Virus record (IMG/VR): IMGVR_UViG_3300027969_004705
Location: 1 to 64,000 of that record
From: a virus
Strand: one strand, 5' to 3'
DNA: 64,000 bases
Both the position numbers and the translations under genes were made by a program. Position 1 is the first letter of the stretch; each line of letters opens with the position of its first letter. Shown here piece after piece: positions 1 to 64,000 of this stretch. Under the pieces are notes generated by a model, which was not told the origin of the DNA, made no database searches, and saw only the letters and a list, made by a program, of their open reading frames with translations.

Positions 1-1
1 C

Positions 2-805
2 ATAGAAGATAAGCTAAAACTAAAGAAAGATGATGTAATTACTGAAGAATTCTATGAAGAGGTTGAAAAGATTGAGAATTACCTTAATACTGAAATAACT
101 TCGTGGTCTAAGAAGGCTTTCCGTACTTTAGATAGTAGATTCGTATTTAAACGTGAGTGTATTGCTGATGTTGGCTTATTTTTACAGAAAAAACGTTATG
201 TCTTGCATATCTTAGATGATGAGGGTATTAAAGTCAATAAATTTAAATATACTGGGGTAGAAGTCGTAAGAACTACTATGCCTAATGCAATTAAACCGTT
301 TGCTAAGCAAATTATTGAGACTATGCTTATGACTCAATCACTTAAGCAAACAAATGATATCCTAACTAGCGCATACAATGCGTTTAAGAACTTACCTGCA
401 GAAGATATTGCTTTTGTTATGGGTATTAAGGGATATGAGAAGTATGCACCTAAGTGTAAAGACTTTAATATAGCGACTCGAACTCCTATTCATGTCAAAG
501 CGGCTTATTTGCATAATCATATTAATAAAATGCTTAATATTAGCTCTAAGTATGAAGAGATTAATTCAGGCGATAAAATTAGATATGTATATGTTCAAAA
601 ACCGAATAAATATCAGATTGATGTAATCGGGTTTAAGTATACTTTTCCTGAAGAGTATATTGGTTTGTTAAAAATTGATTATGAGTTAATGTTCGAAAAA
701 ATTCTGTATAGTTCAATCGAAAGATTCTACGATAGCGTAAGTTGGCAAATACGCAAACCGTCTGATAACGTTACTTGTGAATTATTTGATTTATTTAGCC
801 TTTAA
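2..805 (+). CDS. 43: DNA polymerase (T4 gp43-like, family B), C-terminal part
   Basis: The reading frame is open from base 2, so this is the 3' end of a longer gene. It matches the thumb and C-terminal part of T4 gp43: a block TTMPNAIKPFAKQIIETML corresponds to the T4 STPKAVQKALKECIRRML region, and RTPIHVKAAYLHNHI corresponds to the T4 PFHIRGILTYNRAI region. The protein ends in LFDLFSL, which resembles the T4 LFDMFDF tail that binds the sliding clamp. The clamp itself is encoded at 10.8 kb. An internal TTG at 203 is not the start. The polymerase and exonuclease catalytic motifs lie outside the window. Confidence 0.85.
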   Translation: MEDKLKLKKDDVITEEFYEEVEKIENYLNTEITSWSKKAFRTLDSRFVFKRECIADVGLFLQKKRYVLHILDDEGIKVNKFKYTGVEVVRTTMPNAIKPFAKQIIETMLMTQSLKQTNDILTSAYNAFKNLPAEDIAFVMGIKGYEKYAPKCKDFNIATRTPIHVKAAYLHNHINKMLNISSKYEEINSGDKIRYVYVQKPNKYQIDVIGFKYTFPEEYIGLLKIDYELMFEKILYSSIERFYDSVSWQIRKPSDNVTCELFDLFSL

Positions 806-842
806 ATATTGCATTTTAGAAAAAATATATTAAAATAACTAT

Positions 843-1205
843 ATGTCAAACATGTTAACATTCGTAGACCAAATCGGCCGTACCGTAATCGGTAAACTAG
901 TATCTGAGGACCAAAATACTATTGTAATTAATAATCCTGTTATTGTATTTGTCAATCCTAATCAAGAAACTGGACAAATTCAAGTTCAATCTTTTCCATA
1001 TCTGTTTATGGAATTTATTGATAAGGATAGTAGGGATAAAAACAATTGGACCTTCCATAAGAGTGCTATTGCTATCTCAGACGTCACACTCGATTCATTA
1101 ATTGTCAATCAATATAATAATATTAATTCTGCTGCAGTTGGTGCTCCGCTACAGTCTGGAGTCCCGCAGGGAGAAGCTGAAGTAATTCGCTTGTTCGAAG
1201 ATTAA
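843..1205 (+). CDS. small conserved protein, possible LSm-like beta barrel
   Basis: 120 residues, downstream of the polymerase and followed by a strong terminator. The N-terminal half (about 5-65) alternates polar and hydrophobic residues in a short-strand pattern (VDQIGRTVIGKLVSEDQ then a TIVINNPVIVFVN strand), which resembles an Sm/LSm-type barrel. This is a weak pattern match only and RNA binding is not shown. There is no Shine-Dalgarno sequence. TTAAAATA followed by five bases and ATG resembles the late-type start context seen elsewhere. The last 30 residues look disordered and acidic. Confidence 0.6.
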   Translation: MSNMLTFVDQIGRTVIGKLVSEDQNTIVINNPVIVFVNPNQETGQIQVQSFPYLFMEFIDKDSRDKNNWTFHKSAIAISDVTLDSLIVNQYNNINSAAVGAPLQSGVPQGEAEVIRLFED

Positions 1206-1210
1206 TAACA

Positions 1211-1276
1211 CCTCAACCTTGTGTAATTAATTACACAAGGTTTTTTTATGGTTAAAAATATACCAGTAGTTATAAT
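1211..1276 (+). repeat. terminator-promoter cassette, copy A
   Basis: Contains CTCAACC, the hairpin, a T-run, ATGGTTAAAAATATACCAG and TAGTTATAAT. The same order of elements recurs at 1956-2010 on the far side of the metallophosphoesterase gene (copy B), with long identical stretches. Confidence 0.8.
1217..1247 (+). terminator. rho-independent terminator after the LSm-like gene
   Basis: Perfect 24-base palindrome (CCTTGTGTAATT and its complement, 1217-1240) followed by seven T (1241-1247), 12 bases after the stop codon. Confidence 0.85.
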
Positions 1277-1283
1277 ATAAATA
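1271..1283 (+). promoter_or_regulatory. overlapping TATAAT and TATAAATA elements before the phosphoesterase
   Basis: TATAAT at 1271-1276 runs directly into TATAAATA at 1276-1283, 11 bases before the ATG at 1295. It could serve both an early/middle and a late polymerase form. No Shine-Dalgarno sequence lies between it and the start. Confidence 0.55.
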
Positions 1284-1294
1284 TTAAACATATT

Positions 1295-1951
1295 ATGCAT
1301 ATCTTAACCATTAGTGATATCCATCTAGGAAGTCCTGTAAGTCAGAAGGATAAAGTTCTGCAAATTCTTAATCTAGATTTTCAAACTCTAATCATTAATG
1401 GCGATCTATTTGACAGTTATTCATTTAAAAGATTTGATAAAAAGGATTGGGCAATTCTGAGTAAAATCCGAAAATTAAGTAAGTCTCACGAAGTCATCTT
1501 AGTACATGGCAATCATGATGCTAATGCGGAATTTTTATCGGCTATTACAGGAATGGATTTTGTAGAAAATCATCTTTCGATTATTAATGGAACGAAATAT
1601 TTCTTTGAGCATGGCGATAAATACGATCACTGGATTAAACACAAGCCATTTATTACGTGGTTTTTTACAGGACTGTATTATCAAATTCAAAAAATTGATA
1701 AAAACCATAATACTTCCCGAATGCTCAAACGAATGAGTAAATCATGGGTTAAAGCAAAAGATATTGTCTGTAAAAAATTCGTAGAGAAATATGGTGCTAA
1801 ATATGATGTGCTTTTAGCAGGACATACTCATCATGCTGAAGTAAAATACATGAACAATTGCACTTACATTAATAGCGGGTCATTTTGTGAAGAAAAGTGT
1901 TCTTATGTGGAAATTTATGAGGATGGAACATTTTCTTTAAAATATCTTTAA
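1295..1951 (+). CDS. calcineurin-like metallophosphoesterase
   Basis: 218 residues, a minimal metallophosphoesterase domain with all metal-site blocks in order: SDIHLG (D8, H10), NGDLFD (D37), HGNHD (N73, H74) and GHTHH (about 176-180), followed by YINSGSF. The last block resembles the LpxH-like and YfcE-like subgroups, but the substrate cannot be predicted. It lacks the extra domains of SbcD/gp47, so it is not the recombination nuclease subunit. The gene sits alone between two copies of one terminator-promoter cassette, which suggests it was inserted as an independent unit. Confidence 0.85.
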   Translation: MHILTISDIHLGSPVSQKDKVLQILNLDFQTLIINGDLFDSYSFKRFDKKDWAILSKIRKLSKSHEVILVHGNHDANAEFLSAITGMDFVENHLSIINGTKYFFEHGDKYDHWIKHKPFITWFFTGLYYQIQKIDKNHNTSRMLKRMSKSWVKAKDIVCKKFVEKYGAKYDVLLAGHTHHAEVKYMNNCTYINSGSFCEEKCSYVEIYEDGTFSLKYL

Positions 1952-1955
1952 ACCT

Positions 1956-2010
1956 ACTCAACCGATTACATAAGGTTTTTGATGGCCAAAAATATAACAG
2001 TAGTTATAAT
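1956..2010 (+). repeat. terminator-promoter cassette, copy B (degenerate hairpin)
   Basis: Carries CTCAACC, a shortened GATTACATAAGGTTTTT remnant, ATGGCCAAAAATATAACAG and TAGTTATAAT, all in the order of copy A (1211-1276). The left arm of the hairpin is missing, so it probably no longer terminates, while the promoter part is intact. Confidence 0.75.
2005..2010 (+). promoter_or_regulatory. TATAAT promoter of the recombinase gene
   Basis: TATAAT ends exactly six bases before the ATG at 2017, which would put +1 on the A of the start codon. No convincing -35 hexamer is seen; the upstream CAGTAGT stretch is shared with 1264-1270. Confidence 0.6.
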
Positions 2011-2016
2011 AGATAT

Positions 2017-3114
2017 ATGGATAAAGATATTAAAAGTGCACTAGATTCAATTAATGAGATTAACCCTTTTGCTACATGGCTAGATGATAATGCTTTAAGT
2101 ACTGTAAATGGCTGGATTGATACCGGTAGCTATGTACTAAATGCTATTATTTCTGGCTCAATTCATGGAGGTATTCCGAAAGGAAGAGTAACAATGTTAG
2201 CTGGAGAGTCTATGACAGGTAAAAGTCTCTTTGTACAAAAAATTCTTGCTAATGCACAGAAAGAAGGCTTGATCCCGGTTATCTTTGATACAGAAAACTC
2301 TATTGATGCTACTGGAGCTACTAGATTAGGTCTTGATATTTCAAAAATTAAATATGTACCTTGCGTTACTATTGAACAAACACGAAACGCTATTTTTAAG
2401 TTTTTAACTGCAGTTAAAGAGAAAGGTCTTGAAGGTAAATTTATTGTAGCTATTGACTCTTTAGGTAATCTTCAATCTGAACTTGAACTATCTCGTATGG
2501 ATAAAGAGAGTACTTCATCTGATATGGGATCTAAAGCTCGAGCAATTAAATCGTTAATGCAAACTTGTACTAACTTTGGCGCTATTACAAGAACTACTAT
2601 TATTTGTACAAATCATGTGTATGATGATCCAACTGCAATGTATCCTACAATTGAAAAGATGATGCCTGGTGGTAAATCAGTTATATTCTTACCATCCGTA
2701 ACAGTTCAGCTTGCTCGTAAACCTATTAAGGATGATGGAGGTAAAACAAACGATGGTGTTCTTGCTGTTGGTCAAAAGAACTACTCTGGTATTGTTATTA
2801 GAGCATTAACTCGTAAAAATCGCTTTATTAAGCAATACCTTGAAGGGGAAATGTATCTATCTTTTGCATCAGGACTTGATAAGTACTATGGTCTACTTGA
2901 TCTCGCTGTAGGTCTTAAAGTTATCATACAAACAGGAGCTACATATACTCTTGAAAATGGTACTAAGCTCGGATATGCAAAAAGTTTCAGAAAAGATACT
3001 AAACTTTGGGAAGAAACTATTTTACCTGTACTTGAATCACGTATTGCTAAGGAATGGAACTACTCTAATATAGAGGAAGAAATACCTCTTGAAAATACTT
3101 TAATTACTGAATAA
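2017..3114 (+). CDS. uvsX: UvsX-like RecA-family recombinase
   Basis: 365 residues, close to T4 UvsX (about 390). Walker A is GESMTGKS (63-70) and Walker B is FIVAIDSLGN with D147. The ATPase core continues through MGSKARAIKSLMQTC and the IICTNHVYDDP block to MMPGGKSVIFLPSVTVQLAR, all typical of the phage branch of RecA. It should form filaments on single-stranded DNA and drive strand exchange for recombination-dependent replication. The gene is preceded by its own TATAAT promoter and no ribosome binding site. The QueC-like gene follows after one base, so the two are probably cotranscribed. No UvsY partner is recognisable in the window. Confidence 0.92.
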   Translation: MDKDIKSALDSINEINPFATWLDDNALSTVNGWIDTGSYVLNAIISGSIHGGIPKGRVTMLAGESMTGKSLFVQKILANAQKEGLIPVIFDTENSIDATGATRLGLDISKIKYVPCVTIEQTRNAIFKFLTAVKEKGLEGKFIVAIDSLGNLQSELELSRMDKESTSSDMGSKARAIKSLMQTCTNFGAITRTTIICTNHVYDDPTAMYPTIEKMMPGGKSVIFLPSVTVQLARKPIKDDGGKTNDGVLAVGQKNYSGIVIRALTRKNRFIKQYLEGEMYLSFASGLDKYYGLLDLAVGLKVIIQTGATYTLENGTKLGYAKSFRKDTKLWEETILPVLESRIAKEWNYSNIEEEIPLENTLITE

Positions 3115-3115
3115 T

Positions 3116-3874
3116 ATGACAGCGAAATTAGTCTTAACTCTATCTGGCGGTGCAGATTCTTCTGTATTACTATATCTGGCAGCTCAATATAAATATGATG
3201 AAATTCATACTATTACATTTGATTACGGTCAGCGTCATTCACGTGAACTTGAATGCGTTAATAAACAACTTATTAACGTACGTAAGCAGTATCCAGATAT
3301 TATTTTTACAAATAAAATAATTGATGTAAAATATATTAAAGATATATCTCCTACATCTTCTTTAACTAACTGCACTATTGATAATCCTAATGTTCAATTA
3401 ATAGCCGGAGATGCACAACCGGTATCCTATGTTCCCTTCCGTAATATGATGTTCTTATCTATTGCGTGTGCATATGCAGAAAGCATAGAAGCTAATACTG
3501 TGTGGTACGGTGCAGCAATGGTTGATTCTTTAGCTGGCTATTGGGATTGTGATACACCTTTTGTAGACGCTATCAATAACTTAGTAAGCCTTAACAGAAA
3601 AAATAAAATTAAAATTGAAGCACCTCTACTTGCAATGTCTAAGCAAGCTATTATAAGTAAGGGTGTTGATTTAAATGTCAATTTTAGTGAGACATGGACT
3701 TGCTATTCTAACAGAGAAGATGGGCTTGCAGATGCTACAACACCATCTAGTAGTTTAAGAATACGTGGATTTATTGATAACTCTTATATAGATCCAATAC
3801 AATATGTACAACAGGATAAACTAAATGAGATGTATAAACAACATAATTGCGTACCTATTAATTACATACCATAG
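3116..3874 (+). CDS. queC: QueC-like PP-loop enzyme with altered zinc site
   Basis: 252 residues. The PP-loop LSGGADSS (9-16), FDYGQRHSREL (35-45) and YVPFRNMMFLSIACAYAE (105-122) are diagnostic of QueC, 7-cyano-7-deazaguanine (preQ0) synthase, which converts CDG to preQ0 using ATP and ammonia. In QueC the C-terminal zinc is held by four cysteines, a first Cys after TW followed by a CxxCxxC block. Here the first (C196 in TWTCY) is kept, but the three later positions read D206, T209 and S212. The flanking LRIRGF is retained, so this is not a frameshift. Either the metal site is replaced by another stabilising interaction or the reaction has shifted. It starts one base after uvsX and ends with a 13 bp tail-to-tail overlap with the next minus-strand gene. 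A separate class II amidotransferase lies 1 kb away. Confidence 0.85.
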   Translation: MTAKLVLTLSGGADSSVLLYLAAQYKYDEIHTITFDYGQRHSRELECVNKQLINVRKQYPDIIFTNKIIDVKYIKDISPTSSLTNCTIDNPNVQLIAGDAQPVSYVPFRNMMFLSIACAYAESIEANTVWYGAAMVDSLAGYWDCDTPFVDAINNLVSLNRKNKIKIEAPLLAMSKQAIISKGVDLNVNFSETWTCYSNREDGLADATTPSSSLRIRGFIDNSYIDPIQYVQQDKLNEMYKQHNCVPINYIP

Positions 3875-4854
3875 CGTCTTAATTCAGCTAGTTGCCAATG
3901 TGTTTTTGGCTTAAACTTCTCTTTAAAGGATATACTAACTTCAGTTGATTTGTGAGTTAGTCTATCCTTTTTTATTTGTTCACTAAGATAATGATATGTT
4001 GTAGATTCAAATTGAGCTTCTACAGGCGGTACTTCTTCATTTTCAGCTGCAGCAGGTTCAGCTTGTGTCTCAGCTGGAGTCTTAGCAAACTTCATTGATT
4101 TCTTAACAGGCTTAATAGCACTAGATAAATACGCAGCAATTAACTCATAACCAGGTTCTTTACTAATATTGGTAATAAATTGTTGTAAATCAGCTAAAGT
4201 TTTAATATGATCTGTAATATATTCTTCTACTCTAGATAGAACATCAGCGTCAATATCTACCCCTTCTTCTCCTAAGTTATCTCTAATTTCCATCATTACT
4301 TTACCTACAGACGCAAGTACGAGTGATTGTTCAAGAGCCGCTTCAATCTCACTCGTCATAGAGTGACCAACTACATCAGCAACAACTGGATCTTTAATAC
4401 CTCTTTCAAGTTCTTTTGCTTGACGTTTCATTTCAAGCGCAGCTTTTTGATCGCTATACTTTTCAACACGTCCACCAAATCTATCTGCACCTCTATTAAT
4501 TGAAACTGATTTTATATAGCTAGGGATACCTGCTCTAATAGCTTCTTCTACTTCTTTACTTTGCAAAGCTATTTGATCTTTTTTAACCTCAAGTAATTGT
4601 AAAAGAGCTAATTGTTTTGCTTTAAAGCTACTCCCTGCTTTTCTGATACTATCATATTCATCATCATTTATGATATCAAGACCGTATAACTCACCTGCAA
4701 TGTATTTAATAGTATCATAAGGTGCAGAACTTAATCCTCCTGACTGCAATTCCTTAGTAACTCCTCCAAAAATAGGATTAAATTTTGCAAAAGGTGAAAC
4801 TCTTGCTTCAGAGATTAAATTAACTCTTTTGTATAAATCTGAAAAATTAAACAT
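3862..4854 (-). CDS. probable virion-associated protein, function unknown
   Basis: 330 residues, mainly helical and charged. About 60-160 is a long helical stretch rich in Lys/Glu/Ala (QLLEVKKDQIALQSKEVEEA). Residues 255-285 form an Ala/Glu/Pro-rich linker and the C-terminus is basic (KEKFKPKTHWQLAELRRYG). No enzyme motif is recognised. It is on the minus strand within the replication region and has a perfect TATAAATA five bases before its ATG, which argues for late expression and a structural or assembly role. The 3' end overlaps queC by 13 bp. Confidence 0.7.
   Translation of the reverse strand: MFNFSDLYKRVNLISEARVSPFAKFNPIFGGVTKELQSGGLSSAPYDTIKYIAGELYGLDIINDDEYDSIRKAGSSFKAKQLALLQLLEVKKDQIALQSKEVEEAIRAGIPSYIKSVSINRGADRFGGRVEKYSDQKAALEMKRQAKELERGIKDPVVADVVGHSMTSEIEAALEQSLVLASVGKVMMEIRDNLGEEGVDIDADVLSRVEEYITDHIKTLADLQQFITNISKEPGYELIAAYLSSAIKPVKKSMKFAKTPAETQAEPAAAENEEVPPVEAQFESTTYHYLSEQIKKDRLTHKSTEVSISFKEKFKPKTHWQLAELRRYGM
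3925..3973 (+). terminator. plus-strand terminator of the uvsX-queC unit inside the opposite gene
   Basis: Left arm AAAGGATATACTAACT (3925-3940) pairs, with one mismatch, with GAGTTAGTCTATCCTTT (3954-3970); a T-run follows to 3973. It lies about 50 bases past the queC stop, inside the 3' end of the convergent gene. Confidence 0.75.
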
Positions 4855-4859
4855 ATAAT

Positions 4860-4867
4860 TATTTATA
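4860..4867 (-). promoter_or_regulatory. late-type promoter TATAAATA
   Basis: Perfect T4-late octamer on the minus strand, ending five bases before the ATG at 4854; predicted +1 is the A of that ATG. Confidence 0.7.
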
Positions 4868-4912
4868 TAAACTACTTTTTTTTATAAGGTATAAGTAGTA
4901 TTTTTTAAAGGT

Positions 4913-4923
4913 TATAATATAAT
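4913..4923 (+). promoter_or_regulatory. tandem TATAAT elements before the amidotransferase
   Basis: Two overlapping TATAAT hexamers (4913-4918 and 4918-4923). The second ends seven bases before the ATG at 4931, giving a leaderless or one-base-leader transcript. No clear -35 is seen. Confidence 0.55.
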
Positions 4924-4930
4924 AGTATAT

Positions 4931-5596
4931 ATGTGTGGAATATCTGGAACAAACAATTTAAGTAAATTAGAAGTCTTATATCAAGCTAATCAGGATAGAG
5001 GTAGCTTTGCAAGCGGGTTAATTTGCCTTAAAGAAGGTAATAGTCAAACAATAATTAAACAGCCTGGTACGTTTAATTTTGATAAGTTACAATTAACTGA
5101 TAAGTATGATTATTTTATTAGTCATAATCAAGCACCTACCTCTGCAAATCGAGAATTTAAAATGGAAAATACTCATCCTTTCGAAACACTGTCATGGGCT
5201 GTTGTGCATAATGGTGTAATTACTAATTGGAAAGAACTTAAAGAAAAATATACTCCGCGTAGTACTAATACAGTAGATACGTCAATTATTACAGGGTTAC
5301 TTCAACATTTTACTGAGCAAAATACAGGTTATTTTTATGCGCCTTTAATTATACGTAAAGTATTAGAGTTACTTGAAGGTACTTTTGCTGTTGCTATAGT
5401 AGACACAGATTCAAACGATGTATATATTGCAAGACAGGGATCAATCTTACACCATAATGATAAATGCGATTTCTCTACAATAAAAGGTAAAGGTTTTGAG
5501 CTATTACCTGAAGGTCAAATTATGATGCTTCGAGATTTTGAAGGTTGGGAACCAATTGAAGAATTTAAAACCAACTCACCATTTCTTTTCGTATGA
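4931..5596 (+). CDS. stand-alone class II glutamine amidotransferase domain
   Basis: 221 residues, about the size of a single N-terminal-nucleophile glutaminase domain. The sequence begins MCGISG, placing the catalytic cysteine at position 2, which also fixes the start. THPFETLSWAVVHNG (81-95), with the HNG oxyanion loop, VDTSII (115-120) and LLEGTFAVAIVD match GlmS/AsnB/GltB-type glutaminases. The usual GHxR block reads SHNQAPT, so the arginine is missing. No synthetase or isomerase domain follows, so the ammonia must go to a separate partner. Candidates are the QueC-like protein 1 kb upstream, by analogy with fused Gat-QueC proteins of archaeosine synthesis, or a sugar-modifying enzyme. Its stop overlaps the start of the glycosyltransferase (ATGA), so the two are translationally coupled. 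Confidence 0.85.
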   Translation: MCGISGTNNLSKLEVLYQANQDRGSFASGLICLKEGNSQTIIKQPGTFNFDKLQLTDKYDYFISHNQAPTSANREFKMENTHPFETLSWAVVHNGVITNWKELKEKYTPRSTNTVDTSIITGLLQHFTEQNTGYFYAPLIIRKVLELLEGTFAVAIVDTDSNDVYIARQGSILHHNDKCDFSTIKGKGFELLPEGQIMMLRDFEGWEPIEEFKTNSPFLFV

Positions 5597-6306
5597 GCAG
5601 TTTCCTATTCTCCGCAACTAAGGGTAAAAAAGAAGATACACTTTTATACCAAAACCGCAAAGCAACATTCTTTTTTAAAGAAGATAATACTGATGCACTA
5701 GCTGTAGTATATAATAAAGCTATAGATTTTGCCATTCAAGAAAATGTAGACTATCTAGTATTATGTCACGATGATGCTATTATTGAATCTGCTGATTTTG
5801 AAGAACGTTTAATAAACTTACATACGCAATATGATGTCTTAGGAGTAGCTGGTACAACAGAATGTAAATTACAAGCGCCTGCGCTCTGGCACTTATTAGG
5901 CGGAGGTAGAGAAACATTTAACAACTTAAGAGGTGCTGTAGCACATGGTGATGCTAATTTAAAACGAATGACAAGCTTTGGAGAATACCCTGCTCGTGTA
6001 TTATTACTTGATGGAGTATTTTTATCTATTAAAAAGGAAGTATTTACTAAAGTAAGATTTGATGAATCTTGCCCAGCAAAGTTTCATTTTTATGATCTAA
6101 ACTACAGTCTTGAATGCAATAAAGCAAAATTTAAACTTGGTGTAAGTGATATTTTAATTACACATAATTCACCTGGACTTACAGCATTTACTAATGAGTT
6201 TAACGAAGGTCAAGAATGGTTTCTTAACAAATGGAAACCTAATACTGAAAAAATAAAGACTAAAAAAATAAAAACCAGAAAAAAGACTAAACGAACACTA
6301 GTATAA
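5593..6306 (+). CDS. GT2-like glycosyltransferase
   Basis: 237 residues with a GT-A core: VDYLVLCHDDAIIES (52-66) carries the metal/nucleotide-sugar DD motif, followed by VLGVAGTTECKL, a VLLLDGVFLSIKKEVF acceptor-side block and FHFYDLNYSLECNKAKFKLGV. This arrangement is seen in the StrF-like and GT2 families. The last 30 residues are almost only Lys, Thr and Arg (KTKKIKTRKKTKRTLV), a basic tail that could bind nucleic acid. Coupling to the amidotransferase by a 4-base overlap suggests they act in one pathway. Donor sugar and acceptor (DNA, protein or host glycan) are unknown. Confidence 0.8.
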   Translation: MSSFLFSATKGKKEDTLLYQNRKATFFFKEDNTDALAVVYNKAIDFAIQENVDYLVLCHDDAIIESADFEERLINLHTQYDVLGVAGTTECKLQAPALWHLLGGGRETFNNLRGAVAHGDANLKRMTSFGEYPARVLLLDGVFLSIKKEVFTKVRFDESCPAKFHFYDLNYSLECNKAKFKLGVSDILITHNSPGLTAFTNEFNEGQEWFLNKWKPNTEKIKTKKIKTRKKTKRTLV

Positions 6307-6307
6307 T
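6289..6307 (+). promoter_or_regulatory. AAYGAAC-box TATAAT promoter of the helicase
   Basis: The 19-mer AAACGAACACTAGTATAAT ends five bases before the ATG at 6313. It is one of five copies of the pattern in the window, and it lies in the 3' end of the upstream coding sequence. Confidence 0.6.
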
Positions 6308-6312
6308 AAGAT

Positions 6313-7632
6313 ATGGTCAAACTGGATTTAGATTTTTTTGAAAATGTAATTATTTATAAATCTTTAACAGATGCAGGATACTTAGCCTCTATTCTTGACT
6401 TTGTTAATCCGGAGTACTTTAAATCAGCAAATATTGCTGATGTTTTTAATATCATTAAAGAGTTTTATGTAAAAAGACAAAAAGTACCTAATATTACAGA
6501 AATTAAATCATATTTAATAACTGACGAATTAAAGACCGCTTTCAAAAATATTGTTTATTCATTTAGTGAAATAGATAAAAACTTAAATAAAGACGAATTA
6601 TATCATAATACAGAAAGATTCTTAAAAGAGAAAGCTGTATATCATACTATGCTTAATATTGCTACTGATATTGCTAAGGGTAATGTCGATACTACAAAAG
6701 CATTAGATAAATTTGAAAAGGCATGTAATATCAGTTTAATAACTGATAAAGGTATCGATCTATATAACAATATTGAAGCTATTATTGAAGACTTAAGTAC
6801 TGTTAATGGAACTATACCTTCTACGTGGGAATGGCTTGATGAAACTCTCGGTGGTGGGTTTCTTGAGCAAGGTAAAGCGCTTTATGTATTTGCCGGTGAA
6901 ACGAATATTGGTAAGTCTATCTTTTTAGGTAATATAGCTACTAATATCGCAAATCAGAATAAGAACGTTTTGTTAATTACTCTAGAGATGTCTGAACTTC
7001 TCTATGCTAAACGTTTATGCTCGAATATCTCGAAGATACCTCTTAAAGATCTTGCAAATAATCCGCATGCTTTACGTACTGCTATTAAAGAAAATAGAGA
7101 GAAGACTAATGGTACTATATTAATTAAGGAATTTCCACCTGCTACCATTACCGCTAATCAAATTAGTGCATTCGTAAAGAAGATTACTGATACAGGATGT
7201 AAAATAGATGCTATTGTATTAGATTACTTGAATCTATTGCATACTACTGTAGGGAGTAATTCATATGAGAGAATTAAGCATATTACAGAGCAAATTCGAG
7301 CATTAAGCTATGTCTTTAATTGTCCTATTATCTCAGCTACCCAGCTAGGTCGAAATGCGTATGGTCAAACTGATCCGGGTATGGAAACTATCTCTGAATC
7401 GATCGGTTTAGCCGCAACTGCTGACGTTATTGTATCGATCTTCCAAAATCCTGAAGATCAAGAGTTAGGTGTTATTCGTTTAGGTATGATGAAGAATCGA
7501 TATGGTTCAAGAGGTCATACTCAACCCATGCGAATTGATTATACTACACTTACAGTAACGCAAGCGGACGACCTCGTGAGTCTTGATGATGAAGATGATT
7601 CATATAATGCTTTATCTGCATTCGCTCGTTGA
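6313..7632 (+). CDS. 41: replicative DNA helicase (T4 gp41 / DnaB-like)
   Basis: 439 residues. The N-terminal helical domain is followed by a RecA-type core with Walker A GETNIGKS (195-202), Walker B AIVLDYLNLL (D304), the ITLEMSE block (222-228) and ISATQLGR (H4 region), all as in superfamily 4 hexameric helicases. Length is close to T4 gp41 (475). It should unwind DNA ahead of the polymerase and recruit the primase encoded at 13.0 kb. The gene has its own AAYGAAC-type promoter and no ribosome binding site. Confidence 0.92.
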   Translation: MVKLDLDFFENVIIYKSLTDAGYLASILDFVNPEYFKSANIADVFNIIKEFYVKRQKVPNITEIKSYLITDELKTAFKNIVYSFSEIDKNLNKDELYHNTERFLKEKAVYHTMLNIATDIAKGNVDTTKALDKFEKACNISLITDKGIDLYNNIEAIIEDLSTVNGTIPSTWEWLDETLGGGFLEQGKALYVFAGETNIGKSIFLGNIATNIANQNKNVLLITLEMSELLYAKRLCSNISKIPLKDLANNPHALRTAIKENREKTNGTILIKEFPPATITANQISAFVKKITDTGCKIDAIVLDYLNLLHTTVGSNSYERIKHITEQIRALSYVFNCPIISATQLGRNAYGQTDPGMETISESIGLAATADVIVSIFQNPEDQELGVIRLGMMKNRYGSRGHTQPMRIDYTTLTVTQADDLVSLDDEDDSYNALSAFAR

Positions 7633-7662
7633 TAAATGATATATATTTGTTAAATACTATAA

Positions 7663-8547
7663 ATGAAAATCTGTATATGGACTGATAACGATCTTGATGG
7701 TGCTGGCAGTGCATTGATATTAAAAAAGATATATAATGAAACTCATAAAGACTGTATAATTGAAATTAAAGAAGTAAATGATAATGAGTTTATATTCGCA
7801 TTTTCAAACTGGTCTTCAACTATTGGAGAATATCATAAAATCTATATTACTGATCATCATATTCCCGATGAGATATTACATTTAGTAGATCAACCGAATG
7901 TAGTTATTATTGATCATCACAAATCACATTATGATATTAAGGATCGATATAAGCAAGCTAAAATTATTATTGAAGTTGATACCTCAACCGTATCTATTTT
8001 AACTAAAGTGTTTAAACTAGATACTAAATCCTTTGCTACACCAGAGTTTCTTGACTTAATTGCTGCTATCGATGATTATGACTGTTATAAATTGAATCAC
8101 GAACATTCATTAAGTTTAAATGCTATTTTTGGATCTTATCGTAAACCTAGATCTGAATCATTAATTGCTAATTTTGCTAATGGTTTACGACCATTTACAA
8201 TTCTAGAAAAAAATACTGTTAAGCTGTATTTTAATAAACTTAAAGATCAGTTACAAACTACTGAGTACTTCAAAGGTACTATAAAAAACTACTCTGTTAT
8301 AGGTTGTTTTGCTACTCACGCTATTAATGAAGTAGCGCACTTTACTTTAAAAAAGTATAAAACTGATATTGTTATTGTAATCAATCCGAATACAAAAAAT
8401 GTATCTTTTAGGAGATCTCATGACAGTGATGTTAAGTTAAATATTATTGCAGAAAAACTCTGTGATGGGGGAGGACATGAAGCTGCAGCAGGAGGCAAAA
8501 TAACCGATACATTCCTCAAATTTACAAACACATTAACATCATGCTGA
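7663..8547 (+). CDS. DHH/DHHA1-family phosphoesterase
   Basis: 294 residues. Metal-binding blocks are TDNDLDG (7-13), TDHH (63-66) and the eponymous DHHK (84-87); AAIDDYD continues the DHH domain. The C-terminal DHHA1 domain carries GGGHEAAAGG (269-278). The domain order matches RecJ/NrnA-type enzymes, which degrade single-stranded DNA or short oligonucleotides. At under 300 residues it is closer in size to nano-RNase/NrnA proteins than to full RecJ. In this replication cluster a role in clearing oligonucleotides or recycling primers is plausible. The next gene starts inside its end (ATGCTGA). Confidence 0.85.
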   Translation: MKICIWTDNDLDGAGSALILKKIYNETHKDCIIEIKEVNDNEFIFAFSNWSSTIGEYHKIYITDHHIPDEILHLVDQPNVVIIDHHKSHYDIKDRYKQAKIIIEVDTSTVSILTKVFKLDTKSFATPEFLDLIAAIDDYDCYKLNHEHSLSLNAIFGSYRKPRSESLIANFANGLRPFTILEKNTVKLYFNKLKDQLQTTEYFKGTIKNYSVIGCFATHAINEVAHFTLKKYKTDIVIVINPNTKNVSFRRSHDSDVKLNIIAEKLCDGGGHEAAAGGKITDTFLKFTNTLTSC

Positions 8548-8837
8548 TTATCAACCAAGCAGAACAACCATCTAAAAATATAATTCAAGATGAAACAGAA
8601 CATCTTTTATTATCTTTCTGTACATTGTGTAGTTTAATAAAGAATAAAAAATTAAGCATACAAAATATTTTTTTAATTGTACTACAAGAAGAACGCTTGC
8701 GTAACATACTTAAGGAGCTATTATGTATAGATACTAATTATGAATTAGTTATGCTATTTATAAAGTATGACCCCCTAATTTCAGTTAGTAAATATGTAAC
8801 TAGATTCTTGAATGTAAATACAAATCTTAAACTATGA
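8541..8837 (+). CDS. small protein of unknown function
   Basis: 98 residues, helical and rich in Leu/Ile/Asn, with no recognised motif. It is locked between neighbours by overlaps at both ends (ATGCTGA with the DHH gene, ATGA with the next), which supports it as a real translated gene. The operon position between helicase and SSB suggests a replication-related function, but nothing in the sequence identifies it. Confidence 0.65.
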   Translation: MLIINQAEQPSKNIIQDETEHLLLSFCTLCSLIKNKKLSIQNIFLIVLQEERLRNILKELLCIDTNYELVMLFIKYDPLISVSKYVTRFLNVNTNLKL

Positions 8838-9481
8838 TTAGCGAAAAGCAAAAATTAATATATAATTTCTTTCAAACAGCTTCTCGTAAAAGCCAAAACA
8901 AACCATATAAACTAAGAGAAGATTTTACGAAAATAGATGATACAACTCTATTATGTATCCAAAAATTAGAGTCTTTCTTTAATTCAAATCATAATATTAA
9001 TTACACTGATTTCTTTATCGCACCGTATAAAATATTCACTGATACAACATACTTTGATATTAAATTCTATACAACGCGCAAAGCGATTATATGTTATACT
9101 GAATATAAAAAAAAGAAAGAATTTGAAAATCCTGATAATATTGATGTAATAAATAACTGTAAAGATGTTTGCTTTTTTATCTATAAATTCTGTAAACTTA
9201 ATAATTTAACTCTTGATGATTATAAAACTCGTTATAATGGATCAACTCCTGTTGTAATACAACATTTAAAAGATCATAAAATTAACTTTTATGTACTTCA
9301 AGGATTAGCAATTGATAGTATTATTAATAAATATGATAAAAGTATAACTAATTTTATTATTAATGATTTCTTTACTACATACAATACTACTCGCTCATTA
9401 TTTATTAAATCAAATAACTTAAAAACAATCGTTCGAACTGCACTTCAAATAGTAGAAAAGAAACTATTGAAAAGCGAATGA
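8834..9481 (+). CDS. conserved replication-cluster protein, possible helicase loader
   Basis: 215 residues, basic and helical; the block KPYKLREDFTKIDD followed by TDFFIAPYKIF looks like a conserved core. In T4 the helicase loader gp59 (217 residues) is encoded close to gene 32 and here a protein of nearly the same length lies just before the SSB gene. I see no clear gp59 signature, so the loader assignment rests on position and size only. The SSB promoter's AATGAAC box begins within its last codons. Confidence 0.6.
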   Translation: MISEKQKLIYNFFQTASRKSQNKPYKLREDFTKIDDTTLLCIQKLESFFNSNHNINYTDFFIAPYKIFTDTTYFDIKFYTTRKAIICYTEYKKKKEFENPDNIDVINNCKDVCFFIYKFCKLNNLTLDDYKTRYNGSTPVVIQHLKDHKINFYVLQGLAIDSIINKYDKSITNFIINDFFTTYNTTRSLFIKSNNLKTIVRTALQIVEKKLLKSE

Positions 9482-9494
9482 ACTGCTATATAAT
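9476..9494 (+). promoter_or_regulatory. AAYGAAC-box TATAAT promoter of the SSB gene
   Basis: GAATGAACTGCTATATAAT, with a TTGAAA (9467-9472) 16 bases before TATAAT as a fair -35. Predicted +1 is near 9501. Unlike its sister promoters it is not adjacent to the start codon. Confidence 0.65.
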
Positions 9495-9552
9495 TTATAT
9501 ATATCAATTGATATATTAAAACCAAAAAAACAAAAAACAAAAAAACAAAAAT
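9495..9552 (+). promoter_or_regulatory. long A/C-rich leader of the SSB mRNA with palindrome
   Basis: The palindrome ATATATCAATTGATATAT (9499-9516) sits at the predicted transcription start. It is followed by about 35 bases made of A with single C residues (runs of CAAAAAA) up to the ATG at 9553. This stretch has no pairing potential. It resembles in principle the unstructured leader next to a structured element through which T4 gp32 represses its own translation. Confidence 0.6.
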
Positions 9553-10395
9553 ATGCTAAACTCAACAATGTTTCAATCAATTAAAGCCGCGCTAAATAAA
9601 AATAATGACAATAGTAGCGGTGGTCTCTATAATGAAATTATGAAAACTGCTGTAGGTAATACTTATACAGTTAGACTATTACCTGATAGTAAGTCTCCTG
9701 CTGATACTTTCTTTCACTATTATGTTCATGGCTGGAGTTCTTTTGCTACTGGTGCTTATGTCCAAGCTATTAGTCCACAAACCTTTGGCGAGAGAGATCC
9801 GATTTCTGAAGAACGCTTTAGAGCAAAGCGTGCTGGAACTGACGATGAAAAGTCAAAAATGGAAGCTGTTCGTCGTTCAGAGAAGTGGCTTGTAAACGTA
9901 TATGTTGTTGACGATCCAGCTAATCCTGAAAATAATGGGAAAGTTAAGATTCTTCGATACGGAAAACAACTTCAAAAAATTATCCTTGAAGCAATCGAAG
10001 GTGAAGATGCTGAAGAATATGGTGTTGAGAGGGTGTTTGATCTAGGACCTGAAGGCCTTAATTTAAAAATTAAAGTAGAGCAACAGGGCGATTATCCATC
10101 TTATGTTTCTTCACGTTTTACAGCATCCGGTAAACTTAAGCTATCTGAAGATGCACAGCAAAAGATTTACGATAGTGCTTATACTCTTAAAGATGTATTT
10201 ACTGTTAAGTCCTTTGATGAACTTAGACAAATGGTAGACGAGCATGTTTATGTTAAACTTGATAAACCTGCAGCTCCTGCTGTAGTGACTCCAACTGTAC
10301 TTACTAATACCGTTAGTCAACCTACAAATGACTTTAAAGATCTTAGCGAATATAATATTGACGACGATCTCGATAACCTCTTAAAAGACCTCTAA
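9553..10395 (+). CDS. 32: single-stranded DNA-binding protein (T4 gp32-like)
   Basis: 280 residues. The OB-fold core shows YVHGWSSFATGAYV (57-70) and EKWLVNVYVVDDPANPENNG followed by KVKILRYGKQLQK, as in gp32. The C-terminus is acidic (EYNIDDDLDNLLKDL), the part that recruits partner proteins in gp32. The protein has no cysteine at all, so the zinc site of T4 gp32 is absent. It starts a new transcript with an unusually long leader, while nearly all other genes here appear leaderless. It is followed two bases later by the next gene. Confidence 0.88.
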   Translation: MLNSTMFQSIKAALNKNNDNSSGGLYNEIMKTAVGNTYTVRLLPDSKSPADTFFHYYVHGWSSFATGAYVQAISPQTFGERDPISEERFRAKRAGTDDEKSKMEAVRRSEKWLVNVYVVDDPANPENNGKVKILRYGKQLQKIILEAIEGEDAEEYGVERVFDLGPEGLNLKIKVEQQGDYPSYVSSRFTASGKLKLSEDAQQKIYDSAYTLKDVFTVKSFDELRQMVDEHVYVKLDKPAAPAVVTPTVLTNTVSQPTNDFKDLSEYNIDDDLDNLLKDL

Positions 10396-10396
10396 T

Positions 10397-10813
10397 ATGA
10401 CTCCAGAAGAAAAGCAGACTCTACTCCAGTTTATGGGAGTAACATACGGACAAGCACTTAAAACCGATCGTGATATTGTTGCTCATGCTGGCAATTTACG
10501 ACCTGTAAGTGAACAGCTAAAACAGCAATTTGAGCAAGTAATGGCAACGCCAGTAGACAATAATACTACATCCCCTACCCAATGGTCTCCACCTCCGACA
10601 CAAAATGTGCCTATTATAGCTGAGGCAGCTGCTACGTATATTCCTCCAATTGTTAGTGCTCCTCCTGGAGTACCTGTTATTACTAGTGAAGATAATATTA
10701 AGTTAATTGACGTTTTAACAAATATACAAGTAGCTTTAGAGAATATCGCTACTATACTTGATAAAAACACAATACCTAATGTCAAAACAACGAAATCTAA
10801 AACTAAAGAGTAG
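10397..10813 (+). CDS. Pro-rich protein between SSB and clamp, unknown function
   Basis: 138 residues. About 1-50 looks helical, 50-100 is a Pro/Thr/Ala-rich disordered linker, and 95-125 is a helix (IKLIDVLTNIQVALENIATI) with heptad character, ending in a Lys/Thr tail. It follows the SSB stop by one base and overlaps the clamp gene by 35 bp. A small accessory factor binding SSB or clamp is possible; I do not recognise a family. Confidence 0.6.
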   Translation: MTPEEKQTLLQFMGVTYGQALKTDRDIVAHAGNLRPVSEQLKQQFEQVMATPVDNNTTSPTQWSPPPTQNVPIIAEAAATYIPPIVSAPPGVPVITSEDNIKLIDVLTNIQVALENIATILDKNTIPNVKTTKSKTKE

Positions 10814-11504
10814 AGTTGAATTTATAAAGTTCATAGATTCTTTTGCAAAAGTAAATGATTCATTTATTGCAGAAGTAACTACTGATAAAATATCGGTAAT
10901 CACATCCTCGCCGGATAATACACTAATATTATTCGGCGAGCGTGAATGCTCATCGGAATATAGTACTAATCTAAATATACCTGATAGCAAAAAGCTAGTG
11001 CGAGTTTTAGATACAATTAATTGCACTGATCTAGAATTTACTCTTAATAATAACAATCTTGAATATAAAGATTCCAATATTAAGTTTAAGTATCATCTTT
11101 TCGATGATGGTTTTTTAAGTAAACCGGCTCTTAGTATAGATAAAATTAAAAACTTTACTTTCGATGTTAGTTTTAAATTAACTAAACAGCAAATACAAAC
11201 TATTATAAAAGGTAGTACTTTTGCGACTGAGACTAATAAGGTTTATTTATATACCGAAGAAGGTCGATTAGTAGCTGAGCTGACTGACAAAGCAAGACAT
11301 AACACTGATTCATATGTAATGTCGTTAGGTGAAACTGATATTACTCTTGCTCCAATACCAATTAACTTTGAAAATATTAGACTTCTAACATTGCTTAGTG
11401 ATGAGGTTTCTGTAAATATCAACACTAAGCATGGTGTTATTATTATTAATACAACAGTTAATACTACTAAATTGTCTTATGTTATTACCTCTCTAACACA
11501 ATGA
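10779..11504 (+). CDS. 45: sliding clamp (T4 gp45-like)
   Basis: About 241 residues from the ATG at 10779; an upstream in-frame TTG at 10758 would add seven residues but lies deeper in the previous gene. The all-beta pattern with two related halves, the central DDGFLSKPALSIDKIKNF region and the FATETNKVYLYTEEGRLVAEL strand pair resemble gp45, which is 228 residues in T4 and forms a trimeric ring. The neighbourhood (SSB, 5' nuclease, primase) and the clamp-binding tail of the polymerase support this. Confidence 0.75.
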   Translation: MSKQRNLKLKSRVEFIKFIDSFAKVNDSFIAEVTTDKISVITSSPDNTLILFGERECSSEYSTNLNIPDSKKLVRVLDTINCTDLEFTLNNNNLEYKDSNIKFKYHLFDDGFLSKPALSIDKIKNFTFDVSFKLTKQQIQTIIKGSTFATETNKVYLYTEEGRLVAELTDKARHNTDSYVMSLGETDITLAPIPINFENIRLLTLLSDEVSVNINTKHGVIIINTTVNTTKLSYVITSLTQ

Positions 11505-11815
11505 ATATACACAAAAAAAATAAACTATCAACACCTAGTTATTTCTTGAAAAGACTTAAAGATAATCGATTCACGACCTTTAAAATTTTTCAAAATTATT
11601 CTAATGCTGATCCTCGTAAGTGGACGGTATTAGTAGATCCAGGAGGAGCTTCAATTTTTATCACTTGTTATGAAAATAAAATTCAGACTAATGAAATATT
11701 ATTTGAGTTTGCTGATGGTAATCAACTGTTTAATAAAAATATATTCATTAAAACCGAATCTATTGAAGTAATAGTAACTATGTTACTTGAAGCAGGAGTA
11801 CAACAACGACAATAA
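11501..11815 (+). CDS. conserved small protein after the clamp, unknown function
   Basis: 104 residues; starts inside the clamp stop (ATGA). The central block FKIFQNYSNADPRKWTVLVD then ITCYENK looks like a compact conserved domain. The gene order clamp-small protein recalls T4 45-44-62, but it is far too short to be gp62 and no clamp-loader motif is seen. A terminator follows. Confidence 0.6.
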   Translation: MNIHKKNKLSTPSYFLKRLKDNRFTTFKIFQNYSNADPRKWTVLVDPGGASIFITCYENKIQTNEILFEFADGNQLFNKNIFIKTESIEVIVTMLLEAGVQQRQ

Positions 11816-11830
11816 CCATACTATAATAAG

Positions 11831-11864
11831 CTGCTACAATAATTTTATTGTAGCAGTTTTTTTT
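11831..11864 (+). terminator. rho-independent terminator after the clamp unit
   Basis: CTGCTACAAT (11831-11840) pairs with ATTGTAGCAG (11847-11856), followed by eight T. A TATAAT at 11822-11827 lies just upstream. Confidence 0.85.
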
Positions 11865-11874
11865 GCTTAAAAAT

Positions 11875-12171
11875 ATGTCAATTAAAATATCTAAAAAAAT
11901 AATACCAGCACAAAAAAACATCTTTGCATGTCTCCATGGTGATTATGTAGGAGAGATGTTTATATACATAGATAAAAAAGATGATAACTATTTATTTTTA
12001 TCTGTACCTAAAAATATTAATCGAATTATTCCAATAAAATCCTTTGATTCCGGAATGAACTTGGGTATACTTGAGTTTGTAGAAGTTACTCTTAAAGAAA
12101 TTTATGATGTAGCAAAAGCTCAATTTATATATAACGAAACAAATGAAAACTCTTCTCATAGATGCAAATAA
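11875..12171 (+). CDS. small protein of unknown function
   Basis: 98 residues from the ATG at 11875; the in-frame TTG at 11863 is inside the terminator T-run and unlikely. Short strands (KNIFACLHGDYVGEMFIYID, NYLFLSVPKNI) suggest a small beta-rich fold. It overlaps the following 5' nuclease by 29 bp, so the two are probably expressed together. Confidence 0.6.
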   Translation: MSIKISKKIIPAQKNIFACLHGDYVGEMFIYIDKKDDNYLFLSVPKNINRIIPIKSFDSGMNLGILEFVEVTLKEIYDVAKAQFIYNETNENSSHRCK

Positions 12172-13003
12172 TTTAATACATCGCACATATTGGATCGCCA
12201 AAAATAGATCATCTGAAACACCAGATCAAATTAATAATTTCCATATCTTTTTAACCCTGAATGCTATCTTTTCATATGTTAGTGCATATGTTCCAGATGT
12301 TATTTACGCTGCTTGGGACGAAAAACCTGATTATGAAGCTAATGTTCGTAAGACAATGCTTACTGAATATAAAGGCAACCGTTCTAATGATATTTCTCCA
12401 CATCAAAATAATGAGATTATTAAACAACTGTTTACCTGTTTATCTATCAAATCTATCTTTCCTCGAGAACTAGAAGCAGATGATGTTATTGCATATATCT
12501 GTAATGAGACTCCTGGTCATAAAAAGATCTTGTCTGTAGATAAAGATTTCCTTCAGTTAGTTAATGAAAATATTGTTTGGTTCGACCCTATTCGTAAAGA
12601 AGAGATTAATATCCATAATTTTGCTGCAAAAACAGGGTATCCTAATACTAAAGAATGGATGGCAGCTAAATGCTTAAGTGGTGATAAGTCAGATAATGTA
12701 TCAGGTGTACCTAAATTTGGTAAAGTAACGATTCAAAAATATCTTAATGGATCTATTGAACTAAATGAAGAGCAAAAAGAGATCTTTCATAGAAATCAAG
12801 AAATTTTCTCATTATCTAAATACTCTACTATGGAAAGAGAGATGACATACTATGCAGACCAGCTTAAAGATGGAATTGATCCAGATTGGGATAAATTTAT
12901 GGATCTTTGTAATGAAAGAGAGCTATTTAGCATTACAAAAAATAAAACTAAATGGTATAACTTGTTTTTTTTAAAGTCTAAGCTAACATCAATGTTTAGC
13001 TAA
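12143..13003 (+). CDS. rnh: 5'-3' exonuclease / flap nuclease (T4 RNase H-like)
   Basis: 286 residues, close to T4 RNase H (305). Acidic metal-site residues are in the expected order: D7 (LLIDANN), D59 (AAWDEKP), E111/D113/D114 (ELEADDVIAY), D133/D135 (SVDKDFLQL), D181/D184 (LSGDKSDNVSGVP). The last block starts the helix-hairpin-helix region. It should remove RNA primers and flaps during lagging-strand synthesis. Its stop overlaps the primase start (TAATG). Confidence 0.9.
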   Translation: MKTLLIDANNLIHRTYWIAKNRSSETPDQINNFHIFLTLNAIFSYVSAYVPDVIYAAWDEKPDYEANVRKTMLTEYKGNRSNDISPHQNNEIIKQLFTCLSIKSIFPRELEADDVIAYICNETPGHKKILSVDKDFLQLVNENIVWFDPIRKEEINIHNFAAKTGYPNTKEWMAAKCLSGDKSDNVSGVPKFGKVTIQKYLNGSIELNEEQKEIFHRNQEIFSLSKYSTMEREMTYYADQLKDGIDPDWDKFMDLCNERELFSITKNKTKWYNLFFLKSKLTSMFS

Positions 13004-14052
13004 TGTTACCTCAAGATTATGTTATTTTAAAGTTTTATGAGCTTGGTTATTATCCTAAGCATAACAAGTTCAATAATACCTATCAATGTGGCTGTCCGAT
13101 ATGTAGAGAAGGTACATCATCTGGTAAAAAACGTCGCTGTTATTATCTGCCAGAAAAAGATAATATTTTCTGTCATAACTGCGGTTGGTCAAGTAAGCCT
13201 ACTAAATGGATTTGTGAAGCATCTGGATGCACTCCTGCAGAAGTATACAAAGAAGCTAAAGAGTATATACCAACTCTGACTGACTCCTCAGCTGCAGTAG
13301 TACAGAAGATTAAGAGTGGCACCTTACCTCAAGATAGTATTAACTTATCAGATAGTAATCAACTTGAATACTATAAAGACAATGATACTCTGCGTGTATG
13401 TCTCCAGGTTATTAAGCAAAGACGATTAGATGTAGCCATAAATCGACCTGATAACTTGTATATTTCTTTAACAGATTATACTCATAAAAATAGGCTAGTG
13501 ATACCATTCGTAAATGAGCATAATGACATAGAATTTTATCAGTCTCGTACAATATTATCATACGATAATAAGAAACCTAAATATCTATCAAGAATCAATG
13601 CTGAGAAGACCTTATTTAATATTAATAAAGTTGATATTAATAGTGACTTTGTTTATATCTTTGAAGGTCCTTTAAATGCATTCTTTACAAAAAATAGCGT
13701 AGCAGTTGCTGGTATTACGGAAGGTAAGAATACCTTTACCCCTCGACAGCAAGAACAACTCGATACAGTTCTTAAATTACATAGTAAAATATGGGTTCTT
13801 GATTCACAATGGATAGATAAAGCTAGTTTTACTAAAACGAGAGTATTACTCGATCAAGGTGACAAGGTTTTTATTTGGCCTGAAAAAATTGGAAAGAATT
13901 TTAAAGATTTTAACGATATAGCTATCAGAGGTAAATTAAATGAAATAAAAGAAGAATTTATACAAAAAAATTCCTACAGTGGTATTGTAGGAATTTTAAA
14001 GTTAACTGAGATTGCTAAGTTTAGAGGTTTAACTAACGTTAAACATACTTAA
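13003..14052 (+). CDS. 61: DNA primase (T4 gp61 / DnaG-like)
   Basis: 349 residues, near T4 gp61 (342). The N-terminal zinc-binding domain has CGCPIC (29-34) and CHNC (57-60). The TOPRIM core shows VYIFEGPLNAFF with E221 and IWVLDSQW with D268. It should synthesise RNA primers in complex with the helicase at 6.3 kb. The 3' end overlaps the convergent gene by 14 bp and contains that gene's terminator hairpin. The hairpin is translated here as part of the C-terminus (NSYSGIVGIL). Confidence 0.9.
   Translation: MLPQDYVILKFYELGYYPKHNKFNNTYQCGCPICREGTSSGKKRRCYYLPEKDNIFCHNCGWSSKPTKWICEASGCTPAEVYKEAKEYIPTLTDSSAAVVQKIKSGTLPQDSINLSDSNQLEYYKDNDTLRVCLQVIKQRRLDVAINRPDNLYISLTDYTHKNRLVIPFVNEHNDIEFYQSRTILSYDNKKPKYLSRINAEKTLFNINKVDINSDFVYIFEGPLNAFFTKNSVAVAGITEGKNTFTPRQQEQLDTVLKLHSKIWVLDSQWIDKASFTKTRVLLDQGDKVFIWPEKIGKNFKDFNDIAIRGKLNEIKEEFIQKNSYSGIVGILKLTEIAKFRGLTNVKHT
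13964..13997 (-). terminator. minus-strand terminator inside the primase gene
   Basis: Arms AAAATTCCTACA (13967-13978) and TGTAGGAATTTT (13986-13997) form a perfect 12 bp stem; on the minus strand it ends in a run of seven T (13964-13970). It would end the transcript of the gene at 14039-14470. Confidence 0.8.
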
Positions 14053-14470
14053 ACTGAGAATTATTTGACTGAGCGAGATAACCTTTGAATGATTCAGTTA
14101 AAGCTGCTAGTTCTGTAGCTACTCGAGCGATTTTCCGTTGCTCGGACTGCTTCATTCTTTCAAAAATAGTATCTGGTTCTGCTCGTGATAATATTGTCTG
14201 AATAGAGTCAGAACTTGTACCGTTCAGAAATATAAGAAATTCATCACACTTTGCTACCCAGGAATTAAGTTGATTTTGCATTTGCTGAGCCTGCTTTGTC
14301 CTTATTTGAGAAGCTTGCCGAGTTAAATCTGCATAATCATTATCAGTTGGCTCATTATCAAGATCAAAATCAGATGGATTTGTATCTTTATCTAAAGAAG
14401 CTTCCATAGCCGCTCGTTCATTGTCTTGCTCCATGATGTGCTGGAAAAATCTATTTTGAAACTTATTCAT
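14039..14470 (-). CDS. probable virion-associated small protein
   Basis: 143 residues; acidic N-terminal third (DKDTNPSDFDLDNEPTDNDY) then helical, coiled-coil-like Gln/Ala-rich segment (QASQIRTKQAQQMQNQLN). No family recognised. It is an isolated minus-strand gene in the replication region with a late-type promoter and its own terminator, like the gene at 3862-4854, suggesting a late or structural role. Confidence 0.65.
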   Translation of the reverse strand: MNKFQNRFFQHIMEQDNERAAMEASLDKDTNPSDFDLDNEPTDNDYADLTRQASQIRTKQAQQMQNQLNSWVAKCDEFLIFLNGTSSDSIQTILSRAEPDTIFERMKQSEQRKIARVATELAALTESFKGYLAQSNNSQFKYV

Positions 14471-14475
14471 ATGAA

Positions 14476-14483
14476 TATTTATT
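14476..14483 (-). promoter_or_regulatory. late-type promoter AATAAATA
   Basis: One mismatch to TATAAATA; ends five bases before the ATG at 14470. Confidence 0.6.
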
Positions 14484-14488
14484 CTTAA

Positions 14489-14496
14489 GATAAATA
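14489..14496 (+). promoter_or_regulatory. late-type promoter GATAAATA
   Basis: Ends five bases before the GTG at 14502, in a divergent arrangement with 14476-14483. The spacing selects the GTG and not the overlapping ATG at 14500. Confidence 0.6.
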
Positions 14497-14501
14497 ATTA
14501 T

Positions 14502-14828
14502 GTGAATATTTCTCAAAATCCCTATAGTATATCTAAAGCTAGTAACCCTATCTTTAAACAGAATATTTCTCCAGATAGTTTTAAAATTATGCAGGATGAA
14601 GAGAATAAAAGTAAAGCTCCAAAAACTCTACCTGAACCACTTCCAAAACTTACAGATATATTAGGTACTGTATATGTATCTATGCTACAAGCAAAAGGTA
14701 TAGTTAGTCAAACCGCCAGTAATGTTACTTCAGATTCTAAAAAATTAGATATTATAAAAAATAAAATTGACAATATTAATAAAGAAATAGTTGATTTATC
14801 TTACCATCTTTCTATAATGTCATTATAA
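14502..14828 (+). CDS. small coiled-coil protein, GTG start
   Basis: 108 residues. The start is GTG; an ATG two bases upstream is out of frame and followed at once by TGA. The N-terminal half is polar and Pro-containing; the C-terminal 45 residues form a heptad-like helix (KLDIIKNKIDNINKEIVDLS). Its stop overlaps the start of the membrane protein gene (TAATG), so they are coexpressed. Function unknown. Confidence 0.65.
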   Translation: MNISQNPYSISKASNPIFKQNISPDSFKIMQDEENKSKAPKTLPEPLPKLTDILGTVYVSMLQAKGIVSQTASNVTSDSKKLDIIKNKIDNINKEIVDLSYHLSIMSL

Positions 14829-15253
14829 TGACTTTTATTCCTAAATCTTTAATAATTACTTTCTGCATTAGTGTAGCTGCCGGCTTTGCACTTCGCTCTT
14901 TTTTAGGCTTTACTGAAATATTTGTCTTAGCTACAATTATACAGTATCTTCTTTTTTATTATATTAATTTATACTTTAATAAACAAACCTCAGCTGAATC
15001 TCTTTCAGCTGAGTTAACTGAACTAACAACTAACATGGATACTTTAGTATCAAAGCAAGAAGTTCAAATTGAATGTCCGTGTGGCAATAATACAATACCT
15101 GTTGTGTTGTTTATGGATGAGGAGTTAGTGATTAATTGCAATAAATGTAACAATAAACTTAAAATAATTCCCGAAGTTAATGTATCATTAGTAACAGAAC
15201 CAATTAATCTTGAAAATATAGAACCTATTTTTAATAAATTAAAAACGAACTAA
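14828..15253 (+). CDS. membrane protein with C-terminal zinc-ribbon-like domain
   Basis: 141 residues. Two hydrophobic segments (about 7-27 and 29-50: SLIITFCISVAAGFALR and EIFVLATIIQYLLFYYINLY) are followed by a helical linker (55-75). A small domain then carries two cysteine pairs, CPCG (82-85) and CNKC (103-106), spaced like a zinc ribbon. The predicted topology leaves the ribbon on one side of the inner membrane. No known phage family is recognised. It is coupled to the coiled-coil protein upstream. Confidence 0.7.
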   Translation: MTFIPKSLIITFCISVAAGFALRSFLGFTEIFVLATIIQYLLFYYINLYFNKQTSAESLSAELTELTTNMDTLVSKQEVQIECPCGNNTIPVVLFMDEELVINCNKCNNKLKIIPEVNVSLVTEPINLENIEPIFNKLKTN

Positions 15254-15261
15254 CATATAAT
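15243..15261 (+). promoter_or_regulatory. AAYGAAC-box TATAAT promoter
   Basis: AAACGAACTAACATATAAT; TATAAT ends exactly six bases before the ATG at 15268. Nearly identical to 40329-40347. Confidence 0.65.
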
Positions 15262-15267
15262 ATCTAT

Positions 15268-15510
15268 ATGAAACAGTTTAGTTTTGATTTAAAAGATGGT
15301 ACTACAAAGGTAATGGAATTCGATGAATTTGTTAGGTGGATGTGTTTAGTAGAAGGTTTAGATGTTATTTCTAGAGCGTGTGAAGACCGTAATATTAAAG
15401 CAAATAATGATAACTGGATTAAACCTCTAGCTATTCAAAACTATATTGATGAGCGCTTTCATTCTATGAAACATGACTTAACTGTTGAAACGTTACTTGG
15501 TAATATTTAA
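15268..15510 (+). CDS. small conserved protein, unknown function
   Basis: 80 residues with an alpha-helical pattern and a compact core (EFDEFVRWMCLVEGLDVI). No motif recognised. It has its own leaderless-type promoter and is followed three bases later by a GT8 glycosyltransferase gene. Confidence 0.65.
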   Translation: MKQFSFDLKDGTTKVMEFDEFVRWMCLVEGLDVISRACEDRNIKANNDNWIKPLAIQNYIDERFHSMKHDLTVETLLGNI

Positions 15511-15513
15511 AAT

Positions 15514-16332
15514 ATGAAGTTTGTTACGATTACTGATGACAATCAATGGCGATATAGTTTAATTAATATTTTTGCCTTATATACTTTAAAATTAAAGTAT
15601 ACTTTTTACATATATACTACAACTCAGTACGCAAAAGAGTGTATATTAGAGACTCTAAGTAAATTTTCTTATTTATTTAACTTTTTTGGTCAAGTTCATG
15701 TAAATGTAATACCTAGTTTTCAGGAGACATTTAATATTGAGGTAGCTAATACTAATCATAAATGGATTAGTATTGCTACTTTAGATCGACTAGTTATACC
15801 TACTTTAGTACAACATAAAAATGACCGACTTTTATGGTTAGATACAGATACTTTAATTATTGATTCTGATATTACTAAACTTTACTCTGAGACTATAACC
15901 TCTAATAGAGGTATTGCAGCTGTTCCTACAGATACGCTTTTATATAATCATATTCTTAATTTTAGTAATACTCCTAATCTCTTAAGCCTCGCTAATACAA
16001 ATAAAAGTACATTTAATGCAGGAGTATGTGTATATGATATAGAAAAATTTAATATGCAAGAATATACTCAGTTTATAGATGATATATTTGAACGAAATAA
16101 TGGTGAATATGTTAATGATGAAATGATTTTAAATCTATACGATCAAAAGTATCAAGCTATCTCTAGTAAATATAACTGTCAGCCTTATAATAAATATATA
16201 CCATCACAACAATCTATTATTCATTTTACAGGATCTGATTATAAACCATGGAATAAAAATATATACTCATCAGGTACTTATGTTAAGTATTATAAACTGT
16301 GGGAATATTACTTTGCTTGTTTATTTTCTTAA
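15514..16332 (+). CDS. GT8-like glycosyltransferase
   Basis: 272 residues. The Rossmann-like N-terminus leads to RLLWLDTDTLIID with the DxD motif (D110, D112). STFNAGVCVYDI, YVNDEMILNLYDQ and the C-terminal IIHFTGSDYKPW (with the metal-binding His) are the standard order in glycogenin/LgtC-type GT8 enzymes. It should transfer a sugar from a nucleotide-sugar donor with retention; the acceptor is unknown. It is the last plus-strand gene before the tail block and overlaps the convergent gene by 4 bp. Confidence 0.85.
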   Translation: MKFVTITDDNQWRYSLINIFALYTLKLKYTFYIYTTTQYAKECILETLSKFSYLFNFFGQVHVNVIPSFQETFNIEVANTNHKWISIATLDRLVIPTLVQHKNDRLLWLDTDTLIIDSDITKLYSETITSNRGIAAVPTDTLLYNHILNFSNTPNLLSLANTNKSTFNAGVCVYDIEKFNMQEYTQFIDDIFERNNGEYVNDEMILNLYDQKYQAISSKYNCQPYNKYIPSQQSIIHFTGSDYKPWNKNIYSSGTYVKYYKLWEYYFACLFS

Positions 16333-17375
16333 GCTTCAGACCAACTATAATTTATATAGTAATCAAAAAAGTTCATAAAACTTGAAACACCTGCGTAACT
16401 TGTCCCACCTGTGTAAATAGTGTTCGTTTCGCAACACTCGCAATTAATATTGAGAGCACTTAAAGTGTTAATAGGAGTTCGATATAAAACAAGAGGAAAT
16501 TTTAGTCTCGATATAAAAAATTTACTTGCTCTGTCTACCGTATTATCCCTTGTTAATATTAAAGAATTAATATCTTTATAAATTCCAAGGGGATTAGAAG
16601 ATATTTTATAAAAAACTGTAGATACAGTATATGTACGGGTGCTATTGTTAATAGAGCTGCCCAATTCTGTAGAATAAAAGGTGGAATATGTTTTATTTAC
16701 TATACCATAAATAATAGGATCTGGATAATTACGACCAAATTGCGGTAGACTTTCATTATTTTTACAGACAATTAATGTACTTCCAGTTTTATACGTTCTA
16801 TCAGCGTAAGGCACTTGATAGACTTGACTTGTAATAGGTACATAGTATGTATAGTTATCTAGAGTATTAAATTGTAGTGATGTTTTGCTGTTTGTGTTCC
16901 AATTTAATTTAAGTCTATACGTAAATTCTAAGCTATCGCCTTTACTTATTAAAATAGGTTCAGCAAACACATTTCTTGCAAAAGAACTAGCATTTATACC
17001 TCCCTTAATACTAAATTCATTTAGTTCTAAATCTATAACTGCTTGCGATGTATTATATACATTATAATGCACGACAGTGCTTAAGTTTTCGTAAGATGTA
17101 TTTGCTGTAACACGCGGAACATTAAGAAAATTACTATCTAATTGCGGAGTAATAACGCCTGAAAGTTGAAAGCCTAAAGATCCTTTTAAATCAGTACTAG
17201 TACCAAAATCTACATACCCTAATAGATCAGTGATGTTATTATTATACAAAGAAGCTAAACCTCCAGCGAGAATAGTATTTCTACACCAATCACTTTCAAA
17301 TGTTATAGTATTATTATTGGTAATTTTTACCTTATATTCTCCTACCAACCCTATGTTAAAGTCTAATTTATTCAT
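16329..17375 (-). CDS. tail-tip/fibre-region structural protein, unknown
   Basis: 348 residues, beta-rich, with many Ser/Thr/Asn/Tyr residues and few charges, like an exposed virion protein. A cysteine cluster (INCECCETN, near 313-321) is unusual here. It is the last gene of the 24 kb minus-strand tail block and overlaps the upstream lectin-like gene by 8 bp. No family is recognised; a role in the adsorption apparatus is inferred from position. Confidence 0.65.
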   Translation of the reverse strand: MNKLDFNIGLVGEYKVKITNNNTITFESDWCRNTILAGGLASLYNNNITDLLGYVDFGTSTDLKGSLGFQLSGVITPQLDSNFLNVPRVTANTSYENLSTVVHYNVYNTSQAVIDLELNEFSIKGGINASSFARNVFAEPILISKGDSLEFTYRLKLNWNTNSKTSLQFNTLDNYTYYVPITSQVYQVPYADRTYKTGSTLIVCKNNESLPQFGRNYPDPIIYGIVNKTYSTFYSTELGSSINNSTRTYTVSTVFYKISSNPLGIYKDINSLILTRDNTVDRASKFFISRLKFPLVLYRTPINTLSALNINCECCETNTIYTGGTSYAGVSSFMNFFDYYINYSWSEA

Positions 17376-18618
17376 TTGCGTATGTAATAGCGAAAGTTGT
17401 TAATAAAGTAGATGCACTTGTATATATACCTACCGGCCTGATATTATTCTCACTATAATATATACCATTCTTAGTTACTAATTGCCACTTACTTGTTACA
17501 TCAAAACTAGTTAATGATAACAGTAGTGAATTATCTGTAGACGCGTAATTAAAATAATCTGTTCTATATAAAACAGTGTTTGTACAAGGTCCAAATATAT
17601 TTAATTTATAGCCAAAATTAAAGTAGTCATGAGATGTAGTATATACAACCATATTTTCATCCAATCCAAAACTACCGTTTATAACATATTTAGGTTGAAG
17701 AGAAATATTAGTATTATCAGCTGACTGTTCAATATCAGCACTATTAACTACAGTACTAGGGTCTACAATTAATAATTTAGGTAAAGCTGTCGGTGTTGCT
17801 AGTATTGGATCAACATAAGGGCAACCTGAAATTAAACAAGTTGAAGTGTCTAACGATAAAGTTGTTAGTGATTGAAATACAGATCCAGACTGTAGTGAAG
17901 GACTATCAGATTTACCTTCTACCGTTAGATTTCCAAAAAAGACTCTAGTCACACTACTACTGCCAGAGACCTGCGTAGCGAAGGTTATTCCGGGTCTTAT
18001 CCTACTGCTAGGAGCTATTGTAAAAGTAACATCTTGTGTTAGAATATTTATAAAATCTTCGTTAGCAGAATATCTATAATCTATATATAATGTCCTACCT
18101 ATGTTACCCAATCTTGCTCTTATTGTTTTTTTATTACTATCAACAACATTAAAATTATAAGCTGATAGTCTCCGATTAACATTATATTCACTATATTTAT
18201 AATATGGCGCAGCACCTCTTATAGAAATAGAATTACTAATACGTTGATTATCTGCAACACCATCACGTACGGCAGATAAGCTAGAAGTAGCTGATACAGC
18301 AAAACAACCAGTACTATCAAATCCGACACCTATTAAAGCTCCAGATAATCCTGCACTTAATGACGAAGCAATCGTCCATGGTGTATTTTTAGCTGATAGA
18401 CCCGAATAACCTAAATCTATTGTGCTATTACCGCCTAAATACGATGAGAGAGGTAAATTGTAAGAATCTTGTAAGAATACACAAAATCCTAACTGTGTAT
18501 CTGCTGATATATTTGCGACATAGTAATCAAATGACCAGACGATATCAGAATACGGTGTAAAGTCCTTTTCAAAGAATTGAATGACTTTCGTATTAGAATT
18601 GCTAATCGGATACTCCAT
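17368..18618 (-). CDS. tail protein with L-type-lectin-like (concanavalin-fold) domain
   Basis: 416 residues. Residues of about 15-235 follow the legume-lectin layout: DIVWSFDYYV, LGFCVFLQDS, a LGGN/GYSGL turn, ALIGVGFDSTGCFA, then RARLGNIGRTLYIDYRY. Such domains bind glycans, so it may recognise host surface sugar or decorate a fibre. The C-terminal half is a different beta-rich region. It has a late-type octamer six bases before the ATG. Confidence 0.7.
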   Translation of the reverse strand: MEYPISNSNTKVIQFFEKDFTPYSDIVWSFDYYVANISADTQLGFCVFLQDSYNLPLSSYLGGNSTIDLGYSGLSAKNTPWTIASSLSAGLSGALIGVGFDSTGCFAVSATSSLSAVRDGVADNQRISNSISIRGAAPYYKYSEYNVNRRLSAYNFNVVDSNKKTIRARLGNIGRTLYIDYRYSANEDFINILTQDVTFTIAPSSRIRPGITFATQVSGSSSVTRVFFGNLTVEGKSDSPSLQSGSVFQSLTTLSLDTSTCLISGCPYVDPILATPTALPKLLIVDPSTVVNSADIEQSADNTNISLQPKYVINGSFGLDENMVVYTTSHDYFNFGYKLNIFGPCTNTVLYRTDYFNYASTDNSLLLSLTSFDVTSKWQLVTKNGIYYSENNIRPVGIYTSASTLLTTFAITYANE

Positions 18619-18624
18619 ATATCA

Positions 18625-18632
18625 TATTTAAT
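18625..18632 (-). promoter_or_regulatory. late-type promoter ATTAAATA
   Basis: Six bases before the ATG at 18618. Confidence 0.45.
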
Positions 18633-18845
18633 TTAAGACTCTTTTATAAACACACATGTAACAGTATTAGATTCAGCAAAGCTACTAGAGTGTACTAATT
18701 TATAGTTAAGTTTTTTATACTCTTTAACTAAAGTCTTTAATAACTCCGTCTTTAAATTAATTACAATACTACCCCGCTTAGGATCTACAATAAGAGAGTC
18801 AGTAAATTCTTCTCCTAATGCTACTATGCGACTTTTAATTTTCAC
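18633..18845 (-). CDS. small protein, unknown, GTG start
   Basis: 70 residues, basic, with a helix (TELLKTLVKEYKKLNYKLV). The start is GTG at 18845; the overlapping ATG at 18847 is followed directly by TGA. The late-type octamer spacing also points to the GTG. It lies between fibre genes and may be an assembly factor. Confidence 0.6.
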   Translation of the reverse strand: MKIKSRIVALGEEFTDSLIVDPKRGSIVINLKTELLKTLVKEYKKLNYKLVHSSSFAESNTVTCVFIKES

Positions 18846-18850
18846 ATAGT

Positions 18851-18858
18851 TATTTAAT
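18851..18858 (-). promoter_or_regulatory. late-type promoter ATTAAATA
   Basis: Ends five bases before the GTG at 18845. Confidence 0.5.
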
Positions 18859-19015
18859 AGTCAAAATAACTTATAACTTTTTCTATTTTTTTTACCAATT
18901 TTGCAACATCATTTAATTTTTGATTATCATGTATAGTAAACGTCATATTTGATAGACATTCATGTAATAATAAAAAATCTTCCTGCTCGATACCTTCAAC
19001 TATTAATTCATTCAT
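18854..19015 (-). CDS. 53-residue acidic protein, unknown
   Basis: A short frame beginning MNELIVEGIEQEDFLLLHE and ending KVISYFDY. Its ATG overlaps the stop of the upstream collar-fibre gene (ATGA), a pattern used by many genuine gene pairs here, which supports translation. It fills a gap otherwise without a gene. No family recognised. Confidence 0.5.
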   Translation of the reverse strand: MNELIVEGIEQEDFLLLHECLSNMTFTIHDNQKLNDVAKLVKKIEKVISYFDY

Positions 19016-20751
19016 AAAGTATAACCTACTATTCTTATTTTTGCTTCAACCATATGGTTTGGACTCATTCTTAAACCAAATACTAATTTTCCAGCATTAT
19101 CTGCTGAAAGAGGTATAAATGTTTGTGCTGTGTTTGCTTGATGGTCAAATGAACCTTGAGCCCAGCAAGAAGCTAAACCATATTCATTGTTAGTTGGACC
19201 TCCAACATTTCCACTATCTAATAAACTAGCATTTGGAGCTGCTACAATATTTAATTGAGTAGGGTTACCCCACGCATCTTTACGAACTATTGTTTCAATA
19301 ATTAAATTCTTTGCATTATATGGTACTGATGCTGCTGGTGTAACAGATAGACCAGTAACAAGAGTAGTATATACACCCATAGGGTCTGTTATTCCTGTGA
19401 TATATGGATATGCAGTAACTGCAGTACTAAACGAATAATTTGTATTAGTATTCGCTAAACCTACATCTTTTTGATATATAGTAACTGGATTTTTAAAGAA
19501 TACTATTGGTGATGTTTGATTTATAAATTCAGTATTTTGTGGTGCCAATGCTGTTATTGCACCAGCATTGGTATAGGATCCTGCTACAGATCCAGTTACT
19601 CGACCATATTGATCGAATGTAAAGTCATCAGTCCTACCTCTAACTGTACCTCCAGATCCTAGAACAGATAATCCAACAGCTAGATTACCTGTCAATGTAG
19701 ATACTGTAGATCCAGTAGATGCTACACCATTAACAGACGCAGTTAATCCATTACTAATTGTTATGGTTGACTGTACAATATTATCAGGTACCGCTTTAAT
19801 AATATACAACATACCTGTCGCGCTTAATGTACCGATATTTGTTGTTCTAGCACAAAGAGAGTATACAGTTGAACTACCCGGATCGTTTGATACACCGTAT
19901 ATTGTTTTATTAATTAAATTAGGTACATTAAAACTAGCACCACTACCGCCAAATGTTGTTTGAATGACAGCTGACAGGTAAGGATAAGTTGAACCTAATA
20001 CTGATTGACCGTTACATAGTAGCCAGCCTGTTGGAGCATTAGCAGATGATACAAACGGCATTATAGTACCTACAGGTATCTGACCTGCAGTACCTGCAAC
20101 AAATAATGTTGTATTAACTAATGACGGTTTCCATGATAAATTACCAGATATATCAGTAGTTAGTACTAACTCTGTACCAACACCACCAGTTGGCCAGTTA
20201 TAATTAATTGAATTAATAGATAAACTAGGTGGGAGGGTTAAATAAGCTGAATCATATGTAGATATGCTATTCGTCTTAATATTAGTAGAACTTAGTGATA
20301 TTTTATTGTTAAAATCTAGTTCAAGTGAGTTACCTAACGCATTTGGAGAAAAATTGCCTGCAGATAGTACACCTGCACTAATTGTATTAGTGGAAGATAT
20401 AACAATACTATTATTAGCTTTTGTATAAACGCCGCCAATTTCTTCCCAGTTTGCTAAAATAGAACTATCGCTATTTTTCAATCTATATAGCTTGTTTGTA
20501 CTTGTTGAATATGCTAAATCTCCTATTACAACATTAGATAATGCTGTAATATTTGCGACAGAGCCTTTAAAAAGATTACCTACAAGATTGCCTCCAGGAT
20601 TTTGATTATCTCCTACATATAACCGCTCTGTATCAGTAGTATAACCTAATTCACCTTCTGATAATACAACTTGCTGCCTATCTACATCGGAACCTCTACG
20701 TACAAGTAGTTTTAACAGAGTATTTTCGAGAATTTCTATTTTTTTCGCCAT
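19012..20751 (-). CDS. tail fibre with Mtd-N-like and tail-collar domains
   Basis: 579 residues. Residues 1-60 (LLVRRGSDVDRQQVVL, GELGYTTDTERLYVGD, GG.LVGN) match the N-terminal domain of major tropism determinant and related fibre proteins, which docks on the baseplate or forms trimers. Residues 224-290 (IPVGTIMPFVSS, PTGWLLCNGQSV, YPYLSAVI, FNVPNL) are a phage tail collar domain. The C-terminal 230 residues are beta-rich and probably contain the receptor-binding tip. It shares its N-terminal module with the next fibre gene (20763-21860). Confidence 0.85.
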   Translation of the reverse strand: MAKKIEILENTLLKLLVRRGSDVDRQQVVLSEGELGYTTDTERLYVGDNQNPGGNLVGNLFKGSVANITALSNVVIGDLAYSTSTNKLYRLKNSDSSILANWEEIGGVYTKANNSIVISSTNTISAGVLSAGNFSPNALGNSLELDFNNKISLSSTNIKTNSISTYDSAYLTLPPSLSINSINYNWPTGGVGTELVLTTDISGNLSWKPSLVNTTLFVAGTAGQIPVGTIMPFVSSANAPTGWLLCNGQSVLGSTYPYLSAVIQTTFGGSGASFNVPNLINKTIYGVSNDPGSSTVYSLCARTTNIGTLSATGMLYIIKAVPDNIVQSTITISNGLTASVNGVASTGSTVSTLTGNLAVGLSVLGSGGTVRGRTDDFTFDQYGRVTGSVAGSYTNAGAITALAPQNTEFINQTSPIVFFKNPVTIYQKDVGLANTNTNYSFSTAVTAYPYITGITDPMGVYTTLVTGLSVTPAASVPYNAKNLIIETIVRKDAWGNPTQLNIVAAPNASLLDSGNVGGPTNNEYGLASCWAQGSFDHQANTAQTFIPLSADNAGKLVFGLRMSPNHMVEAKIRIVGYTL

Positions 20752-20762
20752 AAAATTATATA

Positions 20763-21860
20763 TTAATATCTAAAGATGGGTATAGCTACTCTACTACCCA
20801 TAGACGTAAGTAACGACATAAATCCTGCTGAGCTTAATGTTATATTAGATGATATTGCTGGATTAGCAGGATTTGCAGACATTGCAGTTAATAATGTTTG
20901 ATTAGTAAATGTACTTTGATCTAGATATCCGTTAAATACTGATAATGGTGATCCTGCATTTTGACCAGTTAAATTTTCATATATTACTGATGTTTTACCT
21001 GTTATTTGTCCGTATGTATTATAAGATATATTATCAAATGCAGTTGTACTAGCAGCTACAATGCTTTTTAACTTAACAGCATTAGACACAAGCTCAACAG
21101 TTACATTATCTGTAGATTGTAATGTAGACACAAGCTTATTACTAGATATAGATAAGCCAGCTCCAATCATTCCACTACTTAATGTGGTTGTTGTTACAAT
21201 ACCTGATGGTAGAGCTGATAAAATAAGTTGATTAGAACCATTATAACCAAATGTAGCAGGGTCAGATTTAACTTGTATTACATTGCCACTACCGCCTTCT
21301 AAGCCTCTACCTAAAATTGAATTAGGTAGATTACTAGCATTTATAGATCCGACCGCTAATTTATATTGATTACTAGAGTTTAATACAATCGTACTATTAT
21401 CAACATTTGCAGATAAACCATTAGTCGCAGTAGCAACTAAACCTCCAGATACATAAGCTGCAGTACTTGCAAATTTACTCCCTGTTATTCCGTTATCCTT
21501 AATAACTAACTGCCCACTACCATTATATTCTAAGCCTTGTCCGCTACCAGGTAAAGGACTTATCATAGTCCATGAACCTGATAAACTATAATCAGAGCTT
21601 GTTAGTTGATACAATATATTTTGATCTTGTACTATATCGCCCAGTACAGCAGATGCGAGCGTTAATCTATAATTAGGTGCTGTACCAGGTGAGTAAGCAA
21701 TATTACCTACAATGGTGCCGCCTGTAGTTATACCATCACCAACAAATACCCGCTTTGTATCTGTTGTGTATCCTAATTCGCCCTGCTCTAATATAACACT
21801 CTGGCGTTGCGCGTTAGAGCCGCGTCTTATTTTTAACTTTACTATTGTTATATCAGGCAT
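20763..21860 (-). CDS. tail fibre with Mtd-N-like domain
   Basis: 365 residues. Residues 1-58 (LKIRRGSNAQRQSVIL, GELGYTTDTKRVFVGDG, GGTIVGN) form the same N-terminal module as in the collar fibre. The rest is Ser/Thr/Asn-rich repeats typical of trimeric fibre shafts. It lacks a collar domain. The tandem arrangement suggests two fibres using a common attachment site. Confidence 0.8.
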   Translation of the reverse strand: MPDITIVKLKIRRGSNAQRQSVILEQGELGYTTDTKRVFVGDGITTGGTIVGNIAYSPGTAPNYRLTLASAVLGDIVQDQNILYQLTSSDYSLSGSWTMISPLPGSGQGLEYNGSGQLVIKDNGITGSKFASTAAYVSGGLVATATNGLSANVDNSTIVLNSSNQYKLAVGSINASNLPNSILGRGLEGGSGNVIQVKSDPATFGYNGSNQLILSALPSGIVTTTTLSSGMIGAGLSISSNKLVSTLQSTDNVTVELVSNAVKLKSIVAASTTAFDNISYNTYGQITGKTSVIYENLTGQNAGSPLSVFNGYLDQSTFTNQTLLTAMSANPANPAISSNITLSSAGFMSLLTSMGSRVAIPIFRY

Positions 21861-21884
21861 ATATTTATTATTTATTGTAAAATG

Positions 21885-22748
21885 CTAGTACACCCAACCA
21901 TCTAATGTAACATCTAGCGTTGCCTCATTATAATTACCTTGAGTAGATCCATCGAGTCTTGTTATTTTCATTTCAAACGTTGAAGCGACTAGTGAAGGTG
22001 TTGAGGATAATATGAAAAATTGAGTATTTGTATCAACCATTGTATCAACACCAAGGTCATTACGATCCTCTCTTACTCGTCCATAAGCTATCTCTTTTCC
22101 AGCTAGCATACCTGTAACTGTAAAGTCAGAAGCTCTCGACTCCATAACAAGTCTAGTTTTAATGATCGCATATCGCGGCGGTGGAGTAACTACATTATAT
22201 AGTCCCCAGCTGAATACTGCTGATGAGGTATACGTTCCTCCTTCACCTAATCCGTTTAAAATATTATTAATAGACGGATTGTTTTGATAACTAAAGAGAG
22301 ATATAGGTGTAGTTAATAACACGACTGACGGACTTGACTCAATATTAGTTATTAACCCGTTTGCTACCGTAATTTTAGGATTTACATAAACTCCATCAGG
22401 ATAAGAACTATAAACAGCATTAAATACATTACTAAATCCAGATAGAGAAAGAGTTCCAGCACTAGATCGAACTACAATATCGTTAGAGCCTCCAGTATCT
22501 ATTCTTGGCATAGCCAATTCATTGGCAACTAATGAATTTCCTTTAATAATCGCATTACTGGAGAGTAATCCTGTTATACTTGCTCCCTGATTTTGTCTGC
22601 CTAAGGATAATGCTGATACTTCACCTGAACCGTCATGAATTTTTGTTTGACCTGTAGCTGATAGAGGCACTCCTCTCGCGTGCAATACTCCTAGATACGT
22701 ATCACTAATGTTAGTATTGGTAAGTTGCGATGTGTTAATAGTTGCCAT
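21885..22748 (-). CDS. tail fibre / attachment protein
   Basis: 287 residues, beta-rich, low-charge N-terminal shaft-like half (INTSQLTNTNISDTYLGVL) and a C-terminal domain (about 180-287) resembling a compact beta sandwich ending YNEATLDVTLDGWVY. No Mtd-N module. Placed in the fibre group by composition and position; late-type octamer five bases before the ATG. Confidence 0.7.
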   Translation of the reverse strand: MATINTSQLTNTNISDTYLGVLHARGVPLSATGQTKIHDGSGEVSALSLGRQNQGASITGLLSSNAIIKGNSLVANELAMPRIDTGGSNDIVVRSSAGTLSLSGFSNVFNAVYSSYPDGVYVNPKITVANGLITNIESSPSVVLLTTPISLFSYQNNPSINNILNGLGEGGTYTSSAVFSWGLYNVVTPPPRYAIIKTRLVMESRASDFTVTGMLAGKEIAYGRVREDRNDLGVDTMVDTNTQFFILSSTPSLVASTFEMKITRLDGSTQGNYNEATLDVTLDGWVY

Positions 22749-22753
22749 ATAGT

Positions 22754-22761
22754 TATTTAAT
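22754..22761 (-). promoter_or_regulatory. late-type promoter ATTAAATA
   Basis: Ends five bases before the ATG at 22748. Confidence 0.5.
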
Positions 22762-22765
22762 ACAT

Positions 22766-24652
22766 TTAATCTATTACTAATGTACCTGATGATGTGAATA
22801 CAGGCGTAAGTTTACTTCCGTAATCAGTATTAGTTATGTTAATCAGTTCATACTGCAACTTATAAATATTAGTTAATATTCGATTTACTACTCCTAATAT
22901 ATTCTTTTCATTTTCATGGATATAATACTGATTTTGTTCTATATTCGGTAAGTCTCTTAAATCTACATTGTAGTTATAATCTGTTAATGTAAATATATTA
23001 CGAGAATCATAATTACCAGTAAATCTACCTAATAAGTTGTTTTGAATAGTTAATAGGTCACTTATAATTTTATAAACCTCTTTATTTATTGTAGAGGCTT
23101 GAATATATTCATTTGTTGATAGGGAAAAATTATTAATTCCGTAGTTTTCATAATTTTCAGCTTTAGTTACTCGTTTAAATACATAAGGCTCTTCAAAAAT
23201 ATAAATTCTTGAGGGAGTAAGCAAGATTACATTGTCATAACTTGCAGATGTCTGCATAATATTAAGACTCTTGTAACTATTACTTAAATATGCTGAATCT
23301 TCTGCATTTCCTCCTGGTGATAATTTATTCCATATAAAATTAGCAGACTTAAACGGTATTTCGACATAATTCCATATATTAGTGGTTTCAGTCGTATCAC
23401 CATCTTCCGCTAACAGTCGTTTAGCTTGATATCTGCCTACAATTTTATCAGGACGATTTTTTAAATGCTGGTAAACATTAAAGTTAGTACATATATGCCA
23501 ATAGTTATTATTACTATTAGAAAAAGCTATGTTATTAACCTTTTCATCTTGTACTAGTTTTTCTTCTAATACATATGTTTCCTGTAACTTATACTCACTA
23601 TCATAAATATAAACTTTTAATGTATCTTTATAGTAAGTTAATACATAAAGTCTATTTTCTAACTTATCAAACTCTGCTGCTGCTAAAGGTTCACTCTTAA
23701 ATCGAGGACCAGCTAACCGTAACTTATAATTAAAGTTTATACTAAATATTTTACATACATAGTTACCAGAATCATATACTAACAGATCATTATTATTACA
23801 GCATATAAAAGTAGGTGTGTTAAATCTTGACGGATCTGTACTACTACCTGTACCTCCTATTAATTCTATTAAGTTTCGTTTATTAGCTAACGCTTTATCA
23901 TTGTTATAATATCCAGCGACCTCATACTTAATAATTACATTATTAGCTGAGTCAGATATAAATACATGAGTATCATTTAAGCATATATTTTCTAGCTTAC
24001 CAAATGTTAGTTCGTTTTCTATGGTCTCTATCTTATTTGATATCTCTATATAGTTTGTTTCTACACTATTAGTAGATAAACTTACAAAGCTACTACTTGT
24101 TATACCAAATATAGTAAAAGTATCTGTATTATCATCATACTGCTTTGATACACAATGTGTAATATTACCAAGATCTATAAAATTAGGATTTTTATTAAAC
24201 CGACTCGCTTGATTGTAGTTGTCATATAGATCTAACTTTGTGGCGGAAAGCTGACTATCACCTATTCCCGATAGACCTATAAATTTAACATTATTAGAAG
24301 AAGGTAAATCGTTGTTGGGAATAAACATTCTAGAGTAAACATATGAATTATTTATGTGTAGCTTCTTTAATTTATCACTTATAAGATTATAAGTTAAATA
24401 ATCATTAGCACTTACATTTATATCATGTAATGTATAAGGTAGTGAAATTATATCTGATATTAATCTATCATAGGTTAATTCAGATGCTAATATATCTGAT
24501 GCAAATGATTGTTGAATAGTTAACGGGTAATTAGTTATATATGTGTGTATATCTCCATCATTTATCTCTACTTCACCTATATAATTCTCATTATTTAGTA
24601 AAAACTCTCCGCCATTAGTGTAGAATTTTTTGTATTTAGTATAATTTATCAT
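22766..24652 (-). CDS. tail protein with NHL-like beta-propeller
   Basis: 628 residues. About 195-400 shows repeated NHL-style blades: FGKLENICLNDTHVFISDSA then NNVIIKYEV, and DPSRFNTPTFICCNNNDLLV then YDSGNYVCKIFSI, followed by AEFDKLENRLYVLTYYKDTL. Each has the pattern of a filled-in value, a start phrase and a D.(G/A)N turn. Beta-propellers are unusual in T4-type tails and may bind host ligands. It overlaps the next upstream gene by 4 bp (ATGA), so the two are coupled. Confidence 0.65.
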   Translation of the reverse strand: MINYTKYKKFYTNGGEFLLNNENYIGEVEINDGDIHTYITNYPLTIQQSFASDILASELTYDRLISDIISLPYTLHDINVSANDYLTYNLISDKLKKLHINNSYVYSRMFIPNNDLPSSNNVKFIGLSGIGDSQLSATKLDLYDNYNQASRFNKNPNFIDLGNITHCVSKQYDDNTDTFTIFGITSSSFVSLSTNSVETNYIEISNKIETIENELTFGKLENICLNDTHVFISDSANNVIIKYEVAGYYNNDKALANKRNLIELIGGTGSSTDPSRFNTPTFICCNNNDLLVYDSGNYVCKIFSINFNYKLRLAGPRFKSEPLAAAEFDKLENRLYVLTYYKDTLKVYIYDSEYKLQETYVLEEKLVQDEKVNNIAFSNSNNNYWHICTNFNVYQHLKNRPDKIVGRYQAKRLLAEDGDTTETTNIWNYVEIPFKSANFIWNKLSPGGNAEDSAYLSNSYKSLNIMQTSASYDNVILLTPSRIYIFEEPYVFKRVTKAENYENYGINNFSLSTNEYIQASTINKEVYKIISDLLTIQNNLLGRFTGNYDSRNIFTLTDYNYNVDLRDLPNIEQNQYYIHENEKNILGVVNRILTNIYKLQYELINITNTDYGSKLTPVFTSSGTLVID

Positions 24653-27600
24653 TTAAAATCTACAAAGTTTATGTTGTTTATTGTTACTCCGATAGGTAGT
24701 AAAGAAGTTGCTTGTGCTAAAATATTATTTATGATATTATTCCGAAAATCAATATTCGTAACATTTAAATTCTTAATATATATATCAATAAGCTTGCTTG
24801 AATTAGTTTGCGAAAATTTAAAAAATCTTTCTATCTGTTCAAGATTATTACGCTGACCGGCTGGCATTGATAACACTAACTGATCAATTTTCTTGCCTAA
24901 TAAAGTAAGAGCAGCAACTGTATCATTAGATACCGGTCGATTATATATCAAAAGATTTTTTATTCTAAAATCTTTGGTATAGTAATATCCAGGCTGCCTA
25001 AGATATGTTGCGAGATCAATACCATTAAAGAATCCCGTTGTTCCAATAAATAAATCATCGTTAAATATATTTTGTATTTTATATTTACCAGGTGATACAT
25101 TTATGGTTGCATAACTAGCACCATTTACAAATAGCGTAATATTTCCTTGTACTGAATCAAATCTATATGTTAAAGTATGATATCCTGTATCAATATTAGA
25201 CGTATTAAAATTTATATTTGTATCTAATATATCTTCACTTGATAAATAATTGGTTAATGTTAATTCAAAACTAATATTTTTAGGTTTGTATATATTATTA
25301 AAGTAATTATAATTAGTTTGAGTATATCTTCTTGCTGTTAAACTGTTATATTCGCTATATTTACCTGTACTACTTAATTTAGCAAACACAACTGATGCAT
25401 TACCAGAAGTATTGTATTTAATAATATTTAAATTATTACTAGAATCTGCTATTAAGCTGGTGACATATGTATTAGTTGATGTGGATGTGTATTCTTTACC
25501 AAAATCAATATTTAAAACCTTACCTCCTGCGGATAATGCCGGTATATAAGATGAAAGAGGATAAGAAGACACAAACTGCCTTAATGTAGTATATACGCTA
25601 ATTTTATTATTATGACCTATATAGATATTTTTATTACTATCTATGTTAAAGTCGGTAATTCCTGCTTGACTAATAAGGAATACTTCTGATTCATTATTAA
25701 GTAAATTATGCTTTATAAGATTTACGTCACGTATTGTATAGAATATATAATTTGATCCATACCCTTCATACTTTAACCTCTCTCCAGGTAAATATAGTAA
25801 AGTATCATTATATCTAATTAAACTCTTTGCATAATCATACTTAGTGTCTTTATATTTAGCAAACGGTACAGCATTTGTCACAGTAGTAGGCTGTAATGTC
25901 TTAAGATTAACCTCTATACAGCTGCCTGAACTGGAAGTTAAGAATGTGATTCTATCCTTTTCTTGTAAATAATTAATATAATTATTAAGATTAGGGATTG
26001 TTTCTAATTTTATTTTATTTGCTTGAGCATTTAGCTTATATATCTCACCAGCTGAACAAACTACAAAAAAGTCTTGCAGTGGTTCGTATATAATAATATC
26101 TTTTATATCTGAACTAAATACATTTGTTGTTATTAAAGTATAATCACTATTATATACATATAATTTTTTACCACTATATGTATATATAAACGGCGTTATA
26201 ATTTGGTTATTTCTAACGCCAAATCCAGCGTTAGTTTTATTACCGAGTAGTTGAAACCCATAATCTTTATTAGGCTGAATATAAATATCGAACGATATAG
26301 TAAATTGATTAGTTTGATTTACTTCCGCTGCAATTAAATATTTGCTATAGTTTGTACCGTCATATATTACTTCTGTCTCAGTATATGCTGATTGAACATT
26401 GTTTATGTCGTATATATATGGAAACCCGCTAGCAATCGGATTACTATTATTAATAAAATTACTAATATCTGCTTCTCCTAAGCGTTCATATTTATATGAA
26501 ACATTAGGCTCGATAGCTAAAGAGCTTTTATAATCTACAATAGGAGTATCTTTATTTACATTTTCATCATAATATCTATCTACCCACATACCAGCTGATC
26601 CAGGATTATCAGCCGATAACCATGTACACATATACCTACCATTATTATTCTGAGTACTATACTTTTGATTTATATAAATTTTATCTGAAACAAGCGGAGA
26701 TGTTCCGCCTAAGCTACCATTTTGCGCAAAATCTGTATCATTTATATTAAGCTTGTCATAAGGGTATATACTCGAAGGTGCTTTAAAAAATGTATCTGTA
26801 CCATTCTGTATTATTATGTCTTTATTATAAAAAACGTAATTTAATGCTATTTTATTATTACCACCTTCTTGGTCATTACCCGTGAATATACTAGTATATT
26901 CACGGAAATCTACATCAGGATGATTTACATTACCTATAAGCATATTTGTTCCGCTTTTTATATAATTTTTCTCTGATCGTTGATTGTTTAGTGTAATATA
27001 ATTTAAATTAAAAGAACTTAAGCAAGTATTGTAATTGGTGTGTAGCAGATACTGTGACTTTAAGTCGTAAACACTTCTTTCTTCGTTAGCTATTAAATCA
27101 TTTAGACGAGCAGTATCATATGTTATCCAACTAGTTCCTGTTTTATACTGTATATCTTTATAGTTATAATCTATTTTAATTAAACTCTTAACTCTAGAAA
27201 TTGATTGACCTGCGGTAACAGTATTAAACACTAGTTTATCGCTATCATATATTAAGACACGAGTATCACCACTACTAATATTTTTATATAGAGTTAAATA
27301 TCCAATATCGTCTATTTCATACGTAAACATATCATTTCTTTCATATGTTATCGTCTGTGGATCACTTTCATAATTATAAAAACATACACTATTATTAGTA
27401 TAATTTAAATAATAATCCGCTATTCCATTATTATGCTTTATTCTGACATATTTACCGTTTATAAACTCTAATTCAAAAATAGTATTATTATCAAAAATAT
27501 TAATAGGTAGAGCATATACCCCAGCTGGTTTAATTTCATCACTATATGATGAATTACTTTGCTTAAAAGTGTATAAGTACTTATTATATTGTAAATTTCT

Positions 27601-27885
27601 AGATGAACTTAAACTAGCAAAAATTAACGACGTTGTTAATGTATTAATTGTATTTTCTTTTGTAAGTATTTTAAAAATATCACTAATATTTTTTTTACCT
27701 GTTAAATAGTGAGCTGTATAGTTGTTTATAGAACTATCATAGATTTCTGATAGTGCATCTATTTCTGTAAACTTAAAGCCTTCTTCATAAGAGATACTTC
27801 TTTGATTATAAGTAAAGAATGGGTCACTATATAGCAGCAGGCGTGTGTATATAGATGAAACGCTGTATTTTTGAAGAGTAGTCAC
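24649..27885 (-). CDS. large tail protein with propeller-like and LamG-like domains, GTG start
   Basis: 1078 residues, starting with GTG. The middle part (about 530-800) contains strand repeats resembling the propeller protein downstream (LIRYNDTLLYLPGERL, NIDSNKNIYIGHNN). Residues about 850-1000 are concanavalin/LamG-like (GYHTLTYRFDSVQGNITLFV, GTTGFFNG, FRIKNLLIYNRPVSNDTVAA). The C-terminus is a helical segment. Probably an elongated adsorption or fibre-support protein. A late-type octamer lies six bases before the GTG. Confidence 0.65.
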   Translation of the reverse strand: MTTLQKYSVSSIYTRLLLYSDPFFTYNQRSISYEEGFKFTEIDALSEIYDSSINNYTAHYLTGKKNISDIFKILTKENTINTLTTSLIFASLSSSRNLQYNKYLYTFKQSNSSYSDEIKPAGVYALPINIFDNNTIFELEFINGKYVRIKHNNGIADYYLNYTNNSVCFYNYESDPQTITYERNDMFTYEIDDIGYLTLYKNISSGDTRVLIYDSDKLVFNTVTAGQSISRVKSLIKIDYNYKDIQYKTGTSWITYDTARLNDLIANEERSVYDLKSQYLLHTNYNTCLSSFNLNYITLNNQRSEKNYIKSGTNMLIGNVNHPDVDFREYTSIFTGNDQEGGNNKIALNYVFYNKDIIIQNGTDTFFKAPSSIYPYDKLNINDTDFAQNGSLGGTSPLVSDKIYINQKYSTQNNNGRYMCTWLSADNPGSAGMWVDRYYDENVNKDTPIVDYKSSLAIEPNVSYKYERLGEADISNFINNSNPIASGFPYIYDINNVQSAYTETEVIYDGTNYSKYLIAAEVNQTNQFTISFDIYIQPNKDYGFQLLGNKTNAGFGVRNNQIITPFIYTYSGKKLYVYNSDYTLITTNVFSSDIKDIIIYEPLQDFFVVCSAGEIYKLNAQANKIKLETIPNLNNYINYLQEKDRITFLTSSSGSCIEVNLKTLQPTTVTNAVPFAKYKDTKYDYAKSLIRYNDTLLYLPGERLKYEGYGSNYIFYTIRDVNLIKHNLLNNESEVFLISQAGITDFNIDSNKNIYIGHNNKISVYTTLRQFVSSYPLSSYIPALSAGGKVLNIDFGKEYTSTSTNTYVTSLIADSSNNLNIIKYNTSGNASVVFAKLSSTGKYSEYNSLTARRYTQTNYNYFNNIYKPKNISFELTLTNYLSSEDILDTNINFNTSNIDTGYHTLTYRFDSVQGNITLFVNGASYATINVSPGKYKIQNIFNDDLFIGTTGFFNGIDLATYLRQPGYYYTKDFRIKNLLIYNRPVSNDTVAALTLLGKKIDQLVLSMPAGQRNNLEQIERFFKFSQTNSSKLIDIYIKNLNVTNIDFRNNIINNILAQATSLLPIGVTINNINFVDFK

Positions 27886-27994
27886 TTTAATTATTTAATA
27901 ACTGAGACTTAAAACACAGTATCAATCTCTACACCTACTTTTCGTCTTGTGGTTCTAGGGTTTTATATTTGTTGGATGAATTGACTATCAAACA
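27886..27994. promoter_or_regulatory. intergenic gap with late-type promoter of the 1078-residue tail gene
   Basis: ATTAAATA on the minus strand at 27892-27899, six bases before the GTG at 27885. The remaining 95 bases hold no frame longer than about ten codons and no clear terminator. Confidence 0.45.
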
Positions 27995-30900
27995 TTAAAA
28001 ATTAAAAATTAAAGTAACTAATCCAGGAGCACCATCACCGCCAGCGGCACCGTCAGTGCCACCATTAGTGCCTCCACCTGCACCTGACCCGCCTATTCCA
28101 CAGTAGAGAGGACCAGTAAGGATAGCAGCAGGTGCGAAACCTCCTCCACTAGCATTAGCTGCACCTCCATTAGCAGCCCCACCATATCCAATACCACTGA
28201 GTCTAACTGTTTCAGTGGTATCTATGCTTCCTCCACCTGCACCTCCAGTAGATCCATTAGGATTAAAAGAAGTCGAAGTTCCGCTAGTGGACGCAGATAC
28301 ACCATATCCCGTGAATCCAGCATATGTGCCTGTTCCAGCGTTACTAGAAATTGAGCCTCCTATCGAAGTTGCTGATGTTCCTCCAACACCGGTATTACCA
28401 TTGTTAACACTGCTTCCGCCTTGGTTGACTCCTGCGGATATAAGAGGTGTACTACCTCGTAGTATTCCTGATGCACCACCAATAGATCCAGGATTTCCAT
28501 TAGTGTTAGCACTTAATGCTGGTATGCCCGCGCCCCCTGCACCTCCTGCTCCAACAGTAACAGTCCAAGTTCCTGCCGCAACATTTGCAGAAAAAATAGT
28601 TCTAACTGTTCGCCAGCCCCCGCCACCACCTGTTCCTCCAAGACGGTTTGTGCCGACTGCTCCCATTCTGCCACTACCGCCTCCTGCACCGCCTTGTATT
28701 GCTTCAGCCATACAAGTCACCCAGCCAGTAGGAGGAGTAATTGTAGACACACCAGACAGCACAGCAACACCTGCGTTATTGCTGGCATACTGGAAAATGT
28801 AGGTTACTGGAGATGGTGCAACCGGGGTACCATTTACGGTTATTGATGTTGCAGAAATACTTTTAGATGAAACACTATTAGAAAATGTTCCATTAACTGC
28901 TGATAATGATGTAAAGTTTGCCGTATTACTACTAATATTATTAGTTACTGTAATATTAGAAAATATACCATTAACTGCTGATAATGATGTAACTGAGAGT
29001 GATGCAAATATTGGACTACTAGAGAGTCCAAGACCTAAATTAACTCTTGCTCCAGAAGCAGTAGTTGATCCAGTACCTCCTACTGACAACGGTAATGTGG
29101 TAGATAGTGTATCTGCCATAGGTGCTACTGCTAGATTGGCTAAGCTGCCTAGCACAAGAGGTGTACCGAGCCGTGTGCTGTAATAAGCTAAGTGTTTGAC
29201 TGAAAGATTGGCTTCACCCCATCGAAGTTGATTTTGCGTACTATATGGATTTAAGCCAGAGTCAAAAGCAGCTGTTTGTAAAACGCCATTAAGCCATACT
29301 TTATGACGGTTTACTGTGTCGGTTGAGCTCCAGTCAATAACAATATCAAAGTCTGGAACCGTTCGAGCAGCGAGATTGTAGTTAATTATGTCTCCACCGG
29401 ATAAATTTCGGAAACGTACTTGTAGTGCGCTGGCAGAGTCGTAAATGGTAGGACCAGGACTATAACCTCCAGAGTCAACCATCGCAAATAATTCAACGAG
29501 ACCAGCAGAAACTGGACGACTACCGCTAAAGCGTATGGTACCGCCGCTTGAATAAAAGACTGAACTGAAAGCCGTACTAGACAAGGTACCAGAATCTGCT
29601 CCAGTATCCCACGCAGGGAATGCATTTCCGAGTAGTCCAGTTACTGGTTGAACAACAGTAGCAGTAGCAATCTTTAAGTCGTTGCCGCTTCTCCATAATG
29701 TTCCAGGTGATCCTGTACCTGGGTCGGCAGTTAGAATAGCAGCAAGTGATAGATTAATAGATGTACTAGCAAATGTTGCAGTAGTAACTCTGTTAGGTTT
29801 AATGTAGACGGGCTTATCAGCACCTGTTCCGATACATAAGCTATCCGTTGCTCCAGATCCTTCAATTATGGAATTGCTTCCTGCGTTGCTAAATAACTGG
29901 AACAAATTATCATATGAACCAAATAACGGGTAGGTATTTATGGTAGTATTTGTAGGAACTGAGGTTCCGGTCTGTAATGTAAGTGTTTGCGGAGCGGCTA
30001 TTGTTATATTAGAAGTTTCGCTTTTTACAACACCTGCATTAATAAAAGTAACTCGATTATCAAGTCGTGCAACCCACGAATATCTGCCCGTAACTAGTGA
30101 ATCCTTATTGCCTAATATAGTCTGTCCTGTTCCCCTATCAACAAAAGCATATGACGTAAAAGCAACATCTAACCCTAATTCATAATTATCAGTTCCGGTT
30201 ACTATTACGCCAGTATTATTTCCTGGTAGATACTGCCCACCACTAATATATGTACCGCTTCCAGATACGCCAGATAATGCAAATCTATTAAAATCTATAG
30301 CACTAATAGCTACATTAGTCACATTCGCATTAGGAATTCCAGTAACACCAAAAATGGTCACTTTGTCGCCAGTAGATCTTCCATGACCGGTATACTCTAA
30401 ACCAGCGGGTATGTCTGAAGTTATGATGATAGGATTACCACTAGTAACATTAGTTATAGTTCTTAAATATTTAGAAGTACTTGTTATTGGCATAAATACC
30501 CCTGTACAATTTTTAAGTCTTACACCAGTAGACACTTCTTCTGCTTGGAATGCATTAATATTAATACCTCTACAATTTTCAGCATATAGAGAAGGATAAT
30601 AGTCGCCATCACTATCTTTTGCCCATTGATTATTGTTAATAAAAGAACAGACTACCTGCTTTGCTGCAAAACTATAACAAGTATTTAGACTTATTCCAGG
30701 TCCACGAGTAACTCCTTCAACATTCAAGTAGCCTACATCGACAGAACCACCGTTGATATCGGTTACAAAACCTCTTAGACCGCATTCATAAATCCCTAAA
30801 AATCCAATTGTACCTCTTTGCGCACATGAAAATCTTAATCCACTACTATAAGGGTTATTATTATTGTATCCATTAACAAGAGATCTATTTCCACTAATAC

Positions 30901-32263
30901 ATATATTGTTAATATATGCTGCGAATGTATTTGCAGCACCAGGTCCGTTACTTTCATTGGATAACATATACACCACAAATTTTTCAGAAACAGTAGCAAC
31001 ATTATTTTTAAAGTTAATATATATGTATTTATTTTCTCCTATTAAATTAGTGAATGCAGATATATACCAAGTGTCGGAAATGTAGTAAATTGCGGATTGT
31101 TTAGCACTACTTTGTGGGAAATATATAATCCCTATACGAAGAGGTGTGCCCGCGCCTTTTATATACATTTTAGTAGCAGTAGGAGGAATAGCCTGCTTTA
31201 GGCCCGGAGAAGCGATGGTAATAGTTCCAGGTGCAGATACGCCAGCGGTTACGGTGTATTGATTACCGTCACCATTAAAGGTAATAATATCACCAACAAG
31301 AACATTACCAGTACCTGCAATAATAGGAATAGAAGTAGCACTTACCGCAAATCCTGCTGCTGTAGTAGTGTATCCTGTTCCATCACCTTTATTTGGAGGA
31401 GGAGTTTCTCCTACACCTCTGCCAGTAGTCGAGTCGTAAGATCCAGGAGAAATTGGTAACGAATTATAGGCAGCTTTAATAGCAGATAAACAGTCTACAG
31501 CAGTAGCACCTGCATTAAAATCATCAAAAGTCGGCAATGCTCCGAAATTTAATACATTTCTAGGACCTTCGTAAAATCCAGAATCTGCTGTAGCATCGTC
31601 TGGATTTGCATATATTACAGCAGACCCTTCATTAAATTTAATATTGACATTTGATGCATATGTGGATAATGGAAATCCTGAAGTAATTCCAAAATTTCCT
31701 TGAGATAATTCTGCAACAGCTGGACTTGATGGAGTGAGTTGTGCGTACTGTAATGCTTTTTTCAATGCATCCATTCTAGCAGCATTAGTATCAGCAGACG
31801 ATTCGAATTTTTTGACATTGTTACCTTGTTTCACTAACACATATCCATACTCCGGAGGATTAAAGTCTGATACCCACGCATTCAATCCATTACTATTTAA
31901 AATTGGAGATGCATATGGTATGTTTATAACTCTACTAGAAGCTCCGTTAATAGTAGCAGCACCAGCATATAAAGTAGCATAATTGGTAGTATTTAACTGA
32001 CCATTAACATCTGAAAATATTAATGTAGTTCCAGTCGGATAATTAACAGGGCTAGGGAGACTATATGTTCTCGGTCCGGTTAATGTTGCAGTCAAACGCG
32101 CAAACGTAGTGCCAGCAGCAATAGTTGCATCAGCATCTCCAAGATTTTGAACTTTAATAGGAAGTAGTCCAAGTCTGGTTTGACCCCATGCTTGATCACT
32201 ACTAGTTGGTGTTAGACCTTCGACAAAAAGTCTATCTGCTTCTGGTTTTAAGTATGTACTCAT
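27995..32263 (-). CDS. large tail fibre/spike: beta-helix, LamG-like domain and Gly-rich tip
   Basis: 1422 residues, the largest protein here. After an N-terminal attachment region, about 235-780 reads as a pectate-lyase-type parallel beta-helix (NVLNFGALPTFDDFNAGATA entry, then strand repeats with ISGNRSLVNGY and LGIYECGLRGFVTD). About 905-1055 is LamG-like (RHKVWLNGVLQTAAFDSG, LAYYSTRLG). Fibre-shaft repeats follow (LPLSVGGTGSTTASGARVNL, two SLSAVNG(I/T)FSN units). The tip, 1175-1422, is Gly-rich (GGTGGGGGWRTV, VTVGAGGAGGAG), recalling the polyglycine sandwich of T-even adhesins. The gene is clearly richer in G+C than its neighbours, suggesting recent acquisition. A depolymerase activity is possible but not shown. 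Confidence 0.8.
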   Translation of the reverse strand: MSTYLKPEADRLFVEGLTPTSSDQAWGQTRLGLLPIKVQNLGDADATIAAGTTFARLTATLTGPRTYSLPSPVNYPTGTTLIFSDVNGQLNTTNYATLYAGAATINGASSRVINIPYASPILNSNGLNAWVSDFNPPEYGYVLVKQGNNVKKFESSADTNAARMDALKKALQYAQLTPSSPAVAELSQGNFGITSGFPLSTYASNVNIKFNEGSAVIYANPDDATADSGFYEGPRNVLNFGALPTFDDFNAGATAVDCLSAIKAAYNSLPISPGSYDSTTGRGVGETPPPNKGDGTGYTTTAAGFAVSATSIPIIAGTGNVLVGDIITFNGDGNQYTVTAGVSAPGTITIASPGLKQAIPPTATKMYIKGAGTPLRIGIIYFPQSSAKQSAIYYISDTWYISAFTNLIGENKYIYINFKNNVATVSEKFVVYMLSNESNGPGAANTFAAYINNICISGNRSLVNGYNNNNPYSSGLRFSCAQRGTIGFLGIYECGLRGFVTDINGGSVDVGYLNVEGVTRGPGISLNTCYSFAAKQVVCSFINNNQWAKDSDGDYYPSLYAENCRGININAFQAEEVSTGVRLKNCTGVFMPITSTSKYLRTITNVTSGNPIIITSDIPAGLEYTGHGRSTGDKVTIFGVTGIPNANVTNVAISAIDFNRFALSGVSGSGTYISGGQYLPGNNTGVIVTGTDNYELGLDVAFTSYAFVDRGTGQTILGNKDSLVTGRYSWVARLDNRVTFINAGVVKSETSNITIAAPQTLTLQTGTSVPTNTTINTYPLFGSYDNLFQLFSNAGSNSIIEGSGATDSLCIGTGADKPVYIKPNRVTTATFASTSINLSLAAILTADPGTGSPGTLWRSGNDLKIATATVVQPVTGLLGNAFPAWDTGADSGTLSSTAFSSVFYSSGGTIRFSGSRPVSAGLVELFAMVDSGGYSPGPTIYDSASALQVRFRNLSGGDIINYNLAARTVPDFDIVIDWSSTDTVNRHKVWLNGVLQTAAFDSGLNPYSTQNQLRWGEANLSVKHLAYYSTRLGTPLVLGSLANLAVAPMADTLSTTLPLSVGGTGSTTASGARVNLGLGLSSSPIFASLSVTSLSAVNGIFSNITVTNNISSNTANFTSLSAVNGTFSNSVSSKSISATSITVNGTPVAPSPVTYIFQYASNNAGVAVLSGVSTITPPTGWVTCMAEAIQGGAGGGSGRMGAVGTNRLGGTGGGGGWRTVRTIFSANVAAGTWTVTVGAGGAGGAGIPALSANTNGNPGSIGGASGILRGSTPLISAGVNQGGSSVNNGNTGVGGTSATSIGGSISSNAGTGTYAGFTGYGVSASTSGTSTSFNPNGSTGGAGGGSIDTTETVRLSGIGYGGAANGGAANASGGGFAPAAILTGPLYCGIGGSGAGGGTNGGTDGAAGGDGAPGLVTLIFNF

Positions 32264-32904
32264 TGAATTTTAGTTTGTATTTTTAAATTAGTCGTCGGAC
32301 TATAAATAATTTGCTCATAGGATGGACTATAAAGAAATTGATAACCATTATCCGGATTTATTAATTCGATACTAGTTGGCAACTGTAGAATACTGACGTA
32401 TGTTTGTTTATTTATCTTACCTTCTAGGTTAACAAAAGTATTATTAGTAGATAAAGGAGATATCTGACTGCTTAGTATACTCAACTCACCAATTTCATCA
32501 TAATACGACGCATTATATATATTAATAGGCTGTATAAATAAAGTTTTACTACCGTCTTTAAATGTAATTAAAAACTGAGCCGTTATAAGGCTGTTAAAAT
32601 TTGATGTTTCTTTAGAATATGTATTTTCATACATACTCATTATTGTACCACCAGGCTTATCAAAAAGAATTTCATTAAAAATACTTTTATTTTTATAATC
32701 ATATATTAAATCTCGCTTTATGTGAATATTTTCAGTTGAATTGCCGTAATTAATAACAAGATACGTAGCATAATTACTCGCTTCATTTATACCAGTAAGT
32801 ACAAATGTAATTGAGGTCTTACCTTTAACAGAGACAGTCGGCAGTATTTTCTGCATATCTCCTGTAGTACTCGTTAAATTGTAATATAAACTAATATTTT
32901 TCAT
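32260..32904 (-). CDS. baseplate/tail structural protein, unknown
   Basis: 214 residues, all-beta composition, overlapping both neighbours by 4 bp (ATGA-type junctions), so translated with the 985-residue protein and the large fibre. It may connect fibre and baseplate. No family is recognised. Confidence 0.6.
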   Translation of the reverse strand: MKNISLYYNLTSTTGDMQKILPTVSVKGKTSITFVLTGINEASNYATYLVINYGNSTENIHIKRDLIYDYKNKSIFNEILFDKPGGTIMSMYENTYSKETSNFNSLITAQFLITFKDGSKTLFIQPINIYNASYYDEIGELSILSSQISPLSTNNTFVNLEGKINKQTYVSILQLPTSIELINPDNGYQFLYSPSYEQIIYSPTTNLKIQTKIQ

Positions 32905-35858
32905 ATTATGATTTGATTTCCAGATAATGTATATGTACCTAAGTTAGATTTTATAGTTGTAAAAGTATAATTAACAAAATCTGACGTCCTTACAGTATTA
33001 TTGTGATTAAAATACTTACAATCAATGAACGTAACAACTTTATTTTGATCAATATTAAAGCTGTAGTCGAATAAGTGAAAGAGGTTATTATTATCAGTAC
33101 ATATATAGGTTAGCTTATATATATCGTTTAATGAGTTATAAGTTATTATAGGTTTTTGAATTTTTACTATGTTAAAGTTCGTCTCACTATTAAACACCGC
33201 AGACAAAGTAAATGCACTTGATATAATAGGTATTTGAGAAGTAATTGGGAATATTTTCTCAGTAATATTATCAGTAATGTTGTATTGGTATATATCAGGT
33301 ATAAAGATTTTATTATTATTATTATAAATTTTTATAATATTATCTGCAGTATTTTCTATTATAAGTCCTGATAAAGACTGAATCCGAGGATACATAACAC
33401 AAAATGTAACCGTTTTATTTTTTTCAATAAATAATCTATTAGAGAAAGCTTGTAAAGTAGAGCTTGAACTAATAGTATATACAAGATTTGAAGTAGATGG
33501 TTTTTGAAAACTCCCATCTTCATATAGAACTTTATCAAAAACAAGGTAATTAGGAGTTTCTATACATATTGTATTATAGAAAATCTCTAAGTTTTTAGCT
33601 GCTGTATATACTTCCGTTTGTACAGCAGTGTTATACTTACTAAACGTGCTAGTAAGTGCAGTAGATAGAGGAATAGATAAAGTACTTGTGCCTTGCTGTA
33701 CGAAAATACTACCTTGAAGTCGGTCTTTTACAGCCTGAGACTTTAATTCATTTACACTTGATAAAGGAGAGAGAGTTGTTAGACCGTAATCATAAACTGT
33801 ACTATTAAACGGAATTTGATCTTTATAAATATTATCATTCGGTATTACTATTTCATCGGTATAGTAGCCGCAGTTATATTCTTCGACATTAGCAGCAGAA
33901 AGGGCAAACTTTACATCATAAACAAAAGATGCAGTTAAACTCGGTGTTATAGATAGATCTATTGCTCGAGTCACCGGATTTAAACTTGAAACGCCTGCTT
34001 CAGCTAATTCATTATAGTAATAAGTACCATTACCATAATCAGCTGGCCAAGAGGTAGCATAACTATCAGGCAGTGCTGTATTATCTGCGAACGTAAACTC
34101 ACCTGCATCTCTAATTTTAGGTATTATATTTCTTGAACTTTGTAATAATTCTGTATATGGTGTAAATTCTCTAAAGAATAGTGTAAGGTAAGATGAGCTA
34201 AGAGACGAAAATCCACTAACACTTAAATTACTTGTAGTATTAGTAGATAAGCCGCTTCTAAAAGTATTACCAACTACAGAAGCAGTACTATAATTAAAAT
34301 TTATACCTTCTGTTTCATCACGAAATACGTGACCGTCTAATAGTAAACTTTTAATAGCTTCATCTTCTAAAGTCTCTACAGATTTAAAAGTATGACCTAG
34401 TTTATCTTTAAATAATGCATAACTATTACCATATATATCATACTGTAAAGTAGTTATATAACCTTTATTGTATAAATCACTGAAGTTTAAATTTATGTCA
34501 TTTGTTATAGATTGAGTATATGATTGCTCAGTAGCATAATAAGGTGCAAACGTTTGATCACTACTATTTATTTTGGGTGTACCAGTTGCAAATCCGCTTG
34601 ATACGTTATTTACATCAAATCTATAATCATAAATATATACTAAAGGATAATCTAATTGATTATTAATAGTTACGTTCCCATATTTATTTGGATCAGGAAA
34701 TATATAAATTTTGTTAGGTTCAAGCTTAGTATAATCAATGCTATATGTAAAATTATTAGCATTTAGCTGAAATATACCTTGACTATCTGTATTAAAAAAC
34801 AGACCTAAATTTCTGAGCAATATCGTTTCATTAGACTGTACAGCAGCTGTATTTGCTTGCTGTAGATTGTTAATGTTATTAGAAGGTGTTTCAGCTCTAA
34901 CCAATATACCTGTTACTGTAGTGTTATTACTCGTATCTATATAGTGTATATCTGTTCCTAAATATTTCTCTAATAATTTTTTCCTATATACCGTAACATC
35001 AGCAGTAGATAATCCACTTATATCATTATTTTGTAGTAAAGTTAACGGATTATCAGGATTACATATTGCATCAAACTTTAATGTAACGTTTACTATTAAA
35101 GGTATTTCATTTAAGAATGCAGTACTGCCAAATATTTGCTCATAACTATCACTTAAAAATAAAGCTGTATCTACTTCATTTATATTTGCAGTATAATAGT
35201 TTATTCTTTGTTGATTTGTTTCTGTTACTCTAGGTATGTTAGGTATATCAAAGTAATTACCATATACATCCACATATTCGAGTATATCAATATTAAGTGA
35301 CTCTGTTATACTTGCTAACGATTTACCGAGATCAGAATATTGTGGCTGATCTTGAGCTGCAAATATGTAATTATATATACTATCAAATAATCCTTTCTCA
35401 ATTGATGTAGAACTACCTTTTATTTTATTTCTATCAATAACATACTTTGCATCATCACGCTTTGACTTATAAAACAAAATAACTTGTCTAATTTTATCAG
35501 TAAAAAAGGGTATCGCTACATCTAAATCAGCTGGATCATTAAAGTTAATAGTAGATAAAAATTTACGCTCTTGATTTGTCGCGTATGTTAGTACTATCTC
35601 TTTTAAAAACTCTACATAATACTCAACAAAACTCTTTTGCTCTGTTGTACTACTGGTATTCTTTATTTTTGCCCAATCTTTTAGATACGATATATAAAAG
35701 TTATTATACTCATCTGGAGTATAGTCTACACGTGTTATTGTTATAAACTGTAAAAAAGAATAGGGACTACTATTATCTGCAGCAGCTGATTTATCTACAT
35801 CTGGATTAGTAATCGAGTTACTAATTACTGCAGAACTATATGTTATTACTGATGACAT
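32901..35858 (-). CDS. large baseplate-associated structural protein
   Basis: 985 residues. The first 330 are mainly helical with charged stretches (WAKIKNTSSTTEQKSFVEYY), the remainder beta-rich. Size and position after the gp6/gp25 wedge genes recall T4 gp7 (1032 residues), but no sequence match can be claimed. Late-type AATAAATA lies six bases before the ATG. Confidence 0.6.
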   Translation of the reverse strand: MSSVITYSSAVISNSITNPDVDKSAAADNSSPYSFLQFITITRVDYTPDEYNNFYISYLKDWAKIKNTSSTTEQKSFVEYYVEFLKEIVLTYATNQERKFLSTINFNDPADLDVAIPFFTDKIRQVILFYKSKRDDAKYVIDRNKIKGSSTSIEKGLFDSIYNYIFAAQDQPQYSDLGKSLASITESLNIDILEYVDVYGNYFDIPNIPRVTETNQQRINYYTANINEVDTALFLSDSYEQIFGSTAFLNEIPLIVNVTLKFDAICNPDNPLTLLQNNDISGLSTADVTVYRKKLLEKYLGTDIHYIDTSNNTTVTGILVRAETPSNNINNLQQANTAAVQSNETILLRNLGLFFNTDSQGIFQLNANNFTYSIDYTKLEPNKIYIFPDPNKYGNVTINNQLDYPLVYIYDYRFDVNNVSSGFATGTPKINSSDQTFAPYYATEQSYTQSITNDINLNFSDLYNKGYITTLQYDIYGNSYALFKDKLGHTFKSVETLEDEAIKSLLLDGHVFRDETEGINFNYSTASVVGNTFRSGLSTNTTSNLSVSGFSSLSSSYLTLFFREFTPYTELLQSSRNIIPKIRDAGEFTFADNTALPDSYATSWPADYGNGTYYYNELAEAGVSSLNPVTRAIDLSITPSLTASFVYDVKFALSAANVEEYNCGYYTDEIVIPNDNIYKDQIPFNSTVYDYGLTTLSPLSSVNELKSQAVKDRLQGSIFVQQGTSTLSIPLSTALTSTFSKYNTAVQTEVYTAAKNLEIFYNTICIETPNYLVFDKVLYEDGSFQKPSTSNLVYTISSSSTLQAFSNRLFIEKNKTVTFCVMYPRIQSLSGLIIENTADNIIKIYNNNNKIFIPDIYQYNITDNITEKIFPITSQIPIISSAFTLSAVFNSETNFNIVKIQKPIITYNSLNDIYKLTYICTDNNNLFHLFDYSFNIDQNKVVTFIDCKYFNHNNTVRTSDFVNYTFTTIKSNLGTYTLSGNQIII

Positions 35859-35864
35859 TTAATT

Positions 35865-35872
35865 TATTTATT
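35865..35872 (-). promoter_or_regulatory. late-type promoter AATAAATA
   Basis: Six bases before the ATG at 35858. Confidence 0.5.
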
Positions 35873-35878
35873 CATTCA

Positions 35879-37933
35879 TTATTGTATTAGCTGTAAGCCT
35901 TTGTATAATTGATTTGATAAAATATTTGAAATTACACCATTTTCTTTCGACCAGTCGTTGTATGAAGATGTGCTAAAGTTGAGTGTATTATTTTGATCTG
36001 TAAAGTTTATAACACTATCATATATAGAGCCCTCTGTCCCTGTTATATATTTATAGAAAGTATAATACTCGTTAAGTCTTCTACCGCTCGCTGTTGGATC
36101 TACTACAAGTCCCCAACCCCAAGTGTTATCATATGCACTTATAACATAAGTTTTAGACATTACCCCAACCGCACTAACCGGTTGATAAGTGTTTAGTCGT
36201 TTATATGTGTTACTATACTTTTCATATGCGACAATATCTTGACCAGCGGTAATTTTATCGTAAATTGATAGTTCAGCACCTAAATTAAAGCCATATATAC
36301 TACTATTAACATAGCCATAGTCATTAAAGTTCTCTGCAAACTGATTTCGTACACCAAAAAGTCTACTTTTGTTTATAGATAGTATGTCTATAAGTCGAGT
36401 AAGCTCAGCTGGATAGTTATAGTTAGAGGAATTATACCGCTGATAATCAATATTATATTCTTGGAGAATAGATAATAGACTACTAACATTAGCGTAATCT
36501 AGCACACTATTATTAGATATAAAGTTAGTAATTTTTTCATATGTAACTTTACCTAAGCTAGTTTGATCTGAAGAAATAGTTCCTACAGCATAGTCTAAGA
36601 ATTTATTATATAGATTATAATTATTATTAAACAGTGGTTGAAGAGATATATCTCTAAATTTCTGGCCCATATCTATATCTTCTCCATGTTTTGCAATGGT
36701 ATATACTCCGCTGGATGGATATATGGTAAATGTGCTTGATCTGCCTGTTAAAGAACTACTTCCGATAGTAGTTCTTGCTGATAAAAATAAATTAGCTGTA
36801 GTCTGTGTTGTGGTATATTTAAAAGTACCTTTTAATACACCACTTAAATTGAAATTAGATGAATATACAAACTGAGCTGATAATATACTTACACCATTTG
36901 TTAATACAACCGTTGTATTAGAACTATTAAGAGATAGACTATTTTTTATTGTATAATTTTCTGTATCTTTTACTTTTATAACAAAACTAACAAGAGAATT
37001 ACTGAACTTTATAGGATTAATATCAAAAGATGCACTTGTATTACCCTCTGCATCTAGTCCATTAGAAGTAATTGATAAATGATTATAATCCAGATTTTTA
37101 ACTACATTCGCAGTTACAGAAGCTGTTGCTGTATTTGTATACGGTAGAAGTTCACTAGGCGAATAACCAAAGCAAAGTTTAACAGAACTTAATGGCATAT
37201 CACTTTTAAAGTATACTAAAGCATCACCGGAGGTACCATATAAAAATGAATTTTCATCTGTCTCTAAACAATTTATAATTGCCTTACCTGATAACTTACA
37301 ATATAATTTTTCTGACGTTGTCTTAAATGAAGATATCTCAACAAACTCTGTTAAATCTTTTAACCCTTTCTCTAATGTATAAAAAGATGAGTATGGATAT
37401 AAATGATTATAGTAAATATTGTAAGTGCTAGTATCAAAATAGTTATCTGTAGCTCCAGTTGCAAAAGGTATTATATCTAGATCATTTAAAGTATTATATG
37501 ACTGATAAGAAGTAGATCTTATAACTTTAATTGGATTAGTAATTTTACCTGCTGTTAATATTAAATTACTGCTCGTGGATAATGTTATATTATTTGTAAG
37601 GTAATTGTATACTGTAACTTGCTGGGAAAAGGAATCTATATAAGATTCACCAACGTTATCGTATAAATAGCACGTTACTTTATATTCACCAGGTAGTAGG
37701 TAAGCATGACGACCAGTTACAGACTCTGATATCGTACCATCACCATAATCCCATACTATACGTTTACTTGAAAATATATCATCAATTCCCTCTAATATAG
37801 GTATAAATACAAACTCAGCAAACGGTAGAGCGTAACTTGATAAGGCTAAATTACCAGTATAGTTATATGTATAGAAATACGAGTACACTGTATTTATAAT
37901 TCCATAATCTTGATATCTAGAGGTACTCGCCAT
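35879..37933 (-). CDS. baseplate/tail protein with N-terminal PKD domain
   Basis: 684 residues. About 38-110 is a PKD-type Ig-like domain: IVWDYGDGTISE, GRHAYLLPGEYKVTCYLYD, then VTVYN, with the WDFGDG and HxYxxPGxY signatures. Such domains mediate contacts on virion surfaces or with glycans. About 200-420 may contain more Ig-like repeats; the C-terminal part is mixed. It lies directly after the gp6-like gene. Confidence 0.7.
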   Translation of the reverse strand: MASTSRYQDYGIINTVYSYFYTYNYTGNLALSSYALPFAEFVFIPILEGIDDIFSSKRIVWDYGDGTISESVTGRHAYLLPGEYKVTCYLYDNVGESYIDSFSQQVTVYNYLTNNITLSTSSNLILTAGKITNPIKVIRSTSYQSYNTLNDLDIIPFATGATDNYFDTSTYNIYYNHLYPYSSFYTLEKGLKDLTEFVEISSFKTTSEKLYCKLSGKAIINCLETDENSFLYGTSGDALVYFKSDMPLSSVKLCFGYSPSELLPYTNTATASVTANVVKNLDYNHLSITSNGLDAEGNTSASFDINPIKFSNSLVSFVIKVKDTENYTIKNSLSLNSSNTTVVLTNGVSILSAQFVYSSNFNLSGVLKGTFKYTTTQTTANLFLSARTTIGSSSLTGRSSTFTIYPSSGVYTIAKHGEDIDMGQKFRDISLQPLFNNNYNLYNKFLDYAVGTISSDQTSLGKVTYEKITNFISNNSVLDYANVSSLLSILQEYNIDYQRYNSSNYNYPAELTRLIDILSINKSRLFGVRNQFAENFNDYGYVNSSIYGFNLGAELSIYDKITAGQDIVAYEKYSNTYKRLNTYQPVSAVGVMSKTYVISAYDNTWGWGLVVDPTASGRRLNEYYTFYKYITGTEGSIYDSVINFTDQNNTLNFSTSSYNDWSKENGVISNILSNQLYKGLQLIQ

Positions 37934-37940
37934 TTATTTA

Positions 37941-37948
37941 TATTTATA
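37941..37948 (-). promoter_or_regulatory. late-type promoter TATAAATA
   Basis: Perfect octamer seven bases before the ATG at 37933; a second, overlapping octamer is at 37935-37942. Confidence 0.5.
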
Positions 37949-37961
37949 GTAAGATGAGGTC

Positions 37962-39782
37962 TTAGCTGTTCTCTATAATTATATTATTAACTATATCAGA
38001 TACTTTATAGAAATATGCATATTGAAAGTCTTCCAATTTATAATCTTTAGAGGTTATCGTTATGTCATTAAACTGATACAACGGATTCCAGATAATAAGA
38101 CTTAATAAAGGAGTTTCATAAGTAACTCCATCAACAACACGTCTTGTTCCTATTCTTTCAACACCGTAAATATTTAAAATATTGTTTTGTATCTCACTTA
38201 TACTAACAGTTGATCCTAATAATACTTTATTAAAGGTAGCCTTAAAGACATCTTGTATACTAGATTTTAAATTAGATACATTAACAATATTATTACGATC
38301 TTTGTATATAACTAACTTTGTTTCAGCTAATACTTCAGTTAGTACAGTTTCACTATTAGATGCAACACCTAAAGCAAATGCTTTAAAGATAGGATCTGCA
38401 AATACTACATTATGGGTAATGTCTTTAATAGCATTACACTCAGTAAGAATTAATTGTTTTTGTGTTGGATTGGTATAGTTAGGAATTTGCTCATTAATAA
38501 TTGAGTTCTTTGGTACAGTAAATAAATTGACATTATTAAATGAAGTTGAGTTTGCATACCTAACTTGGTTAAACAATACTCTACTATCTTCATTAGGTCT
38601 ATTAAGACCTATATCATAGTAATATTTTAATACTTTACTTGTATATGTATCATTTGATATTGCTTTTACAGACTGAATAAATCCATTAAAGTTTTTAGTT
38701 ATAAAATATTCATAGTCTGCACTTGTAACTAATCTATTTTGTAACGAGAATATTTTAGGAGCATTATTCTTAATTTCTTCTGCTGTTTCAGCGCTTGATA
38801 CAGCTATAGATTCATTTAAGTTATTAGCTGTTATATATGATGTATTTAAAGAACTAATAAAATTATTATCTGCACTATATATATTTGTACTTATTTCACT
38901 AAATGTTGGTGTGTTATAGATAATAAAACTACTATTACTTAAACCATTAGCAGATACGTATCCAGCTATATCATCAGATTTAATATAAAATATTTGTACT
39001 TTATCATCAATTTGAAGTTGTTTGCCGTTTAGTCCGTTACCAAATTTAAATTCATAATTGCCATTCTCATTATATCGCTTTTCATACTTTAAACTACCAG
39101 CTGACTCTAAGAATAAAGAAGATGTTTCTGTCCATTCCTGCCAAGTGTCTGTATTTCGACTCTTAACAAATATAGTAAATGTATTATCTGCAATAAATTT
39201 GTTATCTGCATTAGTTTTAATATCAGTGTTTCTATTAATTATTTTAATAACTTCAAAAGGTTCGCCGATAGATGTGTAGACTGGATGCTCTACAATATTA
39301 CCTTGATAAAGCATACTATTACTAATAGATAATCCTTCATTACTTGCAGTGGTTTTTTCAAACGATATGTCTTTGAGTGTAGCGTAGCTAACACCATCTT
39401 TAGATAAATATGAAAACCTCTTTATAATATATTGACCTACGCCTAGTGAAGATGATCCAGTCAAATCTATATTAACAAGTGATGTTTGTTTGCCTGTAGG
39501 TTTATAACCAATATTGGATACTAGTTTATTTATGTTTTCATATAATTCTGCTGTTGTAAATGTCGATTCTGATGCAGTTGTATTCAAATAAAATAACAAT
39601 ACATGATACATGTACGCTACTATATCTATAAAGGAGTTTATATTTGAACCTTCAAAATTTTGATCTCTAAAAACTTCAGATTCATTTAATTTATTTATAA
39701 TTAAAGTTTTTAACGATGTAGCATCAAAAGCCGCATACGCTTCTTGAGGTAAGTTATACTCAGTAAAATTTTTAACACTCAT
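37962..39782 (-). CDS. 6: baseplate wedge protein (T4 gp6-like)
   Basis: 606 residues, close to T4 gp6 (660). The N-terminus (INSFIDIVAYMYHVLLFYLN, then ENINKLVSNIGYKPTGKQT) is the characteristic helical start of gp6/baseplate J proteins. The NAPKIFSLQNRLVTSADYEY block is typical of the family, as is a C-terminal region with a beta core (VYGVERIGTRRVVDG-like). gp6 forms the ring that joins the wedges. gp25 follows immediately upstream in transcription order, as in many contractile tails. Confidence 0.85.
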   Translation of the reverse strand: MSVKNFTEYNLPQEAYAAFDATSLKTLIINKLNESEVFRDQNFEGSNINSFIDIVAYMYHVLLFYLNTTASESTFTTAELYENINKLVSNIGYKPTGKQTSLVNIDLTGSSSLGVGQYIIKRFSYLSKDGVSYATLKDISFEKTTASNEGLSISNSMLYQGNIVEHPVYTSIGEPFEVIKIINRNTDIKTNADNKFIADNTFTIFVKSRNTDTWQEWTETSSLFLESAGSLKYEKRYNENGNYEFKFGNGLNGKQLQIDDKVQIFYIKSDDIAGYVSANGLSNSSFIIYNTPTFSEISTNIYSADNNFISSLNTSYITANNLNESIAVSSAETAEEIKNNAPKIFSLQNRLVTSADYEYFITKNFNGFIQSVKAISNDTYTSKVLKYYYDIGLNRPNEDSRVLFNQVRYANSTSFNNVNLFTVPKNSIINEQIPNYTNPTQKQLILTECNAIKDITHNVVFADPIFKAFALGVASNSETVLTEVLAETKLVIYKDRNNIVNVSNLKSSIQDVFKATFNKVLLGSTVSISEIQNNILNIYGVERIGTRRVVDGVTYETPLLSLIIWNPLYQFNDITITSKDYKLEDFQYAYFYKVSDIVNNIIIENS

Positions 39783-39784
39783 AA

Positions 39785-40273
39785 TTATTTAAATATATAT
39801 CCTCCATTATTTAAGGCTGTTTTTAGAGATACACCATAAATGTTTAAAGAGGGTACAGATAGATTTATATCAATATCATATTCCATATCGTCTATTAAAG
39901 CTACAACATTAATATACTCTATTACAACTCTTGGTTCTTGTACAGGTAAACCGAATAAGATTTTTTGAGCTAAAAAATATGCTTTTACCTCTGATACTGT
40001 TTCAAATAAATAATCACGTAAATCGAGTCCAAAAGTTGGATTTAAAAGCTTTTCACCAGGAGATGTAGTTAGTATATTTTTTAAAGATGTAACAACCGCT
40101 TCAATATCATATATTGCTTCTAAATCTTTTACACTATTTGATCGCAGCAGCTCACTTCCTTTTGCACTGTATGATGTTTTTAAGTCAAACAGGATATCTT
40201 TATATAAGTATCCTGCTTTACGCGCTGTTTCTACTGCTGTTGTTGGTTTAACTATATCTAATCTTATAGCCAT
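39785..40273 (-). CDS. 25: baseplate wedge protein (T4 gp25-like)
   Basis: 162 residues. The DLEAIYDIEAVVTSLKNIL, SPGEKLLNPTFGLDLRDYLF segment with its conserved NP.FG..L motif identifies the gp25/GPW family, which helps initiate sheath assembly. It is the first gene of the 24 kb minus-strand block and two bases from the gp6-like gene. ATTAAATA lies seven bases before the ATG. Confidence 0.88.
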   Translation of the reverse strand: MAIRLDIVKPTTAVETARKAGYLYKDILFDLKTSYSAKGSELLRSNSVKDLEAIYDIEAVVTSLKNILTTSPGEKLLNPTFGLDLRDYLFETVSEVKAYFLAQKILFGLPVQEPRVVIEYINVVALIDDMEYDIDINLSVPSLNIYGVSLKTALNNGGYIFK

Positions 40274-40280
40274 TTATAAT

Positions 40281-40288
40281 TATTTAAT
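40281..40288 (-). promoter_or_regulatory. late-type promoter ATTAAATA
   Basis: Seven bases before the ATG at 40273; the promoter for the whole baseplate-fibre block is expected here. Confidence 0.4.
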
Positions 40289-40328
40289 AACAACATCAGG
40301 CATACTATATAAATTAATTGGTAGTTTT

Positions 40329-40347
40329 AAACGAACTAATATATAAT
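40329..40347 (+). promoter_or_regulatory. AAYGAAC-box TATAAT promoter
   Basis: AAACGAACTAATATATAAT; TATAAT ends six bases before the ATG at 40354. TTGGTA (40318-40323) 18 bases upstream is a possible -35. Confidence 0.65.
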
Positions 40348-40353
40348 TAAATT

Positions 40354-40647
40354 ATGAAAATTCCGGTTACTTATATTGAAAAGAAAGATATTACTGTTGA
40401 AGTCACTCCTATCTCACTTGTAAAGTATCTTGATGAGTATATAACTAACTCATTTAATATGCCTATTGGAGCATTTATAACGAATGTTAATTCTATGCCT
40501 TGTTGGGTGAGAGCTGTATATAGTTCACATGGTCATGATGAATTTGTTCAAACTGCAACAGCAGAAGAAATTCAAATTATGGAAGCTTTAAAACTTGTTA
40601 GAAGTTATATACGTAGTAAGTCTGCATTACCAGTTTGCGCACGATAA
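40354..40647 (+). CDS. small protein, unknown, early/middle-type promoter
   Basis: 97 residues, mixed alpha/beta, ending in a helix (EEIQIMEALKLVRSYIRSK). Isolated plus-strand gene between late minus-strand blocks, with its own promoter and a terminator inside the opposite gene. The 3' end overlaps that gene by 21 bp. Function unknown. Confidence 0.65.
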   Translation: MKIPVTYIEKKDITVEVTPISLVKYLDEYITNSFNMPIGAFITNVNSMPCWVRAVYSSHGHDEFVQTATAEEIQIMEALKLVRSYIRSKSALPVCAR

Positions 40648-40899
40648 CGCTTTAGCGGTACCTGGTTTAGCAGAAGAACATTTATGTCTAGCCCTGAAGG
40701 CCTTGCGCTTTTTAGGGTTAGACTTTTTTATTCTTAAATTTGGGTCGCCGTAATGGACACGTTTAAGCTTACCGTCTACTCTTACACATCTCATATATTT
40801 TTTATCAGATCTAGTAGATGATTGTTGCTTTGTAACTTTTGTACAGCGCGATCCTGCTTTTTCTAGTAAAATCTCTGCTACTAGTTTATTAAATTCCAT
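40627..40899 (-). CDS. small basic Cys-containing phage protein, unknown
   Basis: 90 residues, strongly basic. The blocks RCVRVDGKLKRVHYGDPN, KRKAFRARHKC and a C-terminal Cys followed by W form a pattern I associate with small conserved proteins of T4-like marine phages. The cysteines (18, 38, 74 and 87) and histidines could bind a metal. A nucleic-acid or capsid contact is possible. The 3' half carries the terminator of the convergent gene in its antisense. Confidence 0.65.
   Translation of the reverse strand: MEFNKLVAEILLEKAGSRCTKVTKQQSSTRSDKKYMRCVRVDGKLKRVHYGDPNLRIKKSNPKKRKAFRARHKCSSAKPGTAKALSCANW
40686..40729 (+). terminator. plus-strand terminator inside the convergent gene
   Basis: GTCTAGCCCT (40686-40695) pairs with AGGGTTAGAC (40714-40723) with one wobble, then six T. 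It ends transcripts of the 40354-40647 gene. Confidence 0.75.
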
Positions 40900-40904
40900 A
40901 TAAT

Positions 40905-40912
40905 TATTTATT
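40905..40912 (-). promoter_or_regulatory. late-type promoter AATAAATA
   Basis: Ends five bases before the ATG at 40899. Confidence 0.55.
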
Positions 40913-40918
40913 ATATAG

Positions 40919-40926
40919 CATAAATA
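40919..40926 (+). promoter_or_regulatory. late-type promoter CATAAATA
   Basis: Ends five bases before the ATG at 40932, divergent with 40905-40912 within a 32-base gap. Confidence 0.55.
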
Positions 40927-40931
40927 AAGTT

Positions 40932-41516
40932 ATGGGGAAAAAATATTTAACTTTAGTTGAGACGTACTTATCTAGATTTGAGAGAGGAGGGTTTCTTGTT
41001 GGCGACGTATTTAAGTTTAACGATAACTTTAAGTCATCTGAAGCTTATAAAAAGCTAGGTTACAATAGTCAAGAGCTTATAGATCAAATGATAGAAACTG
41101 GTCTACATGTCAGGGTAGTTGGCATAAAGGATACTACTTCTCCAAGATATCCTGGCAATCCTCAAACCTCTTCTGCTGATGTATCTCTAACTCTTGCTGT
41201 CGATAATGGCGGCGGTCGTTATTCTCACTATGTTAATATCTCTCCAGATTTAGGTACTCCTGTTTCTTACTATCCTAACTTACCGCCTATTCCTGACGCT
41301 GCTATACGTCCAAATAATAATAACGTTAAGCCTAAAGAACTTGAAAAGCAAGACCATATCTCAAATAAAACAGATAAAGGTAATGGCAAACTTAGTGATA
41401 CAAATATTAGTCTTGCTAAGTCTAACACAGACATTAAATCGAGTTCAATTTCTGCAGATCCGGCTGTAAGTGCAAATAACCACGAATACTTAAAAGGTCT
41501 ACAAGATTATAAATAA
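40932..41516 (+). CDS. probable structural protein, unknown
   Basis: 194 residues. The N-terminal half (LSRFERGGFLVGDVFKFNDN, VRVVGIKDTTSPRYPG) looks folded and beta-rich; the C-terminal 80 residues are Asn/Lys/Ser-rich and disordered. A late-type promoter suggests a virion role. The thermonuclease gene follows after five bases. Confidence 0.6.
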   Translation: MGKKYLTLVETYLSRFERGGFLVGDVFKFNDNFKSSEAYKKLGYNSQELIDQMIETGLHVRVVGIKDTTSPRYPGNPQTSSADVSLTLAVDNGGGRYSHYVNISPDLGTPVSYYPNLPPIPDAAIRPNNNNVKPKELEKQDHISNKTDKGNGKLSDTNISLAKSNTDIKSSSISADPAVSANNHEYLKGLQDYK

Positions 41517-41521
41517 TTATA

Positions 41522-41950
41522 ATGTATCAATATAAATGTACAATCTTAGAGGTAATTGATGGAGATACTGTAAAGGTTGATATTGATGCTGGTTTTAATA
41601 TATGTATTAAAAATCTTAATATAAGACTTTTAGGTATTGATACTCCTGAGAGTAAAACAACTGATTTAATAGAAAAAGTCTTTGGTTTAGCTAGTAAATC
41701 AGTTGTGCAGCAACTCCTACCTGTCGGAAGCACTCAAATTGTTAAAACAACAATTGATGATAAGTATGGTAGATTATTAGGTGATTTTTTAATAGATGGC
41801 AAGTCACTATGTCAGTTACTAGTAACTGATGGATACGCTGTAGAGTATCACGGTCAAAATAAAACTGATATAGCTAGCTTACATTTATTAAATAGAGAGA
41901 GACTAATTAAAGAAAATAAAGTACATCTACCTAACAAAGCTCCAAAGTAA
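41522..41950 (+). CDS. staphylococcal-nuclease-like thermonuclease
   Basis: 142 residues, the size of a single SNase domain. EVIDGDTVKVD (10-20), IRLLGIDTPES (34-44, giving R35, D40 and E43) and DDKYGRLLGDF (79-89, giving R84) supply the calcium site and catalytic residues. No signal peptide is seen, so it acts inside the cell or in the virion. It could degrade host DNA or RNA. The 3' end overlaps the clamp loader gene tail-to-tail by 20 bp. Confidence 0.85.
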   Translation: MYQYKCTILEVIDGDTVKVDIDAGFNICIKNLNIRLLGIDTPESKTTDLIEKVFGLASKSVVQQLLPVGSTQIVKTTIDDKYGRLLGDFLIDGKSLCQLLVTDGYAVEYHGQNKTDIASLHLLNRERLIKENKVHLPNKAPK

Positions 41951-42866
41951 TAAAACAAGCAAAGCAATTAATTTCCTTATCAGTTACAAACGAGCTCTTA
42001 TATAAGTGATCTGCAATAATTGATATCATCTTCTTCTTTCTTAAATCGTCAATATTTTGAGCATATATATGCTCTAACAATTCTACAAGAAGATTATCAT
42101 AATCACTATTAAATCTACTCTCATTCTCAATGAGATATTTACGCAAAGTAATAACATCTTTATTCGAAATATGATTATAGATATTTTTTAGCAGCTCACT
42201 ATCTACATGTATGTTTTCTATACAGAGCTCTTTGTCTACGCAGTTCTTTTGAAGTTCATTGATAGTCTTCCTAATATCAGGAAAATTGACTTTGACGAGC
42301 TCTATGAACTTCTTTTTCTGTTCTTCGCTAACAGTAATATCTTCACTTTTAAGTATAGAATAGCACCTACGTACAGCAGCTTCGATTACTGGCTTAATCT
42401 CAATCGATTGACATCTTGACTGAAGAGCTGGGATAATTTTATGCTTATAATTACCTGTTAAGATAAAACGAGTAGTCTTAGAGTACGACTCCATAGTATT
42501 ACGCAATGCAGCTTGCGCCGGTCCGGTCAAAGAATCACCCTCATCTAAAATAACCACCTTAATACCTCCATCAAATGACTTAGTCTGAGCAAAGTTAGTA
42601 ATATTATGTCTGATTATATCAATACCTGACTCATCTGATGCATTAATATATAGATAGTTACATTTCAATATATCATTTACAATAATACGAGCAAGCGAAG
42701 TTTTCCCTGTTCCAGGATTACCGACAAATAATAGGTTAGGTATTTCTGACTTAAATCCCTTAATAATATCTAATGTTCGATCATCAAGAATAATATCATT
42801 TAAGGTATGTGGTCTATACTTTTCACACCAAATACCATTAAATACACCCTTTACATCTAAATTCAT
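41931..42866 (-). CDS. 44: clamp loader large subunit (T4 gp44 / RFC-like)
   Basis: 311 residues, near T4 gp44 (319). Walker A GNPGTGKTS (49-57), Walker B VVILDEGDSL (D108, E109) and the LQSRCQ arginine-finger block identify an AAA+ clamp loader. It should load the clamp encoded at 10.8 kb. The partner gp62 is not recognisable in the window. Unlike in T4 the gene is 30 kb from the clamp and follows dUTPase in a short minus-strand pair. Confidence 0.9.
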   Translation of the reverse strand: MNLDVKGVFNGIWCEKYRPHTLNDIILDDRTLDIIKGFKSEIPNLLFVGNPGTGKTSLARIIVNDILKCNYLYINASDESGIDIIRHNITNFAQTKSFDGGIKVVILDEGDSLTGPAQAALRNTMESYSKTTRFILTGNYKHKIIPALQSRCQSIEIKPVIEAAVRRCYSILKSEDITVSEEQKKKFIELVKVNFPDIRKTINELQKNCVDKELCIENIHVDSELLKNIYNHISNKDVITLRKYLIENESRFNSDYDNLLVELLEHIYAQNIDDLRKKKMISIIADHLYKSSFVTDKEINCFACFITLELC

Positions 42867-42882
42867 ATATGTTTTCTATCAA

Positions 42883-43317
42883 TTATTTACCAGAAGAACC
42901 GAACCCTTTAGCTCCACGTTCTGACTCTTCTATATTTTCAGCCTCACTCATTTCAACAGAATAATTCCTATACACAATTAATTGAGCTATTCTTTCTCCC
43001 TTCTTAACTGTATATTCAGTATCTGTATTATTATATAGCTTTATGCCAGCAGTTCCTCTATAACCTTGATCGATAATACCAGGATGAGGAGTAATTCCAT
43101 GCTTAAACCCCAAACCACTACGTCCTTCAATTTTACACCAATACCCTGGTGTTATATAGGCAAATGACAACCCTACATCGACAACAGTACTTCCTCTAGC
43201 TGGGATAACTATACTCTCTACACTATATACATCAAACCCCGTATCAGTATTAAAATTGCGGGTAGGTATTTGTGCGTCATCATTAGTTTTAGTGAATTTA
43301 ATTTCTACTTTCGTCAT
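42883..43317 (-). CDS. dut: dUTPase (trimeric)
   Basis: 144 residues with all five motifs: DTGFDVYS, GRSGLGFKHGI, PGIIDQGYRGTAGIKLYN (catalytic Asp in IDQGYRG), KGERIAQLIV and the C-terminal RGAKGFGSSG P-loop-like arm. It hydrolyses dUTP to dUMP, preventing uracil incorporation and feeding dTMP synthesis. It has a canonical sigma-70-like promoter with ATG at +1 and is followed by the clamp loader gene. Confidence 0.95.
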   Translation of the reverse strand: MTKVEIKFTKTNDDAQIPTRNFNTDTGFDVYSVESIVIPARGSTVVDVGLSFAYITPGYWCKIEGRSGLGFKHGITPHPGIIDQGYRGTAGIKLYNNTDTEYTVKKGERIAQLIVYRNYSVEMSEAENIEESERGAKGFGSSGK

Positions 43318-43323
43318 AATATA

Positions 43324-43351
43324 ATTATAGTAGTTGAAATGAATAAGTCAA
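43324..43351 (-). promoter_or_regulatory. sigma-70-type promoter of dut-44
   Basis: On the minus strand TTGACT (43346-43351), a 16-base spacer and TATAAT (43324-43329), which ends six bases before the ATG at 43317. The best canonical promoter in the window and also predicted leaderless. Confidence 0.7.
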
Positions 43352-43368
43352 GCTTAAATAAGTAATAA

Positions 43369-43809
43369 ATGGATACCGACATAGATAATACTGTAAATGA
43401 TATAATCTCACAGTTAAAAACAAGCAGTTTATCAAATGCTTCGCCACAAAAAGAAGAGGTTAAATTAACTAAAGATAATCTTGAGGAGTTTATTCTAACT
43501 AACTCCGGTAAACTTGTCACCAAATCATTAGGACTTATTGATAATATAGAGTCTTTTGTCTCTACTTCTCCAGAGCCTGATGATGTAGCTGCTTTATCCG
43601 AATTAATAAAAGCTGCGGCATCTGCAGTTGAATCGCTTAATAAAATATATATCGCTGATAGTAAAAATGATAATCAAATGAAGATGAAAAAACTAGACAT
43701 TGCTGCTAGAGAAAAGTTATCTTTAATGGATAACCAAACTAAAATTTTACTATCACGTGAAGATATTATGAAAGCTCTTATCAACACTAATGACGTTATT
43801 GATGTATAA
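43369..43809 (+). CDS. helical protein, candidate small terminase (gp16-like)
   Basis: 146 residues, all helical. The central segment PEPDDVAALSELIKAAASAV followed by ESLNKIY resembles the central coiled-coil of T4 gp16, which has [22 protein letters not shown]. The size (146 against 164) and acidic character fit. It is not next to the large terminase (58.8-60.5 kb), so the assignment is tentative. It could also be another helical virion protein. Confidence 0.5.
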   Translation: MDTDIDNTVNDIISQLKTSSLSNASPQKEEVKLTKDNLEEFILTNSGKLVTKSLGLIDNIESFVSTSPEPDDVAALSELIKAAASAVESLNKIYIADSKNDNQMKMKKLDIAAREKLSLMDNQTKILLSREDIMKALINTNDVIDV

Positions 43810-43810
43810 T

Positions 43811-45694
43811 TTAAGGTGTAGGAAATAATGTACTATTTGGCTGTCCATCTGCTGTTTTGTCGTTAGTTGGTAAAGCTGGCAAATCTACTTTTTGTGCTGC
43901 ACTATCAGGTGATTTAAAATTTTGTGAGCTATTAAGTGCTGCTAAAACTTGACTCTTACTGCCGACGCATATTTTTACATACATGGAACCTATATTTGGT
44001 ACACTAGATACTGTTCTCTCTGTCCATGTTTTATAAGGTACTGATTGTCTGCTTATAGGTTTTTGATTTGTTACTTTGTAAAAAGCATAAGGTGTAAAAT
44101 CAATAATACGCTCACCGTCATTAGAAGATCCTTTTCTATCAATTAATTGAATAAGTTCAGATTTACCATTATATCTAACATACGCAAATAAATTATTATT
44201 CTTAGCTAAAGTTGTAAATTTATTTAAGCTTAAAGTTATACCAGTATTCGCAATTAAAGCGTTTACTAATACTTCATTAAATGCTACTCCATGATTAAAC
44301 TTATCAGCATTAATAGTTGTTAGATCAGTATTGTTATCTGTACCTCTACTCCATCTACCTGAGTATCCATTATTTTGATCTGTTTCTGATCTACTCATAC
44401 AATTATCTACTAATTGTGCATCTCCTGTTATACCTTGAATGCTCGGAGTTAATACTTGACCTATGTTTGCTACGCCCATTCGCGTTTCGACATCACTAGA
44501 TGTTGCTGCATAACTATCTACCCATATTGTCTTATCATCTGTATCAATCCAACTAGCAAATATCGTATATTTATATCCTGAGCTTGAAGATGCTAATAAT
44601 TCAATGTCGTCTGAAATTAATACTTCATCAGTATACGGTTTGTTTGTAATATTTGCTTTTTTATAACCAAGTGCAATATTATCTGATGTAGAAGTTCGAT
44701 CTGATTGACCTATAGAGTTACCTGAATATGCTGATCCATTAACATTATAAGTAATAGGAGTAACGCTTACAGATTTTCGATTCTGCATAGGGTCATAAGG
44801 ATTATACTTTAACGCATATTCATATCTATTAAAACATGGTCCTAGGTTCTTTGAGATATTAGCAAGTATTTCAGGAGCAGTTGTACTAATATCTATATAT
44901 GATTTTATATCAGGAGTATACTTATAAGGTGAACTTTCTTTTCTTAAAGTTTCACCTGTTTCTGCTGCATTAATAAAAGTAGATTTATCTTTTTCATCAA
45001 CCATACTGCCCTGTATAACACCCCATGCATCACTACAAGTCTTAGACAATGACATAATTCCATGCTGAAAAGCTTCTGGTATTTTATGAAATACAGCTAA
45101 ATCTATACCATTTATCACTGACGCCATTGAATCCTTTAAACTATCCATTGATAGCATAGATGCGCTATTCATAGTAGGTAGTATTTGAGTTGTTTTGCCT
45201 ATACTATTAGATAAAGGACTAAAGGGATTACAAGGCGCATTTATACAATCTTTAATAGCTGCTTTGAGCTTACTATTAAAGTCGCCATTAGTTGTGCTAT
45301 TCGGATCGACTAGATTACCTGCACTATCTCTCACATTTCGTCTATCAGCATTTATACCTTGAAATGTCTTCGGTAAATTATCTATATTATTAAATGTCTC
45401 TATTACCCTATCTATTTCATATGTGAATATAGGATAATTCAACATTTTAGTTGTGTAGAAGTTAATGGTAGCAGGGTCTAAATACCCACTACACAACATA
45501 AATGTATTAGTGAATGTCTCTCTCGCACTTAAGTTTCCATTTATAGCTTGATTAAAATTTATAGCTAAATCAAAGTCTAAACTTAAGCTCGGATCATCAA
45601 GCAAATCACATAGAGGAGAACTATATTTAATAAATTCTCTACTTATAGCGTAGCCGAATAATTTTTCAGCTAAATTTGTTTCATAGATGAGCAT
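43811..45694 (-). CDS. baseplate hub/spike-region protein, possible DPBB (RlpA-like) domain
   Basis: 627 residues. Residues 1-300 are mixed, with Cys and helical stretches. Residues of about 490-545 (LFAYVRYNGKSELIQLIDR, GERIIDFTPYAFYKV) resemble the double-psi beta-barrel of RlpA-like/expansin proteins, whose core reads V..NDRG....RIIDLS.AA. That would give the tail a peptidoglycan-active or peptidoglycan-binding element where T4 has the gp5 lysozyme. The C-terminus is Pro-rich. The match is short, so confidence in the domain is modest. Confidence 0.55.
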   Translation of the reverse strand: MLIYETNLAEKLFGYAISREFIKYSSPLCDLLDDPSLSLDFDLAINFNQAINGNLSARETFTNTFMLCSGYLDPATINFYTTKMLNYPIFTYEIDRVIETFNNIDNLPKTFQGINADRRNVRDSAGNLVDPNSTTNGDFNSKLKAAIKDCINAPCNPFSPLSNSIGKTTQILPTMNSASMLSMDSLKDSMASVINGIDLAVFHKIPEAFQHGIMSLSKTCSDAWGVIQGSMVDEKDKSTFINAAETGETLRKESSPYKYTPDIKSYIDISTTAPEILANISKNLGPCFNRYEYALKYNPYDPMQNRKSVSVTPITYNVNGSAYSGNSIGQSDRTSTSDNIALGYKKANITNKPYTDEVLISDDIELLASSSSGYKYTIFASWIDTDDKTIWVDSYAATSSDVETRMGVANIGQVLTPSIQGITGDAQLVDNCMSRSETDQNNGYSGRWSRGTDNNTDLTTINADKFNHGVAFNEVLVNALIANTGITLSLNKFTTLAKNNNLFAYVRYNGKSELIQLIDRKGSSNDGERIIDFTPYAFYKVTNQKPISRQSVPYKTWTERTVSSVPNIGSMYVKICVGSKSQVLAALNSSQNFKSPDSAAQKVDLPALPTNDKTADGQPNSTLFPTP

Positions 45695-45699
45695 TTAAT

Positions 45700-45707
45700 T
45701 ATTTAAT
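45700..45707 (-). promoter_or_regulatory. late-type promoter ATTAAATA
   Basis: Ends five bases before the ATG at 45694. Confidence 0.55.
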
Positions 45708-45731
45708 GTTATGTCTTTTAAACAGTAGGTA

Positions 45732-47150
45732 TTATGGCAATGGTGGTAGACCTACAGGCTGGTTCGTAGTAGGTGCTATGTTATTTGGTTTAGTACAGAA
45801 TTTAACCGCTGTAATTTCATTTTGATACATTTCATTCTCAAAAATATGTTTTATGCTAACTATAAACCAATAACCTGTAGGTGATTCTGTTTGATCTTTT
45901 TTATCACCGTTTATTAAAATAAACATACCTGGATTCCGATAAGGATTGCCTGTAGTTCTAAAAGTAATCGCTGAATTATCGAATATAAAACTCCTTGTTA
46001 CCATCGCTTTTATACCCGCTTCAATTATTTTTACAATATCTGTGCTACTTTCCTTAAAATCGCAAATATATTCTGAGGTTTTTAAATCATCAGCATTATT
46101 TTCTGTCTGATCTTTTGGGACATTTATTTCTTGTTGTGAATTAAGGGCTGCTGATTTAAACAAATCTCTCATATCACTATACTTTATAATGTTGGTTGTA
46201 ACATCAGTAATATTATTATCTACCATATAAACTACTTTATGATTCGTCCATGTTGTTAAAAGAAGTTTATCTAAATCTGCTTCTGCTACGACGTACTGCT
46301 CTATAGTATTTTCTCTAAGTATTGGATTTGCTTCACCTTGACCTCCTATTACAAACGTTTCAGATACATAATCTTGCAGATCTTTTTCATTTCTCTCTAG
46401 CTTAGTATTGAAGTCTTTTATTATTTTAAACAAAGGTCTCATTGTAAAGCGTCTTTGTATATTACTATTAGCTTCATTTAATTGAAAGTTCTCTAGCTGC
46501 AATAAACCTGGGCTACTTAGTTGTCCATTTTCATACCATAGATATTTATATAATAAACCAATTAAATCATAATAACTTTGCATTGGTTTAATTACCTGAT
46601 CTAAAGGTACAATAAGATCAGTATGCTGAAATTCTTCTTTGTGTACATAAAAATTTGTACCGCCTTTATCAAGACATGTAGTTAGTAAATGTTGAATAGT
46701 CTCTGTGAGATTTTTAGTACCAGATATCTCTCGTGGATTTACTTTACGTTCTCTAAGAAGTCTTACCGCATACTCTTCAAAATTATATGTTAAATTTTTA
46801 TCAACAGGATTTTTTGAATCATCGTCTCCTAAGCCTAACTGTACAATTACTTGTAGACCTTTATCAATAATACTTACTTTATCTCCGAAATCCTTATTTT
46901 TAAAATTAATATCAAATAACGTAATGCCTTGATTAACGCCTCTACCTAAACCTAATTTATCCAAAATACCAAAGAAGTTATTAAACACAACTTTACCCTG
47001 AACTCCAAAATTAGCTAAATTATCTTCTATCTCGAGATACAGCACCATTGCCTTACTAATCGGAATAAAGTTGTAATCATTCTCAACAACTCTTGTTAAG
47101 GATAAATCAAATTCATAGATACTACTACCTATATTTACTAGCTTATTCAT
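45732..47150 (-). CDS. baseplate hub protein (gp27/gpD-like, inferred)
   Basis: 472 residues. The N-terminal block EFDLSLTRVVENDYNFIPIS is followed by VVFNNFFGILDKLG. The C-terminal GYWFIVSIKHIFENEMYQNE motif, with IFDNSAITFRTTGNPYRNPG before it, is characteristic of tail hub proteins that form the beta-barrel collar under the tube. It is fused by a 4-base overlap to the gp53-like wedge gene. Confidence 0.65.
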   Translation of the reverse strand: MNKLVNIGSSIYEFDLSLTRVVENDYNFIPISKAMVLYLEIEDNLANFGVQGKVVFNNFFGILDKLGLGRGVNQGITLFDINFKNKDFGDKVSIIDKGLQVIVQLGLGDDDSKNPVDKNLTYNFEEYAVRLLRERKVNPREISGTKNLTETIQHLLTTCLDKGGTNFYVHKEEFQHTDLIVPLDQVIKPMQSYYDLIGLLYKYLWYENGQLSSPGLLQLENFQLNEANSNIQRRFTMRPLFKIIKDFNTKLERNEKDLQDYVSETFVIGGQGEANPILRENTIEQYVVAEADLDKLLLTTWTNHKVVYMVDNNITDVTTNIIKYSDMRDLFKSAALNSQQEINVPKDQTENNADDLKTSEYICDFKESSTDIVKIIEAGIKAMVTRSFIFDNSAITFRTTGNPYRNPGMFILINGDKKDQTESPTGYWFIVSIKHIFENEMYQNEITAVKFCTKPNNIAPTTNQPVGLPPLP

Positions 47151-47524
47151 TTGTTAATTTGGTCTGATATATTATTAAGTACAATATCTAAGTATTGAGG
47201 TAATATATATTTATATGCTGTACCAGCTTCCGCATAAAATATATTATCTGGACTATTCGTAATAAATATTAACCACCATAAGTTAATATCTTTATATAGT
47301 TTGTAAGCTAATGTAGTCCATGGCAATTTAGAGCTTAATACTATAATACCAAATAAATCTGAGTTTAATGAAGTAGGTACTACTACTTTATTTAAAATAT
47401 TAAAAAATGCATAGCTATTATTTGCATCTTTAACAATTTTATACAACTTAAAAATTTGTTCATATCTTGTTTTATCAAAAGATGTGTTGATAGGAATTTG
47501 ATTAATGGAAGTTGTTGTACTCAT
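47147..47524 (-). CDS. 53: baseplate wedge protein (gp53-like)
   Basis: 125 residues. The LPWTTLAYKLYKDINLWWLI segment followed by ITNSPDN is the LysM-like/gp53 signature (W..LAY..Y.D..LWW.I...N) found in proteins joining the wedge to the hub. T4 gp53 is 196 residues, so this is a short version. It overlaps the hub gene by 4 bp. Confidence 0.75.
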   Translation of the reverse strand: MSTTTSINQIPINTSFDKTRYEQIFKLYKIVKDANNSYAFFNILNKVVVPTSLNSDLFGIIVLSSKLPWTTLAYKLYKDINLWWLIFITNSPDNIFYAEAGTAYKYILPQYLDIVLNNISDQINK

Positions 47525-47525
47525 A

Positions 47526-48632
47526 TTATTGTTGACTCACACGTATTTTAGAACCTGTAAAACCTTTAGCGACCATCATATTACTTACGTCAGATATTAA
47601 ACTCTTAAATGTAATTGATACATTATACGCTTCAGGAATTGCAGTACTGACTATATCACCTGTAGGTAATGTAACAGGTAAATTACGCCTGGTACCTTTA
47701 AAATCTACAGTAAGATTCTCTATAAAACAATATGGAAAGAATTCTTGACCAGGAATTGTAAGAGTATACATTTTAGCTGGTGAGACTCCAGAGAATGATG
47801 TGCGGTAGGGTTTATTTTGGAATGCTAATATCCAAAGAAGTTCATAGTTCTGCTGATAAGGCAGTTTATTATTTGATATACTACCAGTACCTCTTGTTAC
47901 TGTATTAAAGAGAGGAAAAGTAACTGTAACTGATTTATTATCAGTATTATATTGAAAATATTTTGGCTTCTCTATAAACGTACCAGGCTGATTAATATTA
48001 ATTGTATTAGAAAGTCTTTCTCCTGCGGCTTCTAAACCTTCTAGAATTTCTTTAGCAAATCCTGGTCCTTGTGCTGCTTCTCCCCAAGAATTTGAAACAG
48101 CTTTACTATTATTATCAAAATAAGGTAACGCATACTCAAATTTTGTTACTTCAGTCTTATATATACCTATATAAGACTTAAGATCCTCTAATAACGCTAC
48201 ATCACTCTCACTACCAGCTTTAAAAGCATCTATAGATTTTATAAGTTTTTCTGCTCCAGCCGCTAAATTGTCTGCTGCTTTTGGTAATAATGTATTTATT
48301 TTTGTTGCAATATTATTAATTAAATTAGCTGTACCAGCCACAGCGTTAGTTGCTACATTGCCAGCTACATTGCCAGTTGCATTGTCACCTGCGTTTAAAT
48401 AATATAGTGCTGAAGCTAATAAAGAATTGAGAGTTTGCTTTCTTTCAGTAAGGTATAATATAGGTACTTTTTTAAATTTATTAATCTGCGGAGATGCTGT
48501 CCACATAAAATCATTAATAACATCAATAACTCCAGGTCCACTTGGTATTAATATTTTTTCAGTAGTGCTTGTACCGAGGAGATCTGATTTAGTTTGAGAG
48601 TTTTCTATTTTAGCGTAATATGGTCCTGGCAT
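47526..48632 (-). CDS. baseplate protein, possible tube cap (gp48-like)
   Basis: 368 residues, the length of T4 gp48 (364). The C-terminal 200 residues (KMYTLTIPGQEFFPYCFIEN then LTVDFKGTRRNLPVTLPTG, ending AYNVSITFKSLI) have the strand layout of tail-tube-fold proteins. A central Ala/Gly/Asn-rich helical segment (100-150) is unusual. Placement between tape measure and gp53 supports a hub-tube junction role. Confidence 0.55.
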   Translation of the reverse strand: MPGPYYAKIENSQTKSDLLGTSTTEKILIPSGPGVIDVINDFMWTASPQINKFKKVPILYLTERKQTLNSLLASALYYLNAGDNATGNVAGNVATNAVAGTANLINNIATKINTLLPKAADNLAAGAEKLIKSIDAFKAGSESDVALLEDLKSYIGIYKTEVTKFEYALPYFDNNSKAVSNSWGEAAQGPGFAKEILEGLEAAGERLSNTININQPGTFIEKPKYFQYNTDNKSVTVTFPLFNTVTRGTGSISNNKLPYQQNYELLWILAFQNKPYRTSFSGVSPAKMYTLTIPGQEFFPYCFIENLTVDFKGTRRNLPVTLPTGDIVSTAIPEAYNVSITFKSLISDVSNMMVAKGFTGSKIRVSQQ

Positions 48633-48634
48633 AA

Positions 48635-50596
48635 TTATATAGGCTGAAGGTTATGTGAATTATTAAAGCTGCTTCTTAAAAAAGTAGCTGCAGGTATTTC
48701 CTTAGTATCTCTACTGTTTGTTTGGTATGTATTATTAGAAGTAGAGCTTTCTTTATTCTTAGTTAATAAAATTATACCATCGCGTATTTGTTCAAGAATT
48801 GAAACTTGCTTGCTGGCTACAAATAGTTGTTTTTTATTATTAATAGAGCTACTTTGTAATAACTCATTAACAGCTCCGCCATTTTTCATACCCAGTATTT
48901 CATCTTTATTACTAAATTTATAAACTTGATTATTCTTAATAATAAAGTCTTGCATCTCACCAGTCTCACCGACTGGTAACATAGTACCTGTAACGGCAGC
49001 TTTGCCTACATCACTGATAGCCGACTCTGGTATTATATATGAAGCAAATTGAGATGCATAACGACCAGCTTTATCACCTAAGTATCCACCAAATAAAGCA
49101 CCTAATGGACCTCCGACTAAACCAAGAGCTGCACCTCCTGCACCGCCGAGTACACCACCTATACCTTCAAGTACACGGTTACCTGCTTTTTTATATAATT
49201 CTTGATCTGTTGATATTTTATTTTCCGCTCTTTCTTGTTTATAATCTGCAATATCACCTTTTGCAAAAAATAACTCTATAAGTGAGCTAATAATAGGTAT
49301 TCTTTTTGCTACAGGCATTAAAGTTTTTACAAATTTACCTAAAAATCCTAATGTTCCTCCAGCTGCACCAATTGAACCTTTTACTGCATTAATAGCTGCA
49401 TTTATTGCTTTTGTTCCTATCTGCTTTATAGGTGTTACTACTGTATTTACAGCTCGTTTACCTATATCAACGACCCTACCGCCAAAGTTCCATGCTGAAT
49501 TTAATATAGCGCGTCCGGTTGATATAGCCGGCGCTACTGCTGTTTGAACTTTTGATATAACAGGAGCTGCATACTTCGCAATAGCACCTCCTACAGAACT
49601 TGCTTTCTCCATAAAAGCAGATCCTGCACGAGCTGCAGCACTTTTTATACTAGCAAAAGTCTCACCTACACTAGTAGTTAATGAACTAAAACGCTCTCCT
49701 ATACTCTTACTGATTGATTTAAGAGTCGTTTTAATTGCTTCATAAGTTTTACTAGAAGTAACTTTAGTTTTTAACTTACTTAAGTTAGTTTTAAGTTTAC
49801 CATATTGTTTTGATACAGCAGCAGCTACTCTGCCAGCTACTTTCATTGCGGCTTTTGCACCCGCTTTAATTCCTTGCCATACTCCTTGAGCTACAGACTC
49901 GAAGTTACCAGCTAATACATCAGCTAACATCCAACCTAGTCCTAAATCTGTTAACATATCCAGAAGACCTTTGCTTTTACTCTTTTCACCGGTAGGTCCT
50001 GTAGGTACCGCAATACTACCCTTTGTTACTTCTTTTATTTTAGATTCCTTTAAATTTGCTTGTAACCGACCTGCTTCTGGTCCTTCAGCAAACTTACCGA
50101 TTCCAAGCGCCTTACCTAATATTGTAAATACTCTCGTATAGTATTGAGTTTCATTACTTGAAGCACTAATAGGGTATTGCTTATCTAATGCTTTAGATAA
50201 AGAGTCAGTTGGTTTATCTAATGTGGTTTTAAATAGAGATTCTTTTATTTTTTCTATTACTCTATTAGATAGAGATTCTTTGGAGGTATTTGTTGTATTG
50301 CTTCTATCTTCTCTTAATACTTGTTTATCTGGAGATATTTCACTTTTTGTTGTAGTGGTAATTGGTCTAATCTTAATTATTTTATCTAAAGCATTATAGT
50401 TACTATTTAAAGCTTCAGAATTTTTATCAACATTATTACTTAAACTCTGTAAAACTTTAGTAATTTCATCAATAGGATTTTTTTTATTATTATCAATAAC
50501 ATTAATAGTGCGATTATCTATCTCCGCATTTTTACTGTTCGACGCTTCAACTAAAGCTGTCGCTGCTGAAATTACATCTGTATCATCATTATTCAC
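48635..50596 (-). CDS. tape measure protein (gp29-like role), GTG start
   Basis: 653 residues, near T4 gp29 (590). Long helical, low-complexity Ala/Lys/Ser stretches (230-420) flank hydrophobic segments (about 210-230 and 465-500, VLGGAGGAALGLVGGPLGAL), as expected for a tape measure that fills the tube and enters the membrane. It follows two candidate chaperone genes and the tube gene. GTG start at 50596 with a late-type octamer five bases upstream. Confidence 0.75.
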   Translation of the reverse strand: MNNDDTDVISAATALVEASNSKNAEIDNRTINVIDNNKKNPIDEITKVLQSLSNNVDKNSEALNSNYNALDKIIKIRPITTTTKSEISPDKQVLREDRSNTTNTSKESLSNRVIEKIKESLFKTTLDKPTDSLSKALDKQYPISASSNETQYYTRVFTILGKALGIGKFAEGPEAGRLQANLKESKIKEVTKGSIAVPTGPTGEKSKSKGLLDMLTDLGLGWMLADVLAGNFESVAQGVWQGIKAGAKAAMKVAGRVAAAVSKQYGKLKTNLSKLKTKVTSSKTYEAIKTTLKSISKSIGERFSSLTTSVGETFASIKSAAARAGSAFMEKASSVGGAIAKYAAPVISKVQTAVAPAISTGRAILNSAWNFGGRVVDIGKRAVNTVVTPIKQIGTKAINAAINAVKGSIGAAGGTLGFLGKFVKTLMPVAKRIPIISSLIELFFAKGDIADYKQERAENKISTDQELYKKAGNRVLEGIGGVLGGAGGAALGLVGGPLGALFGGYLGDKAGRYASQFASYIIPESAISDVGKAAVTGTMLPVGETGEMQDFIIKNNQVYKFSNKDEILGMKNGGAVNELLQSSSINNKKQLFVASKQVSILEQIRDGIILLTKNKESSTSNNTYQTNSRDTKEIPAATFLRSSFNNSHNLQPI

Positions 50597-50601
50597 AAAT
50601 A

Positions 50602-50609
50602 TATTTAAT
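50602..50609 (-). promoter_or_regulatory. late-type promoter ATTAAATA
   Basis: Ends five bases before the GTG at 50596. Confidence 0.5.
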
Positions 50610-51342
50610 CATTAGTTAGAAAACTAGCATCTATTGTTAGTTCAATGTTTTCATTAAAACAAAAATTCTTCTGTTCTGCATTTTTGTAGTTAGCAATATA
50701 TTCGATTATATCATTGTTAAGCTTTAGAGGTATGTTATCTAGTATACTCTTTCTTTCGCTTACACTATATTGATTTAAATTAATAAGTGTTTCATCTATC
50801 TTAAGTGTATCGACAAACTTTATCATCTCGTAAGTAAGTAGAGTAGTAATATAATCACTATCTTGCTTAGTTTCATTTTTTGTTTTTGCTATTTCGACTA
50901 AGCATTTCTCAATAACTTGACTTTCAAAATCTAATGTAGGTATTTCGACAGTTGCACTTATATTCTGATATGTGAGAGTATTCGATTTTTCTACAGTTTG
51001 TTGTGCATATGGCGGCAACTCGTTCAAATCATATTCCTTGCTATCTATTTTAATAGCAGATCCAATATTAGCTTTTCTTAGCTGTACTAAAATATAATTT
51101 CTATCAGACAATTTAAAGGAAGTAGGTTCAATTGAATTCTCTTTAATAATATTATTAAAGATATGATTTAATCGAACACTACCTTCAAAACCATCCATTG
51201 CACATTTAATTATATCTTTGTGTTGTTTTACAGTTATGGATTTAAACTTGCATACTTTACCTGTAGAGGGTATCTCAATTGCTGTAATGTCATTATTATT
51301 GATATTTTGCAATTCTAAAACAAGATCTTTTATGTTACTCAT
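50605..51342 (-). CDS. 26: gp26-like baseplate hub assembly protein / tape-measure chaperone
   Basis: 245 residues. ITAIEIPSTGKVCKFKSITV followed by KQHKDII, then RNYILVQLRKANIGSAIKI, resembles the T4 gp26-type base plate family, with a strand carrying IPSTGK near the N-terminus and a RYIL.QLR.ASIG block. The position directly before the tape measure gene is that of tape-measure chaperones in contractile-tail phages. Confidence 0.6.
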   Translation of the reverse strand: MSNIKDLVLELQNINNNDITAIEIPSTGKVCKFKSITVKQHKDIIKCAMDGFEGSVRLNHIFNNIIKENSIEPTSFKLSDRNYILVQLRKANIGSAIKIDSKEYDLNELPPYAQQTVEKSNTLTYQNISATVEIPTLDFESQVIEKCLVEIAKTKNETKQDSDYITTLLTYEMIKFVDTLKIDETLINLNQYSVSERKSILDNIPLKLNNDIIEYIANYKNAEQKNFCFNENIELTIDASFLTND

Positions 51343-51355
51343 TTGATTAATTATG

Positions 51356-52171
51356 TTATTCTTGCTGCGATTTCAACTCTTCATTCCTCTTTTCAATTTC
51401 TTTATTACGTATATTCACAATTATTTTTGTTTCAAGTGGAGACAAGTTATTATAAAAATCTATATCGGAACTTATATTAGTAAGATAACTATATATTAAT
51501 TCATAACAATGCAATAAGTTAGTCGCATATATAGAGCTTAAGAAAGTAATTGCTCCATTTGAAATTATATCTATTTTATGCTGCTTTATATCAAATTCTT
51601 TAACTTCATCTATTAAGATAAAATCTGTTAATAAATTAGAAAGCTTAGCTACATATCGCTTTAAACTATAAAAAACTTTTGAGGGTAAGTATGCCATTAC
51701 TAATTCTTTTTCTTTATTACTTAAAAGTGTGAAATCGGTAAATTTGTCTTTGTAGTTAATGGATTTAATAATATTATTATATATATCATCAATGTTTGTA
51801 AAGTACAAAGTAGTAGGTAACCCAACTGTTAAAGATATATCATTAACGTTTATTACTTCTACAAAATCCTCATAAATGTTATTAATTTTATCTAAGATAG
51901 TATTTAGGCTTAAATCTAATACTCTATCTTCTACTTGAAGATGTATACTCTCATTTACAAAAATCATCCTATAATATACAAGGAGATAAAATCTATCTAA
52001 GATATCTAAATTTTTAGGAATATTAAGATGTACATTTATAAGCTCATTAAATCCTTCATAATCTTCATTTTCACAATACTTTACAAGTACTAAGTAAATT
52101 TTATTATCTAACTCTGGTACTCTAATTGTTGTACCGCTTGGTAGCAATACTTTAATACTAAAATTCATCAT
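51356..52171 (-). CDS. second candidate hub-assembly chaperone (gp51/gp26-like)
   Basis: 271 residues, helical. The N-terminus SIKVLLPSGTTIRVPEL and LVKYCENEDYEGF are reminiscent of the neighbouring gp26-like protein, suggesting a diverged relative. The C-terminus is a charged coiled-coil (KEIEKRNEELKSQQE). The tube-chaperone-chaperone-tape measure order supports a tail-length or hub-assembly role. Confidence 0.5.
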   Translation of the reverse strand: MMNFSIKVLLPSGTTIRVPELDNKIYLVLVKYCENEDYEGFNELINVHLNIPKNLDILDRFYLLVYYRMIFVNESIHLQVEDRVLDLSLNTILDKINNIYEDFVEVINVNDISLTVGLPTTLYFTNIDDIYNNIIKSINYKDKFTDFTLLSNKEKELVMAYLPSKVFYSLKRYVAKLSNLLTDFILIDEVKEFDIKQHKIDIISNGAITFLSSIYATNLLHCYELIYSYLTNISSDIDFYNNLSPLETKIIVNIRNKEIEKRNEELKSQQE

Positions 52172-52186
52172 AATATTAAAAAAATA

Positions 52187-53389
52187 TTAAGTTAATGGGT
52201 TTAATGGCGCCATTAAACCTAATGGGTTTACTGTCTCATTGTTATATTTTGAGGCAGGATTAGGCACAGTAGATTGCATCGGTGCAGGGGTCAAACCATC
52301 AAAAAGACCAGGTGTAGACGGTGTATCAAAAAACGATGGCTTATTATTTGGAACACCTTGATATGTCGCTGCGGGATTATTGAGCGGTCGATTTAAAAGT
52401 TGGTAACGCGACGCTGTCGTATTTGATGTTGATGTTGCAGTATTAGGTATAGGTGACTGTAGAGGACCGATCGGTATACTATCAAGTAAACTTGGTATGG
52501 CTGGCTCATCGAAGAATCCCGGCGCTGTGCTAGGAGTACCTTTATATGTTGCAGCTGGATTAGATTGAATTGGTCCTACAAACTCTGCCTCATTTACTGC
52601 TTGTGGTTTAATTACTCTTGCAGCAGGTACCGGAAGTGATGTGGATCCTTGTGGTGCTGCTTCTCTACTATAATAAAGTTCTACAGTATTATAGTGAGAG
52701 AAAGCAAATGATACTATCTTATTACTTAATTCTGTAAAACTCATTTCTCCATAACTTATAGCATCTCCCGCTACATTAAAAGGCACAGCGTTAAAAAACA
52801 CTATTTTTTTTCTAGGTTCAAGTTTAGCGTTTGCAGAATTAAACCGACCTGTAGAACTACTCGCATTTTTGTCTCTGGTATAAAGTGTTATAGTTATAGT
52901 GCATTTAATATCTTCGTCTGCATTACCATCTTCTATTAAACCTTTATGCGAATTAGCTATAATCCACGGCTTAATAAAATAATCTATTATATCAATATTA
53001 GTCTCTAAAAACGTAATATCAAGTTTATTTTGTGAACCATATGATGCTCTATCTCCCGATACATATCCCATTAAAAATCCTCCACTATTTCGTAGCTCCT
53101 CTGTTGATATACTATAGCTTTCAGTTGGAAATCCAACTGCTTGTGCTAATAAATAGCCATTATTTCCAGAGCTATCTGTTTGATCTTTTATAAGACTCTC
53201 TTCTATTTTCCAATCTCTTGCTTCACGTCTTTCATATTGTGAAAAGACGGTATTTATGCGTTTTCCTAGAGTAGCAGTATCGTTACCATCACGAGTTGCA
53301 AAATCTATAGTCCATAGAGATTTTAAAGGAAGATCATTCTTCCAATTCTTGTGTAAACTGAGTCTTGTTTTAATAGGTGAATTAGCCAC
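52187..53389 (-). CDS. tail-tube-like protein with C-terminal Pro-rich repeats, GTG start
   Basis: 400 residues, GTG start. Residues 15-245 have the layout of tube/tube-initiator proteins: KSLWTIDFATRDG, GFPTESYSIS, DITFLETNIDIIDYFIKPW, then CTITITLYTRD. It may be the gp54-like initiator. Residues 277-377 contain a 40-residue repeat in two copies, each starting NPAATY(K/Q)G and ending PIPN/TVPN, with (G/A)P(I/L/M)QS occurring three times. The repeat part is probably disordered and could bind other tail proteins. Confidence 0.65.
   Translation of the reverse strand: MANSPIKTRLSLHKNWKNDLPLKSLWTIDFATRDGNDTATLGKRINTVFSQYERREARDWKIEESLIKDQTDSSGNNGYLLAQAVGFPTESYSISTEELRNSGGFLMGYVSGDRASYGSQNKLDITFLETNIDIIDYFIKPWIIANSHKGLIEDGNADEDIKCTITITLYTRDKNASSSTGRFNSANAKLEPRKKIVFFNAVPFNVAGDAISYGEMSFTELSNKIVSFAFSHYNTVELYYSREAAPQGSTSLPVPAARVIKPQAVNEAEFVGPIQSNPAATYKGTPSTAPGFFDEPAIPSLLDSIPIGPLQSPIPNTATSTSNTTASRYQLLNRPLNNPAATYQGVPNNKPSFFDTPSTPGLFDGLTPAPMQSTVPNPASKYNNETVNPLGLMAPLNPLT
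52259..52561 (-). repeat. two-copy 40-codon repeat in the tube-like gene
   Basis: Encodes residues 277-316 and 338-377 of the 400-residue protein; identical framework NPAATY.G.P..P.FFD.P..P.L.D with different filler residues. Confidence 0.8.
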
Positions 53390-53394
53390 CTAAA

Positions 53395-53402
53395 TATTTA
53401 AG
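53395..53402 (-). promoter_or_regulatory. late-type promoter CTTAAATA
   Basis: Ends five bases before the GTG at 53389. Confidence 0.45.
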
Positions 53403-53415
53403 AGGTTAACTACTT

Positions 53416-53955
53416 TTATAGAGTTTTTTCGTAAAAGTGGTAGGATAATGTAACTGAAACATCTACAGTAGCGCCTGTACCACCTGATATATTATACTCT
53501 ATATCATTAATATTTTTTAACTGCACTCCTATGAGTTTATATTCAGATATAACATTTAACTTTTTATCGACCTGCCCTAAGACAATATAAGAATTATCAT
53601 CAGGTGTACCATAAGCACCAGTAGAGGTTGTATCGTTAAATAAATTACGCGAAGCTTCTTCAAAGAAACTACGTAGTTCACTGTTTTGATCTAAAAAGAA
53701 AGTAATGCTATATCCATCAGATCCTGGATATGTTGCTGTACCTGCAGAATTAAGATTTAATCCCATGTATGGTACAGCAATATTAGTAATGTTACGACCA
53801 GGTAATTTAGCCGTCTTAGCGTATACAAGCTGATCTTCAGATAAAGCTGGCATTCCGTCTAGTTTAAAATCGAGTACTCTAAAAAGAAAGTCTCTTGAGA
53901 AGTCTTTAGTTGCAGCAACTCTGTAAAAGTTTTGTATATTTTGATTTACGGCCAT
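53416..53955 (-). CDS. 19: tail tube protein (T4 gp19-like)
   Basis: 179 residues (T4 gp19 is 163). KDFSRDFLFRVLDF, AKTAKLPGRNITNIAVPYMG then GYSITFFLDQN, and VDVSVTLSYHFYEK at the C-terminus reproduce the gp19 layout with the inter-ring strand and final beta-hairpin. It polymerises to form the inner tube. A perfect late promoter precedes it. It is separated from the sheath gene by an inserted endonuclease gene. Confidence 0.85.
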   Translation of the reverse strand: MAVNQNIQNFYRVAATKDFSRDFLFRVLDFKLDGMPALSEDQLVYAKTAKLPGRNITNIAVPYMGLNLNSAGTATYPGSDGYSITFFLDQNSELRSFFEEASRNLFNDTTSTGAYGTPDDNSYIVLGQVDKKLNVISEYKLIGVQLKNINDIEYNISGGTGATVDVSVTLSYHFYEKTL

Positions 53956-53960
53956 ATTAT

Positions 53961-53968
53961 TATTTATA
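53961..53968 (-). promoter_or_regulatory. late-type promoter TATAAATA
   Basis: Perfect octamer ending five bases before the ATG at 53955. Confidence 0.7.
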
Positions 53969-54005
53969 TCTGTATACGTAATATTTATTATTTTTTTGCT
54001 AAATC

Positions 54006-55715
54006 TTAAGTGACAGTCTTAGTATATAAAAAAACTAAATTACCACAATCATATATCTTACGATATCCTTCCTCATACATAATTTCTGTTTCTGTTTTAA
54101 TATTGTCGAATGCTTGAAAGTGTTTTAATTTATGTTTTTGAAAATTGAGTCTACTAAGTAGATTTATAGTATCTTTCGTATAAAAAAAGTTAGGTTTAGA
54201 TGTTCTTATTAATTTAAAGCCATTTTTTAAATATGATTTACCATCTGAATATCTTAAATCGCAGTAAGATATAATATCTTCATTTATCTGACCAGCACAA
54301 TGTTTAAATAACTTACTAAATCCTCCTACTACACTAGTATTTAGTTTACAACAATATCTGACTAGTTCCACTTGATTATTTGCATTTATTTTCCTATGTG
54401 AAAAAGACATAGCTGCGTAAATTTCATTATCTATTTTTAGTCCATAATCTAAAAAACTTTGACAGTTACCTTGTATGTGGTTCTGTATATAAAATTGTTT
54501 TTTTTCATCTTTTGTAAGTCTTACGAGGGTACATTTTCTTGCGTATTTTCTGGTTTCTAATTTATTTAATTTAGCTAAAATAATTGATTTCACGATGTCT
54601 TTTTTTAAAATCCATTCATTCTCAAATACGGTAATTAAATTGATGTTATTAGTTTGACATATTTGATTTTTAATTGAGTGTTTTTGACGGCCGGATGCTT
54701 CATGATGACTATTACAAGGATAAGTAGTACCATATGAATGCCAAAGAACACCATTATATTCAATACCTACTGCTTTATCAGGTATAAATAAATCGATTTC
54801 AATACCATTAACTTTTGCATTTTTTATAGTATTAATATTGTATTGTTGTAAAAATTCATTAATTTCATCTTCAGCCCGACTTCTGTTTTTGCCATACCCG
54901 GTGCAATTGTTACAACAAATTTCCTGCCATAACCCGCAAATAAATAATTGTTGTTTTACACTGTTACATTTTTTGCATTTAATATCTATCACACGTTGCT
55001 TATTAATATTGCTAATATCTGTTAAAATGATAAAGTTTTTTGTTACTTCTTTTTTTATCTGCTCTATCTCATAACTATGTTTATTTTCTTTAGAACTAAA
55101 CTTACTATATCCTAATGTACTATTAATATAATTACAAAATCCTTTATCATATGATATTTGTCGCTGATCTATATTATTTTTTAAACAATAAAATCTTTCA
55201 CCCCACTGTGCATCTATTGGTAGAAAGTCTGTCCAATATCTAACACTACATAATAGATCTATATTTTTTTCTATATCCCAAGCTTTAATATTAGTTTTAA
55301 ATTTAACAATTTGCTGTGTAACAGCATCTTTAGATATAATATTAAAAGTGTGTGTTTCATAGCACTTATTAAAGTGGTTTTTAATATCAGAATATCGTTG
55401 CTTTATTGAAGATGTGTTAACTATTCTATTTTTATACATCATTGTTTTACTTTGACTGTACTTTTGAGCGTTTGGTGACCACTTTAAGTATTCACTAGTC
55501 ATTTCACATACACATCGATTAGTTATATTATTTCGTATACAGTAAATTCGTTCTGACGCACTTGCAGTACTTGGTAAGAACTCTGTAGCTTTACATATAT
55601 CAGTTTTTAAACTAATATTATCTTTAGCATTATACTTAGTTGTTGAGATTGTACCTACAGATGAATATATTTTGTGTATGTTATCTAAGATATGAGTCCT
55701 CAATAGTGTGTTCAT
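54006..55715 (-). CDS. free-standing homing endonuclease-like protein (Vsr/EDxHD fold)
   Basis: 569 residues. N-terminal half: two copies of a module (43-86 and 161-205) with the pattern T.FLP..A...ER.YC..NNI..R, probably DNA-binding. Residues 247-271 are a zinc-finger-like CKKC...CCNNC block. The catalytic part follows: AEDEINEFLQ (E282/E284), GIEIDLFIP (D308), GIEYNGVLWHS (H326), then ICQTNNINLITVFENEW. This is the Vsr-like/EDxHD arrangement of phage homing nucleases. Residues 390-569 may form another recognition domain. The gene interrupts the sheath-tube pair and has its own late-type promoter, typical of mobile endonuclease genes. Confidence 0.8.
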   Translation of the reverse strand: MNTLLRTHILDNIHKIYSSVGTISTTKYNAKDNISLKTDICKATEFLPSTASASERIYCIRNNITNRCVCEMTSEYLKWSPNAQKYSQSKTMMYKNRIVNTSSIKQRYSDIKNHFNKCYETHTFNIISKDAVTQQIVKFKTNIKAWDIEKNIDLLCSVRYWTDFLPIDAQWGERFYCLKNNIDQRQISYDKGFCNYINSTLGYSKFSSKENKHSYEIEQIKKEVTKNFIILTDISNINKQRVIDIKCKKCNSVKQQLFICGLWQEICCNNCTGYGKNRSRAEDEINEFLQQYNINTIKNAKVNGIEIDLFIPDKAVGIEYNGVLWHSYGTTYPCNSHHEASGRQKHSIKNQICQTNNINLITVFENEWILKKDIVKSIILAKLNKLETRKYARKCTLVRLTKDEKKQFYIQNHIQGNCQSFLDYGLKIDNEIYAAMSFSHRKINANNQVELVRYCCKLNTSVVGGFSKLFKHCAGQINEDIISYCDLRYSDGKSYLKNGFKLIRTSKPNFFYTKDTINLLSRLNFQKHKLKHFQAFDNIKTETEIMYEEGYRKIYDCGNLVFLYTKTVT

Positions 55716-55720
55716 ATAAA

Positions 55721-55728
55721 CATTTAAT
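55721..55728 (-). promoter_or_regulatory. late-type promoter ATTAAATG (one further mismatch)
   Basis: Ends five bases before the ATG at 55715. Weaker match than at structural genes. Confidence 0.4.
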
Positions 55729-55738
55729 ACTATAAGTT

Positions 55739-55776
55739 AAAAAAAGCGCGGATTTAATTTAAATTAAATCCGCGCT
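55739..55776 (-). terminator. strong terminator after the sheath gene
   Basis: Perfect 32-base palindrome (55745-55776) with G+C-rich ends (AGCGCGG) and, on the minus strand, a run of seven T (55739-55745). It isolates the sheath transcript from the endonuclease gene. Confidence 0.85.
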
Positions 55777-55789
55777 ATAATTTACTTAA

Positions 55790-58186
55790 TTAATTACTAC
55801 CTACAAGCTCTTCAAACTTAGTATCTGTTCTTGTAGCGTAGAAGTTAACTTGTATGAACTCTACTGTCTTAACAGGTTTCAAGTAAATATCGACTACAAG
55901 CTCGTTATTATCAATTACTTCTGCGCTGTTATTTCTTTCATCACAAACGATAAGATAATCATACAACCCACCAGCTGCCTTAACTCTTTCAAAGAAAGGA
56001 GATAGAGTGTTAACAACACGAGTTCTAGTAAAGAGTGTATTGTTTTCAAACAAGAAGAACTTCATTACCGACTTAGTAGCTTTTTCAAGATATAAGAAGT
56101 TACGACGAACATTAATTCTATCAAAAGCACTTGGTTTCTTAAGCAATGTCTTTTGTCCAAAAACAACGATACCTTGATCAGGGAAAGTTGTAATAGGATT
56201 AAGACTTATTGTATATAAGTCATCTCGTTGACGTTGATTAGGAGAGAACGCTACGTCAATAGCATCTGTAATAATACCTCTGTTAAAACCAGCAGGTGCT
56301 CCCCATGGACCAATTTCAACATCAGTTGCTACCATTTTAGCAGCAGCATAACCTGAAGAAGGTATATACACATTAGTACCGCTATAAGCATCATACACTT
56401 TTAAATAATTTGCATATGTTGTAGCATATGAAGTGTTAGCAAAGCTGAATTGATTTCGTAATGCCCAATATATATTGGTAGAGAAGTTTTTACTTGCATC
56501 ATTTACAGTTTTGTTATTTTTACCAGTTACAAGAATTTGTCTAATTGGATCAGCAATAAATATTAAATCTCCGCGGCCACCGTCTTTTACAGCACCCGCG
56601 AAGGTTGCAAATCTACTAAATACAGTATTATAAGCATCTCGAGCATTAACTCCTGCAGTAGTTAAATCACCAGAAGTTCCTAAGTCTGTTATACCTTGTG
56701 TTGTTTGTAAATCATCAAAATAAGCTGAAAGAGCTGTAATTGTCTGAGTTTTAACATATGTGTGTATAGTACCTAAACCACCTTCAGCAATAATATCAAT
56801 ATTGAATAGGTCGGGATTACGAATACGAGTTAAAGCTCTATCAATCTTAGTAGGTATATCACCAATAATTTTTTGTTTAACACTAGCCTGAGCAAATGCA
56901 CCTATAGGATATAATGAATCAGCAAAACCGTAACTTGATAAGAGTGCAAAAGCACCTGAAGATGCTCCGTAAATAGAATAATTTGCGCTAGTAGATGTGA
57001 TAGCTGTTTGAAGTTGATTGGATATAACACGAACTTTCTTTTTAGGGGTACCGTCAGTATTTAACTGAACACCGGTAAATGCATCTGCAACATATGGATT
57101 AACTAATACATCAACATTTGCTGATTGGTCACCCACATTACCGAGGAAAAAGTTAATAGGTGCACCACCATTTACATTATTTATTTGACGAGCAGCACCA
57201 ATTGATCCGTTATAACCTTCGTCTAATACATAATCAAGTTGATTGGCATCTGTAGAGAAAACAGATTGTCTTAACTTAAATATCCCTAAATTAAGTGTAT
57301 CATCAAATTCACGAGTACCAGTATTATATCCCACCAGTTTTTCTTCCATTATCTGGGATATAGTATTTACTGCAGGATTAGCACCTCCAGCTGATGTTGC
57401 AGATAGTCCAAATAGTAATCTTGATTGAGGTATTCTAGTAAAGTTAGATGCAGCTAAGCCTGTACTAGGAGCAGATTGAGTAACTGTAAAGGCGTTAAGC
57501 ACACCATCGTAATTACTTGCTGGATTAATGTTTGTATTATCAGCTAATGCTGTATAATATCCAGTATACTTACCATCAATACTAGTCTGAGCTTTATTTA
57601 CAATTATAAGAGCAGCAGAAGATAAAGCAGAAATAGATGCAAACACTCCGGTAGTATTAGCAGAACTTGTCGCGCTCCATGTAAATAAAGTACCATTTAA
57701 AAGTTTTAAATAATCTGTTTTTGTGATATTAAATTGTGTTGGACTTCCAATAAAATAATTAGTAGAAGATAACCCTGCCACTCCAGTTGTATCAAATGTA
57801 GTTTGAAGAGTATATCCAAATGCATCAGATGTAGCTGACGATGCTCCTTGAGTTACAGTTATAGCTGGGAAAGCTAATAGAGATATAGTAGAACCAAAGC
57901 CTTCACCTGTACCGTCTCCATAAGGTAAGCGATTTACTAATATTTGACCAGTTGAATTAAATGCAGCTTTTACGGTATAATAAAAATAACGCTCAGCGGG
58001 ATTTTTTGGAGTTCCATAAATTTGTTCAAATTCAGAAAAACTTGACACTCCGACAACTTCATCTGTCGGACCTTGATCAGCAAAGCCGGTTGTATAGATG
58101 GTTGTGCCAGCAGGAGAAGGGAGTCGTAGTGATAAATCTATTTCTTTAATTTCAACACCAGGTGATTGAATAGTACGTTTAGCCAT
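55790..58186 (-). CDS. 18: tail sheath protein (T4 gp18-like)
   Basis: 798 residues, larger than T4 gp18 (659). The N-terminus SPGVEIKEIDLSLRLP, then VGVSSFSEFEQIYG, and the conserved C-terminal core (VFGQKTLLKKPSAFDRINVR, then LFENNTLFTRTRV) are standard for contractile sheath proteins. The extra length is in central beta-rich insertions (about 130-330). The gene is flanked by a perfect late promoter and a strong terminator, as suits a very abundant protein. Confidence 0.93.
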   Translation of the reverse strand: MAKRTIQSPGVEIKEIDLSLRLPSPAGTTIYTTGFADQGPTDEVVGVSSFSEFEQIYGTPKNPAERYFYYTVKAAFNSTGQILVNRLPYGDGTGEGFGSTISLLAFPAITVTQGASSATSDAFGYTLQTTFDTTGVAGLSSTNYFIGSPTQFNITKTDYLKLLNGTLFTWSATSSANTTGVFASISALSSAALIIVNKAQTSIDGKYTGYYTALADNTNINPASNYDGVLNAFTVTQSAPSTGLAASNFTRIPQSRLLFGLSATSAGGANPAVNTISQIMEEKLVGYNTGTREFDDTLNLGIFKLRQSVFSTDANQLDYVLDEGYNGSIGAARQINNVNGGAPINFFLGNVGDQSANVDVLVNPYVADAFTGVQLNTDGTPKKKVRVISNQLQTAITSTSANYSIYGASSGAFALLSSYGFADSLYPIGAFAQASVKQKIIGDIPTKIDRALTRIRNPDLFNIDIIAEGGLGTIHTYVKTQTITALSAYFDDLQTTQGITDLGTSGDLTTAGVNARDAYNTVFSRFATFAGAVKDGGRGDLIFIADPIRQILVTGKNNKTVNDASKNFSTNIYWALRNQFSFANTSYATTYANYLKVYDAYSGTNVYIPSSGYAAAKMVATDVEIGPWGAPAGFNRGIITDAIDVAFSPNQRQRDDLYTISLNPITTFPDQGIVVFGQKTLLKKPSAFDRINVRRNFLYLEKATKSVMKFFLFENNTLFTRTRVVNTLSPFFERVKAAGGLYDYLIVCDERNNSAEVIDNNELVVDIYLKPVKTVEFIQVNFYATRTDTKFEELVGSN

Positions 58187-58191
58187 ACTAT

Positions 58192-58199
58192 TATTTATA
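58192..58199 (-). promoter_or_regulatory. late-type promoter TATAAATA of the sheath gene
   Basis: Perfect octamer ending five bases before the ATG at 58186. Confidence 0.75.
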
Positions 58200-58222
58200 A
58201 AAAAATTTACACTTTTATAAAA

Positions 58223-58801
58223 TTACACTGCTAAAAGTTCTGTCTGCAACTGAGAATATACAAAAGTGAAAGAAGATTCAATCTCACCTCCGTCTCGATA
58301 ATTATATGTAACACCTCCTAAGGTAGTTGGAAATGCTTTTACATATTTAAATTTTATACGTTGATTATCAAATTCATCCAATCCAAAAATAGAGATGTCA
58401 GTTTGATAATCAGCAAAAATTGCATTGTCGGTTAGAGAACTCTGATCAAATAAGCCTGTTTTTTCATCATGTAATAATTCTAACCACTTATAAATAACCC
58501 AATAATTATTATATTCATTATCTATTGTAAAATTAACTGTTACTGGTGGATAGGGATTTTTAGAATGAGAAGAATTATACAAAGTACTACCTGCATATCT
58601 AATCTCTAATGCAGGTACTGTTATCTCTGGTACTATTGATCCATATATAGAAAATTGTAGCGAGTTTTCTATTATGGTATTATTAGATCTTTCTTGTCTT
58701 GTATTTATTTTACGTAAGGCTGCTGGTACTTGAAATACAAGTTTGAATTTATCAGCTCTTGATTTATTTAAAGAGGATTGTTTATAACTATTCGACGCCA
58801 T
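58223..58801 (-). CDS. second tail-tube-like virion protein
   Basis: 192 residues. FKLVFQVPAALRKI, SIYGSIVPEITVPALEIRYA, YPPVTVNFTIDN, YWVIYKWLELLHDE and a final SSFTFVYSQLQ follow the tube-protein strand order. It is a diverged relative of the gp19-like protein at 53.4 kb and lies between sheath and terminase. It may be a tube variant, a tail completion protein or a neck-tail adaptor. Confidence 0.65.
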   Translation of the reverse strand: MASNSYKQSSLNKSRADKFKLVFQVPAALRKINTRQERSNNTIIENSLQFSIYGSIVPEITVPALEIRYAGSTLYNSSHSKNPYPPVTVNFTIDNEYNNYWVIYKWLELLHDEKTGLFDQSSLTDNAIFADYQTDISIFGLDEFDNQRIKFKYVKAFPTTLGGVTYNYRDGGEIESSFTFVYSQLQTELLAV

Positions 58802-58806
58802 ATTAA

Positions 58807-58814
58807 TATTTATA
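58807..58814 (-). promoter_or_regulatory. late-type promoter TATAAATA
   Basis: Perfect octamer ending five bases before the ATG at 58801. Confidence 0.7.
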
Positions 58815-60513
58815 ACAAACTCCAGCCATTGCTTTGTAAATCAAATAAATCATCTCCTTCATTGTCATCTCCCATACCAAATACGACAGCTTGAGTTGTA
58901 CTGCCTCCAATACTTGTAATTTCATTATCTAAATATATAGAAGTAGGTTTTTCAAATAAGGATACTCCAAAATCCATTGGTCTAATATCTTTTGGTTTAC
59001 CTCTTTCATCTAACTCTATGATTTCAAAAAATCTTTCTGTTAACTCTCTTTCTAATATATAAAGAGCATACATTAAAGACATTACTCTATCATCATGAGC
59101 TGTACCTCTAGCTCTCCAAGTTCCGTTAGGCTGCCTAACAAAGTCTTTTAACTCTTTTAATGTGTCTATATCGTTAAATTCAATACATTTTACTTCATTA
59201 AGGAAATATCTCATATTTAAAATACCTTTATATTTGGTATTAGTATGAGCTATCATTCCCATTTGCGCTCTATTTCTACCTGCTACTTTTGCTCCATAAG
59301 ATACAATTTTTTCATATCCCATGTCGAAGACTAGTCTATCAACTACTTGCGCGCCGCAGTTATTACGTTCTATTAAAGCAATTGGACTGCCCCAATTACG
59401 CAGTATGTTATAGAGCTTATTTGTAAATTCGAGAGGCGCAATATTATTATTATGATATACTGCTACTTGTTTAATTTGTGCTAAATCAGTAATATCTAAT
59501 ATTTGAATAACTGAAGCATCAACCCCTACTCCTTCTGCTATATCAACTCCTGCTACATATACACGAGCCGCGTCAGGTTCTTCCCATATCTGATAATGAT
59601 CTTCATCTAATATTATAGGTGCTGGCTTACAATTTTGAGATAGTTTATAAAATAATTCTTCATCTAAAGAAGAGTCTCCTGTTGCGAGAAATACCGTTTC
59701 ATATTCTTGTAAGAATGATTCTGTAGAACCTAAAGCTCTAATTTGCTTCTGCTTCCACTCTTCATCTCTTCCTGGTATAGCTGACCAAAGAACTCTCTCA
59801 TATACAAATTCATTTTCTTTCTTTTCAGCACCATCAAATAAAGTATGGAAAAGATTACCAGTACCATTAGGTGTAGATGCAATTAGTACTTTTGATTTTT
59901 TCGAACGTGATATAGTAGGAAATACTGAACGCCAAAAGTCTTGTAGTATTGATTCAGGTTCAATAAAAGCCATTTCATCAATAATTAATGTATTAATGGA
60001 TGCACCACGAGCCGCACTACCTGTTGTAGTACTAATACCGATACGTGAACCGTTTTCTAACTCTAGTGAGGTTTTGCCATATTCCTTAACACCAGGTTTG
60101 GACCAATTTGGCATCTCTTCGTATGCTAACCTAACTCTTCTAAATATTTCTATAGCCGTAGATTCTTTATTAGCTACAATAATAATATTTTGATATTCAT
60201 TAAAACAAGCTATCCATAATGCGTAAATTGTCAGCATTGTCGTTTTACCGATCTGCCGACTTGCTAATAATATAACTTGTCTATTGTTTAAAAGAGTATT
60301 AAGCGCTTTCTTTTGATAATCGAAAAGCTCTATCTTAAGCTTACCTTTATCTGGATCAATAATATAAAAGAAATTTTCTGCAAAGTAAAGTAAATCTTCT
60401 TTACATTGTTTTAAATCATTTACCATTTCTAAGGTATACTCTTCTTTCCAGTGCTTATTTGGCAAATTTGGATTACCTAAATAATATTCGCTTTTTGAAC
60501 TTTTTTTTGCCAT
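58810..60513 (-). CDS. 17: terminase large subunit (T4 gp17-like)
   Basis: 567 residues (T4 gp17 is 610). Walker A LLASRQIGKTT (82-92), Walker B TLIIDEMAFIEPES and the SKVLIASTPNG coupling motif form the packaging ATPase. The C-terminal RNase H-type nuclease has VYVAGVDIAEG and the ending HDDRVMSLMYAL. It drives DNA into proheads and makes the headful cut. It shares an 18-base divergent promoter region with the next gene. Confidence 0.95.
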   Translation of the reverse strand: MAKKSSKSEYYLGNPNLPNKHWKEEYTLEMVNDLKQCKEDLLYFAENFFYIIDPDKGKLKIELFDYQKKALNTLLNNRQVILLASRQIGKTTMLTIYALWIACFNEYQNIIIVANKESTAIEIFRRVRLAYEEMPNWSKPGVKEYGKTSLELENGSRIGISTTTGSAARGASINTLIIDEMAFIEPESILQDFWRSVFPTISRSKKSKVLIASTPNGTGNLFHTLFDGAEKKENEFVYERVLWSAIPGRDEEWKQKQIRALGSTESFLQEYETVFLATGDSSLDEELFYKLSQNCKPAPIILDEDHYQIWEEPDAARVYVAGVDIAEGVGVDASVIQILDITDLAQIKQVAVYHNNNIAPLEFTNKLYNILRNWGSPIALIERNNCGAQVVDRLVFDMGYEKIVSYGAKVAGRNRAQMGMIAHTNTKYKGILNMRYFLNEVKCIEFNDIDTLKELKDFVRQPNGTWRARGTAHDDRVMSLMYALYILERELTERFFEIIELDERGKPKDIRPMDFGVSLFEKPTSIYLDNEITSIGGSTTQAVVFGMGDDNEGDDLFDLQSNGWSLL

Positions 60514-60518
60514 ATAAT

Positions 60519-60526
60519 TATAAATA
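60519..60526. promoter_or_regulatory. shared divergent late-type promoter (TATAAATA / TATTTATA)
   Basis: TATAAATA on the plus strand ends five bases before the ATG at 60532. The same eight bases read TATTTATA on the minus strand and end five bases before the terminase ATG at 60513. Confidence 0.65.
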
Positions 60527-60531
60527 CTTAT

Positions 60532-61482
60532 ATGTCAAAAAGAAAAAATACAGATCTTAATTCAATTGGTAGCATATACGGTGACATGCTTAGTAATGTA
60601 CGTACAATTGAAGAAAAAGTAAATGAGATTGGAGAGGCACCTTTACAAGATGGTGGACCTCTTGAAAGAGGTGGATTTACAAAGAAAGCTGTTGATAGAC
60701 GTACTCTATCAGATAAAGAAAAAAAAGGTAATTTATATAATAGTGATAACTTATCTGAAGAGGATGAGGAAGGTGAAAAAAAACATTGTAAGCATGCTGA
60801 AGAGGGTTGTGATTGTGATGAGTGTGCTGAATGTAAAGCTAATCAGAAAAAAAACTTAGGAGAAAGTAGAAAAATAGTTAAGAGAAGCTTAAATAATTTT
60901 ATGAGTAAGAAATCTGTATTCGAAAAACTTTATGAAAATGTAATGGGTAATAACTTCTCTTCACCTGATGTTAGTGAAGATAATGTGAAGTTAAACGATA
61001 GGAATGCCCTCGGCTTGGCTGATGCTGACACTGACGATGAATATGGAGACGAGGTTGAAGATCAAGTGACCTTTACTCTTGATCGTGAGACAGCTCAAAA
61101 GCTTATTGACGTTATGCAAGCTGCCCTAGGTGATGTAGAATCTGATATGGAGGACGATGGTATGGAGGATGATGGGATGGAGGATGATGGTATGGGAGAC
61201 GAAAATGATATGTATGATGAAGATGAACAAACAGCTGTTAGTCCTAGCTCTACAACTAGTCATGCTAAGCCAATGAATACCAAATATAACAACGGTAAGA
61301 ATAACAAAGTTGGTAATTTAAAAGCTCCAAAAGAACAGGTACATTCAAAGTATACTGATACCGTAGGACATGTCGGTGATTATGGTCATGCTTTAGTTAA
61401 TGCAAAATATGCTGACGGTAAGGTTAACAAAGTACAATCTGATACCAAGTCTGAAATTGGTAAGAATATGTTCGAGCTGTAA
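60532..61482 (+). CDS. acidic structural or scaffold-type protein with MEDDG repeats
   Basis: 316 residues. A Cys/His-rich acidic patch (KHCKHAEEGCDCDECAEC, about 83-101) could bind a metal. A helical segment (QVTFTLDRETAQKLIDVMQA) precedes three MEDDG repeats (206-220). The C-terminal 80 residues contain a duplicated NxKYxxGKxNKV motif. The composition (acidic, repetitive, late promoter, next to terminase and neck genes) suggests a head-assembly or internal protein. No family recognised. Confidence 0.6.
   Translation: MSKRKNTDLNSIGSIYGDMLSNVRTIEEKVNEIGEAPLQDGGPLERGGFTKKAVDRRTLSDKEKKGNLYNSDNLSEEDEEGEKKHCKHAEEGCDCDECAECKANQKKNLGESRKIVKRSLNNFMSKKSVFEKLYENVMGNNFSSPDVSEDNVKLNDRNALGLADADTDDEYGDEVEDQVTFTLDRETAQKLIDVMQAALGDVESDMEDDGMEDDGMEDDGMGDENDMYDEDEQTAVSPSSTTSHAKPMNTKYNNGKNNKVGNLKAPKEQVHSKYTDTVGHVGDYGHALVNAKYADGKVNKVQSDTKSEIGKNMFEL
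61147..61191 (+). repeat. 15-base tandem repeat, three units
   Basis: ATGGAGGA(C/T)GATGG(T/G) repeated at 61147, 61162 and 61177, coding for MEDDG. A fourth, diverged unit follows. Confidence 0.85.
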
Positions 61483-61503
61483 CATAATTATATAAAAAAA
61501 GAG

Positions 61504-61536
61504 AACCCAAAGGATGTTATGTCCTTTGGGTTTTTT
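61504..61536 (+). terminator. rho-independent terminator
   Basis: AACCCAAAGGA pairs with TCCTTTGGGTT around the loop TGTTATG, then a run of T to 61536; 22 bases after the stop of the acidic protein gene. Confidence 0.9.
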
Positions 61537-61544
61537 ATTAAATA
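61537..61544 (+). promoter_or_regulatory. late-type promoter ATTAAATA
   Basis: Six bases before the ATG at 61551, immediately after the terminator T-run. Confidence 0.5.
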
Positions 61545-61550
61545 ATAATA

Positions 61551-61898
61551 ATGACATCTTTTCGGAAATACATTTTAGAATACTATAAAGGTAACTCCAT
61601 TTTAAATGCTAAGATGGTAGGTAATCACAAAGACCCTAATAGAGTGTTCCAACGCAAGAAATCCAACACTGTACCTATCCAGCATAAAACCATACACCCC
61701 CTTATACGTAAAATAAGTGACGGTGAAGTAAATACCAAAACTATAGGAGGATCCGAGCTTAATCATTTATTAAAATTATATAATATGAAGTTTGCACCTG
61801 GAAAAACTAAGGTAATAGGAAATTCTAATGTTTCTATTACTATGAGAGTTAGTCGCGGCGGTATTCAACAAGGTATTTGTAGAAACAGAAAATTATGA
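61551..61898 (+). CDS. small basic protein, unknown
   Basis: 115 residues, strongly basic, with KDPNRVFQRKKSNTVPIQHK and an Arg-rich C-terminus. Coupled by ATGA overlap to the neck protein gene, so probably a head- or neck-assembly factor. No family recognised. Confidence 0.6.
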   Translation: MTSFRKYILEYYKGNSILNAKMVGNHKDPNRVFQRKKSNTVPIQHKTIHPLIRKISDGEVNTKTIGGSELNHLLKLYNMKFAPGKTKVIGNSNVSITMRVSRGGIQQGICRNRKL

Positions 61899-62671
61899 GT
61901 TGTAATACTAATACCGCAAATTGTGACCCTTTAAATATTTTTGCTGCTAATGCAATACCTCAATGTGGTCAGATATTTAGTCCGCATACTTTTCAAGCTG
62001 AGCAATTAATATATAGCAATGCATATAGCGATTTAATTAATAGTTTAGGAGTACCTATTAATTATTATGTTAATACTTTTAACTTTAATACTGCAGACTT
62101 TATATACGGAGAGGAACCAACAAGTAAATTTTTAGGACCTTTTGTTATGCAAATGTTTGTTGAGCTTACTGAGGCATCGATTAACCTTTCAAAATTTGGG
62201 TATGCCGCGGGGGACGACCTAGTTGGTTATCTTCACATTAATACCTTTACAACCACGTTATCTCCGCAAGTTAATTACGCTTTATATAACCAATCTATTG
62301 AACCTAAATCAGGTGATTTAATAGAGATGACAGCTCTTGGATGCGATAGACCTAATGGTAGAGGTTCTAAAATCTTTGAAATTACTGAAAGAGTTGATCA
62401 AGATGTATCTTCACTTAATCCTTTGTTAGGTCATTATGTTTATAGATTGAAAGCGAAACGTTACGAGTATTCATTCGAACCAGGATTAACTGGTGAGTCA
62501 GTTAATGATCAAGTTTTTGATAACTCTTTCTCTGGCATTGTTTCTTCTAGTCTTGTTGGACAATTATCTTCTCAAGCTAAATTATACAACTCAGATATTG
62601 ATATTACATCTAAACAAGTTGTTTTGGATATGGATGCTAATAAGACAGATATATATGGAAGTTATTATTAA
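61895..62671 (+). CDS. 14: neck protein (T4 gp14-like)
   Basis: 258 residues; T4 gp14 is 256. Aligns by eye over about 45-170: LGVPINYYVNT and DFIYGEEPTSKF correspond to T4 RGVECYYVPRE and DLIFGEDLKNKF. NLSKFGYAAGDDLVGYLHIN corresponds to NFGMQVQDEVTLSINP, and EPKSGDLIEM to EPKEGDLIYF. gp14 closes the filled head with gp13. It has no Shine-Dalgarno sequence and is coupled to the small basic protein upstream. Confidence 0.78.
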   Translation: MSCNTNTANCDPLNIFAANAIPQCGQIFSPHTFQAEQLIYSNAYSDLINSLGVPINYYVNTFNFNTADFIYGEEPTSKFLGPFVMQMFVELTEASINLSKFGYAAGDDLVGYLHINTFTTTLSPQVNYALYNQSIEPKSGDLIEMTALGCDRPNGRGSKIFEITERVDQDVSSLNPLLGHYVYRLKAKRYEYSFEPGLTGESVNDQVFDNSFSGIVSSSLVGQLSSQAKLYNSDIDITSKQVVLDMDANKTDIYGSYY

Positions 62672-62687
62672 TAACACCTTGATATAA

Positions 62688-62706
62688 TAATGAACTACCA
62701 TATAAT
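62688..62706 (+). promoter_or_regulatory. AAYGAAC-box TATAAT promoter of the nuclease gene
   Basis: TAATGAACTACCATATAAT with TATAAT ending exactly six bases before the ATG at 62713; TTGATA (62679-62684) 16 bases upstream is a fair -35. Confidence 0.7.
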
Positions 62707-62712
62707 CATTGT

Positions 62713-63408
62713 ATGGTATTCTTTAATGAGGAGCAACACTCTTACACTAATGCAGAAGGCGAGAACTATATCTCTGTAACAACTCTATTATCAAAATATA
62801 AAAACAAATTTGATACAGAAAAACATGCAACAAGGGTAGCTCTAAAAGAAGGTGTTACAAAAGAATTTGTAATACAAATATGGGAAGATATTACAAAAAC
62901 TGCTACAGATAGAGGAACAGAGATTCATAAAGCTTTAGAAGACCACATTACAAAAGCTAAAAATAATAGTGATAAACATAGTGATAAACATAGTGACATA
63001 TGTAAAAGCTATGACGATATTGTTTACAATAATATTGATAAATATAATGTAGTTCTTAGTGAAAAATTATTATACATCGATGAATATAAGGTAGCAGGTA
63101 CAGCTGACTTAATTTATGAACATGATAAATACTTTACAATAGGCGATTTTAAAACCAATAAAAAGTTTAATTTTTCAAGTAAGTATAATGAATACTTTAA
63201 TGAACCTTTAAGTCATCTTAATTATTGCGAGTTTAATAGTTATGCTTTACAGTTATCACTTTATGCATTTATGTATGAAAATTACTCAGGTAAACAATGT
63301 CGAAAGATTGTTATATTTTATTTAGAAAAGGATAAATTCATTCCTATACACTGCAACTATTTAAAGAGTGATGTAATTAATTTACTTAAACATTATAAAA
63401 ATATATAA
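62713..63408 (+). CDS. PD-(D/E)XK nuclease (RecB/Cas4-like exonuclease fold)
   Basis: 231 residues. RGTEIHKALE (68-77) supplies the first acidic/His element; VAGTADLIYE (D132), FTIGDFKTNK (D145, K147) and YALQLSLYAFMYE (Q..xY motif) complete the RecB-type PD-(D/E)XK site. No C-terminal cysteine cluster is present, so it is not a typical Cas4. It may process DNA ends in recombination or packaging. A 12-base tandem repeat at 62968-62999 encodes SDKHSDKHSD in a surface loop. Confidence 0.8.
   Translation: MVFFNEEQHSYTNAEGENYISVTTLLSKYKNKFDTEKHATRVALKEGVTKEFVIQIWEDITKTATDRGTEIHKALEDHITKAKNNSDKHSDKHSDICKSYDDIVYNNIDKYNVVLSEKLLYIDEYKVAGTADLIYEHDKYFTIGDFKTNKKFNFSSKYNEYFNEPLSHLNYCEFNSYALQLSLYAFMYENYSGKQCRKIVIFYLEKDKFIPIHCNYLKSDVINLLKHYKNI
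62968..62999 (+). repeat. 12-base tandem repeat inside the nuclease gene
   Basis: AGTGATAAACAT twice (62968, 62980) and a partial third unit; codes for (SDKH)2SD between residues 86 and 95. Confidence 0.8.
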
Positions 63409-63442
63409 AAAGTTTCTTTTTTGTATTATATATTTATATAAT

Positions 63443-63658
63443 ATGAAAAAAACTGCTATACTTAAAAAGCTAAGTCAGTATGTAGATAATATTTTCGAAA
63501 ATCTTGATAATATTTCAACATTACTTGAATTAGATCTAGAAGATGATGAACTATGTCTTTTATCTGAACAATTTAAAAAAATTGTTGAAGAAGCAATTAG
63601 TGAGAATGAAGATTGTAACTACAACGATATTGTAGAGTATATTAACAATACTTATTAA
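63443..63658 (+). CDS. small acidic protein, unknown
   Basis: 71 residues; helical, very acidic in the second half (EDDELCLLSEQFKKIVEEAI). The stop shares a base with the ATG of the next gene. Function unknown. Confidence 0.6.
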   Translation: MKKTAILKKLSQYVDNIFENLDNISTLLELDLEDDELCLLSEQFKKIVEEAISENEDCNYNDIVEYINNTY

Positions 63659-64000
63659 TGAAAAAGATATTAATAATTGGTAAGGGATATATTGGTAATA
63701 TATTATTTAATAACTTACGTCAAAATAATTTACATGTACAAATTATTAGTAAGCAAGATATAGACTATACTAATAATGATATATTCACAACATTTTTATT
63801 ATCTAATAAAACGTTTGATTATGTTATAAATTGCTCTGGCTATACTGGCATTCCTAATATAGATCAAGCTGAAACAAATAAAGCAGAATGTTGGAAGTAT
63901 AATGTGTCAGTGCCGTATAATGTCAGTAAAATATGCGCGTTACATAATATCGAATTTATTAACATATCAACCGGCTGTATTTATTCAGGATACAGTAAAG
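63658..64000 (+). CDS. NAD(P)-dependent nucleotide-sugar epimerase/reductase, 5' part
   Basis: Open to the window end (about 114 residues seen). MKKILIIGKGYIGNIL is a Rossmann NAD(P)-binding start with G.GYIG. FDYVINCSGYTGIPNIDQAE and FINISTGCIYSG match dTDP-4-dehydrorhamnose reductase-like short-chain dehydrogenases, with the first catalytic Ser/Thr in STGCIYSG. It would act in sugar-nucleotide synthesis, which fits with two glycosyltransferases in the window. The start at 63658 shares one base with the previous stop. Confidence 0.75.
   Translation, partial: MKKILIIGKGYIGNILFNNLRQNNLHVQIISKQDIDYTNNDIFTTFLLSNKTFDYVINCSGYTGIPNIDQAETNKAECWKYNVSVPYNVSKICALHNIEFINISTGCIYSGYSK

Follow-up and report, generated by a model that had tools for sequence, protein, structure and literature searches.

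A Conserved QueC, Amidotransferase and Glycosyltransferase Block in Uncultured T4-like Phages That Very Probably Carry a 7-Deazaguanine in Their DNA

Pathways that place 7-deazaguanine bases in DNA are already known from phages, and in phage 9g a fused Gat-QueC protein acts with DpdA to produce dG+ (PMC6884629). Among the QueC enzymes themselves, mutation of Y35, R99, Y131 or Y189 abolishes the activity of the Escherichia coli protein (PMC13329287), and in Cap9 a pair of Y and D residues stacks on and reads the deazaguanine (PMC13279940). Here we describe a large and widespread group of uncultured T4-like phages (more than 100 contigs), with their full gene set located, that very probably replaces some of the guanines in its DNA with a 7-deazaguanine base of the preQ1 type. 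For the fuller reading, in which a phage-encoded, preQ1-type modification of virion DNA uses QueC as its preQ0 synthase and also involves a class II glutamine amidotransferase (GAT) and a glycosyltransferase (GT), we estimate a probability of about two in three. New are the extent of the uncultured clade, an invariant QueC-GAT-GT block in its replication module, a zinc-less branch of QueC within a complete pathway, and a blind spot of Pfam for DpdA.

The window, by which we mean the whole stretch of 64,000 nucleotides that was analysed (positions 1 to 64,000 of IMG/VR record IMGVR_UViG_3300027969_004705), belongs to a linear virus record of 72,671 bases whose left end truncates a DNA polymerase gene and which holds just 3.1 kb upstream of QueC. 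Its UvsX, gp44-like clamp loader, tail sheath and terminase mark it as part of the genome of a T4-like myovirus. The three genes named in the original prediction are real, with open reading frames exactly where it had placed them (Table 1) and family matches above cut-off in searches of Pfam, PHROGs and NCBIfam. It also described correctly the separation of GAT from QueC, whose stop codon lies about 1.06 kb before the GAT start in a gap filled by the opposite-strand orf330, and the overlap of GAT with GT, which amounts to 4 nt (ATGA), the GT start codon overlapping the GAT stop. We do not count the intervening orf330 among the pathway genes; the window's branch carries it at this position, where other branches lack it. 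PADLOC matched QueC alone, no tRNA genes were found in the window, and Rfam, including its preQ1 riboswitches, gave no match in the window or in the pathway loci searched.

Table 1. Features of the QueC-GAT-GT block and its two conserved anchors in the window
Feature	Coordinates	Strand	Length	Basis or remark
UvsX-like recombinase	2017..3114	+		Left anchor of the conserved block
QueC-like 7-cyano-7-deazaguanine synthase	3116..3874	+	252 aa	Pfam, NCBIfam, AF2 model
orf330	3862..4854	-		No family match; between QueC and GAT
Free-standing class II glutamine amidotransferase (GAT)	4931..5596	+	221 aa	GATase_6/GATase_7
GT-A type glycosyltransferase (GT), PF13712	5593..6306	+	237 aa	Pfam
DnaB-like replicative helicase	6313..7632	+		Right anchor of the conserved block

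The QueC open reading frame matches PF06508 with an E-value of 2e-51 and scores 150.4 bits against the NCBIfam QueC equivalog TIGR00364, just above the cut-off of 150.3. Aligned to the sequences of solved QueC proteins it retains SGGADS, YGQRHxxE, VPFRN, YWD(C) and TCY; the SGGxDS ATP loop, YxQxHxxE and VPxRN are invariant across 27 aligned family members, as are Y and D of the YPDC substrate motif, in which P has become W and the final C occurs only in the window and in L005 (YWDC), being otherwise G or A. Residues matching the four essential positions of the E. coli enzyme are present, as are the deazaguanine-binding Y and D of Cap9, and the AF2 model has as its top matches the solved QueC structures 2pg3 and 3bl5, with Cap9 next. 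What the protein lacks is the canonical C(x)8CxxCxxC zinc motif: the first Cys (TCY) alone remains, and the CxxCxxC ligands are replaced by ADATTPSSS or similar. As far as motifs and profiles can tell, this would be the sole feature that sets the protein outside canonical QueC.

The zinc motif is lost in the window's branch and retained in a sister branch, and the QueC of Flavobacterium phage vB_FspM_immuto (hereafter immuto) is likewise without the zinc cysteines; a quick tree that included the trait columns and had very long outgroup branches places two state changes in total, one inside the window's clade and one for immuto. Since zinc-less members such as G003, G024 and G025 have a complete pathway, the loss accompanies an intact route. 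We know of no zinc-less QueC that has been assayed so far, and with the zinc site lost in one branch and in immuto and retained in the sister branch, nature itself provides a way to test its function.

The GAT open reading frame scores above cut-off for GATase_6/GATase_7 and is similar to the N-terminal part of GlmS. Its family conserves Cys2, HNG, VD(T/S) and HxQAPT, with the N-terminal Cys nucleophile and the Asn-Gly oxyanion hole in place (Cys2 and N94-G95 are invariant). The glutamine-binding residue of the GlmS Arg73 type is Gln throughout the family, an Arg near HxQAPT is about 90% conserved, and the GlmS counterpart of HxQAPT is HTRWAT. At least 539 viral stretches encode GAT relatives, and a phage collection yielded 10 weak matches only. 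In loci that have GAT without QueC, the left contig end apparently falls inside the GAT/orf330 region.

The GT matches PF13712 (Glyco_tranf_2_5) with 46.6 bits against a cut-off of 27 and carries an invariant HDD as its acidic DxD-like motif, together with conserved DG, FHxYD and HxSPGL, the last ones C-terminal; the family as a whole gives a highly divergent alignment, and in G003 extra GT-like open reading frames adjoin QueE. The poly-basic tail to which attention had been drawn is indeed present here, but it is a local indel confined to this phage and not a trait of the GT family, for no relative has it, not even the closest sister, L004, whose GT is 98% identical. No GT homologue was found among 50,697 phage records and only a single weak, partial match of 30% in GTDB genomes, so that the gene has no context outside the clade. 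A T4-type hydroxymethyl target for GT is unlikely, since no TS-family hydroxymethylase was found in 17 records.

Profile searches of fetched loci show the order UvsX-QueC-(x)-GAT-GT-DnaB intact in all 104 of the related viral loci that span the block, which represent one virus clade and include some near-copies. QueC relatives are encoded in 168 viral stretches, a start codon overlapping the end of GAT is found in 123 of 144 loci, and dN/dS values of 0.02-0.16 for QueC, GAT and GT in the pairs tested indicate purifying selection. The recurrence of the block and these dN/dS values are far beyond chance. Synteny shows importance and descent, and alone it is no proof that GAT or GT acts with QueC, because plain descent in one clade gives the same pattern. 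QueC, GAT and GT are directly adjacent, with a gap near 0, in part of the zinc-bearing sister branch; in the window's branch the opposite-strand gene or others separate QueC from GAT, and Gat and QueC are fused in one protein nowhere among the relatives.

The original prediction had noted the absence of FolE, QueD, QueE and DpdA from the window; this is correct, and neither they nor QueF are found in the whole 72.7-kb record, whose only gene of the DpdA pathway set (FolE, QueD, QueE and QueC) is QueC. The search of the rest of the genome that it proposed thus fails in the phage's own record, but succeeds in relatives, where FolE is present in 15 of 24 related records, QueD in 16 of 24 and QueE in 14 of the 17 searched. 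These three genes cluster about 20 kb upstream of QueC (in G003 and G005) and would therefore fall outside the window's record, which starts so close to QueC that its being a fragment is the most likely cause of their absence. Decisive evidence for the full set of the clade comes from a 105-kb relative (79% identical to the window in UvsX, 65% in QueC and 61% in GAT) that bears nine genes on one contig: FolE, QueD, QueE, QueC, GAT, GT, DpdA, a DpdN-like formyltransferase and QueF. By homology, then, all enzymes of the predicted pathway are present in relatives, and we infer that the remainder of the set exists in this very phage as well. A QueE scan for contigs from the samples that yielded the nearest relatives of the window had none of these among its best 80 matches.

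The transglycosylase is encoded in relatives and lies outside the window's fragment. PF01702, the Pfam model for tRNA-guanine transglycosylase (TGT), matched all 14 control genomes and none of 24 related records, a negative that first suggested a pathway without a transglycosylase; this idea was rejected when a 264-aa immuto gene annotated as DpdA, used as a protein query, recovered homologues in those relatives whose records reach that region. PF01702 fails also on the known DpdA of phage JenP2, so that the negative is a miss of the method, and 7-deazaguanine pathways are under-counted wherever phage DpdA is sought in this way. Wherever a relative's record reaches both, DpdA adjoins QueF, in several cases with a formyltransferase-like gene, and this group lies further from QueC than does the FolE/QueD/QueE cluster. 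The 50 best PDB matches of an AF2 model of the clade DpdA (pLDDT 92) are all tRNA-guanine transglycosylases, and the protein is thus predicted to be a divergent enzyme of TGT fold. The QueF of immuto combines QueF_N with QueF (the bimodular, NADPH-type form) and is 47-52% identical to that of the clade, which argues for preQ1-type bases rather than archaeosine.

The earlier proposal of a 7-deazaguanine in DNA is accordingly upheld by relatives that encode the route from FolE through QueD, QueE, QueC and QueF to a DpdA with a predicted TGT fold, and the bimodular QueF points away from a base of the archaeosine type, which it had mentioned in connection with Gat-QueC fusions. GTP would pass through FolE, QueD and QueE to CDG, which QueC would convert to preQ0 (a role that QueF and DpdA in the relatives would imply) and QueF to preQ1; the divergent DpdA would then exchange guanine in DNA for what is presumably a preQ1-type base, perhaps formylated where the DpdN-like formyltransferase of several relatives would act next. 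The likely purpose would be to shield the DNA from host nucleases or other host defences. GAT probably hydrolyses glutamine and would supply the ammonia to QueC. The clade also lends itself to testing if a glutaminase of its own can serve a QueC. The most plausible acceptor for GT, translationally coupled to GAT, would be the modified base, to which it could possibly add a sugar; an unrelated acceptor is the other option. If GT does act on the base, a sugar-modified 7-deazaguanine would be added to known DNA chemistry. The strongest form of this scheme, in which a zinc-independent, glutamine-dependent QueC and GAT together feed DpdA and GT then glycosylates the product to an undescribed sugar-bearing 7-deazaguanine in DNA, is speculative.

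Among the alternatives, the one we take most seriously, as a real if lesser possibility, leaves QueC alone in DNA modification and makes GAT and GT an independent pair engaged in glycosylation of surface or virion proteins or in amino-sugar chemistry. The two genes are coupled more tightly to each other than to QueC, from which other genes divide them in the window's branch, GAT resembles the GlmS N-terminus, immuto bears the pathway while a scan that covered some 92% of its genome turned up neither gene, and the further GT-like frames of G003 lie beside QueE. Yet all three genes are contiguous in part of the zinc-bearing branch, they sit in a replication module and not in a structural or sugar operon, GAT has no downstream isomerase domain, and QueC with Gat is already a known functional pair in Gat-QueC; the amino-sugar pathway offered earlier as an alternative finds no support either, there being no sugar-nucleotide genes in the block. 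It is unlikely that GAT and QueC are a split Gat-QueC making the formamidine G+ (the archaeosine base) for insertion by DpdA as in 9g. The same two domains are involved, dG+ does arise from the 9g Gat-QueC with DpdA (PMC6884629), and the GAT family distantly matches the Gat domain of the JenP2 Gat-QueC (hhalign 95%, E 2e-8), but this match appears to be general class II homology, GAT being at least as close to GlmS, and the nitrile-reductase type of QueF in the relatives would pull preQ0 towards preQ1.

Two further readings are very improbable. QueC might be no base synthase at all and instead deazaguanylate proteins in the manner of Cap9 or QatC, as its altered zinc site, the second place of Cap9 among its structural matches and the documented repurposing of the QueC family (PMC13329287, PMC13279940) would allow; against this, it retains the canonical catalytic motifs, in contrast to QatC, the zinc is kept in both Cap9 and QatC, relatives have the complete preQ1/DpdA pathway, and no CD-NTase or QatB-like partner is apparent. 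The pathway might instead serve tRNA queuosine during infection with DNA spared, preQ1 being the queuosine precursor, which the host could use, but a short, phage-type enzyme of TGT fold adjoins QueF in the clade, PF01702 detects no ordinary TGT in the 24 records while matching 14 of 14 controls, and the window is without tRNA genes.

Set beside known systems, the window protein shares its fold and catalytic motifs with canonical bacterial QueC (PF06508 cluster 1) and differs in the lost zinc motif, the change of YPDC to YWD(C/G/A), a C-terminal extension and a separate glutaminase nearby. With Cap9 and QatC it has the fold in common, and the two residues of the deazaguanine pocket, Y and D, recur in Cap9 as well. 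Those proteins are defined by an immune operon that includes a partner protein with an N-terminal Gly, whereas no defence partner was seen beside the window QueC (its neighbours are replication genes, with no CD-NTase found) and the clade has pathway genes instead. The 9g/JenP2 system, which makes dG+, shares with the clade a class II amidotransferase and QueC, FolE, QueD, QueE and DpdA. Unlike the window it has Gat and QueC fused and the zinc motif retained (CGTCGPC), its DpdA belongs to a different family (phrog_887, against phrog_19058 here), and it shows no QueF within the stretch examined, whereas the clade relatives have one.

In immuto (NC_055915), QueC is only distantly related to that of the window (at most 43 bits) and does not lie beside UvsX and DnaB. 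GAT and GT homologues were not found in about 92% of the genome, and since the pathway is nevertheless present, together with a QueC that lacks the zinc cysteines, they are apparently not generally required. Like the clade relatives it has QueD, QueE, a formyltransferase-like gene and QueF (about 50% identical), its FolE is 60.7% identical to that of G003, and its DpdA is of the same family as the clade DpdA, at 47-53% identity. Cui et al. 2023 reportedly named the DpdA subfamilies and formyl-preQ1, and we take the DpdA, QueF and formyltransferase set of the immuto type to correspond to the formylated preQ1 in DNA of that work.

Between QueC and the amidotransferase gene GAT, orf330 is kept on the opposite strand in the window's branch, and its N-terminus (FSDLYKR..LISEA), read by eye, may resemble a T4-type capsid-targeting leader. 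Three ORFs downstream of QueE in the 197-kb relative (G003) look on inspection of their sequences like further glycosyltransferases or sugar enzymes. Besides its full DpdA gene, this relative carries a partial second copy, which is 74% identical over 118 aa. Among the remaining genes are a phage-type RNA ligase and a homing/HNH-endonuclease-like ORF adjoining the tail sheath gene.

Features of the window, its full record (G000) and related phages
Feature	Location	Strand	Remark
orf330	window 3862-4854	-	
Homing/HNH-endonuclease-like ORF	window 54006-55715	-	569 aa; phrog_3339, phrog_559
RmlD-like (dTDP-rhamnose) reductase	G000 63658-64518		straddles window edge
KaiC/RadA-like ATPase region	G000 68178-70574		locus L002 5179-7572
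Phage-type RNA ligase	G000 71047-72351		
Three ORFs after QueE	G003 144390-147552		locus L098
DpdA, full	G003 188257-189063		
DpdA, partial	G003 1-359	-	end of 197-kb relative
UvsX and DnaB, interrupted	L004 6022-7902 and 11062-12995		intein-like inserts; closest sister phage

Beyond the 64-kb window, the KaiC/RadA-like ATPase gene of the full record is split by an intein-like stretch, which gives an Intein_splicing match scoring below the cut-off and contains a separate 339-aa ORF in a different frame. Intein-like interruptions of UvsX and DnaB, seen in the sister phage, are also found in a further locus (L003), whereas the window's own UvsX and DnaB are without the sister phage's inserts.
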